From: Liolophura sinensis
Taxonomy: Eukaryota; Mollusca; Polyplacophora; Chitonida; Chitonidae
Length of the DNA: 64,000 nt
Reading direction: 5' to 3'
NCBI RefSeq assembly: GCF_032854445.1
Contig: NC_088300.1
Coordinates: 67,060,984 to 67,124,983 of the forward strand
Shown here: piece by piece, positions 1 to 64,000 of the stretch
How positions within the stretch are numbered: the first letter of the stretch is position 1
Layout: each line of letters starts with the position of its first letter
Position numbers and translations under genes: made by a program
Notes under the pieces: generated by a model
Databases searched by the model: none
Seen by the model: the letters and a program-made list of their open reading frames with translations, nothing else
Told to the model about the DNA's origin: nothing

Positions 1-296
1 ACAAAGACTTTCCCCATCGTCACAGATTGTAGCCATTCCCTTGCCTATGGTTCTTAGGATCTACGTAGCACTAGCTCCGATATGCTGTTTGGGACGTCTT
101 ACATGAAATTCTTATATGATATTCTTTTGAGATCACTTAATTTCTACCAATATTATACAAAACCTTGTCATAAATTTGAAGAAAGTTCATTAATCACCTA
201 CCAAAGATTGCTTTCAACCACATACAGGTGAAATATCCTTAAGTTGGAAATGACCGAATAGATGAGAAATAAAAAAATCATAAATAAAAAACTCAC

Positions 297-486
297 GTTT
301 TCTTTCCGGAGAATGCCCCTTTGAGGTAATTAACACTGATCCAGGCGAATACCCCCTCTTCTTCCCCGGAAGAGATCCGAGCTTGTCGTGGGTAGAAGAG
401 GAAGGGGGAGAGCGAGGTGTTAGCCAAGTGAGTGCGTACAGTGCTAAAAACCCGACTGGAAGCGGTGGCGTTCAAGATGCGCATTC
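297..486 (-). CDS. ENTPD (CD39/apyrase) family exon with conserved regions 2-3
   Basis: Internal exon of an ectonucleoside triphosphate diphosphohydrolase, an enzyme that hydrolyses nucleoside tri- and diphosphates, usually at the cell surface or in the secretory lumen. The minus-strand reading begins GMRIL, which completes the ATAGMR core of apyrase conserved region 2 begun in the exon at 1331-1673. It continues to ARISSGEEEGVFAWISVNYL, a clear conserved region 3 (family pattern: ARxxxGxEEGxxxWIxxNY, with the catalytic Glu in the EEG part). The acceptor is CCAACAG with exon start at 486; the donor is AAAAC followed by GTGAGT, exon end 297. The phase joins exactly to the upstream exon (1+2). 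The remaining exons, with conserved regions 4-5 and any C-terminal membrane segment, would lie left of the window. The sequence looks closer to the ENTPD1/2/3/8 group than to Golgi ENTPD4/7, but subtype is not certain. Confidence 0.9.
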
Positions 487-1330
487 CTGTTGGCAAATAC
501 CACGGGATTATTTCAAGTATACATCGGGTTCAAAAATAAATTTAAAGAAAATTGATATATGAATTTTTAAATGATAAATCTGATTTAGTTCAAAGTATAA
601 GTAAGGTTACTAGTTTAATACGCTGCGATGTTCACCCAAGTCACACAATGTGCATTTCAGAATCTCTGTAATCGCAAAAATAACCAACAAGCCCTGGAAT
701 GACAAAGCGATCTTAGCCTTAAATCAAAATTTCAATCATTAAAATTGTGTTAATTTGTGTTACGATATCTTTGCCAGAATTCAAGTTGTCAAGCAGTATT
801 TTGACCTTGTTACGTGAGAAATAACAGTTTTAGAGTTATTTGAAATTTTGACTTAAGTCTAAGCTCGGTTCGTGATCCGGGGGCCTGATGCTCATTCCGC
901 GATTGCATGAGGTCACACGAGGGCTTTCATTTCAGCATCTGGTATCACTGGCATGTGCAATCTAAGTCTTTTGGGGAGAGGTTATTTTACGTCACAGTGA
1001 AAATAACGCATTACTACTTCAACGAATCAGTCTTGAAAATGCTAGAGACAGATCATAAATTCCTGGAGTTTTTTGCCTTTTAGTGGATTATTATGGCGAA
1101 TCCCTCTGAAGAACAAACATTGGAAGAAGACTCTACGTAACAGAAATGAACAAGCTGATATAGCTATGTTAGAAATCGAAGTTTTCCTGCAGATGTGATT
1201 GTTTTCATTTAATGACAGTTTTATTGTACAATTTATTTGTCATGAAACACGTGTCGGTAATCGACATAGAACCATTTATACCCGGGATACCTGCGCCTGG
1301 GATGACAGGTTTACCTTAGTAAGTTCTAAC
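487..1330 (-). other. ENTPD intron
   Basis: Intron between the two recognised ENTPD exons, GT at 1330-1329 and AG at 488-487. I see no further coding similarity, SINE or tandem repeat in it. Confidence 0.8.
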
Positions 1331-1673
1331 CTGCTGTTGCTATAGCGTAAATGGGCGTTTCCGCATGCATATCGACAGGGATGACATCCTTGGCTCGGTC
1401 GATGATTGGCTGGAGGTAAGCGGAGATCGCCTCCGGATCATTAGCATAAGACGTCAGACTCGGTTTGTACCTTTTGTCGTAAAAATCATGTATGTTTGGA
1501 AGTTCAGTTTTACTGTTTCTCTTGGGCCATTTGTACAGACGTAACTTGGTGCTCGTGCTTCCCACATCGAGCATGACGCCATAGCGGTAATTCGGCTTAA
1601 CCGAGTACCTTTCCACTGAGCCAACACCGGTGTACAGCATCAGATCTTGCATTAGTAACACCAAATGTGCGAC
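1331..1673 (-). CDS. ENTPD (CD39/apyrase) family exon with conserved region 1
   Basis: Upstream ENTPD exon. The reading contains YGVMLDVGSTSTKLRLYKWP, which is apyrase conserved region 1, the beta-phosphate-binding loop (family consensus DAGSSxT). Here it is DVGSTST, so two usual positions differ while the D, G and S/T loop residues remain. It ends ETPIYAIATAG, the start of conserved region 2. The donor is GCAACAGCAG followed by GTTAGA, which is a weak but valid GT donor. The likely acceptor is TTGATTGGCAG with exon start at 1673; an alternative AG at 1647-1646 would shorten the exon by 28 bases. The segment before the loop is moderately hydrophobic (HLVLLMQDLMLY) and could be part of an N-terminal anchor, but it is poorer than the usual ENTPD membrane helix. 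Confidence 0.88.
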
Positions 1674-2438
1674 CTGCCAATCAAAAATAAAGAGGACTCT
1701 TTCAAAGTGCATATTAATTTTGAAAAGTCACATATGATAATTGATTTAAATACTTCAGGACATGTCGTATTTACACGCCTGTGACAAAATATAACTTAAA
1801 ATCACCCCCATTAACTTTAAAAGAATTGGCCAAGGTCACCGAAATTGAAAAGGTTTCCCAAGTGTACATGTAGTATAAGTTTGGGAAACATGGCTACAAG
1901 CATTCAAGAGAAAAATTGTTTGAAGTGTGATGAAGGCATAGCCCCAACGGCTTGTGAAAAATAGGACAAGGTAAATCAAAAGCAATATGTTTTTTTTAAT
2001 ATGACTAGGTGAACATGTAATACACGTTTGATGAAATTATTTTAAAAGATATTGTCTTTAAAAGTCTGCCACAAAATATAACTTAAATAAGTTGAAAAAC
2101 TTGGCCAAGGTCAATGTAAGTGAATAGAGTTCTTCCGGTGCGACAACCCCCTCGTCAATTTGTGAAAAGGGGAAAAAAGAGATCTTAAATGTTAAATCTA
2201 CCCCAAGCATAGGATGTATTTTGAAACGAAATACATAAAGCTGGAACTGGCGCAGACTGCATCAATTATACAGTATACGTATGTACACTGTAGTTCTTAC
2301 TATCTTAAACTACAAATTGGCAAAATAAAACTGTAGTCAACATTAATTGTTGACTGCAGATTTCTGTCCCAGTATTCAGAACCATTGCTTGGTGTGATTC
2401 GTTATGTAGAGTTTGGAGTTAAAAGAAAAACAACTTAC
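1674..2438 (-). other. probable ENTPD intron
   Basis: Intron between the candidate first exon and the conserved-region-1 exon. It is AT-rich. Two stretches near 1776-1830 and 2068-2120 resemble each other (both hold an ACAAAATATAACTTAAA-like motif followed by TTGGCCAAGGTCA), suggesting an old local duplication. Confidence 0.4.
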
Positions 2439-2465
2439 CCTGCCGAGGCTCCAGATGCCATCCAT
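2439..2465 (-). CDS. possible first coding exon of the ENTPD gene
   Basis: A strong minus-strand donor (GGCAGG followed by GTAAGT) closes a short open stretch. From an ATG at 2465 this would encode MDGIWSLGR and join in phase 0 to the exon starting at 1673. The upstream part of this exon (to about 2580) has stop codons in all frames and would be 5' UTR. The joined N-terminus lacks a convincing signal-anchor helix, so the true start could lie in another exon or be spliced differently. Confidence 0.35.
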
Positions 2466-4153
2466 GACTGACAGGTCCAGTTAAAGTTCACAAGGTGATT
2501 TTCAACGTAAAAGTAAAGTCCATCCGTTTTAGTTTTTCGAAGCCATTGCCACACACAACTCACTAACTCCTGCCAGAAGCCCGCGTGTTTGAGGTCACGT
2601 GACAAGTGTCATCTGCAACATAAACACAAATGCCACGTTAAGCCCCTTAGTTGACAAACTTAACTCAAACGAACCGACATGTTCATTAAATATTCATGAC
2701 CTGTAAAGGTCAAAAGTTTCCATCAAATCCAAGTGCAATCTCTATAGTTTTAGCCACCTGTCCTAAAAGAGTACCACAGACTAAAGTTCCTTATGCATAT
2801 TAGGAATAACGTCAGCCACCTAGCTTATGAGTTTTGATATGACGGTGGCGGGCCATGAAAAAAAATTTGAACGGAAGGTAACATATGTAAAGAATCTCAG
2901 CCGTTGTAAACCGGCATTTTTTTTTTTTTGCCTGATTACGGAAGGAAAACACCTGTTCTGCACCGGTTAGCTATACTAGCGCTGGCACGTAAGGCTATCA
3001 TTAGCTGGGGCGTCTTACGGTGTAGAATACCGTAATTTTCATACACATTCAGTAACAGATGTAGAGTTTTACCGAGGAGGCCTTTATTGGTATATTCACA
3101 CCTAAATATTACACCCTCTATTACGATTAATATTTACGGGTCGTCCAGAAGTACGTGACAAATATTTCTGAAATGGGTTGATGTTCTAATGCTCTTCTGC
3201 ACACGACCAGAAAATTACCATGACTTATGCTTAACAAAACTCTGCATGCCTTTATAATTTGTTCGATGGAAGACCATTTGCATAAGGAACATTATGGTGT
3301 ACTCATAGCGTTACTTATGCAAATGACATTCCATTTACCACAGAGTAAACAATGTCTAGAAGGCTTGATTTTAACCAGCTATAAAACATAGACTATGGAA
3401 TAATCCATTACCACCTGCGTGGTGAACATAACCTTAATTTACCCATTTACGGTCATTTCAGAAAATAAAAACCGTCAAAAAGTCTCTAGTAACAGACGCA
3501 TTGACAAACAGTAGATCACTAGCTGAGTACTTAAAACAGGGTGTTACCCAGGCACAGCAAACATAAGTATCCTATTTGGATGACACGTTTTTCTCATCTA
3601 GTACCGTAATTTGACAGGACCATCACACCCCATCTGCGCACACTCAGTATTCGGTGACCCAATTACTGCCCACCTGCATTCCTACCAGTGTGTTAACGTC
3701 AGAAATGTCACGTGATTAGACAATGACCTGTGTGAGGTAAACATTAAACAACCACTAAAATCCTAAAAAAATGATGTTAAAAAAAGGTAATTTGGCAATC
3801 TCCAAAACATAGTCCCAAGCTTTCAGCTACATCTATTACGAACCTTCCAATGCTTATGTATACGTGTTTATGAAAGTTTCTTCTTAACTATAAATCTTAG
3901 TGCCTATATTGGCCACAGATGACGCCACATATATTTTTATCACTTCATAAATACAGGCTGCTAGACGTCTGCATACGTTCTTCTGTAAGTTTGTTTTTGT
4001 AAGCCACGGTTTGATAGCGGGACGTGTAAGGTGCCGGTATGTAAGCATATACGTGAAGAGAAATAAAACCTTAACTGAAGTAAATTGACACGAGACCAGA
4101 TTCCACCGGTTACATGTGACCTGGGACTAGTATAACAGTAGTATTAGTTCAGG
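2466..4153. other. non-coding stretch, no gene seen
   Basis: AT-rich DNA with no ORF showing family similarity or paired splice sites. A poly-T run lies at about 2920-2930. It may hold the ENTPD promoter, but I could not identify promoter elements. Confidence 0.5.
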
Positions 4154-4218
4154 GTGCGACCATTTGTCAACTATTCCACTGTTGTCGCAGCTCTGGTTTT
4201 ACTGTTCACACTGTAGTC
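4154..4218 (+). repeat. dispersed repeat block P, copy 1
   Basis: About 65 bases resembling three other window segments (20835-20896, 24375-24437, 24781-24838). The shared core reads roughly CATTTGTCAACTAT, then GTCGC, then CTCTGGTTTTACT and a CTGTAG-like end. This copy stands alone, without the neighbouring block Q. Confidence 0.55.
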
Positions 4219-4616
4219 TTATATATGGAAAATGCATATACATATAGAGCTAAGATAGCTGGGAATGCATTCACCGAATAGATCTTGAAACGAACTTTTT
4301 CAACCACGGAAAGACGCCATTAATACCCACTGGATCCCAACAACAATCATGAGCATAACTTTTATTTTAGTCCCAGCAACAAACTTGTAAAGAAAAACAT
4401 GCTTCAAAAGCATTTTACTTGGTTGAAAAAATTGCAATAAAAAAATCGGTCAGTTTCACAGGACAGTGTTTCTGTTATATTAGCCGCGTCAGCTTGCGAG
4501 AGCCCCTTATCTCTTCCAAGCCTGCGTGAACTGCGAGAGTTTAGAAATACCTCGGCTTATACTGAACACGGATTATATATAATAATATATAATTATATGT
4601 AATACAAAACAGATTC

Positions 4617-5090
4617 TCAGTACTTGATTACCCCATTACAAAAGGAAGTGTTAGCTATCTCAGTGTCATTACTAAATGCCGTTATGCAGTATCAGTACAG
4701 TGGTTGTATTTACAGAATGCATGCATGTGCAATACTTTCAAATTTATTCAAATAGGAAATAAGTACATCGATCCACAATACTTTTATAATTGTGTTATAT
4801 TCAAAATACAGTCAAAAGGCTTGGTCAGCTCATTAGAGAAGGAAATGTTATCTCAATGGCAATAATGAATACTGGTTAGGTACAGTATTATTATCGCCGT
4901 GAATAGCATACGCAAAATACAGTCGCAATATTATCTTGAGTACCATATTCGAACAGGAAATATATATATACAATTTTAATACATTTTATAGTCGTGGTAT
5001 ACACAGAATACATCCACAATACTTGACTATCATTCGAAAAAGTAATGTAGGTTATTTTAATGGTAATAATGAATACGGGTCTTGAGGTAT
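4617..5090. repeat. degenerate tandem repeat, period about 200 bp
   Basis: Three diverged copies of one segment begin near 4617, 4825 and 5025. Each carries a GAAAAGGAAATGTTA-like core followed by CTCAATGGTAATAATGAATA. Divergence is high, so exact borders are approximate. Confidence 0.5.
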
Positions 5091-5389
5091 GAACATGGCA
5101 GCGGTAAACTTAATAGTGATGATGTTATATCTGATGATCGTAAGCTTTCCTCATTGTGGGGGGAGGGGGCATTGACCTTTTAGATCCAGGACATAAGATA
5201 GGGCTGCATCCGGCAGTTGTAATACATTTATCTCACTGTATAAAGTAAATATAAACATTTATGTAATAATTGATGTCCCAATTAAGTAATGAACACATTT
5301 TTACCACAGCAATTAAGTGCGTACACATATATACTACCAGAATGGGCAAATCTATACCATGTGTATCAATGGACTTTTCCCCGGTTATA

Positions 5390-5980
5390 ACATCTGGTCA
5401 TGATTCACTTCAAGACCAAACTGATATAGCCTGCTGTCGACATAAATTACACTTGCATGTTACAGTATCAGCTTAGATAAATCGGGGAATAACAGCTTGA
5501 AATTATACACTTGACGCGGTATTAGTAAATTCGTGTTACAGTATCAAGTGAACTATAACTGAGTGCAACTGCACGTCATGTTACGCTTTATTCGGTATCA
5601 GTTGACATAAATCCTGGTACAAGATCAATTGACCTACACACAAATGCAGGAATAACATCTCGTCATGTTACACATGACACGGTATAAGCTGATTTAAATT
5701 CGTGTTACAATATCAAATGACTTACATCTGAGTCTATGTGCTTGTCATCTTACGTTTTTCACGGTATCGGTTGACCTGAAAATCCGGGTTTAGCAGCATG
5801 ATATTACAATACACCGATATCGTTAATCCTTGTTACAGTATCAGGTGATGTAATCCTGGGTCAAAGAGTTTATCATGTTACGCTTGTTACACTGTCAAGT
5901 GCTCTAAACCCGGCCTTGTCATGCAACACTTGGTATGCTGTCATCTGACCCTAATTCGTGTCACAAAAATAGCTGATCTA
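5390..5980. repeat. degenerate satellite-like region
   Basis: Recurring short motifs GTTACAGTATCA, GGTATCAGTTGAC and CATGTTACAC alternate through about 600 bases, with roughly 50-60 bases between half-units. It looks like an old tandem array worn down by point change and indels. The short ORF at 5270-5476 overlaps it and is not supported as a gene. Confidence 0.5.
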
Positions 5981-6265
5981 CAGCCGGTTATATTTATTTA
6001 TTTGATTGGTGTTTTACGCCGTACTCAAGAATATTTCACTTATACGACGGCGGCCAGCATTATGGTGGGAGGAAACAGGGCAGAGCCCTTGGGGAAACCC
6101 ACGACCATCCGCATGTTGCTGCCAGACCTTCCCACGTGCGGCCGGAGAGGAATCCATGAGTTGGACTTGAACTCACAGCGACCGCATTGGTGAGAGACTC
6201 CTGGGTCATTACGCTACGCTAGCGAGCTGACCGACTGAGCCACGGAGGCCTCCCAGCCCGTTATA
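5981..6265 (-). mobile_element. SINE-A, full length, with target-site duplication
   Basis: tRNA-derived SINE in minus orientation (element 5993-6253). The right end, read on the minus strand, begins GGCCTCCGTGGCTCAGTCGG, a pol III box A-like tRNA head. It continues through a B box (GAGTTCAAGTCC) and a body, ending in a TAAATAAATA-type tail at the left. It is flanked by the 12-base direct repeat CAGCCGGTTATA (5981-5992) / CAGCCCGTTATA (6254-6265), one mismatch. This copy is the reference for SINE-A here. Confidence 0.9.
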
Positions 6266-6323
6266 AGAGATGTGCAGATTATATCCTGCATATCATCAAC
6301 TGACCTATAACAAGACATATGGG

Positions 6324-6441
6324 TTTATTTATTTATTTGATTGGTGTTTTACTCTGTACTCAAGAATATTTCACTGATACGACGGCGGCTAGCATTATGG
6401 CGGGGAAACCATCCGTAGGTTATTAACAGATCTTCCCACGT
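6324..6441 (-). mobile_element. SINE-A, partial, internally deleted
   Basis: Minus-oriented tail and body portion. The stretch between the GCATTATGG block and the CCATCCG block, which holds the GGGCAGAGCCC motif in other copies, is deleted, and the tRNA-like head is missing. Confidence 0.8.
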
Positions 6442-6627
6442 AGTTTTACTATAGCCTGGAACAAGGACTGGGAAAAGGGATGCTGTCAGTTCAAAGAGAA
6501 TTTTATTCGGTTCTAATTATTCTAGAAGTATGGCTGTGCTATCGACGGCTGTGTGAAATATGTCAAGAGAAATTTAAGAAATATCACACTAAATGTTGTA
6601 CGTCACTACACTTCTATATACACATCC

Positions 6628-6922
6628 AATTGTGAGTTCTCCATGGCCGAGGGGTTAGCACGCCAGCACGGCGCAATGACCCAGAAGCATCCCACCATGC
6701 AATGTGGTCGCTTTGTGCTTAAGTCCAGCTCATGCTGGCTTCCTCTCTGGCCGTACATTTAAGGTCTGCAGCAACTTGCGGACGGTCGTGGGTGTCCCTA
6801 GGCCCTGCTCGGTTTCCTTCCACCATAATGCTGGCCGCCGTCGTATAAGTGAAATAATCTTACCTCCCGTAAGAGTACGGTGTAAAAACACCAATCAAAT
6901 AAATAAATAAATAAATTGTGAG
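6628..6922 (+). mobile_element. SINE-A, full length, with target-site duplication
   Basis: Plus-oriented copy (6637-6913) with box A-like head (CCATGGCCGAGGGGTTAGC), diverged B box, body and AAATAAATAAATAA tail. The 9-base direct repeat AATTGTGAG flanks it at 6628-6636 and 6914-6922. The short ORFs in this interval are SINE translation. Confidence 0.9.
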
Positions 6923-8030
6923 CTAAATCTAGAAGCAGTGAATTATACCATTTATTGTTTGGTAATATCACACGCAAAGTCCACTTTAGGCTTGTACCAA
7001 TGTATCTTGGATATACTCTAGATTTAGGCGAGGTCAAACTACGCTGAACCAGATTGGTTTCTCACATCATCATTTTAGTTTCAGAAGTTTGTTTCAGATA
7101 CTTTTGATGTGAATGTGTTTAGCGTAAACCTAACACTATCGCGGTGTGTGACCCGCAACCAAAGCCTAGCATACTAAGCCCAGACTCAGGTATAACGAAA
7201 TCTGTTGGCGGATGTCTGATACGGTGTGTATACAAAATGTACCAAAGTCTGTCAGTGGTTGGCATGGTAACGATTAATCCCAATTAACACCTACTTCGCC
7301 CGCACTTGGCACGAGACACTTACCAACATTTATTTCTTTTGCGTAAACAAATTCAAGCCAGTTTATCGTTAAAGTCTGATCTATAAAGCATCACCAAAAA
7401 TGAGATATTCTGAAGGTTTATTGGGCCCTCTACATGCTCTGCATACAAGACTCGTTATAAATGTTTTAAATTTACAACAGTTTATAAATGCTTTAGTAAA
7501 ATACTGCACTATAGTAACTATAGGGGCCAGGTCATAAGTCAGCAATAGTAACTTGGTGATAATATATATGCTACTCCTAACCAAGAGGAATTCATGGTGC
7601 AGGGTTCAAACCTCGGTCAAACCTCAGATTTGCCAGTCTAGATTGTATAAGGCTTTTGTGAGAAAAGTGATCGATGGCGATGGTGACCGTTGGACGACTT
7701 GGCCCCCATACACAAATAGGAGGTGCAAGTCTGTACGACACACGTTGAAAAGTTCGTCAATATAACTTGCCAAATTTAATCGGTGATTTACCTCGAGTAT
7801 TGACCGCGATCGTATATAAGTGTTTCGAGACATGTCAGTATATCTGTGAATGTTTAATTAAAACTTCCACGGATATTGGTTTCAGAACATGCATGGTAAC
7901 GCATACAAAGGAGCTGGTGGGAGACGACCAATGGAGTGTGTGTATGATTTGGGTTCACGTCGTTCGTAACAGTTTTTTTTAACAATGGGATTTCACATCA
8001 CGACGAGAAGTCATTAGGTTTATGTACATA
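6923..8030. other. non-coding stretch, old repeat debris
   Basis: No gene supported. Around 7590-7640 there is a tRNA B-box-like GGGTTCAAACCTC followed by a partial repeat of itself, consistent with an old SINE remnant. The overlapping short ORFs at 7553-7982 lie on both strands and show no family similarity. Confidence 0.4.
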
Positions 8031-8034
8031 TATG

Positions 8035-8215
8035 ATCTATTCTCGTGTCACATTATACTGACACCTGACCAACAAGTCGTGTTTTCTCGCTCTAACCTCT
8101 CAGAGCTGCAGAGCGAGGCAGCAACAAGTACCATTTTAAAAATCTTTCGTCTCTGGCGAACGCTCTTACCATCAGGCCACTGATGCGGTACCGATAGTCA
8201 GTGGTATCGCGCATG
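8035..8215 (-). mobile_element. probable SINE of another family, degenerate
   Basis: On the minus strand a box A-like TGGCCTGATGGTAAGAGCG (near 8180) is followed by a body containing CTGCCTCGCTCTGCAGCTCT and GTTGGTCAGGTGTCAG. The arrangement is that of a tRNA-headed SINE, but I could not find a good B box and there is no second full copy in the window. Confidence 0.45.
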
Positions 8216-9078
8216 GCTTGAGTTTACACAGATGTATTTATCTGGTGTGTTTGAATAGGGCTTAAACTCGCATTATTTATATCACCATCACCGCACGTGA
8301 ATTTGTACGAGTTTAGACCCTTGTCCTATGCTTATAACAGTGCTATACAAGGATATCTGTTTTGACGTGGACTTCAAAAGGGATTATAAGTAGGCCTAAT
8401 CAAAGAAACCAGCCTGGTGCATGTGTGAAAGTCCAGTTAGTTATACATGTACAGTTTTTCTATGTTCAACCAGAAGATGAAGTTTTCGAAATACTCTTTC
8501 AAATGCTGGTATTTCTGAAGTAATGTAAGGTCTTGCCGTGCATCCATTCATTGCAGTGATACCTCAAATTGTTTGTAAGTATATTTCTTCAACAGTGATA
8601 AAAAAGGTTATATATAAACACCTTCGACATGTTCGTGGTGTTGATTTCAAAAGCAACAAAGATAACAAATTTTGACGTTTCTAAAAATATTTAACGTATA
8701 ACTATGACTACCCTTACACCTGCACTAATCAACTCAATTAGACTAATGGGCATCAGACCCAGGAGTCAGACAAGCTGAAGGCGATTTGGAGAAACGTCTT
8801 ATCGTACCTCGGAGAGGACTTATCAGCCATCAAGATAACAGTAACGCCACTAACTCATGACCAGGTTAATGCTTTCACGTACAAAGGCGTGGTGTTGTCT
8901 TAGTCTTTGACATTTTGGGAAGCAATTATTAACTGATGAGAATCATCACCAACATTTTCATTGAAACGTTAACGGACAGATAACATAAAAATGACGTCAT
9001 GACATAACAGCCTGTATGTGTAATTGCAGGTGAAGAATATCGCGTTGTATAACTTTCTTTTATAACCCAACTTTCAGG
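8216..9078. other. non-coding stretch, nothing recognised
   Basis: No ORF with family similarity, no clear SINE and no tandem array. Confidence 0.5.
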
Positions 9079-9331
9079 GGCCATGATGGCCTAGGCTTAA
9101 GTACACTAACCCATCATACTGACCCAGAAGCCTCTCACTAATGCGATCGCTGTGAGTTAAAGTCCAGTTCATGTTGGCCTCCTCTCCGGTCGGACGTGGG
9201 AATATCTACAGCAACGTCGCGGATGGTCGCGGGTTTCCTCTGGGCTCTGCCTGGTTTTCTCCCACTGTATAATGCTGACCGCCGTCGTATAAGTGAAATA
9301 TTCTTCAGTATGGCGTTAGACTCCAGTAAAA

Positions 9332-9374
<43 letters not shown>

Positions 9375-9379
9375 AAATA
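9079..9379 (+). mobile_element. SINE-A, near full length with long (AAAT)n tail
   Basis: Diverged head (CCATGATGGCCTAGGCTTAAG), B-box region GTGAGTTAAAGTCC, body and a roughly 50-base AAATA-type microsatellite tail (9327-9379). The long ORF on the opposite strand is the translated tail. Confidence 0.85.
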
Positions 9380-10214
9380 AAGCCAATTTGTCAAAAGAAA
9401 AGTATTACTACCTTGAAGAATATACTAGTCCTCCCATATTGAAGCCAAAAACGTGCTTAACAGTAAAATTATCCAAGAATGTTGAAGAGTCGCCACAGGC
9501 GCTCTCGAGAGCATCCCAGGAGTGGAATTAAAAAAAAATTCCACAACATTTTGAAGTACCTCAGCGTACAAGATAAGCGTGATTTACTGGCTAATATAAT
9601 ATTTAGTGTGTTAAGACTCCACACTTCACCATACATGAACTGACAAGTAACATTAATCAAGGGCCGGCGATGAAATTCCTTGTCTCATGTGGGTGACAAA
9701 TGAGAAACGGAATTTTAAGCGAACTGTTCCAGGAGATGTGTTTTTGCTGGTGTCAGAAAGACTCGTGAAAGACACGTGTCATGCAATATTGTTATTCCGA
9801 AGAAAATTCACGTTGGGAAATGGGTTTTACCGTTACATGAACGGTTTTTTATATACTGTTTTAGTTCTTCGGTGATTTGTGTTAAACCTCGTATTGAATT
9901 ATTGACCTGCGACGACGGCTGGTATAAGAATCTGTGTTTCGACTGCATAGATTCCCCACATATGAGTTTCTACAAGTCTTGCTATCATGCTATATACTTT
10001 GAAGCATGAACTACATTTTACAATTAAATATATACATACTGAGCATACAGGTATCAACACAGGCATACATTCGCAGTATCGCTGCGACATCTCACAGGAA
10101 TTCAATGTCATCTTCCACTCCGACACCCTCGTTAAGTCAATGGTTTATGTTAAAAGATAAGATGTTAAAAAACTGACCAACAGGCCCATATTAGAAGATA
10201 AGTTGTAAAAAATC

Positions 10215-10370
10215 GTACCATCCGTCGTCGGCATGATACTTCAGAGGCGGAAGCAATTTGGCCGCACGGACTCACCCTGCCATAAGGGGGCGCAATATAT
10301 GTACACACATCTATTGACTCCTCGTCGTCATATGACTGAAATATTGCTAAGTACGAGGTAAAACCCACCG
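10215..10370 (+). mobile_element. SINE 3' portion with SINE-B-like tail
   Basis: The segment ends CGTCGTCATATGACTGAAAT, then ATTGCTAAGTACGAGGTAAA. That matches the 3' block of SINE-B copies at 50570 and 52220 (ATATGACTGAAAAATTGTTG). The preceding 100 bases (GGCGGAAGCAATTTGGCC, CAAGGGGGCGC-like) differ from SINE-B, so this is a related family sharing the 3' end. Confidence 0.6.
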
Positions 10371-10584
10371 TATACATATACACATAACATCGTCGCGTAA
10401 CCTAGAGACAGACAAAATAAAAAAGAATATACAACACGTAATTCTTTCAGTACACCACCCATTTAAAGAATAATAATTACATTATACACAGACTATTATT
10501 ACAAGACTCAGCGATTGGTTTCACTGGCTTTTAATGTTTTAGATTACAACGAAATTTTCATTACATTAAACTGAGGGTGTAAAA

Positions 10585-10705
10585 CACTAGTGTATTATAA
10601 CACGTGTAACATTACTCGTGTATTATTACAAGTGTAACATTACTGTTGTAATATTACACGTGTAGCATTACTCGTGTAATATTTCATGTGTAACATCACT
10701 GGGTG
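10585..10705 (+). repeat. 28-bp tandem repeat with repeated E-box-like sites
   Basis: Units start at 10601, 10629, 10657 and 10685 at an exact 28-base spacing, with a partial unit before. Each has the pattern CACGTGTAACATTACTCGTG then TAATATTA. CACGTG occurs in two units, with one-base variants in the others. Confidence 0.85.
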
Positions 10706-11390
10706 TAAAACTGTTCTTTCTAGTTAGAAATACGTGTATTGTACACACATATATAGGTCTAGTCCGGGATTTTGAACAGTATATAATTCTCACTCAGTTT
10801 GTAGGTTTTGACGGCTAATCTTCTCTCACAGCTTGATGCAGCTTTCTGATAGCTAAGAACACGTGTCAAATGATACTCAAGTAGTATATGGAAACCAGAT
10901 GAGAACGATTAGGCCGAAGGGCCAGTGTATACGTGATCCGCTCAGAGGGATCAAAATACCACATGAAGTGAAGAAATAGATGGATTGGATACCCTAGTAA
11001 TAAGAAAAGCTTTTAGTGTAGGCTTTCAAAGTGAAATTTTTTTTCTTCTGTTCTGGCTTTGATTTTGATTCCTCTCGAAGTATTATTGGCGGTTCGTGAG
11101 ATTTGAATTTGCGTGACGTATAAAATGGGCTTATGCACACATGATTGACTAGGTCATAGCGCGATTTATAGTTGTGAGAAACCACGCAACACACGTGGCT
11201 GATGTAAGATACTACATACAGTGTCCCTTTGTGACGTCACCACAGCTTATTTGCATTCCACTTCCTTAGGCCATCAGCATTACGTCCAGCAAGTTTGATT
11301 AGCAGTCGATTAGATGAACGGTTGTGGATAAAATGTCCTTTTTACCAAATCTAAAAGGCCACCAAAGACACGGCAAAAGTCAATCTGTGT

Positions 11391-11490
11391 ATATTTATTT
11401 ATTTATTTATTTATTTATTTGATTGGTGTTTTACGCCGTACTCAACAATATTTCACTGATACGATGGCGGTAGTATTATGGTGGGAGCAA
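11391..11490 (-). mobile_element. SINE-A, partial (tail end only)
   Basis: TATTTATTTATTTATTTATT tail followed by the GATTGGTGTTTTACGCCGTA block and body to GTGGGAG. The tRNA-like half is absent. Confidence 0.85.
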
Positions 11491-12538
11491 ACGATTCTAT
11501 CCACAGCTTCCTATACCCGTAAATACACGCTTACGTTTGGGTTTCATCTAGCCAATTTTTTTAACATTATATAAAGATTGCTTATTAAAGCTGATAGCTG
11601 GAAGGATGGAATGTCAACACTGCGTTGACACTGGTGTCAGATACGTCTGTGGTCATATCTATGAAGAATCGTCCACATTAGTCTACATCAATTTGGGTTA
11701 AAACTCTGACAACTGTTAAACACACACTTGACAGGTTTGTTTGGTTTACGGTGTCAAACCTTTGGATCTTAAAGAAACGACTCACGTGACAAACTAAGAT
11801 AAGCCTTTGCTAAAAGTGCTTACACATAATATGACGTCAACCAAACCATATATACATTCCATTTCTATGACCACAGTCCGGGCAACGGGTGACTCTTGCC
11901 CTATGGTCTTCCCCTTCAGGAAATGCCTGTACCTTTATTAGATGTACTTATGCTGTTCAACAGACCTACATAAATAAGTACACAGTCAGATCAATTATGA
12001 TAACGTGATTTGCATGACGTAAATGCTTGCACAACTGTACACGTGCCGCAATCGCATGCGGGGTATAAGACATACATGTATATAATATAAGCAGTTGTGC
12101 AGTTGCTTATTTTCAGTCTTCATGCTGTAACTCAACTTATGGGAATAACAGGAAAAAAAAAAAACAAAAAAACAGGGCGAGATGTTTAAAAGTGTATGGC
12201 AATAACCTTTCATACGTATTCAGATTACACTACGCATAATGCGATTTGAAGTGTTTGCAGTCTAACATACAACCATATTGAAAAATTTGTCACGCAGCGG
12301 TATTGTCAGTCGCTTTATTGGAGCAACAATGTCAAGCTTTTGAAAATCATATAAAAACTAGTACAGTAGCCTACTTTAACACTGACTTAGAGTAAACAAC
12401 GTTTTTCATACTTCATCAAATTGCAGTATGTGGTGAGACTTCTGGTATACGAGCATTATGCAACATGCAAACATTTATCCAATTTGAAAGTTTCGAGTTT
12501 CTTCCGTTTGGTTTTAACGGTATATAGTCACGTCTTAC
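11491..12538. other. non-coding stretch, nothing recognised
   Basis: No supported gene or repeat family member; an A-rich run lies at about 12150-12173. Confidence 0.45.
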
Positions 12539-12730
12539 CTTTTCTTTGGCGCACAGTATCGAATTCAGACTCTTCGTATTTGAAGTGGAGTTAAGCTGTT
12601 GGTGAAGTTCCTTGAGAGAGGGCTGAAGCGCCGTGTACAGAGGAATCATCAGATGGAGAGGTTGTAAGAACAGCGCTGAACAGATGTGGAAGTTGGTCAG
12701 CGTAGCGGTACATGCGCTCGCTCTACTCAC
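12539..12730 (-). CDS. weak exon candidate, no family recognised
   Basis: A minus-strand open stretch ends at a good donor (AAAGAAAAG followed by GTAAGACG; exon end 12539). The encoded segment ends NSILCAKEK and is leucine-rich upstream (LFLQPLHLMIPLYTALQ). I found no convincing upstream acceptor. The first ATG in frame is internal, so this could be a first exon, part of a UTR, or chance. No partner exon was found nearby. Confidence 0.22.
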
Positions 12731-13133
12731 CGACGGAATGTGTCCCGTCTGACAAGACTGCTGCGCTGTACGTAATTTATTGAACCAAAACTACGGAAGA
12801 CCGTTACGGCCTTATTACCTTTTTGCTTAAGTGCCCTTTGATGACAAAAAATAGTCAATTGTAATATTTAAATTAAATTCTTAGAAGTATTACGTGTACA
12901 TTTATAACCAAAGCGCTAAGCCGTGAACTAGATCAGAATTTTCAGCAGAACAGAATATTACCCTCATAAATTCGCTATGGAAAATAAATGTAAGTGATTG
13001 ATATTTTGTGATGTGGCAAAGAACATATCAGTTATACATGAAAAAGATCAGGTTTTTATGAAATGAGGAATTTTGAAGCTAAAGCTCCGCAAATAGTCTC
13101 TCGAACTTAGCCCTGCGGTTGCGAGATTTCTTC

Positions 13134-13304
13134 CCATATCCTTCCTCTCCGGCCGTAAGTGGGAAGGTCTGCCAACAACCTGCGGATGGTCGAGGGTTTC
13201 CCCCGGGCTCTGCCCGGTTTCTTCCCACCATAATGCTGGCTTCCGTCGTATAAGTGAAATATTCTTGAGTACGGCGTAAAACACCAACCAAATAAATAAA
13301 TATA

Positions 13305-13339
<35 letters not shown>

Positions 13340-13350
13340 ATGACCATATC
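13134..13350 (+). mobile_element. SINE-A, 5'-truncated, with short target-site duplication
   Basis: The copy starts within the body at CTTCCTCTCCGGCCG (13141) and runs to a long AAATA tail ending at 13343. A 7-base direct repeat CCATATC occurs at 13134-13140 and 13344-13350. The 131-residue minus-strand ORF over it is translated SINE and microsatellite. Confidence 0.85.
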
Positions 13351-15419
13351 TGTCCAGATCGCTCCACTACGCCAGTCAGACTCTCGAAACAGATTCTGCA
13401 GAATATACAGGCTCATTTCAGGGCGTAACACATGATTTAGCAAAGTTATATTGTTATAGTACGGTATGCCAAAACAATACGGTTCACGTTCACATTGGAA
13501 ATCATAATATCTCCCATATTACTGACGAAAAACTGCAATTGCATAGTTGTCCTGTTCTTTCATATGTTTTAACGGGCTTCACAAAGCTATGTTGACAGAT
13601 GACTATGATCTGTCCATATCTTACCATTAAGATATGCATATATTTGATAAAATAACAAACAGCAAATATGCTCTAAAATGCCTTGATAAATAGGAGAGAA
13701 TTGATGATACTCACATGGCTTACATTGAATATAAGCCGATATCTTCGGGCTTTATCTCATCGCTGTTCTATTAATTACATTGTTGCTCTATAATTGCAGC
13801 TCAGAAAATGACTCTGTTATCGTGCAGCAATCTGGCGCCAAGATATATCTGTATACTAATTGTTTGTTGACAATGACGAGTGGAGATGCTAACACGCTCA
13901 AACTGTGAGACTACAATCATTTTATACAGCAAAACCTTTGTGTGTAAACATTATACACCAAAACAAAGATAAATCATCTCTTTGACGTTATTTTTTTATT
14001 GGATATGATGGCAACACAGCACTTATGGTAATTTTAGACCAGTGAAGTCTAATAAATTGTTTTTAACATCACTGCATGTTGTCACGTATAATTCTTATTA
14101 ACTCGTGTATGATGCTATCGAGTGTAAAAGTAGCTACTATTAAAACACTTGTATAAAATGTTAGAATAAAACCATAACTGATGTCAGTTGAGAGGAGGCC
14201 AGATTTGCACCGTTACGTTTGACCATGTGCCAGCGATGACACTGTTTCGTCGCTCCTCTCGTTTTACTCGCCATACGGCTATCCTTGATATTGGGTGCTT
14301 TGAAAGGGGGGGGGGGGGGCTGGGCGTTCACAGGAGATACATTCACAACTACTAACCACTGGACGACAATGGAACAGCTTAAGAAACCAAGATTCAGTTC
14401 TTATGCAAATTTAGATGAATGCGCGAAAGATTCAAGTATAATGATATTTTACCTACCGGTATCAGTTTATCGGCGTCGACTGTGCTCAGGGAAGCAGTGT
14501 ATACAGCGGGACTCGGCCTACACCAGCACTAATACATAGTGATACCGATCTATAGTATAGTCGGCCCCCACATCAAATCACGGATTATATACTGACTTCA
14601 TATGTAGCCTATTTCGACACTAGAGGGAGAGTATAAGAGACAACCGTCCCGGGAGCATACGGATAAACAGATCGCACACACTGGGGAACAATTAACCGGC
14701 TTCCATCCTTACTTTGCACAATTAACACGTCCAACAAAAGTATAAATATGTAATGAATATTCCCCCGCAATTATAGCTGGCTGTTTGCTCTTCGAGTGGA
14801 CAGCATGGGACCACGTGATGACTGTAGGCTGGTCACCGAATATACAGCTTCTCCCATCTCTCCGGTACCATCATATGACCGAGTTAAAAACCTTAGCAAA
14901 TATAACAGTTAAGTGGCTTTCATTGGGAATAGAATTTCTCCATATCCATTCCCCTCATCTTGTTCCACAATTTCATTGTTACAGAACATATCATTTCACG
15001 TCTGTATTCCGATAAAGAAAACATCGTGGTGTTTTGCTAACATTAAATATATTGATCTTCATATATAAATATTTACCTCCGCCACAAGAAAGTTATGTTT
15101 TTGCTATTGTTTATTTCTCCGCCTGTCTTTCTGTGTGTTTGTCACCAGCTATACGGAAAAAATTATTGACAGATTTGGAAGAAAATTTTTATACAGAGTT
15201 TTGCCCATATAATGTTCGCTGTGATCTGCATAAAAGAATATTTTAAATAGTTCTTCGCCATTGCAAGTCATCACTCAACAGTTCGCGACCTTTAGGGTGT
15301 CTTCTGGTTTCATCTTCGACGACCAGACCCATGACATTACGTTGTTGTCGTCCTTATTCGTGATCACGGGGGTCCATCTTTTGACGCACAAGGCGTTGGT
15401 TCAATCCCAGCCTCAGACA
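13351..15419. other. non-coding stretch with one repeat block
   Basis: Block Q of a dispersed repeat lies at 14038-14090 (see 20659). A poly-G run occurs at 14306-14319. The remaining short ORFs on both strands show no family similarity. Confidence 0.5.
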
Positions 15420-15712
15420 CAGAATCTTCGATTTATTTCTTTCTTTATATGATTAGTTTTTTACGCGTACTCAAAAATATTTCACTTATACGACGGCGCC
15501 CCAGCATTATGGTGGGAAGAAACAGGGCAGAGCCCGGGGGGAAACCCATGACCATCCGCAGGTTGTTGACAGACCTTCACACGTACGGCCGAGAGGAAGC
15601 CAGCATGAGCTGGACTTGAACTCACAACGACCGCATTGGTGAGGGGCTCCTGGGCCATTACGCTGCGCTAGCGCGCTAACCAACTGAGCCACGGAGGCCC
15701 CAGAATCTTCGA
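15420..15712 (-). mobile_element. SINE-A, full length, perfect 12-bp target-site duplication
   Basis: Element 15432-15700 in minus orientation with complete tRNA-like head (ending GCCACGGAGGCC on the plus strand). The direct repeat CAGAATCTTCGA is identical at 15420-15431 and 15701-15712. The interrupted sequence itself contains a tRNA-like segment (GGCGTTGGTTCAATCCCAG at about 15393), so this SINE inserted into an older SINE-like sequence. Confidence 0.93.
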
Positions 15713-15891
15713 GGTTATCTTACTTCTGGGGACTTGAATCCAATACATTGCTTTACAACATTGGCTTTGACATCTAGATGGGCTGTAGTCTGTGAGAAAT
15801 GCCTCTCTATTCACACTGAGCTCGCTTGGCGGATGAAAATCTCACAGAAGGGAGAGTTTTGTCCTGGAAGGTTCTTGCCAAAGGCCGATGG

Positions 15892-16221
15892 TTTACTCTG
15901 TAGGTCCTCTGTTTCCTCAATCAATACGACAGTATAACTATAGACGTACAACATGGAAAGTAAAATCAGATAAGCGATGACTGGGGTTCTTGCGTATGGT
16001 GTTAAGCATCAATCAATCAATCAATCGATCAGCTGCCAAGACCAGGCACTAGAACATAAATAATATAAGTACGTAGGAAAGGTCTTCCAGCAACCTGCGG
16101 AAGGTCGTGGGTTTCCCCCGGTCTCTGCCCAGTTTCCTCCCACCACAATGCTGGCCGCCGTCGTATAAGTGAAATATTCTTGAGTACAGAGTAAAACACC
16201 AATCAAATAAATAAATAAATA
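15892..16221 (+). mobile_element. composite repeat, copy 1 (SINE-like head + (AATC)n + SINE-A 3' half)
   Basis: Begins TTTACTCTGTAGGTCCTCTG and passes a block ending GATGACTGGGG. It then has TTCTTGCGTATGGTGTTAAG, a (CAAT)n run at 16010-16028, and the unique joint CCAAGACCAGGCACTAGAAC. It continues directly into SINE-A from GGAAAGGTCT to its AAATA tail. The same order occurs in reverse at 24113-24489, with about 58 extra bases before TTCTTGCG. Shared joints in two distant copies mean the composite was mobilised or duplicated as a unit. Confidence 0.8.
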
Positions 16222-16290
16222 ACGTAATGTACGTGAAACAGTGATTTTATATGAAACTTAACATAACTGCAGTCGAACTAGACTATATTT

Positions 16291-16530
16291 GTGAAAGGGG
16301 AAGCGGGCGTGACGTGGTGGCTAGGGCCCTTGCATTCAGAGTTGCGGGTTCAAATCCGGTTTTGAACATGGGATTTCAGATTCCCTCTTTCTCACTATTC
16401 GTTGGAAAACTTCCGCTTCAGTATAACTCGGCAAAGGTCTGTGGTGTCCCTTTGCCGTCCAACTTTCTCCAACCATGATTTATTGATCGTCATATGAGTG
16501 AAAATATTTGCGAAAGTATAAGGCTTTTGG
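16291..16530 (+). mobile_element. SINE-C, tRNA-derived, third family
   Basis: Head with box A-like GTGGTGGCTAGGGCCC and a near-perfect B box GGGTTCAAATCC at about 16346, spaced as in a tRNA. The body ends CGTCATATGAGTGAAAATAT, similar in layout but not in sequence to SINE-A and SINE-B. I found no target-site duplication. Confidence 0.7.
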
Positions 16531-18171
16531 AGGCTTAGCCATCAGGGATGATTTTATTTATCAGTATATTGTATATGCAGCTGTAACCATCTTCTTATAT
16601 TTTCAGAAAAAAAACTTTTGGAAAGGAGGCAGTGAACAGCTTTACTTAGCCTGCGTAACATGGAATTTAATCACAGATCATTAGGTTCTGCGCACGTCTG
16701 TTGGATCATCAGCCCTCCATCAACTACTCTAGAAACACATCTTGATAGATTACAAGCTCAAAAAGCTCTACGATACGATATGATGCACCGAGTCAGCTGT
16801 TGCACATTTTTACCGAATCCGATACTCCTTATCTTTCCAACTTCAACTCCCACGTGGTTTACGTAAGGGACGGATAACCGATGCCATGTTTTTCTCATTA
16901 AAATCTAATAACGTAAACATTCTTTACTCAGATAGCTTTTGGGACATGCTGGTTATATAATTTCTGGTATAGAGGCACGCGTAAGAAGTTATATATATGG
17001 CATAGATTTTCATATATAGTTTCTTTCAAAACGAATAGCATAGCGTCAAAACCAGAAGACATAAAAGTATTACGTTTTAGCTCCAGCGTCGTCAAATGAG
17101 AAATCTGAAAAAAGCCTGAATTAACATTTAAAACAAAATGGCATTATAGTTCTTTGTCGGTGGCCTGAAAGATTGTACCACGGGTATACTCAGGCGGTCA
17201 ACGGGACCAAAACCTTCAACATGCTTCACCACTGAGCCTACAACATGCAATAAAAGAGCTTTAATATTTGTATTCGAATTTCGAAATTTCTTGATTTCGA
17301 AATTTTAAATTATTCACGGAGTGCGATCAAATTTGATTTGCATATCATGTGTAGAATATCGACTGTCTTCCCTGATTCACTGAAGTTTTTGGAATTCCCT
17401 TTTTGTTACAAATCACCAGCTTTATTTACTTTTTATATTTCTTGCTCAGGAAATCAGTCTTTAGATTATTGGCACGCCATTTAATGAGTGCTTATACAAA
17501 CCTAAGCTAGTCTATGTAGACACATATCATCAGGACGAAATAGTTACAGAATCATGGGTTTGATTCTGACAAGAAAGTGTGGATATGTCTTCTTCGAAGA
17601 AGCTTGCCAGCTGCGTAAATTCGTTGAAAAAGCATTCTGACGGCTTTAAATCAGTTTTGAATGCTAAGATATTCGAATCCTTCTCGCTGATATATACCGG
17701 TTGCATAACTACATGGCAAAACCAGGATGCTGTAAGCTGTATACGAGGTACTGTGCTTAACCCGCTTACCATCTGCCATTAGTATTTACGAGTCAAAGGT
17801 TTGACTGCCAGGAAGCCAAACCGCAAAGAGCTGGAACAAATCATTATGGAACTATTATAGGCAACCCTATTATTAGGGTAAGTTATACTATAAATAGTTA
17901 AAGGCTGCAGTGCCCGCTATGACGCTCAGCAAATGGCGTCGACATCACGTAAAGGTGCCTTGCGCCAGAATGTCAGAGTTGCATAACATCATGACGCTTT
18001 TCACTTTGCTGAAGTCTGATCCAACGGGAATTCGCAATCGCTCAAATGCATTTATGCAAGCTTAACCGTTCAACCCATCTGATAAATATTTTATTTAAAA
18101 ATGCCATTTTCGCGATATTACAGTACTATATCACAGATATATCCGTAGAATTATCCCTCGAAACATTCCCC
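16531..18171. other. non-coding stretch between repeats and the TIR gene
   Basis: No gene supported; short ORFs at 16660, 17530 and 17579 lack similarity and overlap on opposite strands. Confidence 0.5.
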
Positions 18172-18177
18172 TTTATT
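18172..18177 (-). terminator. candidate polyadenylation signal of the TIR-CaaX gene
   Basis: Minus-strand AATAAA about 115 bases after the stop codon at 18292. It is a common hexamer in AT-rich DNA, so support is positional only. Confidence 0.4.
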
Positions 18178-18291
18178 CATTACGTGAGTGTGGCATATAC
18201 TCTTCCCATGAAATATGCATGGTAATCTACACATCTATGAAATGGTATCATTACAACACAAACTTCAAAGGCCATCAATTGGGAATATAGG

Positions 18292-18915
18292 TCACAGGAT
18301 GCTGCAAGCTTTGGACTTTTTAGACCCGCCACTTGGCCGTCGCTTGTGGATGTGAGGTGAGTTTTCGTTCAGTTTGCCATCATCATTTGATGGTGATTGT
18401 CCTATTTCAGAGGTTTCCTTGGCAGTTTTCAGTAATGTTACTTGCTCTTCGGAAGTCCTTAACAAGGGGCTCTTTTCTTTTTCTATGCCTTCACCATCAT
18501 TCTTCTGTTTAGCAGTGTTTGTATTTTCACTCGTTTTTATGGTTTCTCTGGCTACTACTTCCGGTTCTGGGGCATTGTCATTTTCGTCCTGCACGATATT
18601 CACATCAGGCCGCTCCCCAGATTCTTCAACGGTTGTCACGGTGAGTAAGCTGCTGCGTCTGGAAGAAGATGGCTGTCTGGCACTCGTCGCTGAGCGATGC
18701 CGGCTACTGATCACGGGTTGGTCAATACTGTTGACCCCTGACCTGACTCGGCCACTCACAGACGGAGGAGCACTGGCTAGTTTCTGGTACTCAGCACTTT
18801 GCATAGCCAGTTGCATCATGATCTCTTCGTCTTTGGCCTTCTGTTGAGATGAAGACAATGCGGCCGGAGATGGGGCAGTTTTGCGGGGGCTACTAACACG
18901 CCACGAATCTTCTTT
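18292..18915 (-). CDS. TIR-CaaX gene, last exon (Ser-rich tail and CSIL box)
   Basis: Acceptor CCCGTGTCTTTGCAG, exon start 18915. It encodes KEDSWRVSSPRK, a short predicted helix (KDEEIMMQLAMQSAEYQKLA), Ser/Arg-rich and acidic stretches, then GGSKKSKACSIL and TGA. Link to exon 3 rests on strand, phase 0 match and lack of any other start; no transcript is available. If it were a separate gene it would still be a CaaX protein. Confidence 0.8.
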   Translation of the reverse strand, partial: KEDSWRVSSPRKTAPSPAALSSSQQKAKDEEIMMQLAMQSAEYQKLASAPPSVSGRVRSGVNSIDQPVISSRHRSATSARQPSSSRRSSLLTVTTVEESGERPDVNIVQDENDNAPEPEVVARETIKTSENTNTAKQKNDGEGIEKEKSPLLRTSEEQVTLLKTAKETSEIGQSPSNDDGKLNENSPHIHKRRPSGGSKKSKACSIL

Positions 18916-21900
18916 CTGCAAAGACACGGGAAAATATTGACGTTATAAAACTGTTGACATTTAATATATATCCAATCAGAATCACATTAACAAGTTTATG
19001 AAAGTAAGTTTGAACTCACAAATGTAATGACTGACTATTTAACATAGTTACTTATTTGATTCCTGTTTTACGCATTTACTCACTTTCATGACTATGTCCA
19101 TAATATATTAACGCTGACGTATATTAGCAATGCATGTGTGAAAAGTAGACATGAGACAAAATTGTCACTCGATAATTGTCCGCGATAGAATGTCTGTACA
19201 AATCGAAAAATTTTTTCCCGCTGTATTAGAATGGGCTTCTGGAACACTAAGCTGAAGCGCGTTAACAAATATTGTTTTCAGTTTACATTTAACTAATTTG
19301 TCACAAAATAGCCAGGTGTGTCCGTGATACAGTGATGTTTAGTACATGACAAGGACAATCTTGCCTTGCGCTGCAGTATTTACAAAGCAATTCATTTGCA
19401 GACAAATTAGCAAAGAAAACCAAACGCAAGCAGTTTGAGCAATGACAACAACATACATTGTAAAAGCAAATGGCTGCACAATGTTGGCACCCGTTGTGAA
19501 CGCATCCTGACAAAGACGCTGCTGGCTAATCGAAGCTGAACACACATCATCCAAAATAAAGACCCTGTTTATTTTGTCGGAATGTGCAGAAGGTATAGGT
19601 GTGCGTTTTCGCGTTAAGTGGTGATCACGTACATCAAGATGTTTCTGTAGGAGCGTTCTTCATGTGATTAAGATGAAGAAGGTATTTTCGTGTCGGAACT
19701 CGTTGGTGTGTTCACATCTGTGAGTTCTGCTTATCAGTGTACCTATAATTGACTCTAAAAGAGGTATACCGTGAGGCGGTTCGTAGGAAATCTGGTGCAA
19801 GGATAAAAAGCTGTACAAACAGGCCTACACACCGAGCTGGGAGAATGTCCATGGAAAAGTGCTTATCGTAAGATGATTATAGACCTGAGAGAAAGCTGAG
19901 ATGTATGAAAGACTATCGGCTCTTATTGAGAAAACATGAGGATTGTATGAATAACTGTACACCATTCAGCACCACCTTCACTATTGTTCCGTAGGTCTGT
20001 GTAAAATGGCTCTAGAAAACCCAATATTTGCTTTCAAATTGTCTGTTTCCCCCTTTTTTGTTTGTTTTTTTAGATTGCATTCAGTTTAGCGTCACTTTCA
20101 ACACGACTTCGATCGCATTCCTACGGCGTGTCCTCATAGGATGACGGTTCAAATGGCGTAACTTCTCATACCGTACCGAAGACGCCGGACATGATGCTTC
20201 GTTCAGCCACAGTTTACTGATCCCGGGACCACCAATGCTTTACCTACATAGTAACATCCCGTAATTAATGTATTGTGCCAAGAGAAGAGATACCTTAGAT
20301 GTTTGCCGACATCATATTCTCTTCAGACTCGACCCTTTCTTGGCTTGAATATTTGGCGCAGTATATACATTCGTGGGCTAATCCAATGGCCAAATTACAC
20401 GAAGTCATGGGCAAAACTGTAATATTTGCTTGGTTTATTTTGGAAATAAAGTTCGCCTATACAGTGTCGATAATCAGAGAGATGTTAAGTTTTCTTATGC
20501 ATAAAACAGGATTTTCCTGCTGGACTACGCATTTCCGAGGCATGGGACTAAGCATCCCCGAGGTACTGAATTAAACATCCCCACTGTCCCGAGCCATTAT
20601 TTTCTTGTGATTGTTTACTAAATTAGACGACGACAGAACACAATGAGTAATTCTACCCCAGAGACGTCTAATAAATTGCAGTTAAAATCACTGCATTTTT
20701 TTTACCTAATTCTGCTTAAACCAAGGAGCTATAGAGGAATGCGAAGGTTACTACTTAGGGAGCACATACATAAACAGTTAAGATGTAACCCTAAGTGAGG
20801 TAGATTGTCAAGATGACGTATTTCATGGGTTACGAGTGACCATATGTCCACAATTACGCAGTCGTCACTGCTCTTGTTTTACTCTCTACGCTATAGTGGA
20901 ATGCCGTGTCAATGAGATCAAGGAATGCAGAGTATGGGGTATATCACCAATCACTGGAATATTGTAGAGGTCAGTATGGTTAAGGAATAAAGAGCACTAC
21001 GAAAAGCATCAACCATTGGAATGTCGTCAAGGTTAATTAGATCCAGGAATAAAAACTACTGCGTAAAGCACCAAAAAAATTGCAACACTATACGTTAAAC
21101 GAGTACTACGAGAAGCACAAATCAATGGAATGTCGTAGAGATCAAGATGGTCAAGGAATAAAGAATATCGCGTAAAGCATTAATCATTAAAATGTCGTAC
21201 AGGTCAATTAGGTCAAGGAATAACGAGTACAGCCTAAAACATCAATCACCGGAATGTCGCAGAGATCAATTAGATCAAGGAATAAAGACTGCTGCATATA
21301 GAACCAATGAAAGTTTTACAAATACAGTGTAGCACCATGTGTTAAACGTAACCTCCATGGCGGTGTATCGTAGCACTATAGTATGTGCTATGACCGTTAC
21401 ATCTGACAGGGAACGCCCTGTTTGTGAAAACGAGTCCCAGAACTCTTACTAGATTGTCTTAGGAATGAAGACACCACTCTCAGGCAACTTCTCGCTATTT
21501 CCCTTTTGGCATTCCAGGGCCACCTGCAGAGCATTGTTATATACAACAGGCTTAGGCCGTCAGTGTTCAAAAACAGTCACCTCATCGTCTGTAATACCCA
21601 GGGCTGTGTTTAGACGAGGCACTAATCGGTGCCCGCTGTTCTGCTCATCCGTCAGGTCCAGCATGAGGGAAGTGAGATTCCAGAAGAAGTCCCGGTGGAT
21701 GAAGAGGTTATCTCCCGGCGGCCAGGAGACCGAATCCAGCACTACTGGCACCAACGGCTTCTCTGTACAACAAACAAATGGGAAATTAGCCTTAAACGTC
21801 AAGTCTGCTAACACACCTATACATCATATACTCTCTGAAGGTCTACATAGTTGCCCTTGTAGAGGTTAGTACATATAAGTTCATCAATACAATGTATTAT

Positions 21901-23917
21901 TGTGTTATATATTCTATTCCATGGTTAAAGCCATTGATTTTAGCTTCGACAAATGTTGTGTAAGTCGCTCTGTCATGCAGTCGGTCTATCATCAGTGGGT
22001 CTGTTGGTCGGTCTGTCATTGCTGGGTCTGTTGGTCGGTCTGTCATCGCTGGGACTGTTGGTCGGTCTGTCATCTCTGGGTCTGTTGGTCGGTCTGTCAT
22101 CAGTGGGTCTTTTGGTCGTTAAAACTACTGGCATACATGTTTTAATAGCAGCCATTTACAAAACGAAGAAGTTTGAGTGCAAGACTACATCGGTGTTTTG
22201 CAGAATGTTGTAGTTATTGCAAATTTGAGCATGTGTTTAAATGATGCCTAGCGCACCAAAAGTCCAGGATTATATTTCGTTTAAGTGGAATGATTAGATG
22301 TCTCTGCCATAATTTTTTATTATGACAAGATGACACATTGTCACACTAACAATTCACTTCAGACATTAAAAATGTGACACGTATATTATCGCAACATTCG
22401 ACAAATTTCAGTATTGCTTCCTTGTCACAGTAACATTTTGTCTTTATTACTAAGATGCTGATATTTTATTTATTTACTGCATTAGTCTTTTACGCCGTAC
22501 TGTGCATGTAGATTGTATTACCACAGGAGGAAAATATTTATTTATTTATTTGATTGGTGTTTTTACCCCATTCTCAAGAATATTTCAATTATACGACCCC
22601 GACCAGCCTTATGGCAATTGGAGGAAACCCGGTAGAGCCCGACGGGGAAACCCGCGACCGTCTGCCAGGTTGCTGACAGACTTTCTCACTTACGGCCGAA
22701 GAGGTTTAGCCGGCATGAGCTGGACTTGAACTCACAGCTACTACATTGGTGAGAGGCCCCAGGAGGAAAGTACAAGTATACACATAATATACGAATATAT
22801 ACAAGTATATACGCAATTTTACAATAACTGTGTATACTTAATATGATATATTTAACATTTTATCACAAATACTGTATGAATTTTATATGATTTTATACAA
22901 CCATAAGTTTAAATTGTAGAAACATACACAGCTCCATCTTGACTCATGGCTTCAGCAAAATTGGGTAAAAATAATACGGTGATGCTAACTGCCATGTATT
23001 AGGCGTCAGTTATCTATAATAATATTTTAACTTTTAGATTCCAGATCAATAACATCCAAAATTAATTCTTAAAGTATTATTACATTTTATTTCTAAGAAA
23101 ATATGATAGATGAACCACTCAATCACCTGCATCGTTTCAATATTTCTGTTCTACTGATTTAAAATTATTTATTATTATGCAAGAATTTTTTACTTTCAAG
23201 CAATATTTTTCCTGAAATTTAATCACAGGGCACGGTAGAATATATTATTATGATGATATGCCTGGGATAGGTCAACTGTACATATATACCTTGCCAGTGA
23301 ATCATCAGGAACTCGTTGTGACAAGCATCGTCCGTGCTGTAATGGGCAGACAGACAGACAACAAAGGCGCATGCTCTGTCTAAGTGTGACGTATCCATTT
23401 CCTCCTTATGGCTGCTATTTGTGACGTCAAAGTGACCCGCCCTTAACCTGACACAGACAAAACCAATAATGCCTTAGTGCAAAGCATAGACATGAAAATG
23501 GTGAAATGAATTGCTATACCTGAAAATCATTTATAATTATTCCATTTTATCAATATTTGCTTTTAAAATATTGAAGCGCCAAAAAGTCAGAAGAAGGCCT
23601 TCGACAGTTACTGTGCTGTGTCCTGAGTAAACCGTGTTATTTGTTGTGATGTATTTTTTTACTTTCCGAAAACTGACAAAGTTTCCTCTCCTTGATCCGG
23701 GATTTGAACACACAACCTCACTGGTGAGGTACAACAAAGGCTGGTAAATGGCATCACCACCTGCAATCGATTTAACCGAACAAGACTAAACAAATGGTAT
23801 TTATAATTAATAATTCTATATACAAGAATATAATATCGAAACTTACTCTTGTAGGAGTCTATTTACTTTAGTAGCATCCTTCTTCGAGTGGCTAACGAAC
23901 ACAACTTTTTTGTCCAT
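18292..23917 (-). CDS. TIR-domain protein with C-terminal CaaX box (4 exons, 344 aa)
   Basis: Assembled from exons 23847-23917, 23290-23447, 21581-21762 and 18292-18915, all in phase. Residues about 4-137 form a TIR domain: strand A VVFVSHSKKD, strand C FVVCLSAHYS, then ACHNE, strand D KPLVPVVLD and SWPPGDN. Glu69 in CHNE aligns with the catalytic Glu of SARM1 (HKE) and other NAD-cleaving TIRs, so NAD hydrolase activity is possible. The region between strands A and C is shorter than usual. The 207-residue tail is Ser/Thr-rich with basic patches (SSRRSSLLT) and ends KKSKACSIL. Cys341 with a terminal Leu fits type I geranylgeranylation, and KKSK is a polybasic membrane-targeting signal. No signal peptide or membrane helix is present. 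Inference: a cytosolic TIR effector or adaptor anchored to an inner membrane face. An additional small exon in the last intron cannot be excluded. Confidence 0.83.
18916..20658 (-). other. part of TIR-CaaX gene intron 3
   Basis: Intronic sequence with no recognised exon. A degenerate stretch near 20120-20250 contains CCGGACATGATGC and GTTTACTGATCCCGGGACCA, probably old SINE debris. Confidence 0.6.
20659..20896 (+). repeat. dispersed repeat, blocks Q and P, copy in TIR intron
   Basis: Block Q (GTCTAATAAATTGCAGTTAA then ATCACTGCATTTTT) at 20659-20716 and block P (GTGACCATATGTCCACAATT then CTGCTC-TTGTTTTACTC) at 20835-20896. The same order and similar spacing occur at 24543-24838. Single blocks occur at 14038 (Q) and 4154 (P). 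No terminal inverted repeats or coding potential found; family unknown. Confidence 0.6.
20898..21308 (+). repeat. 62-bp tandem repeat array in TIR intron
   Basis: Units start with GGAATGTCGTAGAGATCA-like sequence at 20898, 20956, 21018, 21127, 21189 and 21251. Each contains TCAAGGAATAAAGA and ends CATCAATCAT-like. Most spacings are 62 bases; one unit carries a 47-base extra part. Confidence 0.85.
21581..21762 (-). CDS. TIR-CaaX gene, exon 3 (TIR C-terminal half)
   Basis: Acceptor TTGTTTGTTGTACAG and donor GATGAG followed by GTGACT. It encodes KPLVPVVLDSVSWPP and the helical end of the domain (LVPRLNTALGITDDE). Phase 1 in, phase 0 out. The overlapping plus-strand ORF at 21465-21869 is its shadow. 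Confidence 0.88.
21980..22120 (+). repeat. 27-bp tandem repeat in TIR intron
   Basis: Four full units at 21997, 22024, 22051 and 22078 plus partial ends, each GGGTCTGTTGGTCGGTCTGT then CATNNCT. The period is a multiple of three, so several frames stay open and give spurious ORFs on both strands. Confidence 0.92.
22463..22501 (-). mobile_element. SINE-A tail fragment
   Basis: Contains TTTATTTATT, then GTCTTTTACGCCGTACT, matching the SINE-A 3' end. The rest of this copy is not adjacent. Confidence 0.6.
22524..22769 (-). mobile_element. SINE-A, truncated in the head, with target-site duplication
   Basis: Element 22534-22759. It keeps tail, body and B box (read on plus as GGACTTGAACTC) but stops at GTGAGAGGCC, lacking the box A part. 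The 10-base direct repeat CAGGAGGAAA occurs at 22524-22533 and 22760-22769. Confidence 0.88.
23290..23447 (-). CDS. TIR-CaaX gene, exon 2 (TIR core with CHNE motif)
   Basis: Acceptor TTTGTCTGTGTCAG and donor CTGGCAAG followed by GTATAT. It encodes LRAGHFDV through ACAFVVCLSAHYSTDDACHN, then EFLMIHWQ. Phase 2 in and phase 1 out, matching both neighbours. This exon carries the candidate catalytic Glu69. Confidence 0.88.
23560..23745 (-). repeat. possible SINE remnant in TIR intron 1
   Basis: The minus strand contains a B-box-like GTGTTCAAATCCCGGATCAA at about 23712-23693, with a tRNA-like stem before it. No second copy in the window and no box A, so assignment is tentative. Confidence 0.35.
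23847..23917 (-). CDS. TIR-CaaX gene, exon 1 (start codon and TIR strand A)
   Basis: Encodes MDKKVVFVSHSKKDATKV through LLQ plus two bases. The donor is CAAGA followed by GTAAGTTT, close to consensus. The ATG is chosen because the TIR domain begins a few residues after it. The frame stays open about 36 bases upstream to a TGA, so a longer N-terminus from another exon is possible; an AG at the end of CCCAGTTCAG lies just upstream. Confidence 0.75.
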
Positions 23918-24059
23918 TATCAGCGCTATTGTGCTCAACTGATTACATTCATCGCCACGTCACTGAACTGGGTCGCAGCAATATGATGGTTAACTGCAAC
24001 GGGAAAAGACAATTTCCATGAGCATAAGTGTGTTTCTTGCCTGGCAGATGCATTTGGAT

Positions 24060-24107
24060 AAAGAAGGTGGGTGGTTTACTTAGGGCACTCCCGTTTAGCC
24101 CGCCAAT
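24060..24107 (+). repeat. short SINE fragment
   Basis: GGTGGTTTACTTAGGGCACT then CCCGTTT and CCGCCAATAAA. It is partly matched by 27413-27460 (GGTGGTTAACTTCGGACAGC), indicating a dispersed repeat represented here only by fragments. Confidence 0.4.
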
Positions 24108-24112
24108 AAATT

Positions 24113-24489
24113 TATATTTATTTATTTGATTGGTGTTTTACGACGTACTCAAGAATATTTTACTTACTCGACGGCTGCCAGCGTTATGGTAGGAAGAAAC
24201 CGGACAGAGCCCGGGAGAAACCCGCGACCATCTGCAGATTGCTGGCAGACCTTTCCTACGTACTTATATTATTTATGTTCTAGTGCCTGGTCTTGGCGAT
24301 TGATTGATTGATTGATTGATGGTTAACACCGTACGCAAGAATGCATCACTCGTACGACGACGGCCAACGACTACATGTGACAAATTGCCAACTATCACCC
24401 CAGTCATCGCTTATCTGGTTTTACTTTCTATGCTGTACGTCTATAGTTATACTGTCGTATTGATTGAGGAAACAGAGGACCTACAGAGT
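24113..24489 (-). mobile_element. composite repeat, copy 2 (inverted relative to copy at 15892)
   Basis: Read on the minus strand it repeats copy 1 in order: CTCTGTAGGTCCTCTG, a block ending GATGACTGGGG, an extra 58 bases including GTCGTCGTACGAGTGATGCA, then TTCTTGCGTACGGTGTTAAC. A (CAAT)n run, CCAAGACCAGGCACTAGAAC, and the SINE-A 3' half with AAATA tail follow. Block P copy 3 (24375-24437) is internal to it. Confidence 0.8.
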
Positions 24490-24542
24490 AGAAATAAAAA
24501 TGACCTACCTATAACATCATTAATATGCATTAAACACAGTTC

Positions 24543-24838
24543 CAGACCAGTGGCTTTTCACAAATTGCAATTAACATAACTAAATGTTTTTCACCTATTT
24601 CTGTTTCAGCTTTGGTGCTAAGACGATTATAATTTGCTACTATTTAAGCATTTACACAGTTAGAATAAAACTCTATGAGAGGTATCTATGCGTGGAAACA
24701 TACATTCGTATAGCAGCCGTCAACCAATATGGACGTTCCAGGTCAATAATCGCTACGCCGTATTTCATCGGTTGCGTTCGAACATTTGCCAACCACCACA
24801 TTATCGTCGCTGCTCTGGCTTTATTCTTTATGCTGGAA
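24543..24838 (+). repeat. dispersed repeat, blocks Q and P, second paired copy
   Basis: Block Q at 24543-24606 and block P at 24781-24838, in the same order as 20659-20896 but with a longer, more diverged middle. A 146-residue ORF (24584-25024) lies over it and the following SINE tail, and is not considered a gene. Confidence 0.5.
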
Positions 24839-24991
24839 GTGTTCCATTATGGCCTTCCAGTCTATGATTTAAAATTTTTACTCTCATGGGAGGTTAAACA
24901 ATGTTATACAAATTGTCTACCGCGAGATGACCCACACAGCATCAAACACCACAGTTTGTCTACTGTGGTAATGTATTTATCTATTTATTCC

Positions 24992-25239
24992 TTTATTTAT
25001 TTATTTATTTATTTTTTTAATTGAATTGTTTTTACGCCGTACTCAAGAATATTTCACTTATGCGAGGGCAGTCATCATTATTGTGGGAGGAGACCTTGTT
25101 CTGAAAATTCACGGCCACCCGTAGGCCGCTGGAAGACCTTCACACATATACGATCGGAGGGGAAGTGAGTATAAGCTCGACATGAACTCACTCTTCTGTT
25201 TCATTGCGCTGCGCTAATCACTAGGCCCTGAGGCCCCCG
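24992..25239 (-). mobile_element. SINE-A, near full length, diverged
   Basis: TTTATTTATT tail, TTTTTACGCCGTACTCAAGA block, body and a degraded tRNA-like head ending CCTGAGGCC. It is one of the most diverged copies; no target-site duplication seen. Confidence 0.8.
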
Positions 25240-28200
25240 TGTGGTGATTGATCGTGTGTAAATCTACAGTATTACATGCACAGGGGACTCCATATTTGAA
25301 TTGTTTGATGACATTGTTGTTTATATTGTCTACGCTCTCAAAAAATGTGTCTGTGGTCTGAGCGATGTCTGTGCGATGTCTAAATGATGCCAGAATGTCT
25401 CTTCTATTCTGTTAAATATTGCAGACGTATTCTATTAATTTAACATAAATATTGGATCAAATAATCGGCTTTCTGTTAAATTAACAGATTATTGTTTGGA
25501 GTGTAGATAATTAAGGATTATTAGCTTGCACGATGAGGTATTAATTTTACTATGAAATTGTTTTAATGTTGTATACTAGGCGGTCATAACGTAAGGTGTT
25601 TGTATTTTAAGTGTTGTTTTGATTTTAAATGATTCTGCTGGTTTTTAAGAGAATCAACATGATCCTTGTTCATTTACTTTTCCTTCCTCAGAATCTAAAA
25701 CCATATTCATTCATACTCACTTATGTAACAAATTATCAGAGGCAAACTGTGTATTCCAAAAATACAAAAACTTCCTAATTTGAAAGCTTCAAGACTAAAA
25801 CACCTTCTCAATAAAATGAATATCAGAAACGAATGTTTCTGTGAAAGTAACCACAACGATAACATTTAACCAATCTGTATAAACTTCTAATTCTTATTCC
25901 GTTTCATTACCCTTACCTGTCTCACTTGCATTTTTAACGCTTTCATCATAGCACACTCTGGTAACTGCCATTTGTCATTCAGCTTTTATGCACTGCGCCC
26001 CTTTCGTTCCGACCAAGACAACAACAACAACACTATCCAGGTTCTGCTAAAGCGAATGTCCTTAAATGTCTCTTAAGACCCCTCCAGCAGCTTGGTGATG
26101 AGCTTCAAGAATGGATCTAAGGTTTTCCCCTAAGTTAGGATCTGTAAAGTCATATCTACTTAGTGTTATTGTAGTCGGCTACCTCTCCTTCCAATACAGG
26201 TTAAGTTTAGCTCTGTTTAGTAATTCTCAAAGATACGGGTCTTAAAATGTCACCTGTTCATGTTTTGTAAACTTAACAACACAAACCTTGAACAAGTCTG
26301 AACAGAGTTTGTCAGAAAGTCGTTTAGAGTTACTTCCCTTTGTCCAAAGAGTCGCTAAATGTGTCCCCCCACTCCCCCGGTACTCTGCAACTAACCTTTC
26401 GAATATTACATGTCATTGAGGTAAAGGGAAACATATCAGTGGCATTTATTATATTATATATTACCATAGTTACATATTGCATGTATTAAATTGAAATGTA
26501 TTAATTTGCTTACTGCATGCAACTCTTTCTGTTCAATTAGCTAACATACCAATCAGGTGGATGATCTTGAGAAAATACGGCCTTCAGCTTTGTGCTCTTC
26601 AAACCATCGTTCATCTGATTTTTCCTGTCCCTGTTCACATTTCCTTTTCGCATTTTATGAGGTCATGTTACTCATATGTGCTAGCCGTGTTTTCCATATT
26701 TTTCTTGTCTGTGAAATTCTAAATATCATATAAATGTTTTGGGAGATATTTGCCCCCACTGACCCAGTGGTACGGGACGTCTATGCATCGTGTTGAATAA
26801 AAACGCTACGTTGGATATATAAACAGTTGCAAGCAAAGCGTTAACTGATAGGTATATTTTAAATAAGGACAGCTGATAAACTACATTCGCACACGATCTG
26901 GATAATTGATTAAAATTTTGCGCCTAGAACATTCATTGCGTCTTTCACAGACTGGTTCTTTATATAGGAATCCATCCTAATGTCTTACTTTGTGTGAAGT
27001 CGTGGTTCTTCCGAACGTTGTGTTGAATTAAACCTTGTTTGGGAAAATAATCTTGCGATTGTTGACCGGATTGTCTATTCTAATTGGCAATTGGTTTATG
27101 AATGTCTACTGTGACGCCTGGATATGCTAGTTGGGGCCCCATATTTCGAAACGCTCGGAACATGCCCGCATTACGTCTTCCATCCATGCAAGACATAAGT
27201 AACCATTGGTGAATCCGCTTGATGTAACACTGCAACAGATTTGCTAAGGGCTAGCTGAAACCATCGCATATAGAGTTTTTTCTGGCTGGAGAACTGACAG
27301 TTTACATGTAAAACTGTCTTGTTTTTCATGGAAAATAAAAACCAACAACTAAATACAACTCTCGCTGCTCAGCTACGACTTTAAACAAGGATTTTTGGGT
27401 ACCTGAAGAAGGGCGGTGGTTAACTTCGGACAGCCCGAGGTCCTTAACCCATAGATCTGACTGCCTTCATTGTAAGTGAAAATTTTGCGGAACTCGCCTA
27501 CAATAGAGCCCTACAACAGAGTTTGTGAATTTGTTTCATAACTTTAAGACATTTTCGCTTTTCGTCGGTCAAATTTTCCACACTATACAACACCTGGAAA
27601 GAAACCTATCCCGTTTTAAACCGCTCTAACCGCTGCTGTTCAACTGTCCGTTAACACTGTGGCTATCAGGCCATGTAGATAGTTAGAGGGCATAAAAAAA
27701 ATTCCTAATGATATGATATAATCATATGAATTGTTTTTCATAGCTGCATGTATGAGATTATATGACGAATACGTATGTATAAATTTCTTTGCATTCTCTT
27801 GAATGACAAACAGTTCTTTGAACGGAGAGCGCTAGTGAGTTTATAAAACACACGCACACACAACAAAAAAAAAATCACGACCACACACTATGACACAACT
27901 GTAATAAAATTCTTACTTGGAGGATACATTAATAACAGTCAGAAAATAGGCGTTCTTGCACATTTGATAACTGCTACGGGAGAAGCGGGTAAGCCACAGA
28001 TGGGCTTTCCAAACGGAGGGAATAATGAAATGTGCGGTACTGAGTGAAAGTCTTGTATAAACACACTGATGCATGTTTGATTGCTTGTAGTTTTGATGTT
28101 TGAAATTGCTTTTTAAACATTGTTTTGGTGATACACAACAACGAACCATTTAAGCTATTGAAGAGAAGCCGATTTTGCAGAATACAGATCCAAGCCATCC

Positions 28201-30115
28201 GTATGCAGTAAACATAAGATATGCTATTAGGGTACAAATTGCCATATATGCGAATCAAGCTTTAGTGTGGTCGTCTGTTTTACAGACAAACATTCTGTAC
28301 CGCGGAGACATGAAAACCTCAGCCAAATTTAATTAGTTTCATTCACTTGGAAGGCGTCCTCCAGTTTCTAACGTAGTGTAGGCCAATGTCTGCTTTGCAT
28401 GTTCCAATGTATGGTTTAATCAACGTATTGGCAAGTTTACATACATAAGGGAGAAAGTACGAGTAACAGTATTTTCTTAAAAACGAATCGCGTCGAATCA
28501 AGGAAAGTACTGTTACGAGTGCTTTCTCCGTCTTAAACGACAGTCACTGACAATACTAATGTACCTGAGTGACTTTTTACATTACTTAAATGATAGCTGG
28601 AGTAACCATTTGACATAAATTGTCCTATTTTATGCAGTGAATTTGGACTATATATATCTACAAGGTTGAAAACTTTATTACCGTCCTTTATGTAAGACAT
28701 TCGTGAATTTACAACCGGTTGCTTTACACATGCAGGTCCAGTTAAATTGTGTCAGATATCTGCGTGCATATATCTTGGACCTTTGAACACATGCGCCAAC
28801 TGAATAGGACAGCGTCGCGGTAGAGCTTGCTGCGGCATTTGCAGGGCAAAGGTAGTAGTTTACATTGGTGTCTTATACAAGGTTGGGGTGGCACAGTTCG
28901 AGACCAGGCCAGACATAGCACTGTGCATTATTTCATCATCTAATGCTGATTTTGGTGTCTCTGTACACTAAGTTCTCCGTCGTACACTATCTGTAGTTGC
29001 CGTATAACTACAGTTTGATAATAGGGTGACGTCACAACTATCGTTTAAAGACGGATACACGATATCGGTCGAAACGTTGTGGAAACATCGTGCGGACCAA
29101 GGTAAGAGTCAAAACAATAGAACTGAATAACAAAAGGCATTTTATTCATATCGTATACACGACCAAGGTAATATATCCTTTCACACGGCACAAAGACAGG
29201 ACAGATTTCACAGTGAATATTACATCCGTTTCTATACAACCAAATTACAAACTGACAACGCAACACCACTCTCTTTCAAGTCTACACGCAGACAAAGTAT
29301 TTGTTTAAATGATTCCTACACAAGTCTGTTCACGACTCTTCGGAAACGTTAACATGTGTTTACTCGTAGCTGGTTTTGTTTCAATAATTTCCAATACAAA
29401 CAAGACACATTTCAGTTCTGCCCTACAGAGGTAACCGCTATAAAAGTTGTCCCCCTTGATCTGACTTAATCGTTAGGGTTATCTCCACATTTTTTTGTGA
29501 CTTTCAGCAGTATACCTTTAACCTGGAGTTACATTTAGGCTTATGTGATACGGTTAGCAATAAGGAAATTCCTGTCATTCGTTTCGTCTTATATGTGCTT
29601 GGTTTCTCACAACCGTTTCACAACCCAATACCAAAATGGACTATAATACTTTTTAACTCATACTGTTATGGTGAAAATATGTTAAGGACAGAAAAGCGAT
29701 TGGACTACCACACATCTATAATAGCAGGAAGCAGTAACTTGAATAAACCTGTAAATAAAACTGTTGTTGTAATAATGACATGATATGCGTTTTTATTTTA
29801 GTATTGTAATGCTCAGTTTACATTTTGAAGAAATACTAACTTGAAGGAAGAAGACCTTAAAAAATAATAAATCAGCCCCATAGATTTCTGGGAACACCAA
29901 ATATTCAGTTTGGATAGAGATTTAGAGAAAAGAGAGAAAAGGAATATAATGAAAAAAGAACACATGATAATATAGTCTAAATAAATCAAATATGTATATG
30001 AATATAAATCATATAAACAGCTTATCATAACACAATAATGACAACCAAAAAGGAGATAAAATACTAAAAAAACAAGTGGTGTTTTCATTAATTTTTTAAA
30101 AAGTTTTGTAAAGCT

Positions 30116-30116
<1 letters not shown>
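25240..30116. other. long non-coding stretch
   Basis: No exon, SINE of families A-C or tandem array recognised. A short palindrome TCTGTTAAATTAACAGA lies near 25475. Short ORFs at 27913-28258 and 29045-29308 are antisense pairs without similarity. Confidence 0.5.

Positions 30117-30164
<48 letters not shown>
30117..30164. repeat. (AT)n microsatellite
   Basis: Uninterrupted AT dinucleotides for about 46 bases. Confidence 0.97.
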
Positions 30165-30167
<3 letters not shown>

Positions 30168-30230
30168 TACGCCTAAATTGCCTCATATAAGCTGAGGAAA
30201 GCTTGTACTTTGTTAAATATGGTATCAAGT

Positions 30231-30446
30231 AGTTCATGGTGGTGAGTTCAAGTCCAGCTCATGCTGGCTTCCTCTCCGGCCGTACGTGGGAAGGTCTGTC
30301 AGTAACCTGCGGCTGGTTGTGGGTTTCCCCCAGGCTCTGCCCGGTTTCCACCCACCATAATGCTGGCCGCCGTCGTACAAGTGAAATATTCTTGAGTACG
30401 GCGTAAAACACCAATAAAATAAAATAAATAAATAAGCAGTTCATGG
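30231..30446 (+). mobile_element. SINE-A, 5'-truncated at the B box, with target-site duplication
   Basis: Element 30240-30437 begins GTGAGTTCAAGTCCAGCTCA, so the box A half is missing, and ends in AAATAAATAA. The 9-base direct repeat AGTTCATGG occurs at 30231-30239 and 30438-30446. Confidence 0.92.
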
Positions 30447-31392
30447 ATTAATCTGGATGTATAATTATTCTAGAATGCCTCAAAAAGTTAAGTTTTTTCT
30501 TAATGTTGATTGTTAACATGATAAAGCACACAAATACTTCCTGCTTAATCAATACTGTATCCATAGCTATAGGTAGACCTACTTTTCGATATACATACAA
30601 ATCTGGACAAGCTTAAGTATCAAGGTAACTGAACATTTCAACACAATGTGATATCTGACTGCTAAAACAACTGTCTACTATACAGTATAAAACTAAGATT
30701 TGTGCATGGAATTTATATCAGCCTCTTGCATGGCTTCCCTGACATTAAGACTACTTTTTATTTAATTTTCTAACTTTCTTTTATGCCAATCAACACACAA
30801 AAGAGAGCAAATCTAATAATGTTGTTCAAGGTTTTTGCTGATGAAGTAGGCTAAGTCTAAGTCCATAGACGTGGATGGTTATCTGTCACATAAGTAGTTT
30901 TCTGAATTAAATAAGGGAGCAAATGTTTCTGAATATTTCTTCTTTAATTCCCGTAAGCTACATCAGTATACTATCTTAAAAATTTGAGAAACAGGTCAGG
31001 TACCGGTAATGTCATATTGTTCATCAACACACACACAGCTTTCCAAAATATGACAGCAAACAGATACATAGGCCTATGCATGGGTTTACTGAGAACCACT
31101 GAGTGGCGAAACATAACACCGAAAACATAACACAAAAAACAATCATCTTTGAAAGTAAATATTACATGTAAAATGATTTCTTCATGTATCCCCATAATGC
31201 GTCATGATCCCATAAAGATAACAGAAATGTGATAGCAAAATTGAAAGGCACTGCGATATTCTATCACACAGCAAGATTCAAGAGAGATATCACAAACCAA
31301 ATGCTTGTGGCAACATTGCATCATATTCAATGATATCACCAGTCAGTGATATCACATATCATACATGCTACATGCCTGTACGTTGCAACACT
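30447..31392. other. non-coding stretch downstream of the membrane-protein gene
   Basis: Probably 3' UTR or intergenic DNA of the gene ending at 31731. TTTATT at about 30758 gives an AATAAA on the minus strand, a possible polyadenylation signal. From 31200 onward the word GATATCAC recurs several times. Confidence 0.4.
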
Positions 31393-31607
31393 GCTACATA
31401 TGGTTATTCAGCGATATCTAGTAGCATCCTTGTGATGAAACTTCTGGGACAGTTTAGGGAAGATTTAAAAATCTTCACAAATGCAATTTTCATAAGTGAA
31501 AAATTATGAAAACTGATTCACCAAGTATTGCTGAAGTGGGCTTAGTAAAAAGGAAAGTTGTATCTGAGGGCCAGATTGCGTGATATCACTGAATAACCAT
31601 TTGTTGC
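31393..31607. repeat. inverted repeat, 26-bp arms
   Basis: Left arm 31393-31418 includes TGGTTATTCAGCGATATC; right arm 31582-31607 includes GATATCACTGAATAACCA. Arms match at about 23 of 26 positions, with a 163-base loop. It lies 120-340 bases past the stop codon of the membrane-protein gene, so it may be in its 3' UTR. Confidence 0.7.
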
Positions 31608-31730
31608 AAAAACTTCATGGCAGTTGCTGTGGTATCAAAAAAGACAATTAAAATTTGCAAAGAGGAGAGTTTTTTCATGAGAGTTTCAACAAATGGTCAA
31701 TAGGTAAACAAGACACTTTGAGAACTGCTA

Positions 31731-32414
31731 TCACTGGTTAAGACTGCTCGAAGTTGTATCACTCTCTGTCTCTGAGAAACTGGAACTGGTTTGTCGTCTC
31801 CGCTTTCCGCGGCGTGTCCGGTGAGGGGGTCGTATGTGGTGTGGCCGTCTGTCCATCTCCTCCATGTCAAACAGTTCCGGGGCCCCTAAAGTCTGTGTCC
31901 AGCTCTCAGCCATCCTAATCGGGGGAGGAGGTGGAGCTGGGGGAGGGGGCACCAGAATGCCTCCGTAGGAATGTGATCTGTGGGGGTCAGTATGACCCCT
32001 GGGTCTACATATCGGGATCTCATACGCAGAGATTATCTCCCTTGGCCGCTGTGACGGAACAGAGTTATGCCCCCTGCGAGGGCTTGGCGCAATCACTCGG
32101 GGAGGGTAGACCTCATTGTCAATGTACTCATAAATGGGAGGGTCATCAGTGCTACAAGGGGAGGGCGTGTCCTCTTCGGAGAGCTTCTCGTAACTCGACC
32201 GTGTGGGACTGACGTGCAAGAATATGTCCGGCGTGGATGGGCGTTGCTTTTTGTACAGTCCGTTCTCCTCCCTAGCTCCATATGGCCCGCAGGAGTATGG
32301 CCCGCCATTGGCAGCTCGCATACTGTCCTCGCTAGCATAGTGGTTATGGAGCATACCCAGACTGTCTCGGGATCGACACATAGTGCGACTCATGCGCTCT
32401 TGACATGGAGGTTG
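31731..32414 (-). CDS. membrane protein gene: last exon, proline/serine-rich tail
   Basis: Acceptor GTCTATTCCTCAG, exon start 32414, opening QPPCQERMSRTMCRSRDSLG. It ends SSSLNQ and TAA. GC content is clearly higher than in the flanks. Plus-strand ORFs at 31931 and 32067 are antisense shadows. Confidence 0.88.
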   Translation of the reverse strand, partial: QPPCQERMSRTMCRSRDSLGMLHNHYASEDSMRAANGGPYSCGPYGAREENGLYKKQRPSTPDIFLHVSPTRSSYEKLSEEDTPSPCSTDDPPIYEYIDNEVYPPRVIAPSPRRGHNSVPSQRPREIISAYEIPICRPRGHTDPHRSHSYGGILVPPPPAPPPPPIRMAESWTQTLGAPELFDMEEMDRRPHHIRPPHRTRRGKRRRQTSSSFSETESDTTSSSLNQ

Positions 32415-35400
32415 CTGAGGAATAGACAAGGAAACAATGGGATTAGATTTCAATCAGTCAATCATAGTCATTCAGTCAAAAACAGTATGGTTTGAAATAA
32501 CATTTATTTCTTGCCATAATTAAGTCATGTCTACTTATGGCATTCAAAAACATTTTATTTTAGTTTCTGAGGAGATAGATGTATTTATTGAGTAAAATTC
32601 CTTATATTTTTGCCTTTTTACTACCGTGATCATCTTTACAGTTGAAAAATAAATTTCATAGGCTTCCTTGGAGTCATAATATAAGCATGTCTCATTCTAA
32701 AATGGCTTTCAATAATGTAACAGCTAGACAAACTACCAAATCCCATTTGGGTTTATAACAGACTGTAAAAGTACTAATTGGGGCTAAATTTTCCCCATGA
32801 TTAATAATTACTCATTTTGTGTAATCCTACGATCTAAAATAGGCGTTTTTGAGATTTTTCTAGAAGGTAGGATAACATCATACTGGAAACAGAAAATGTA
32901 AATTTTTGGGGTTTAATTGCCTCCAAAAAGCACTTTTGGTATGAATTTTTCGTGAAAATACATTAGCTGGGTACATTAACGAAACCACCAGTCACACCTG
33001 TTCCCACCTGAGCATTTTTTTCATGCTCCTAAAAATGCACTTTTCACATGAATTTTTATGGAAAGTACATTAGCTATGTACATTGACGAAAACATCCTCA
33101 TCACACCTGTTCCCACTTGGGCAATTTCTCCAGTTTTTTTGGACTCACCTGTAATTTAGTTTCTTGTTCCACCTGCTCGCTGTAGAGTTTGTTAGACGTG
33201 GCATTAAGAGCTGTCTGGTGAGTAGGACTGCCCGTTACGCTATAGATCTCGGGCTGTTTTCTGAAACAAGATCACATAGATATATAGAAATATGAGAAGA
33301 CAACACCAGGTTACTTACCATCAGGAAACAGTAAGTACACCTGGGTACCTGTTCATTTATTAAGAATAAGCAGCCTGAATGTTTTCCAGAATGGTTACCA
33401 TGGTAATGAGTCTCCAAAAATTATAAAAGAAAGTCAAAAAATAAATTATAAAAGATAAAAGTACACATTAAAAATCTACTTATTATTTTATTCACATCAG
33501 AACTTTAAAAGAATTATGATGCTCTCATGTGATAAAACTGATGCCAATAACATTTTAGTTTCCAACCAAAAACTGTTCCGGAATGGATACTACAGAGCTA
33601 ATTCAAACATTTTTTTCTGCTATGTGTTAACATTTTATATCGACATACATGTTACAGACAATTTATGTATCAGTTGAATCTAGAAATGTATTGCACCATA
33701 TAAGTATATAGATATATATATATGCATGTATAATACCCAAGCAAAGCTTCAGTGTCTCTGTCATGCATCATAGGCATATACAGGCATATATAGGCACAGA
33801 GTAGAAGTCCCGCCATTACTATGCCAGGGTAGTTGACTACTCGCACAGGTTTACGATTCAAGATACGATCATCATACATTTAACTTAATTTTGTACCATA
33901 ACTTAACTTGGCTTGCTGACATCGTACTTAGTATATGGCTACAGCACTAAGTTTTTGCCTATACTGAAAGCCCACTTCCACAGAAAAGCAGATTTGGCGC
34001 AAACCAATAGCTAAACAAATTCAAATTTTCAACTTAGCAAATGTAAATGTAATCAATTAAACCTTTTGCAATTTTACCAACTGTTACAATAAATCTGTTA
34101 CTTTTTCCTAAGCAGATTTTGCACAATCCAACTGTTTGAGAAATTTGACATCAATATTTGCAAGAGTCCTAAATTACATCATGTGCTATTATTACAGCTT
34201 ACATAATAAACAAATATACCTGTATTACTATAAGACCAATATTGGTAAGGGTATTACCAGTACTATGATATATAATCATGTTCACAAACCAACCAATTTA
34301 TTATAGTATATATATGATCATATTCATAAAATTAAAATATGACTGTTAATAATACTTGTAATCATTACGACAAACCAAGAAATGTTTATAACACTTGTGT
34401 TCAGGAACAGAGTTATGTTTATAATACTTGTGTTGACAAACTAACTTATGCCATACAAAATATCTTGTTAACATCATCGCTATACATGTATTTAAAAAAA
34501 AAAAGTTGCTGTAATAATCAGAGCAAAGGTAATATGTAATGCATAAAGAACATATAGCAAAGAGCTCCAGTATTTATACTAGTCCTTTTTTTTTACATTG
34601 CTATTCTGATAATGATGACACTTTCTCTCATATTACTGCTCAGATTCTGTTTTTCTCATTGCGTAATGGAATATTCATTACCATATTACTCTAACGTTTC
34701 GTACACCCCGATTTCATGTGATTAAAATCATTCTGGGACTCACCAATTCTGTTCCATTATGCTTATCAGGATAGGCTTTCTTATTAAAAATTCATGTTGC
34801 GTTTAAATTGGATAACACTTAAACAATCACAGTGGCAGAGGACAATCATTCACATTTCAGCACAAATTGATTGAAAAATAACATTAGACATGTATTATGA
34901 ATACGCATTCCCTATCTCCAGAGGCACTTGATGCAAGCTAACAAAACTAATTAAGGCATACTTTTCCATGCAAAGCATGCTCAACTATCAAGACTTCAAT
35001 TTATAAAGAACAAACAATGTGTATATAAAAAAATATACAAGGCGCAGAAATTTATGAGCAGTGCGATATATGTACAGGTACCATAAAGCAAGGGATGACC
35101 TTTCCTCATTATCTATGTAGGCCTATAGCTGATTTATATGGTGAAAGGCAAGATGTTTGGAAGGGAGCATTCTTATCTGAAATACTGTGTTTCTGAGAGG
35201 ATTGGGTTTCTATTTTTAATGTAGACATACTGTGCTTTGAAACAATCTTATAGTTTTTCGTTTTTCTCAAAAAAAATTTGATGCAAAAATCTGGTTGTTT
35301 AACCAACAATTTTCATGTAAAATGTCAGTAGTACATGAATTTATGCCATTGCTTTCCATTTAGTACTCCTGATGTTGGCATCACGAAATGCGCAAATGCA

Positions 35401-38400
35401 GAGGAATGGAATATGGCTTCATTTTCTGGAGTAACACTTCTCGTGTTTTAGAGTACTGAATTCTATAATGAATAATCTTGGCAACAGGTAGTGTTAAGAA
35501 CTAGATAATCAAAAAAGTTTCCACTAAAGCTTTGGCAGTCATCCTTAGAGAGAGGAAAAAAGCTGTCTAATCCTGACAAAAAGCTGTTGGTGGACTAATT
35601 TCAAGGTGTGAAACGTAACTGGTGCATACACAATATGTTTGCATGTCTGCTAGCTGACTTACTACAGGTAACAAATCCTGTTTAATATATGTACTACCCA
35701 GAGAAACATTTAAGGAGACTTTCAACCAAAGTATTTAAAAAAAATTTAGCTGCCTTTCTTCCCAGCTTCTTCACAAATATGTGATTTTTGGTCAGTTTTT
35801 TTACTGATTAAATTTCTTGAGGTTGCACTGCTATTTATATGGAAAACAAAAGAGTAAATAAAAGAAAAACATGCATGTCAATGAAAACATGCCATTTGAA
35901 ATCAAACAGTTGCTAAGATATGCTGGTGTCTCAAATGTTTTAGTAGATCCTACACTACAAAAAAAAAACCACACATTCCCAGTGGCTTCAAAGCTTTTAA
36001 AAAATTATTTCAAATGCTAAAATGAAATGCATCACATTATACTAAACAAGTAGTAACTTAACTCCAAAAAAAAGAGAAATGTTTGAGCGATGTTCAAATG
36101 AAAATGCAATAAAACACGAATCTGAACATCCTAAACAAACAGAAAAAAAAATTTGTACATGGAAGCCAGGCTTAGTGTTCATTGCAACTGCCATTCCAAA
36201 CTAAATGTTTACCTGCGAAGGAAGGCCCAGAACTCAAACTGAACAGCCCTGGACTGCTTCAATCTGGGAAAGGATCAATATCCAATGTTCTTTAAACGCG
36301 CTCAGAACACAGAAAAAACAAAACAAAAACGAGACAAACAAACGGAAGACTCAAGGAAGGAAGCGAGTTAAAAAAAAAACACGAGAGTATCAAGACAGAC
36401 GAGAAATATGGGCTTATACCCAAGCTAAACATGTGTAAAAAGCATATCAATAAATCAATGAGGTTGTATGTATGTATGTAAGTGTATTTGTTCGAGATAA
36501 AGAGTTTCTTTGGAGTGTTGAGGCTGACATCCCCCCACATGATGGCTGTGGTTGTACTTGAATGAGTTTGGAACCAATACTCAAATGTCAACTCATCACT
36601 GGTGAGACAGCATGATGGATATCTACAGCAGATGTTCTCTCAGGTTTTATTCCTGTACTGAAGACTCACTGCCAGCAGATGTTCAAATTCATCACCAGTA
36701 CAGCCAGTAGAACCTCCCCCTGCCTCTCCTCCCCTTCTCTACTGTGCCTCCCTGTCTGTATCACTGCAAAGCTCTCACCTCACTCCCCCCTCCCTCATCC
36801 CTTCTTGGGACTGCTGCACCTCAGCTGGGGGCAGCAGACCTTAGCAGGCCTAATCACACCTCCGCACAGATCCTTCCACCAATTTACAATAAACATACAC
36901 CTGGAATTTATTATCCAAACAAATTCTTCAGATAAGTAGCAATTTCCCAACTATTTTTGCTATAGTGCAACACGATGGTTTAGCGGAAAATCTGCTAATT
37001 GGTTCATTAGAAAGCAAAATTGTGGCCATCAATCCTGACTCTAACCCACCACCCATGACCTAGGAATGTGGGGTAGAGCTGGGTACATACTACTTTTTAT
37101 ATCATCATGTCATCTTCAAAAGCTATATATTATATTTAACTTGTCTTCCATCAAGATCTGTTATCTCTTACTATTAACATCCCCGGTTGCCAAAACAGAG
37201 TTCTATTTCACAGAATCTCCAAATCTGATTTTGGCCATGACAGATACTAATGGTGCACAAGGGATAAAACTTAAGACTTCAGAACCCTTAGGCCAATGAT
37301 ATAAAATTTGTAGTCTGTGCGGAGAAAAGCTTACACAGAAAGTACATAATCTGCACACACCTATGTCTACATTTTACATATGTTTACAAACAGCCAACAT
37401 ACGGAAGGTAAACAAATGTCTTATCGGATGATGGGTTGGTCTGGGGCTGAAGTCAGACAGCATATTTATACATATCTATATCCGGAGACTAAAGTACTAA
37501 TGCCAAGTCTAGCTGTGTATAATGGCTGCTAACTGGCCCTGCTGTCAGTCATTACAGTAAACTTTCTGCTGGTAGCCTGGCCACCACCCAAATGTCTGTG
37601 GAGCCATAACCCTCTACAGCCCAAAGGTTTTCCTTAAGGACAAGACTCGGTACTATATCTACTATGCGTTTTCATTTGCTGGAATGGGCAAAGTTGCCAA
37701 ACACTACAAATCATCACGGAGACGGGGAAATGAAAAAGCTGTCAACATGCAAGGCAAAAAAGCTACAGCCAAAACGATGTGCTTTGTTGGCATTCCAATA
37801 GGGCCCTTTCTGAGTAAAGGCCAGCTTTTTCAAGACTTGAAAGGAGCAATTTGAAAATTGCCTTCCAGATAAATGAGGTAGACTGCATGTTGAGTTTGCT
37901 TGAGTAGCCCTGTGATTTGCAGTTAGGAAAAAAAAAAGCCGCTAACATTTCCACTCCAATTCCTAATCAAGCGGGTGAGAAAAGGGGCAATTGGGTCGGA
38001 ATGATATTAATCCGGATTCCCTTCAGCGAGCAATTGGCTGACTAATTCCATCATTTGTGTATTCAATAAGGAGCGTTTGGCTCGTGTTTCGAGTCCGTGG
38101 ACAGTGTGAACATTAGAGGTGTAACTCTTGAGCAGACAGAAAGGCAGGAAACTCAGGAAGGTTCATTATGAAGATACCTCATCATTGTACTTCATTACTT
38201 TTGCTGTTTTCCTAATGCCTCCTGGATTATTTTTATGGTTCCCAGGCAGTTCTTAGCCAAAGATCACAGAAATAAAATCATTTTTGATCCTCTGATCACA
38301 AGTCTCAATGCAACTTAAGTACAGTTCATTATGCTTGCTCTAGACTTAACAACTACCCAGTCCGGACGCAATGGCAGACAGATATTATATTTTGAGGTAT

Positions 38401-41129
38401 TTTGAAAGCAGGGGTTGGGAAAAAAGATACATCTGAATTAATCTCACAAAAAATACCCCCCACCCCCACCCCGCCAAGAAGCCAACACAGGGATCATTAT
38501 ATTAGATTTTTCTTTTTGATTATTGTTTAAAGCCTTACATCTACACAAGAAGTTTCCCTTACATATGGTGGCATATAGAACATTATGGTGGAGGAACTCA
38601 GATTACATGACAGGATTATTCTGAACCTAGGACATCAACCTTTGGTAAGTTAATTATCATTAACTTTTGAGAGAAGATATATATTAACACACCGTCAAAA
38701 GGATAATCGTAAAATGGCTCTTAATTTAATTAAATTCATACTGAACTCTTTAATCATCCCTTATGTGAACGATTAATTTAATGCTAATAAGTGGTTTTCA
38801 ATCAACTTCCATCGAAATCTAGAATTCGAGCCACAGGCTTTGGCAAGTAGAGGTAACAGATCGCAGGAATTAAGGCTGGTTACCTGAATCTCGTCTCTAG
38901 ATCTGACACAACTGTGATAACCATTTATGAACTGAAATTGAAAGATGAATCATCTATCTTCCTTCCATCTGTGTGTTTCAAACTATACCCAATGAATGTT
39001 TGCCATTACTCTAACTAATCATGCAATACGAAGGTTCTTGCAAGATTTTTGCAGAACTCAAAGATCCCTTGATAATACATATATTGATAACAGATACACT
39101 GATAATACTAAATGGATATATTGATAACAGATATACAGTCTTGATAACTCTGAGTTATAGTGTAACAGGGTCCCAGCTACTTGAGGGAACTAGAGAAGCA
39201 CTCTGGATTCAAGTGTGTGGGGAGGGAAATGTGTACCTTCAATGTACCCTATTCAAATGATCAAACTAACCATAGATTTTGCACATCTTATGATTCTGAT
39301 GACCTCACAATACTATTGACATATTTCATCCCTCTGGCTCGATCACCAGCTCCACTGGCTCTGTCTTCCAACAGGTTATTATAGCCACAAGACAAATGTT
39401 TGAGCACGTGTTGGTGATATTGTAACCATACCCGCATGTCCCAATCTGTCTCACACTCTCTCTGTCGACTTTGATTAAAATGGATTTTTGTAATGCCCAG
39501 CTTCTCCAGTCGCCAAAGGTTACAGTGGTTAAGCTCAGACAAACTCACACATGTCTTAAAGGATCCTAACCAAAGACACCTTCAGCTCTGTCCACTTGGG
39601 CTCAGTTTGTTTTAGTATTTTCTGTTCTAACATATCCTGCCAGGCCTGCAGACAATATCTACATGTATATCGAAAACATATTCGGATCAGACATTTGGAT
39701 ATCATGGGGGTATCATGAATGGGTTTGCGAAGTACAGGTTTTAATCCCCTCCATATTGACAGACTGGGATTACAGGCACATGGCAGACACATGTACGGGC
39801 CTGATGGGGGGGAATATCGACAACAAATGAAAGAGGACAACAAATACTGGACACACTGGATACACAATCGATAGATGTTAAGGGGGTTATGGCGGAGGAA
39901 TTAAACAGGGGCATTGGAGGCACATATAGATCTGTACACACCAATAAGGCCATGGGACTCAGCTCATGCCTTCATAGTATAAGGGCCATATTTTGACTGT
40001 GTATGACGAATGACATATCAAATATTTGTACAGCTGGTATTGATGTGAGAAAAATAGTTTGGTGGATATATATGTTCAGCAGAATTATACATACAGAGAA
40101 AAAATGTCTTTCTTTGGACTCAATGAGTTCAATATTTGTATTTTGTTCTCTTTGACAGGAGGAAAGCATAATTGTTCGCTGGAAAAAAAAAGATATTGCT
40201 CCATAAAGTTTGACTGATTGATAAAATAATTCAGAGTATGCATTTACTCTCAAACTCCTTACCCGATTGAAATATACATGATGATACAGCTTTACCTTTA
40301 CAAAAGTCAAATTGGCACAGAACTTCAAAATATTTCTCTGTAAAGCGCGTAAAACTTTTTGTTCAAAGCACTGAAAGATTAATAGCATTTTGGAATTGTG
40401 CGAGACGTTATGGAAATTTCACGGAATCGTGCCGTGGTCATTTAAATGCTGTCTTCAGCTGTGAGTAACATACTTCAAAGCCACCGACACTAGCGAGATG
40501 TTTGTACACATCAGGTCCTTGTACCTAGCACAACCCAGGGGTCCAGCAGAAGACAGACCCAGCTTTGGTTGGTTTGACAGTAATTAATAATGAGCTGTCT
40601 GTTCTCACCTCGTTTATAATTGCTCCATTATTGTTTAGGCAAGGCTGTAGCTGACTTGTCTGCTTCATGTTGTATTGACATTACAAACAAGCTTTGGCAG
40701 ATGTAATTCTGGTTTGTTTGTTCAAAGACATAATTGAAGTGGTTTCCACGACCCTAGATAAAGACAAACCTTCAAGTGACAGTTCTCTTTGAGCTCCTAA
40801 ATACCCTCAGGCGGGAATGTATGGGAAATATGTCATGTTTGGGGGAGATTTGAGCATTTCTTTCCTACTTGATTATATCTCCTGTTACAAAACAAAACAG
40901 GAACTCTACAGAGAGTATATTTTCTTTCTGACAAACCTCTTTTTTTTTCCTTTTCATACAGGACTAGGTTTATTTTCTGTAACAATGGACACAATAAATA
41001 AATTCCTTTCACAACAGAATTTATAAGTTCATACACAGTTGTTTTAATCAAAGCATATATGAACAACATATGGAGAGATCTTCTTGTCACCTATCCATAC
41101 ACACACACACATATATATATGGTCTTTGG

Positions 41130-41179
<50 letters not shown>

Positions 41180-43375
41180 CCTTTCACAACTGAGTTTATA
41201 CGTCTATACAGGCTTTTGAACAAAGCTAGTATTTGAAAAGCAAATGACACAAGATCTTTTTGTCAAATACTCATATATTCCCAACAGCCGCAGGCCTACA
41301 TAATGCTTTCTTAATGAGGTAACAAATAATTAACAAGAATACTGTGTCAGCAGTTTGTCTTTTTAGGTAAAGTTTGATAAGAAGATGAGCAAACAGGGCA
41401 GTTGTATCAGATACTGGATATGGTAATAATATTATTAACAAGCCACTGTTAACTGAAGGTCAATAAAACAGTAAGTTGAGTACCAGTTGTAAAACAAAAA
41501 CTGTGACGTTTTGCTGGCCAATTTGTGCCAGGGAACAATGGGTTCAAGGCGAAATGTGAAAGGACACGGCATATGAAATCACCTCATTTGGGGGGTAATT
41601 TGAGCTCATTAATTCTTAGCCTGGGGATCTGGTTGTGTGACAGTTTTGCTGGCACAAATGCAGGGATTGATTTACAGTCTAAATCATACACAGGGCTTGA
41701 GTTTGTGTTAGGGGTGAACGAAAGGGGCAAAGTCTGCTCACTAACGCCAAAATTACCCATGAATTCTAGTCATTTATCTGAACAAAATACCTGCACATGT
41801 TAGCATTGTAGCACATATGAGAAGAGAAACACAACCAAACTGCAGCTTGGCAAATTTTATATATACAAACCTGGAAATAAATTTTTAAGTTGGTACAGTA
41901 CATAATGGCAGATAAAAAAAAAAAGTTACAAAAAAGCTACTATGTTATTTACCGGACAGTTTTGTCTTGTACCAAACAGATGACTCCTGTCAAAATACTT
42001 CATGTATCTGGTGTAGGAAGCCTGCTTATTTAGCCACCCAACCTGCGAATGGTCATGGATTTCCCCCGAGCTCTGCCCGGTTTCCACCCACCATAATGTT
42101 GGCCGCCCACGTATAAAGGAAATTTTCTTGAGAAGGGCGTAAAACACCAATCAAATAAATATTTAGCCACCCTTACGCTAGCTAGCTGCCTGAACTCATT
42201 TTATACCCTGTTTTTTTTTCTTGTATTCAAAACTGATAGCTTTGCAGAAAGAAGTTATTAACACGACAGTGTCCCTGCCCTGACAGTCCTCTTTCTTATA
42301 AAAATATAAAATTTTAGGAATGACTGTTCAACTTCTCTCTCAATTCTTTAGATTTTTAATTTGACTTGATTGATCAGACTCTCAGGGATAGTCAATCCTT
42401 TAGAAGTCAAATACTGGTTAACCAATTTGTTCATAGCCATCCAAGTCAATCCAACACTCACTTTAAACTGATCATCGCAGGGACCGTTTCCGACACATTA
42501 ATTGACATCAATTACGGTACAAAAAAAGAGAAGGTGACATGCGAAAGAGCTTTCATGTTGTCAACAATCTACGCATATTAAATCCTTATTAGATTTCATT
42601 TCCGTCTTTTAACTAAAAGCTTAAAAAAATTTATAATGTCAACATAACCACAACACACATTAAGTCAAGTGCTATTCTGAATCCATGTTGCAGATCTTGT
42701 AACAAACCTCATGTGTGTGGCAGGAAAAGCCGGGGGTGGGGGGGTGGGGTGGAGGTGGTTGGGGGGTGTAGTGTCCAGGGTGCGGGTAGGGGAAAGAATA
42801 GCATCAGTCTCATTAAATCTCTCATCTGGATATGAACCATCTCAGTTTCAAATCCAGATTACACAGTCCTTCATTTCAAGTCCTGCAATAAAGATATCGA
42901 GGGTTAACATCGATAAAATTTAATAAAAGAAATTCATGCATGACAGCATGAGAATTTATACTTACTTGTATAGAACACAGGCTAGGACAATAACTGCCAC
43001 ACCCACAGCAGAACAACATATACAGACGATCACCAGTTTACAAGAATGGCCACAGCTGAGGGAGGAAAGCACTGTAGCCTTGACCAGGTTAGCACCGGGA
43101 ATGTCAATGTTGCACCGTCGTGCCAAGTGAAATTTTACGTCCCGCCAATGAGGTCCAATACAACTCCAGTTCACTTTTTCCAACAGCTTTCCTTGCGCCC
43201 ACGGCGGTGGGCAAGGGAATTTCTCCCAGTATCCTAGTATGAGCTCCTTGTCATCATGCGCACTGAAAGGGTTTTCATTTGAAGCGGTTGGGAACTTTTT
43301 ACAACACTGACTGCGGTGGTTGGGGTCAACTGGGATAGACATCATCCTTTCTCCAGTGTAGCGAGAGGGAAAGTC
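31731..43375 (-). CDS. 3' part of a single-pass membrane protein gene (3 exons, 401 aa visible)
   Basis: Exons 42966-43375, 33149-33260 and 31731-32414 join in phase. Order: a Cys-containing ectodomain piece (visible residues 1-113; motifs RSQCCKKF, FPCPPPW, NWSCIGPHW with an N-glycosylation sequon, ARRCNIDIP), then a transmembrane helix (about 114-135, LVIVCICCSAVGVAVIVLAC), then a 265-residue cytoplasmic tail. The tail has PPIYEYID, a polyproline run VPPPPAPPPPPI, many Ser/Arg sites and a basic stretch RRGKRRRQ before SSSLNQ. The Cys next to and inside the helix could be palmitoylated. The tail looks like an adaptor-binding platform (SH3, WW or profilin-type ligands, phosphotyrosine). I do not recognise the family. 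Upstream exons are missing from the visible set and probably lie right of the window. It is likely a neuronal or adhesion receptor by architecture only. Confidence 0.8.
32415..33148 (-). other. intron of the membrane-protein gene
   Basis: No repeat family recognised. Two adjacent stretches (about 32935-33010 and 33045-33125) are near copies: both contain ACATTAGCT, GTACATT-ACGAAA and CACACCTGTTCCCAC, a local tandem duplication of about 110 bases. Confidence 0.6.
33149..33260 (-). CDS. membrane protein gene: first cytoplasmic exon
   Basis: Acceptor CTTGTTTCAG, donor AAATTACAG followed by GTGAGTCC. It encodes KQPEIYSVTGSPTHQTALNA, then TSNKLYSEQVEQETKLQ. Phase 2 in (restoring Lys) and 0 out; too short to be found by ORF length alone. 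Confidence 0.85.
33261..42026 (-). other. large intron of the membrane-protein gene
   Basis: Nearly 10 kb between the TM exon and the first cytoplasmic exon. Mostly unique AT-rich sequence without SINEs until 42027. C-rich run at 38456-38475. A region at 39300-39950 is more GC-balanced with overlapping ORFs but no exon-like borders. Confidence 0.6.
41098..41178. repeat. (AC)n / (AT)n compound microsatellite
   Basis: ACACACACACAC then ATATATATAT, a 10-base unique spacer, then about 48 bases of TA repeats (41130-41178). Confidence 0.95.
42027..42172 (+). mobile_element. SINE-A, strongly 5'-truncated, 13-bp target-site duplication
   Basis: Element 42040-42159 keeps only about 120 bases from ACCTGCGAATGGTC to the short AAATAAAT tail. 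The direct repeat TATTTAGCCACCC is exact at 42027-42039 and 42160-42172. It sits inside the membrane-protein intron. Confidence 0.93.
42725..42770 (+). other. G-rich run, putative quadruplex
   Basis: Runs of GGGGG, GGGGGGG, GGGG and GGGGGG separated by one to about ten bases, about 200 bases 3' (in gene direction) of the TM exon. Formation is not tested. Confidence 0.6.
42966..43375 (-). CDS. membrane protein gene: juxtamembrane ectodomain and TM exon
   Basis: Acceptor TATCCTCTCTTCAG, donor CTATACAA followed by GTAAGTAT. 410 bases, phase 0 in and 2 out. The frame before the acceptor meets a stop, supporting the border. Confidence 0.82.
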
Positions 43376-46300
43376 CTGAAGAGAGGATATAGATGAATTA
43401 TTGGTCTAAAATAAAGAGGTGAAAGTTACACAAGTATTTTGAAAACTCTCTGTCATACCTTATGAATGATGAAAAGAAATATACATTAAGCAAATCTGAA
43501 GTAAAAAGCAGTTATCGGTTTATACATTGCACTCGCTTTCATACATACATCTATCTATAATTACAATGAAAGCTAACAAATCTCATAAACACATCAAATT
43601 AAAAGTTTGTTTGGTACCATATGAGTTCCACATACAAGTAAGTTATAAAACAACCTGTGGAAATCAGATAGTATTGCTCTAATATGGTACGACATTCAAG
43701 AGATTTGTGGTTGAACTTGCCGAGAATTTAAAGCAAAAATTTGACTTTATTGGGAAATTTAATGTTTGCATAGTTGCTGTTACTAAAAAGTAGAAAATAG
43801 AAGTCCCCCAACAACTATAAAACCCAATAGTTGAACTTCACTACAACAATTCTGCTTGACATCTAGTTTATTTTCCTAGACCCAATAAAAACGTTTTTGT
43901 GGGGAAAGTTCAGCATTCCAACCTAACCTACACACTACACAGAAAAATGTAGTTGCCAATGTGTTCCACATGTGAAAAACACTGTTGTGGCCAACAACAC
44001 AATAGTTCTTCTTTCCTTGCAGGTGCCAAGCTTATTACCACATATTACATGATTACAGAGAAAATGAAATTTCTGCACAAACTTGATAAACACGAGGAAG
44101 TAATTTGGCAAAGAGGTTTGTGAGGTTGAAAGATAAAAAATTGTGGCATCTTAACATTTAGATTTTTTTTCTGCAAAGCCTATTATATTTGTAATCCTCT
44201 GGCTTGAGGTTTAATGTTGTTTTCAAAATTATTTTGGTTATCTTAAAAGGCTAATTCTTTGAATCAGGCTGGTGCCAATATCAACATATATATGGCATTG
44301 CCCCACTGGAAATCCATGCCAAAGACACCAGATCTGACTACCACCATGCTAGGAAGCATCAAGATTGTTGACTTTAAGGTTCAAGGCATGACCCTATTTG
44401 GGACTGAGGCCCGGGTATATTCTTCCACTCAACCATTACCATGTGGTTCCATCCAATTCTGACATACGAATAACCTCACTGTTGAGTCAGGGACAACTAA
44501 AGGTGATTAAATGCCATAGTGTAAGTTGTTTAATCTTTTCTGTGTACATAAATCAACAAGGTCACACTAGTAACTACCACTGCAATCTGGGTGGAAGACT
44601 GGTGTACTAGATGACCTTTATCCACCTAGTTACTCCCAGATAGACCAGGGCAAGAAGCAATTGTGGGACCATAAAGCTGGAAACCTTATCAATAAGAACA
44701 GCTTAACAAGCCTCTGAAGGGGTTTGCCAAGGAAACAACAACCATCTCTTGGGGTGTGCATCAATAGAACAGCCCTGGATCTGCCAAGACATTAAACTCC
44801 CATCTGGCAGATGAGGGGGAGCCAGACTGTAGAATACCTGCTGAGTATCTGCCATTTACCAAGCATCTCATAAGTAGACCACTGGGATAAACTGGTGGCA
44901 GAGGCTACAAGTTTGGTATTACTCTTGAAGTCTACCATCATGCAAGTTTCATGACCAAGGCATCACTAGCTGTTCCCTGATCACACACCTTTACATGCCG
45001 AACATGCCAGGCTAATTCCTTAACACAACTTCATCTGCACAGTGCCTGTTCTACCAGACTCCCACTGGCTATATTTGCTATTGAGAGTTGTTTATGACTT
45101 CTACATTTACTCTGCCATGAAACTTTTGTCTGCATTAGGGAAAAAGATATTCATCATCATTTAAAAATCCTTTCTTTCATTTGCTCATGAAAAATATGAT
45201 AAATTCCGGTTACGTTTCATTCCACACAGTACCGTTAACGAAATAAAAAAAGCCAAAAAAGAAAATGTATAAAATTAATTTGAATTTAAATCTGCACTTT
45301 TCATTTGATCAAAGAAATTCTCTGCTCACATGAGCAGAGACAGAGATAATTTCAAACAATTCTATGGAAAAACTGAGAGATTTATTGGGAATTTATGGTA
45401 AAAGTGGGTTTAGTTGAAGGAAGGCTTTTAACTGGTTAAGTGGAGAAGCTGAAAGACATTGGAGTTCACTACTGAAGAGGGACAAGGGCTTAATCGCAGA
45501 CTAATCACTTAGTCTACTTAAAATTCTGTGGCATAAAACCCAGAGGAACCTTCATACTGCACTCTAAAAAAAAAACAAGGAAATGTCCAAGAACCTAAAA
45601 AACAGCATAAAAACCACTGACAGCAGCCAAAAGTAAAGTTTTTGTGTTCAATTTCAGCTTAGCATCACTTTAAATCTTAAACATTCAGCATGTCAAGACA
45701 ATCGGGTATTTAGAGAATATTGGCAAGGGAACTGAGATAAATGAAACAAGCCTGCGGTCCAAAATGGAATGCATCAATGCAAATAGATACAGTGTTTCTG
45801 GTGAGATTGGGTGTACGCAGCAGAACCTTTGGAGTTTGAACCGAGACAGACCCACATGCTACTGACAGAAAGTCAGTGGTATCTCTCGGGACCCATGCAT
45901 ACTATTAAGGCTTGAGCTGATTGGGCAGGGGAGCTGTGAATACAGTTTAATTTTCTCACCAGACAGCTGACCAAACAGACGGAAATGATGAAGGAATCTA
46001 ATTTCTCATGGCCTGCCATTTGTACTACTGCTGTTATCAGATTAATGTTAGAGCACTGTGGGGTATGGGTCACTCCAGCCACAAACTGGTCAGATTCTGC
46101 ATGGTCAGGGCCAGGCCTCTAGTGACTCACCCACAGCCTCTTCAGCTTACAACTGATAATCAACTCCATCCCTCTAGTTATATAATTCATTAGATTTCAT
46201 AGAGTGTGCCTAACATCTGATAAGACCCTATCTTAGTCATTTCTGAGCTCAGATGATTGAGGGTCAAGTCTGCTGAGTTTACCACCAGATGGCATAGGGA

Positions 46301-49300
46301 ATCCAAGGGGACCAGGGATCTGTAGACACAATGGATTACCATTCGAGCCAGGCATAGACAAAACCACTTTACTAGTAACATCCCTCTAACCATCACCACG
46401 AAGGAACTGTGAATGTCCAATTTTGTCCATTTTGCAATTTCTGAACAAAATTTTATCACTTTACAGGGCAATAACCAATGCTGATATACATATGGTTTAC
46501 ACACCTGAAACTCCAAAACAGTCAAGAGAAAATCAGGTTTATTTCTGATTTTATCCACAGCTCATGATAAATCCAATTTACTGCTGACTGGACAATTGCA
46601 TGACATGACTGCTGGCAAGACCTCCATCTTGTGAGTTAGCTAGAATTGTGAAAGCGGGCGTCCAAACATCCTTCTTTTAGAGGCCATTATGTTGGAGTAT
46701 GGGAGAAAAATTTTCTTTTTCCCCTATGTTTCCTTTTGTTAAAAGTACTTAAACAGGGAGTCCAAATAGCAAATCCAAGTTTTCTATTTCACAAGTCCAC
46801 TTGGACTCCATACAGATAGTAAGGAAGCAAAAATGCCTTTGATAGTATGACCCTGGAAAAATTTTCATGACCACAGCCTATATACAGCTTAGACACTGTA
46901 TTTCACATAGTCACACATTTTGCTTGATTCTCACTGATTCATCTGCCTTAGCAGCTTTTTAAAAAGTTTTTTGTGAAGTTTGATTATTGACTTATTGCAA
47001 AAACTTAAGTGTTGGTCTAAAGTGTTATTTTAAAGCTTAAAATGTTGATAGTGCATTTTTACAAACCAAAGTTGAAATACAGTACATGCCACCTGCTATC
47101 TCCTTCAACAAATGCCAATCAATATCTTAGTATATGACTGCAGTCTTTCCAGTATTAACCCATATAAAGGCATCTCCAACCAATTCCCTGTAACCCTTGA
47201 TGGAAGTGAACTTGAAAACCTTTCACCAGAACTCTTTGATGTTTTAATGTTTGTCGTCGTTCTAGCCTAAAGATTTCAATTTACATGTCACAGCACCCTT
47301 AAGACTGTGAGTGTACAATGAAAAAGTTCTGCAATGTTTGAAAGGCTTATGAAGGCTGATTGATTACAGAAGCCCTTGTCCTCTAGCCCTCAGAGAATCA
47401 GGGTGTCTTTCAAGCGCTGATATCAAGTCTTTTACAGCCAATAGTCCTCAGAATAAAGGAAAGCAATGAAGGCATCTCAAAAAACCCAAGTTTACAAACA
47501 GCAATCAATAACCGTCTTAAGTGTCACTGAAGAGTTTTGTGTGAAAAAAGGGTAGTTGGAAGTTTAATGCAGGTAAAAAGAAGAAACAGTATCTAAAAGT
47601 TGGCTTTTGAAGAAAAAAACGTAAAAATCCTTCAAAATTACGGAGAACTACCAGGAGGGTTTCAGCTGCACATATGTGGCATTTGTGAAGGTGAAAAATT
47701 ACATTTACAACAATAAAATCTTTCTCCAGAGAAAAGTCAAATTACCTATTGGCAATGTTGAACCTAACCATAATGTGAATAAATGCTTAATAAATCTTGG
47801 GAGATTTGGGGGGAAAATTGACCTGAATGGTACTCATACCCTCATACTCCACAAAAGGAGTGAGGGAATTGATTTGACCTGGCACTGTCCAGCCATTCCA
47901 TGTAAATCACCCTCATGCTGTCAATTCTTGTAAAGCTTTATTCCTCTATGAGTAGTCGCATGATCTGATGCTGCCTTACACCAGGGCATGTAGCAAGTTT
48001 GAATAGTGCATGTGGATTAAAATTTCTTCAGAATTCTCCGCATGGAGCAATTCAGAAGAAAACATGGCTGTTGTAACACAAGCTGTCATGCAGTATTATA
48101 TTAGCTTTCAATACGGTTGTTAAGACGCATGCTGACAATGCAGTCAATAAAAGGCTTGGACATCATGAAAATCTAAACATACCTGTACAATAACATGTAG
48201 GCCTACTTTGTCACTATTGGCACACCCGATTAAAGCAGGGTTATTTTGAGGCCTGCACCACACCTGGTATTAATTAGCTGAGCTAGGCACATCACCTAGC
48301 TTTAGGATTTATCGCCACTTCAAACCAGCCAGTTCAATGGAGCTTTCTTAAGAGGCTTATAAAACACTTCTCCCTTTAGACATGACGGCCACATGTGCCA
48401 TCCCTCAACATGTGAAGTATACCATACAGACCCTAATAACTTGTGATATTTAATTGCTTGTACCTATGTTAATGGTACTAATCGAGAAAACAGACCTTTT
48501 AGGAACTTTCTGGTTACATATTCTCTTTAAGCTCCAATAACTTGGGATTTGCTATAGTACTCACTATAGTGAAGTTATAATAATCTAGGAAATGAAAATT
48601 GTGCACATGTGATCTTTTTAGTCAAACACAAGACCAAATAATTTGTGATTTGTTAATATCAGTTGAAAAAAGTATAATGCAGGAAGTATGTACTGTGTGC
48701 ACCCACTAATAATTTGTAACTTGTTTGCATTTATATCCAGTAAGGTAATCAATGGGAAATAGAAGTACATGTAGATCTATAGTAAATCTGCAAAATTTAT
48801 CATACAATAGAAAAAAAAAGAATGATCTTTTCTGGCAACATATGAGTATGCATAAAGAAAAAAACAAAGAAAGAAAAATGCTAAGCATTTATCAAACAAA
48901 GAATACTTTTAACCACTTGTTGTAGTGGTAATTTACTCAGCAGCAATTCCACTTGAGAATGCTATGTTTAGGTGCACTTCAGAATAATATTTCTTTAAGT
49001 TGCACAGCTTTTAACTGAAGCCAAGTCTATAATAGACAGCTGCTCTAGTTCCTTTCTCCACAGAAAAGTACATGAGTATTTATTAAGGAAGAACTCCTTG
49101 AGTTTTTTTTGCTGCACGAAGTTGTGGTTGTTAATTCTAGCTATCCTAAACAAAAATAGTCATCATATTTTTATTAAATTTGATTTTTATTCAAAAACTT
49201 TTATACTTCATTCTCCTTGCCCATATTGTTTTTAACCTTGCTGCGAGATAAGGTGGTACAGTACCTGTAGATGGAACAGCCATTACTACTGGAAACTAAC

Positions 49301-49499
49301 AAAAACTAATGAAACTAATGAAGCTGTTGCAGTTTACAGGCATACCACTAGCTCACCACGAATACACCTGCAGCAGGCTTCTAGAATTTATATTATTTAC
49401 CTAGCTAGCATTCAAATTCTGTGGATGTACATGTAGAATTCTTAAGTGACGATCACTCAAATTAGCGTTTTTTAGTGTTTGTCAGTCATTCCACTGGTG
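43376..49499. other. long non-coding stretch upstream of the TM exon
   Basis: No supported exon. A segment at about 45800-45900 has a tRNA-like GGAGTTTGAACCGAGAC (reverse B box) and AGTCAGTGGTATC, the latter also near 8200 (AGTCAGTGGTATCGCGCATG), so it is probably an old SINE piece. Otherwise unique. Confidence 0.5.
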
Positions 49500-49735
49500 T
49501 GTCCTTGTGGCTTATTACTGGTAGGCAAGTAGCTTGTTACTGGAAGACTTTTCTTAGGGTCCTGCTACTAAAAGGCTTGTGGCTGGCTATGGCAGGCTAA
49601 TGGCTTGCTGTTGGAAAGCTTGAGGTTTACTGTTACTGGCAAGCTAGTAGTGTGCTACTGGAGGGTTATTGGCTTGTTACTGACAGGCTAGTGGCTTGTC
49701 ACTGGTTGGCTAGTGGCTTGCAACTGGTGGGTGAG
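49500..49735 (+). repeat. degenerate 22-bp minisatellite
   Basis: About ten imperfect units of GGCTAGTGGCTTGTTACTGG, best preserved between 49680 and 49735. The minus-strand ORF starting at 50066 begins outside it and is not supported. Confidence 0.75.
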
Positions 49736-50272
49736 TGCTTTGCAAAATTGATAGGCTAGTTCCTAAAATTGATACACAGCTACTTGTACTTGCGAACGCC
49801 TGTGCTGTAAAATTCTCATTTATTAGCCAGATAGTGGTATTCATCCTCTGAGTGCTACAGCAATGAAGGATGTGCATGTATCTGGAACAGCCATGAGGGA
49901 TGTACCAGGACCAGTGAGGGCATCCACAGGAAGCAGTAGTGCGGTGTTTATGTAACATACGGAACTTATAAAGCTGAAGCCAGTGCAGCAGACTTCCCAC
50001 AGTGATAAACCTGTCAAAATTAGCCCTTGGAAAAACAGACATTAGCCTGGGAGAAAATAATCCCACCGTGCACCTGTTGCCTGGCTATAGCTGGAAAGAT
50101 GATCTTGTGTTAAGTCTATCTTTAAACTTTGATTCACCTCTCAAAAAGCTCTTGTCATTCATATCTTACATACAAATCCTTTGGTATCTGCTACATGGTC
50201 TTGTTTATGTTTTTAAAATTAGATTTATGTTGCAGAAGGTCAAAATCATTCGTGCTTTATGATATGGTATTC

Positions 50273-50743
50273 CTCAACTATCTTCCACTGGCTTCCATGG
50301 CTCAGTTGGTGGAGCAGTTGGTAGAGCGTCTGATTCGAGGCCGGTAGATCCAGGGTCAATCCTGGGTTGTCTCACACATAAGACTTTAAAAGAGGAAGTT
50401 GTAACTTCCCCGTTTAGTGTTCAGCATTAGGAGGATAGTGCCATGATTGGTTGACCCGTATCAGTGCAATGGCTCTGGTTCCTAGGGCAAGTCATCTCCG
50501 TGAAGCAGCACTAGATAAAAGAGCGGTGGAAATCCGTCCTGCAACAAGGAGGTACATTACATACACCCTAAAGGATTCCTTTGTCGTAATATGACTGAAA
50601 AATTGTTGAGCACAACGTTAAACCTCGAGCTCTCACTCACTCACTTAAATGACAATTAAAGCGTTATTGGCTGTTTATCAAATTGTTTTGCATCTGGCAT
50701 TTGTCCAATGCCAACTTTTTCCTCCCTCACTCAACTATCTTCC
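50273..50743 (+). mobile_element. SINE-B with 3' extension, exact 14-bp target-site duplication
   Basis: Element 50287-50729. The tRNA-like head has a doubled box A region (TGGCTCAGTTGGTGGAGCAG, then TTGGTAGAGCGTCTG) and a B box in AGATCCAGGGTCAATCCTGG. The body includes GTGAAGCAGCACTAGATAAA and the 3' block ATATGACTGAAAAATTGTTG, CGTTAAACC and CACTCACTCAC. About 85 further bases (AAATGACAATTAAAGCG to TTTTTCCTCC) follow before the second CTCAACTATCTTCC. Direct repeats lie at 50273-50286 and 50730-50743. Confidence 0.88.
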
Positions 50744-51614
50744 TTGGTGGGGCTATAGTCACACAGAAGGATGCATTTGTACCTCCTCTCCACAGTACAT
50801 CTACCCTAATTCCTCAACATTTTCGCATATCAAAGAGCAACTTTCAATGCAATTTATGCACACTTTAATCTGATTATGGAGACAAATCTACATTCGTTGA
50901 ATTGGCCAATTTCAGGGAGTCACAAAAAGTATAATTTTATCAGTCTACACCGAGACTGATGGAATAATGCCTTCAGAATATGCTTGAACAAACACCTTGC
51001 AAACATGCAAAAAAGTTAAAGAATTACAGTAATATTGAAAAAGAACAGCCAAGATCATATTTGTTACATCATTTTAAATATCTGAAATCCAACAGATCCC
51101 ATTTCTCTTTAACATATCACCACCACTATATCAGGTTACAGACTGACCTGAGTAATTGCAAGAAATGGAGGCTATAGGGGTAAATTCAATGTTGAGTATC
51201 ATATTAACTGCTTCCTTACAACCTTAACACTAACAGTAGTATAATACAAGGTTGTCAGCATTCAAACAAGGAGGGTAATTAAGTGTGAGTGAGTTTGGTC
51301 ATAATGTGAAATGTCAGGGCATCTGGAGAAAGCCTGTTCTATAACCATTTATAGCAGGATGACATTCCCACTAGGGTCAGCCATGTGTCCACTGCAGGAA
51401 GTAAGCAGTAGTGGGTCAGCTAACAATTAACATTCCTCATACCTCACATACAGCATCTAGCACCTCAAGGAGGCAGCAACTGGTTAAAGCTGTTAACAAT
51501 CTGTTTACATCTTTGCAATCACTTCCAAAGTACATATGTACATGTAGGTGCACTGCGTCTTCAATTGCAGGCTTTGGAAAAAGAGTACACAACGATAAAT
51601 TATCTCTCATGATA

Positions 51615-51760
51615 ATGATAATCTAGATCCTATTACAATAATCTAGTTTTCATAGTCTTAATTTATATCTTAAAATGATAATCTATCTCTTACAATACAA
51701 TGATAATCAGGTCTTACAATGATAATCTAGGTCTTACAGCACAATCTTGCTGTTACAACA
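51615..51760 (+). repeat. degenerate ~20-bp repeat
   Basis: Imperfect units of CTTACAATGATAATCTAGGT spread over about 150 bases. Confidence 0.6.
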
Positions 51761-51942
51761 ATTTACCTTAATACAATGATAGATAATATAATTGTGGTAA
51801 TTATCAAACATTTGTGTTTACATTATCAAATGGGTAAACCAGTGTTATTAACTTCAAAAGCTCATAAATGAGGTATTATCACTAAGGATATAACAGCATA
51901 CATCTACCCCTACCACAGTATCTTCAAATGACAATTATTTAC

Positions 51943-52263
51943 ACTGGCCCAGATAGCACAGTTGGTAGAGTGTCCGCTTTGGGAGCAGTAGATCCAGGAT
52001 CAATCCTGGGTGGAGTCACACTTAAGTCGCACCTGAATGCTTGTCGTTCAGAAGGGGATAGTACAACGGCTGGTTGACCCGTATCAGTATAATGGACTGG
52101 CCGGGGTGGCTTACTTGCCTCCGGTAAATTGTCTCAGTGAAGCAGCATTAGATAAAAGAGTGGTGGAATTCCGTCCTGCAACAAGGAGGTACATTACACA
52201 TACCCTACGGATTCCTTCATCATCGTATGACTGAAAAATTGTTGAGCACTATGTAAAACCCCA
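51943..52263 (+). mobile_element. SINE-B copy 2
   Basis: Head CAGTTGGTAGAGTGTCCGCT, B box in AGATCCAGGATCAATCCTGG, body and TATGACTGAAAAATTGTTGA to AAAACCCCAAG. Its CACTCACT end is missing where SINE-A begins. Confidence 0.88.
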
Positions 52264-52465
52264 AGTATTATGGTGTGTGGATACCAGGCAGAGCCCAGGG
52301 GAAAACCCACGACCATCCGCAGGTTGCCGGCAGACCTTCCCACGTACGGCCGGAGAGGAAGCCAGCATGAGCTGGACTTGAACTCACAATGACCGCATTG
52401 GTGAGAAGCTCCTGGGTCACTACACTGCGCTAGCACGCTAACCGACTGAGCCACGGAGGCCCCCA
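52264..52465 (-). mobile_element. SINE-A joined to the end of SINE-B copy 2
   Basis: Minus-oriented body and complete tRNA-like head (ending GCCACGGAGGCCCCC), but its AAATA tail is absent at the junction with SINE-B. After it, 52466-52552 matches the 85-base segment that follows SINE-B at 50646. Confidence 0.88.
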
Positions 52466-52552
52466 AATGACAATAAAAGCGTTGAATTATTGTCTGTTTA
52501 TCAAATTGTTTTGCATCTGACATTTGTCCAATGCCAGCTTTTTCCTGCTCAT
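52466..52552 (+). repeat. copy of the SINE-B 3' extension
   Basis: AAATGACAATAAAAGCG, GTTTATCAAATTGTTTTGCA and CATTTGTCCAATGCCAGC match 50646-50735 with few differences. Confidence 0.85.
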
Positions 52553-55246
52553 AATCAAACATAAAGCTTTACTCATAGATTTACTTGTATCTGTATGTAA
52601 CAGATATAACCTTTGAAGTACAAAAAAAGATAAGGTTTCATAACTGACAAAGGCGGAATACAATAATAGATGAATGTGCCAGTTATAGATCTTATCTCAC
52701 AAGCTATTAGGAAAATGTAATATGAGAACTTCTTAGATTTATCAATTCATCTTAATTCTCCTTTTATATACAATGGACAATTATGTAATCTAAGTAAGAA
52801 GCAATTTATGTAAAACTACAATAGCAGACACCATTCATTCCAAATAAACCGCTGACAAAGGCTTAAACTTTGAAGTATTATATAACCAAATGAGCATTAA
52901 TGTAGTCACGGGGGTGCATTTTTGATTATAAATTCATAAATACACACGTCATAACATTGCATGAAAATAACAATAACTGATTTCCATATATCAACCATGC
53001 AATGTACTGCATCAGGCCTATAATCAATCAAGAGAGCGGCTTTGTTTTTATATGTCATTCATAAGGCCAAACATTTGTTCATTTTAGAATAATCGTAGAG
53101 AGAATGAGCCAAGATCCTGTTTCCTGTAATTATTGAATTGACTCGATTCACAAGAGGCCCTTTGTGTCTAACTGTTACATCATGGAATCCATTATATGCC
53201 ATTAGCAAAGAGTGGGGTGTAAACAGTGCTGGAAGTCTGTGCCAGGCAGGGTCTGTAACGGTGGTAAGGTGGAGAATGCCTACATCATTTATACATACAG
53301 CTATTATTACATCTAGACACAAGGTCAAGGCTGACTTCCATCTGAGGTTACATGTATACTGACCAAGGCACGCCATTAGTGTTGCATGTACAGTATACCT
53401 TAGTTGTACCAGTACAGTATACATATCGTCATTATATATAAACAGTAAAAATCATGGTATCGGAATTGAATCAGGCCATTTATATCATTACCATGAAGTC
53501 GCTAAAAGTTCAATCAGCTAAGTGCAGGTTTTAAGTTCAAATGTTTTATGGTGCAATGCTGTATCATATAACGATGTTATGAATTTCTACATATGCAAGT
53601 TAAATCTGAAAGTTTCAGAAGAAGTATGGAATTTGGTCAACATTAATTTCAAAGTTCAAAGGTTTTATCGGATACACTTTATGGAATAGTTTTAGCCATT
53701 CTTTCATGCAAAGTTAAAAAGAAAGAAAAATGTCTTTCTTGTTCTCATAATTTCTCCTTTATAATGGTCATGCCATGAATTTTTTTTTAAACAAAGTAAA
53801 TAAATTTAGATTTATTTGCCTGAAAATGACAACATTTTAATGAACTACTGATGATGTTCATTTGGCCTCAAGGCTAAAACTATATGTTCATTTAGCCCTT
53901 CAAGATGTAGTGCATTAGAACATGGGCGTGTGCATGGGTAATGATTGACAGCTCCATGCCTGGGGCACAAAGATAATGGATCTCAAATCTGAAGGATCGA
54001 TACATTATCAGATAATGGCAAACATACATTTCTTAACAATAATTCATGACATGTTTACATAAGAATAGCTTGCTTGGTTATACTTACTCATTTTCAAAAT
54101 AAAAAATACACAAATATACTGAACGAAATATATATATATACCAAGATATTTTGGATGCCATTAGACAGGTGAATGTTCCAATAAATACATCAGATATTCT
54201 TGTGCCACTTACACTAATTGATTTCAAGTGCACATACCAGGCCAAATTTTTTGTACAAAGAAAATAAACTTTGGTGGATTTGTCCAAATGTGCATATTTA
54301 TGGTGGTGCCATTTCCCTTTGTGTATTGAGCTGGAATCTGAGCGGACAACAAATCCTTATCATGTGAAAGTGCCAAAAACAGTAAAAATGCATTAGATCA
54401 AAAGTCCATCGCTTGTTCAGTTTTATTATTGTTGAGAGACCAACATTACACTGGTAATACTCAACTCCTGTACACTTACCTCCGTATCCCTAACATAGCC
54501 TCAACAACAAATCACTTTACACATGTCAAGCAGCCACACTTGAACACAGTGCCAGTGTTGACAGGAATTGGCAAATCTCTGACAACACCGTTATCACTGA
54601 TATCATGGGCTGGGCGGGGCCACATGTGGCTGCCATATGTTAACAGCTACACCATTATTCAAGCTTTATTGGCCATTATTTATAGGGTAGATGATTGTTA
54701 TTGCCTTCTATGGTTCAGAATTTAAGAACGAGGTAATTAGGTGCCGAGTGTTTCCATTATGTTCATGTAAGGCATTGGAGTGGTTTTGCTTTTAGGAGAG
54801 GTCCTGGTAATAAAAGGAGATATTCTGACCAGTTTTATCCTGGAAAATGTTAACAGCTGAGGTTTGTGACATTTTATAGAACTGCAGCTTTTAACCCTGG
54901 TCACAAAGGCATAAAAGACCATTAAACCTTTTTCTGGTGTATGCAGGCATTGTTTGTCTGGTGGATTGGTTTCAAACTTCACAAATTTCACTTATCGGTG
55001 GAAAAGTTTGTCAGTTATTTGCTGATGATTGATAGTTTTCTCCACGTACTTCAGGTTTCCTCCACTTATAAAACCAATTGCCTACATGTACAAGATAACA
55101 TGTGCAAATTCATAACAGTTGTGACATCAGGCTGAAAGAGGATGTCATCTTGCACCTAGGCACCTTGGAATGGAATGACTCATACTGACAGGTAGGGCGT
55201 CAAAAATCTGACCCACAGACATTAATTCATTGCAGACAAACATTAA
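52553..55246. other. non-coding stretch
   Basis: Unique sequence. The region 53100-53400 is less AT-rich and open in frames on both strands (53059-53424 and 53138-53362) but lacks splice-site pairs or family similarity. Confidence 0.45.
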
Positions 55247-55551
55247 GGACAAAACACCAGTACCACACATACATCCAGGACACAACACCAGTACCACATA
55301 TACATCCAGGACACAACATCAGTACCACATAGACATCCAGGACACAACACCAGTACCACGTATACATCCAGGACACAACACCAGTACCACATATACATCC
55401 AGGACACAACACAGTACCACATATACATCCAGGACACAACACCAGTACCATATATACATCCTTGACGCAACACCAGTACCACATATGCATACAGGACACA
55501 ACACCAGTACCATATATACATGCTTGACGCAACACCAGTACCACATACAAT
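55247..55551 (+). repeat. 31-bp tandem repeat, about 9.5 copies
   Basis: Unit CCAGTACCACATATACATCC then AGGACACAACA. A higher-order variant with CTTGACGCAACA alternates in the last copies. One unit lacks a base pair. Because 31 is not a multiple of three and the unit has no stop, long ORFs on both strands are artefacts. Confidence 0.95.
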
Positions 55552-57663
55552 GAGCTGTAAAAACAACAAAGCAATAGCTTTAAAAAGCTTAAATTCTCAT
55601 ACCCAATTAGCCCCATCATAATTTAATAAACCTTTTAGAATTCTTTTGGAAGTATTATTTGATGGAGTTTAATACTGGCACTGTCAGTAACACATAATCA
55701 TTAAAAAGAATCATATATACTTTATTAATTATAATCTCAGGCTTTGTAACTGTGGGAGTTTTCAATAAAGATCATTAAACATCAAACAATGTATTATAAA
55801 ACTTTCCAGTGACTTATGTATTTGCGTCTTCTTGACATTTACATATTAATAAAACATCTCTTAATAGTCTTGAACCACAGATAATCAATACAGCGACTGA
55901 TATAATTGCTTTTCCTGAATCATTAAGCCCAGTACAAAGCTAAAAAGTCATTAAATCATGTGCATGTCCCACTATTAATAAAGAAAGAGACTGAATATCA
56001 ACTAGCATTGCAAATTTATACTTGCAAGAACAATCCCCTTAAGCCAGTGTAACTGAACAGAAATTAATATATTATCGTTTTTAATATTCAAATATGTTAA
56101 GAATATTCCATCTGACATTAGCCATATCATTAGCTGGTGCATATTTAGAAATCTCTGGGCCGACTGCCTGGAAGTCATAAAATAATTAGGTTTCTCTTTT
56201 TCAAATTACAGTATGCCTGAGGTCTATGTCCACACATGTACCCCAAATCCTCGAAAAATTTGATGACAGACATATAATGCAGATCTTCGAATATTAGAGA
56301 ATGTACATACCTTAATTCTTCTCATTTTGCGACATACATGTATATTAGTAATGTTGAAAGTAGAATATTACATTTCTTTACCGGCCTTTTGGAGAAGTAA
56401 AGATTTGAGTACGTTGTATATTAGATAGTCTAACCATGTGAGAAAAAAGAAACTCAATAGCATTCCTGCTACAATTACAAAATGGCTAAAATGAATGTAG
56501 ACCATGTGTCCCAAAACTTTGAAAGTAGGTATTTTATAATTTCTCTGAAGTTAAAATTTGCAATTACATGAGCAATACATCTCCATCTTCACAACCATAA
56601 GAGCTGGTGGCATGGAAAGAGAACTTTAAAAGTATTGTAGTGCTATTGCTTGCAATTGACATAAGTCCTTTTTATCTTTCTAAAAAAAATGAAAAAAATA
56701 ATTAAACTACAAGAATTGCTCTTTATTGCTTCATGTTCATTGCTTAAACACACACTACACTTAACACAGGCATGCTTAACAGTAAACACAGTTAAAACTG
56801 GGTAAAGTCAGGCAAATTTCCTGGTGTACAGCCTTTGGTTCCCCACTTTGGTTTTTCTTCAAATCAGTGTCTCTCACACACCCTGATTTTCTGGTGCAAA
56901 AAAAGCCACCAAACAAATTAGACTTGTGATTGGTATTGATTGCTCAAGTAATTGCATCCCAAATGGTCAAGAGATCTCGGCAGGCTTTCTCTGACAAGTC
57001 AATCATGCTAGGTTCCAGCACCCCTCCCGAAGCCCCTGGTGCCCTCCCCTACATAGCCCCCGTGAGCAAGGACCAAATATCATACTCAATCAATAATAGA
57101 CATTAATCCTTTCACACCCAGTCAATGATTGCCCGAGTAGGTAGGGTTCGAGATAATCACAGGCACTCTAAAGAACAGGTCTCCCAGTCCAAATAGAGCT
57201 GACTGTTAAAGTCCAGGCTATTGTCTTGTGTAAATAGGACAGGAAAATTTGTGCCTGTGGGCAATGGGAAATAACTGTTCTAAAGTCCAAGAAAAAAAAA
57301 CATGCCCCAGACAAGGCTAGTGTTAACAACATTGAAATCAACACTTCTGCGTCATTACATCTTCAATTATCCCCCATTATGTATTGTGTGTCTGAGCATC
57401 ACAAGTTTGTGTGTGAACCATTATGGATGGGTTCAATCAATAACAAACTTGCACTTAGCAGGTGATATAGTGTCTCGGTGCATCCGCAGGGTTGTTAATG
57501 CTGGCTAGAGTACTGGTATTTTCAGTCAAACAAACCTTGCACTCAAACCTTTACAAGATGCATGCATGGACAAAACAGTCTTTCTCTGACATACTAACAA
57601 AGATCTTTCTTGCCTTCTATCATTAGGCTCCCATATATAGGATGTAAACCTTCTTGAATTTAT
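55552..57663. other. non-coding stretch, nothing recognised
   Basis: AT-rich unique sequence with no exon, SINE or array. Confidence 0.5.
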
Positions 57664-58003
57664 TCTGCTTGGGGAGCCGGTAGATCAAGGGTCAATACTG
57701 GGTCGGGTCACACCTGTGACCTTAAAACAGGAAGTTGTAACTTTCTTGCTTGGCGTTCAGAATGAAGGGGATAGAGCAATGACTGGTTGACCTGTATCAG
57801 TATAATGGCTCAGGTTGGGGGCCTTACTTGTCTTCGGTAAACCGGTGCTGCTTCACTGTCAGTGAAGCAGCACTAGATAAAAAGTGTTGGAAATTCGCCC
57901 TGCAACTAGGAGGCACATTACATGGACTCGAAGGACTCCTTCATTGTCCTATGACTGAAAAATTGTTAAGTACAACGTTAAACCCCAGGCATTCACTCAC
58001 TTG
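57664..58003 (+). mobile_element. SINE-B copy 3, truncated head
   Basis: Starts near the B box (GGTAGATCAAGGGTCAATAC) and has the SINE-B body, including GTGAAGCAGCACTAGATAAA. It ends TAAACCCCAGGCATTCACTC. It lacks the 85-base extension seen in copies 1 and 2, which argues that the extension is not part of the basic element. Confidence 0.85.
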
Positions 58004-58428
58004 CTCTTTTATTGATTTAGATGCACAATGCTTAATTATGTTTTATGCAATGCAAGAGAAGCACATGTTAGTTGGCTGTACATATGCTTATATTTTTTGA
58101 GGGGTTATTTTAAAATGTACAGTAGATTTCCAGTATACAGAATACAACCTCCGTCTGAAAAAGATAGGTTCATCTATACTACATGTATTAAAAACGCATT
58201 TCTTCCTTCACAAACAACTTTAGCTGCTGGTGGCTCTGTATACAATAGCAAAATAATCACTAGTTACATTTATTATGAAGAATTATAAACGAGTGGCTCA
58301 AACTAACAGCATTATGACAATACTGCATTTATAATATTGTTATTTTAGAGTTACTCTTTCTGGGTTTAGCACACATTCTAGTGCTGAAAATTGGTTTAGA
58401 CCACTCTGGGTTTTGAACCGGAGAGCTC

Positions 58429-58595
58429 ACAGTCAGGTTATTAGTTTATTTGGTGTCATACGCCATACTCAAGAATATTTCACTTACACGACAGCACCAG
58501 CACAAGAGTGCATGGAATCCGGGCAGAGCCCGGAGGAAACCCACAAACATCTGCAGGTTGCTGGCAGACCTTCCCACATACAGTCAGGTAATTAG
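58429..58595 (-). mobile_element. SINE-A, 5'-truncated, 16-bp target-site duplication
   Basis: Element 58445-58579 retains a short TTTATT tail, body and GGTTGCTGGCAGACCTTCCC but no tRNA head. Direct repeat ACAGTCAGGTTATTAG (58429-58444) / ACAGTCAGGTAATTAG (58580-58595), one mismatch. Confidence 0.9.
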
Positions 58596-60084
58596 AGTAA
58601 TTGCCAGTTAACATACAACTTTCAAAACTATATACAAATGATAAAGTTCTCTATCAAAATTCATCTTAGTGCTCCTTAGGGCAATTATTATTTATGTCCC
58701 GATAATAAAAAAGACTTTCGAGATATCATGTCAGACTGCAACCATCAGTTAACTATTAAGGAATTTCCTTTCTATTGGAAACTCTTATTTTATTGAAATA
58801 TCCAATATGAGGTGTTACAAGATTAAGTTCCCTATTCAGACCTTTAAGCAGCTGTTTACAAAATATCATGTTATTTATTATCATTGTTTTTTTATGTCCA
58901 GTCCGTCTGTAAGTAAACCATGCACATAATCCTGTTATCAGAAAGCCTTACCCACTATAACAGAGTGCCTGACATTTATCACTGATAGCTGCAGACCATT
59001 AAATCTGCCATAAACTGTACCAGAGCTCTGCACCAAGATAAGGTGATGAAACAACATGCCGTGCTGTTGAACTTATCTGTGCATCCCCAACCCACAGGAA
59101 TTTCCCCTCTATCCCCCCCCCCCCTCCCCCACCACCACCAACACACAGAATCACCACCACAAGCCTTATGTAATACCTACCTAGCCGCAGGCTCAATGCA
59201 CTGGACACTGGTCCAGAAAACATACTTTATGCAAGTCTTCAACCTTTTTGCATGTTTGCAAGCTGTTTATTCAAGCATGTGAAAGCATTATTCTGCGATG
59301 AGTGACAAAACTATACTTTTTGTGAAGACATGAAATTGGCCAATCCAACCATTGTAGTTTGTCCCAAAAATCAAATTAAAAATATGCATAGATTGCACTG
59401 AAAGTTGCTCTTTCATATGCGACATTAGGTAGCGCTATGAGAAATGAGAAATGTGGATTTACATGCTGTAGTTCTTCTTCGCTGATATGTATTATTAAAA
59501 CTGATATGTACATAAGGCCTAAATTTATCCCTCCTAGTTAGCACTGAGATATGTAATGTAGGCCTACACAGTGACATTTCTTTGTACAGAACAAATCAGA
59601 GCTTTATCTTAATTAGAAGTTTTCATCCTGAAAGAAAACCGGAGATAGCTGACTAATTGGTATCATATGAATAGCTGTTTATTTTTTAGCCCCAATACAC
59701 AGTCAGTGAGGCTTGGAGATTACCATATATCATATATATGTATATATATATATATATCAGTATACAGATTACCCTCGGCAGGAAACATCAGTATTGTTTC
59801 AGCAAATATCCTAATAAACTTGGCCAGGCACATCTATAATCAGAACAAGATCATCATCATTCATTATACCGGAGTAAGACAGTACAGCCCGGGTTAGAAT
59901 GATCTAAGGCATCAGAAAAACTCAGACCAAGCTGTCCATTTTTGTGACAGACATCCAATGGCTTAAGGCAATACAGATCGGAGATTTCACAAATTGGCAT
60001 ATCACATAAACATGTGTAGCAATCAAGCATGCTGTTAATGGTGCGACAGCTCTGGACCACTTTACAAATTTCTTCATAAACTAG
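58596..60084. other. non-coding stretch
   Basis: Unique sequence with a C-run at 59116-59132 and a short AT microsatellite at about 59730-59758. Confidence 0.5.
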
Positions 60085-60310
60085 AAGTCAATGGCGTCGA
60101 GATAACGCTACGCGCTCTGTGATCGTAGGCACAGGTCATGTTAAAGCTAAATTGAGAGCGACATAACGCGTCGATAAAATCAATCTATTGACTAAGCATG
60201 TAAAGGTTATGTCGGAATGATTGCGCAGCAGTAATGTATACTCTGCTGATCCCGCTGCCGAATCGGCGGCCGCTCTTTTGTACAGTGTCATCCTCCCTCA
60301 ATCCCGCCCC
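60085..60310. promoter_or_regulatory. CpG-rich patch, possible promoter or enhancer
   Basis: CpG dinucleotides are dense (ATGGCGTCGAGATAACGC, CTACGCGCTCTG, TAACGCGTCGAT, CGAATCGGCGGCCGCTC) against a CpG-poor background. No TATA box, initiator or adjacent first exon could be fixed, so function is inferred from composition only. Confidence 0.3.
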
Positions 60311-60472
60311 CACTGCCACAGATTTCTAAGGTCACCTCAGAGGGGCCCAGATCAATATCTACCCAATTGCTTGCGCAAGCGATATGTTCTCTGAAGTTCC
60401 GCTATATACACTTTGAAGTGAGCTCTAAATCCAATCCTTTATAATCACCTGATCAAATGAACAGGTAATTAA

Positions 60473-60703
60473 ATGGTGGGCTGTTGGTTCTCAACTGCAT
60501 GTGCCCGATGTACCTCTACCAACATCATCTACATTTACCACATCAAAAACATCAAAGGAAAGGATTTCAAAGGGGAGCTCTTCAACAGGGAGGGCGAAAA
60601 GCAACAAGCGCCCAACAGAGCACCATTCACTGGGCAATTCTTCAAAGTCACAAGGGCCTTGTTCAGGAGGTCGAAATAGTGTGATAATCATTTGAACAAG
60701 CAC
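60473..60703. other. balanced-composition segment open in several frames
   Basis: Three plus frames and one minus frame stay open for about 200 bases. The minus reading (RPPEQGPCDFEELPSEW and on) and the plus reading (SSTFTTSKTSKERIS and on) both look possible. I could not find acceptor/donor pairs for either. It may be an exon of an unseen gene or conserved non-coding DNA. Confidence 0.25.
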
Positions 60704-63700
60704 TTGTCTAAATTATACATGCTTAAATTCACACATCGTTCAATATACTCAGCTATTAATTGCATCTCTCCGGACAGTGCACATACATGTATAGTATATG
60801 GAGGGTGAATGTATCTATGTTACATTTATTCAACATTGAGGATGCTGCATCCCTTGTAACAATGCAATATGCAACAGAACAATATATGCACATAGATGGA
60901 CAGTCAATAAATATGACTCAAAAATCAATTTAATTTGACAGGTAAATCACTTGACACCATAACATGCATACCTTAATGGCACATATGACTTATTGCTCAA
61001 TAGAAGTTAAGAAATACAATACACCATCACTTAATAATACTAGTATGTGTGGCAATGTACAGTTTGAGTCTCGCAATATTGCACAAACTTTAAATAATCA
61101 AACAATGTTCTACTGATATAAGATGAAACTGTTTGGTGCTTTGAGAAGAACTTATTGCTGATGATGAAGATTAGCTCTCAGGAGTTCACGTGTATTTATC
61201 TCCCTAACAATAAGTTGCTGCAGCACAAAGAATAAATATTGTCCTGAAATGAATAGACTTTTTTTTATCACACAAACACTTCTGCCTTAGGCCTTACTGC
61301 ACACAGCTTATTACAGATCATGAATCCGAGACACAAACTGACAAATGCACATATCTGGCACCGACAGCTGCAGATGATATGCGCCTTTGGACAGTCCATT
61401 TTGCAGCCAAATGAACATAAAAGGTGGGGTGGGAACTGGGGTGGGGAAATGGGGGTGAGGGCGATAAGGTTGAGGTGTATACATACTGGTGGCAACTCTT
61501 TCGGATCAATTGTAATTGGCTACAGGAGAAAAAAGCAAAATTAAGCTCTCAATCTTCGCCTAAAAATCACATTATATAAAATTCAATTTCCAGAAAACGG
61601 TTGGGCTGGTTTTTCCCTGTTGATGAGATGGTGTGTACTTTTTTGTGAGGAAGGATCATGATTTGAAGCGGCCTTCTCTACCCATGATACATCTGCCCTA
61701 TAACATCAGGGGAGTTCAACCACGGATTTCATCTGCATAATGCAGTTTTTCCTTAGCTGAACTCTAGCTGCCCTGATTTGAAAATGAAATCCTTAAGGAA
61801 GAAAAATCAATCCGTAAAATATACTGACAAATGATTCATGTGGATAAAGAGCCCAGCTGGTTCGAAGCTCTGTATTGTAGTGTCATCTTCCCAGAAGCAG
61901 TGAGTATAGGCAAGGCTGCAATGGTGCTGATATTTTCAGATTTCATTAAAATCCACTTACACACCATACCCTGACTGCCATAGCTTCAAATCAATAAAAC
62001 TATAATTTTGTTTCCCCTGTGTAACCGCCAAGCGTAAAATCTGAATTTGGCCATCGACAAGGGCCTGGCAAGCTAGTAATTTGATAGATTGGGGATTAAT
62101 CGCCCAATGGTTGTTATGGAACAGAAGAATCTACATAACACTGACTCTACAAGTAAATTGGATCCAACGCACTGCTAATCTTGGGAAATCAATTAAAGAC
62201 GTCAAAGAAAAAGCGACCCGTTCGGTGTGATTTGCCGAGATGTAACGATGACAAAGGGTGATCTAGATTTTATAAGTTTTATAGTTGGTATAAATCTCCC
62301 CCATAGCCCCCCACCCCCCTCCCCACCCCCACAGAAAATGGTCTGCAAATTCTATCTGAAGACTGCCTCTATGAGTTTGATAATCCATGCGTAAATTTCC
62401 TTTGATATGAGAGACTGGTGTTGAGTGGTAAAACACCAGACTATGAACTCTCTGGCAAGTTAATGGATTGAGCAATGTCCACAAGAGGCTTTACAAATCT
62501 TCAAAAGTGCTCCACTTAACAGGGGAATTTAATTTACAAAACCAAGAACCAAGCAAAATTCTGTCGTGTGTGAAAATGTTCTGGGGTGTAAAACAAAGAC
62601 AAACTGATCATCCCTCAAATGCATTTATCCTGAAATGTGGTGAAAGACTTTAAAACTCAGAAGAAAAAAAAAAAAAAAAAAAAAAGAAGAAGATAAGGAA
62701 AAAAATAAAGGTCTTTCCACTCAGCCATCACTTCATTTTTCTAATTTGAATACCCCTTTTCTACAAACAAATCTTAAAAAATAGGCCTGTCTTTTTAAGT
62801 ATTTATCCCAGACAATTAGAAAAAGGGACAGGAAAACTATCAGTCTGTTAAACGAAACCTTGTACTGTATATTCTGTTCACACGACCCATGTGCATTAAA
62901 TAAACACTTCTCAGCAGTCCTCTCCAGTGGGTCCAAGCATCATGTCATAAACTACTGAAACTAGCCCATTGTTTCAACATGCCCTCCATGGTAATGTTAT
63001 ACACACAGAAGGTTAGTGTTCCACTATTGTTTAATGAAACAAGGCCACAAGGACTTCAGCCACCTTTAATAATTACACATTGTTTAACAATGTCTCTAAA
63101 CACCAGATCTGTTTGTAGTGCAAACACTGTAGCATGTCTGATAGACATTAGGCAGCAATAACAGATACTGGTTTCAATATTTACACACTAATGTTGTCAC
63201 AGATAACACTTTTTTGCACTCTAATTCAACAGAATGATATTATGTTTCACTCTGTTACAACAAACTTGATACATGCCATGAATACAATGGTTTTTTACTT
63301 TTACCCACCAGGATCCAATAGGCAGGATTTGCTTTATTTGTCTTTTGTGACGTTTTTGGAGTGGTTTGCAATCATCAGTTTTGTCTTGACAAGCCTACGC
63401 CCCCATTCTTTCACAGGGCTTGGCATTTTAAGCACCAAGACTGTGGCCATGCCCTGTAGACACAACATTTTGAGCGTTTCAGTGCAGTCTGAAGATCACA
63501 GCATACTGTGACATATCACACAATTCTTCACAGCACACCACAAAGGCCTGACTGCCTGTTGGTATCTACCTTTTCACTGTCAGGGTGTGTTGGTGTCAGT
63601 GGGGAGGGTAAACAGATCATGGACTGGCCTAAATGCCACATGGATCTGTCTAGCCTCACATCAGCAACCTATTAACAGTCTCAAACAAGGCAACGGTGTC

Positions 63701-64000
63701 AAAACACGACCATATTTCCCAGGTGGTAATTAACTCAGACAACTGATGCTAATGAGGATACCTATATTAGTGGCCACAGGGAATTTTGGTCAGGTTATTT
63801 TTGCATGTGTCAACGATAACTGTGAGAAACACGACCCAGACTGCAGAATTACTGGAATTCCCCTCCTCTATATTAGATATGTCTCTACTCTGCTGAAATT
63901 ATCGACTGGCCTGATTGGTATTTTTCAAAGTTTTCCATACATCTTCTGAAACACGCCAACATGAATTTACCATTCTGCCCAAACACTTCAGATTAAGGCC
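60704..64000. other. non-coding stretch to the window end
   Basis: No exon recognised. G-rich run at 61422-61462, C-rich run at 62299-62335 and a poly-A run at about 62665-62686. The 106-residue ORF at 63191-63511 has no family features. Confidence 0.45.

Follow-up and report, generated by a model that had tools for sequence, protein, structure and literature searches.

A chiton TIR-domain protein with a predicted geranylgeranyl anchor and two CaaX-ending relatives in the same genome

Introduction

Where a TIR protein is located decides with which partners it assembles, as the vertebrate adaptors TRAM and TIRAP show with two kinds of anchor other than a CaaX box. A polybasic, Ser-containing tail followed by CaaX is the targeting device of Rho/Rap/Ras-type small GTPases and of G-gamma, and CaaX ends may also exist without being modified. 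Substrates of GGT1 have Leu as the X residue and a Lys-rich, flexible linker (PMC1175975). With human GGTase-I, CIIL, CTIL, CVIL and CVLL are fully modified and CSIM about half, CSIL not being named in the main text (PMC11152559).

For TRAM and TIRAP, anchoring by lipid or by phosphoinositides is known (PMC8615643). Aplysia has MyD88-like proteins that combine TIR with a Death-like domain and, in three of them, with an Armadillo-type fold; that source contains the word "prenylated" once, and its sections covered here mention no CaaX (PMC9334734). No TIR-CaaX protein was found among the matches listed for TIR with prenylation, CaaX or lipidation, in a literature coverage that leaves out most subscription journals, and this agrees with a preliminary description of the locus analysed here, which was aware of no described animal class with this layout. 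Two papers containing both "TIR domain" and "CAAX" (PMC7188309, PMC7291029) were rejected as precedents, CAAX referring there, in the accessible text, to an artificial PI3K construct and to Ras.

Results and Discussion

Structure of the P0001 gene

The window, i.e. the whole stretch of 64,000 nucleotides of Liolophura sinensis DNA that was analysed, contains a gene, P0001, which had been described as four exons joining in phase into a 344-residue protein with an N-terminal TIR domain, a Ser-rich tail and a KKSKACSIL end. Phases, Pfam and the sequence itself confirmed all of this. The gene is encoded on the minus strand, running from an ATG at 23917 to a TGA that ends at 18292, and its exons, with phases 2, 1 and 0, join into 1035 nt including the stop. 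Its parts are as follows.

23918..23993, minus strand: probable 5′UTR portion of exon 1, preceded by a strong acceptor at 23993, with in-frame stops inside
23847..23917, minus strand: exon 1, first part of the TIR domain (MDKKVVFVSHSKKDATKVNRLLQ..), with a phase-2 end at AGA/GTAAGT
23290..23447, minus strand: exon 2, middle part of the TIR domain, including the shortened BB region and Glu69 (ACHNEF)
21581..21762, minus strand: exon 3, last part of the TIR domain (KPLVPVVLD..SWPP..), donor GAG/GTGACT
18292..18915, minus strand: exon 4, Ser-rich tail of 207 residues plus stop, with RRPS and, at the end, KKSKACSIL (CaaX box, Cys341)
18172..18177, minus strand: polyadenylation-like AATAAA, 115 nt past the stop
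beginning at 18095, minus strand: second AATAAA, 197 nt past the stop

In-frame stops are present upstream of the ATG, and the good acceptor at 23993 suggests a 5′UTR exon. Exons 1 to 3, together with the six residues read on from exon 3, gave 41.6 bits with the TIR_2 profile, against 15.4 for exon 2 alone, so that the profile itself backs the first two joins. For the third join, between exons 3 and 4, the donor ranks within the best 1.2% of the window's GT sites and the acceptor within the best 0.5% of its AG sites, and the pair is the best among the 7 in-frame donor/acceptor pairs of the scanned stretches, as scored with weight matrices that follow a general metazoan consensus and were not trained on the chiton genome. 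Left unspliced, exon 3 reads on for 6 codons (VTVFEH) up to a stop. The stop-to-stop frame of exon 4 has 216 aa, which is more than the longest frame in each of 60 Markov-simulated windows (maximum 181), and a single frame of the window exceeds it, with 240 aa. In the animal, the transcript would probably be spliced accordingly into the 344-residue form. No second copy of P0001 is present in the window.

The TIR domain

Of the two TIR profiles named as a check in the preliminary description, PF13676 (TIR_2) matched residues 6-100 with 38.9 bits and an E-value of 1.4e-9, above the cut-off of 28, and was the only Pfam match of whole P0001 at E up to 1. With HMMER's filters applied, the other, PF01582 (Toll/MyD88-type TIR), gave no match to P0001 at E up to 1, nor to exons 1 to 3 at E up to 10. 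Neither the Death domain PF00531 nor a GTPase domain was matched by P0001 at E up to 1, and the likeness to Rho/Rap/Ras-type small GTPases and G-gamma is limited to the tail device. The N-terminus, MDKK, lacks the Gly2 of the TRAM-type myristoylation signal.

Searches further afield gave PADLOC ThsB (E 0.022, 12.6 bits) and NCBIfam DhaM (E 0.13, 12.6 bits), both rejected as relatives because the matches are too weak. PHROGs contained no match for P0001, and no relative was found in the viral contigs scanned with P0001 or in the prokaryote genome contigs scanned with its TIR part. By sequence, the PDB yielded nothing for whole P0001 up to an E-value of 1; the TIR part, searched up to E 10, brought up only two insignificant, unrelated chains.

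From Gly28 to Ser57, P0001 has 30 residues, versus 35 in SARM1 and 36 in P0002 (see below), and no Gly after Gly28, the gaps of this BB region being placed differently by the separate alignments. The shortening of the BB region, the usual TIR-TIR contact, could mean a loss of function.

Comparison with SARM1

A SARM1-type glutamate and a role as a membrane-tethered TIR enzyme or adaptor had been proposed for P0001. As to the glutamate, the proposal stood: Glu69 aligns with SARM1 Glu642, in an HNE/HKE context, both in the pairwise and in the 4-row alignment. The two proteins also share the TIR_2 profile and a W-P pair further on, and the score of their local alignment was reached by 1 of 500 shuffles. 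Molluscs are among the hosts of eukaryote-only, unstudied TIR clades (PMC13142454), which likewise favours a membrane-tethered TIR enzyme cleaving NAD by Glu69. Against such an enzyme, a Glu at the catalytic place is found in over 70% of TIR domains (PMC7075850), and the SS loop that precedes it in SARM1 (622-635), said to mark active TIR domains (PMC8266388), is absent from P0001, 8 residues being missing in the alignment; an SS-type insertion is likewise absent from P0002 and P0003. In addition, P0001 has no counterpart of the BB-loop glycine (SARM1 Gly601), in a BB region 5 residues shorter than that of SARM1. SARM1 further differs from P0001 in that the latter has no other Pfam domain and carries a prenylation signal. 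With so widespread a Glu, and in the absence of two further SARM1 features, the enzyme is no longer the first choice and appears distinctly unlikely, an adaptor or regulator being the likelier role.

The CaaX end

The KKSKACSIL terminus ends in CSIL, a C-a-a-L box and putative GGTase-I substrate. Positions -1 to -7 before the Cys (GSKKSKA) include three Lys and agree with the rule of a hydrophilic, flexible linker. The window has 1235 frames of at least 30 aa, of which 12 terminate in C-x-x-[LFIM] and 2 in strict CaaL/F; the P0001 frame is the only one to combine strict CaaL/F with at least three Lys/Arg in the preceding eight residues. CSIL being of the type that GGTase-I prefers, P0001 is predicted from its sequence to be geranylgeranylated on Cys341.

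Relatives in the same genome

Searched against its own genome, P0001 found its four exons and 3 other places, at C7:19564457 (E 0.006), C8:55178680 (E 0.04) and C8:55210502 (E 0.9), all with modest E-values. The last is a broken copy with stops, and the genome contains no further full copy. The C7 and C8:55178680 places are parts of gene models with CaaX termini, namely CSIL and CTVL:

C7, TIR to CaaX about 19563.9-19565.5 kb: P0002, modelled splicing, ends GVCSIL; the CaaX exon was chosen from all downstream frames
C8:55178.5-55179.2 kb: P0003, TIR and SKSCTVL share a single frame and require no splice between them

The membrane tether of the preliminary description is thereby backed, as a prediction, by CaaX ends in the two best genome matches; its enzyme half is the weak one. 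Like P0001, the two relatives have TIR_2, a tail and a CaaX end. They differ from it by a full BB loop (MGGGD), other intron positions, shorter tails and an upstream Death-domain frame (PF00531, 42.1 and 31.4 bits), whose linkage to the TIR gene is putative. The three tails hardly align except at the last residues. Helical-repeat-like frames near the C8 gene had no Pfam match above cut-off.

In the window and loci together, 6 of 1548 frames of at least 60 aa end in strict CaaL/F, L001 and L008 being left out of this count (both are contained in L009) and some other loci overlapping. Three of these 6 ends are the last exons of the TIR genes; the other three are frames of 72-73 aa, two being the same DNA. 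The C8 frame is the only TIR_2 frame with CaaX inside its own frame among the 96 examined out of 117. Two others among the 96 frames, L032 (CRIF) and L093 (CKVV), end in C-x-x-x with a charged residue beside the Cys, and were not counted because both frames run past a TIR exon or a break. No listed frame of the C3 group (L032, L046, L052, L053) passed the CaaX pattern.

These relatives bear on whether the CaaX box belongs to the TIR protein at all. Exon 3 might instead read on into a 143-residue, TIR-only product, or exon 4 might be part of another transcript. The third join does lie outside the TIR profile match, intron 3 is 2665 bp long, and its donor has a C at +5. Nevertheless, this join is in phase and has the well-ranked sites given above, the first AATAAA or ATTAAA past exon 3 is 1.1 kb off, and one of the relatives needs no splice between TIR and CaaX. 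Since both intact relatives carry CaaX, we regard a separate CaaX exon as highly improbable.

Trees and alignment scores

In global alignments of P0001 with 25 rows, P0002 scored 79, P0003 60, L054 16, SARM1 -7, and the rest lower. The trees did not reproduce this closeness as a clade: P0001, P0002 and P0003 formed a clade in neither tree, and in 0% of the 200 bootstrap trees of either, although a single clade of the three CaaX rows was not rejected (p-AU 0.22). L054, a TIR frame that ends in EVPS, without CaaX, fell among the CaaX rows in both trees. The wider group including it had supports of 91/88 with SARM1 inside and 84/85 without SARM1. Label shuffles were as clustered as the CaaX label in 45 and 72 of 500 cases for the two trees; with these values and the 0% clade, the trees do not show the CaaX label to be clustered.

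The branch of P0001 is long (2.61 and 3.07, versus medians of 0.84 and 0.67). Together with the shortened BB region, the missing Death domain match and the lack of another full copy in the genome, this would fit a protein that has lost its TIR contact surface, a membrane-held decoy or decaying adaptor that either binds partners and passes no signal or has no effect at all. A decaying gene would however be likely to contain stops, as seen in the C8:55210502 copy. That the P0001 frame is open over all 344 residues and four exons, that its splice sites are good and that its CaaX end is undamaged counts against decay. We judge decoy or decay to be unlikely.

A probable membrane-anchored TIR adaptor

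On balance, P0001 is probably a geranylgeranyl-anchored, cytosolic TIR adaptor or regulator. A prenyl group on Cys341 would hold it on the membrane by its long, Ser-rich, partly basic tail, and its TIR domain may there concentrate, bridge or compete with TIR-TIR assemblies. The basic patch and RRPS, whose Ser lies nine residues before the Cys, could form an electrostatic switch. P0001 would stand with or next to two intact CaaX TIR genes whose upstream Death-domain frames suggest a MyD88-like layout. TRAM/TICAM2 and TIRAP are likewise TIR adaptors that reach the membrane through a lipid or through a basic region that binds lipids, whereas their anchor is N-terminal (myristoyl or phosphoinositide binding; PMC8615643) and P0001 has a C-terminal CaaX and no PF01582 match. 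The Aplysia MyD88-like proteins recall the P0002 and P0003 neighbourhoods by Death plus TIR, and differ from P0001, which has no Death domain match (PMC9334734).

More tentatively, and with less than even confidence, the three genes may have a common origin in a MyD88-like lineage (Death plus TIR) that gained CaaX, one member having lost its Death domain and part of its BB loop and turned into a stand-alone TIR scaffold, anchored by geranylgeranyl and with a basic tail under the control of phosphorylation. This would be an overlooked, prenylated branch within the TIR signalling of animals.

The CaaX ends shared by P0001 and its two best intact matches in the genome hint that membrane-tethered TIR proteins form a small group, apparently undescribed. 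If true, prenylation would be a third way to place a TIR adaptor on the membrane, after myristoylation and phosphoinositide binding, and the prenylation machinery would govern TIR assembly. Three TIR genes with a CaaX anchor in a single mollusc would mean that a lineage with a very large TIR set takes another route, and P0001 offers a concrete case of the divergent, unstudied eukaryotic TIR proteins that a recent atlas flags (PMC13142454).

Other features of the window

Rfam (gathering cut-offs) and tRNA scans of the window were empty, and a bacterial promoter scan was uninformative for a chiton gene. The letters of an interspersed repeat in intron 2 had no match in the literature searched. 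This repeat and two tandem repeats occupy the introns of P0001:

22531..22770, plus strand: interspersed repeat in intron 2; the window has 15 matching stretches, this one included
21980..22118, no strand assigned: tandem repeat within intron 2, 5.1 copies of a 27-bp unit
21129..21288, no strand assigned: tandem repeat within intron 3, 2.6 copies of a 62-bp unit

Gene model and TIR domain

Four exons had been described as joining in phase into a 344-residue TIR protein, here P0001, and this model was borne out by the phases of the minus-strand joins (2, 1 and 0), the open frame and the splice scores.

Exons of P0001 (window coordinates)
23917-23847, minus strand, exon 1, G+C 0.38
23447-23290, minus strand, exon 2, G+C 0.49
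21762-21581, minus strand, exon 3, G+C 0.56
18915-18292, minus strand, exon 4, G+C 0.49

Introns 1 to 3 have a G+C content of 0.34, 0.36 and 0.40. The ATG is preceded by in-frame stops, and the strong acceptor found at 23993 points to splicing within the 5′ UTR; AATAAA occurs 115 and 197 nt downstream of the stop. The open frame of exon 4 (216 aa) exceeds the longest frame in each of 60 simulated windows. Its simple base-position asymmetry score ranks 8 against 317 sliding windows, and is high rather than unique, since 7 of the 317 reach it. Splice sites were scored with general metazoan matrices rather than ones trained on this genome. On this scale, the third donor ranks within the top 1.2% of the window and the acceptor of exon 4 within the top 0.5%, this pair being the best of the 7 frame-keeping pairs found, while donors 1 and 2 fall in the top 3.3% and 6.2%.

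A Pfam search of P0001 gave a single domain above cut-off, TIR_2 (PF13676), and no match to PF01582, the Toll/MyD88-type model; the TIR assignment is upheld by the first of these profiles. For TIR_2, the joined exons 1-3, read-on end included, reach 41.6 bits, and exon 2 alone 15.4 bits. Among PADLOC models, the TIR-like ThsB gave a weak match (E 0.022).

Relatives with a CaaX end

This chiton, whose genome was first published as Liolophura japonica (PMC11068029, seen in part) and renamed L. sinensis in a correction (PMC12441733), has a large TIR set. In 609,464,459 bases and 632 contigs, TIR_2 matches at least 117 places, many of them grouped on contigs C4, C10, C11, C12 and C13. This number is a lower bound; the TIR of the window, being split over exons, is not among these places. 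Frames at 96 of the 117 places were checked for their C-terminal ends, and a same-frame CaaX end was found in one, C8:55178758 (P0003). Of all places in the genome it matches TIR_2 best; its 224 residues comprise a TIR, a Pro/Ser-rich tail and the end GLSKSCTVL. In two other frames of the 96, the Cys of a terminal C-x-x-x is followed by a charged residue (CRIF, CKVV); each of them continues beyond an exon or a break.

The genome was searched with P0001 once the C8 CaaX frame was already known. Besides its own four exons, three other places were matched, with modest E-values.

Matches of P0001 elsewhere in the genome
C7:19564457, E 0.006, P0002 gene
C8:55178680, E 0.04, same CaaX gene as C8:55178758
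C8:55210502, E 0.9, copy with in-frame stops

P0002, a splice-site model on C7, ends in VERVHVSKCGVCSIL, its last four residues being identical to those of P0001. By sequence, the C7 CaaX exon looks as if it also holds the last TIR helix, consistent with the one-frame C8 gene. A stretch with in-frame stops on the L093 minus strand (C8:55207400-55211000) is 75% identical over 111 residues to the C8 CaaX TIR, and is probably a broken duplicate.

CaaX ends were counted in 1548 frames of at least 60 aa, taken from the window and from all loci but L001 and L008, which lie within L009; some of the 1548 are counted twice owing to overlap among some loci. The strict pattern C-x-[ILVM]-[LF], x not being D, E, K, R or P, ends 6 of them: the three TIR genes (216, 224 and 134 aa) and three shorter frames (72-73 aa), of which two come from the same DNA. 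Within the C7 locus, a looser pattern matches one additional frame. As every downstream frame of that locus was inspected, the C7 CaaX taken on its own had some chance of being a false hit.

Tree 1 was built from P0001, P0002, P0003, SARM1 and 76 of the 96 TIR_2 frames; 26 rows were left after thinning at 70% identity. Frames below 95 residues, frames with stops and those of L009, the P0003 locus, were omitted. Tree 2 used 19 of these rows, without SARM1 and six others. P0001 clusters with P0002, P0003 and L054, a locus that has no CaaX, with support of 91/88 in tree 1 (SARM1 inside the group) and 84/85 in tree 2. Its placement is unsure because of its long branch. None of 200 bootstrap trees (0%) united the three CaaX proteins to the exclusion of other rows, and constraining them together was not rejected (p-AU 0.22). 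Label shuffles were equally clustered in 45/500 and 72/500 cases, so that the trees are no proof of clustering by CaaX label; a single CaaX origin in the three TIR genes is a possibility that they do not establish. Global alignment scores with P0001 were 79 for P0002, 60 for P0003 and 16 for L054, the remaining 22 rows, SARM1 included, scoring lower than P0002 and P0003.

Possible roles: NAD-cleaving enzyme or anchored adaptor

The glutamate had been called SARM1-type, with NAD cleavage in view. The first part stands: Glu69 falls on SARM1 Glu642, and a downstream W-P pair is common to both. The enzyme reading fared less well, the SS loop being absent, the BB region short and the Glu common, as it is conserved at the catalytic position in more than 70% of TIR domains (PMC7075850, in part). 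At the SS loop of SARM1 (622-635), P0001 is 8 residues short, and according to PMC8266388 (in part), TIR domains without this loop are inactive and the BB-loop mutants D594A and G601P lower SARM1 activity. The stretch from Gly28 to the Ser ending strand C counts 30 residues in P0001, 35 in SARM1 and 36 in P0002, and that of P0001 contains no other glycine; the position of the gap differs between alignments. The BB loop of P0002 and P0003 is complete (MGGGD), but an SS-type insertion like that of SARM1 is missing from both.

The best explanation is that P0001 is an adaptor or regulator, which would be tethered to the membrane by a predicted prenyl group on its CaaX. Its linker and box read GSKKSKA-CSIL. 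GGT1 favours a Leu or Met in last position, and the linkers of its substrates are flexible and Lys-rich (PMC1175975, in part). In humanised yeast, CIIL, CTIL, CVIL and CVLL were fully geranylgeranylated and CSIM about half; CSIL is absent from the main text of that paper (PMC11152559). The motifs RRSS and RRPS start at residues 223 and 329 of P0001. They presumably resemble PKA sites, and the tail may be compared with those of RhoA, Rap1 and K-Ras, which are polybasic and phosphorylated. P0002 (L080, C7:19563500-19567000) ends in KCGVCSIL, with a second Cys three residues ahead of the CaaX Cys, which could be palmitoylated, as a Cys near the CaaX is in some Ras proteins.

Anchoring of TIR proteins is already known, since among vertebrate adaptors TIRAP is a phosphoinositide binder and TRAM bears a myristoyl group as well as a basic region (PMC8615643, in part). 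Membrane anchoring would be shared with both, whereas the predicted anchor of P0001 is a C-terminal CaaX. The layout had been noted as not known to be a described class in animals; in agreement, no description of a TIR anchored by a C-terminal CaaX was found among the matches listed, from open PubMed Central papers only.

Death domains near the relatives

Upstream of the CaaX frame, the minus strand of L009 (C8:55174000-55183900) carries a Death domain (PF00531, 42.1 bits) and a second TIR, as well as a coiled-coil-like frame. Further frames resemble helical repeats by eye, none being above the Pfam cut-off. These helical-repeat-like frames, the coiled coil, the Death domain, the two TIR domains and the CaaX end, all on that strand, possibly form a single gene. 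On C7, a Death-domain frame (31.4 bits) lies about 1.1 kb upstream of the TIR exon; tandemly repeated DNA flanks it on both sides (L103, C7:19561500-19563550), with repeated peptide units in the frames. Aplysia has five MyD88-like proteins, three with an Armadillo-type fold, and 17 TIR-only proteins; no CaaX end is mentioned in the section and passages covered of that paper (PMC9334734), which uses "prenylated" once, elsewhere in its text. Should Death-TIR-CaaX proteins be widespread in molluscs, the novelty would be greater.

Other features of the window

1326-1727, minus strand, ectonucleotidase-like gene frame (GDA1_CD39, PF01150, 75.2 bits)
31731-32453, minus strand, Pro-/Ser-rich frame of 240 aa, the longest of the window, no Pfam match above cut-off
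55246-55547, 31-bp tandem repeat, 9.8 copies
5991-6204, 15434-15653 and 22531-22770, examples of an interspersed repeat

The interspersed repeat, up to ~230 bp long, looks SINE-like, with 15 matching stretches in the 64 kb at 74-89% identity to the query copy.
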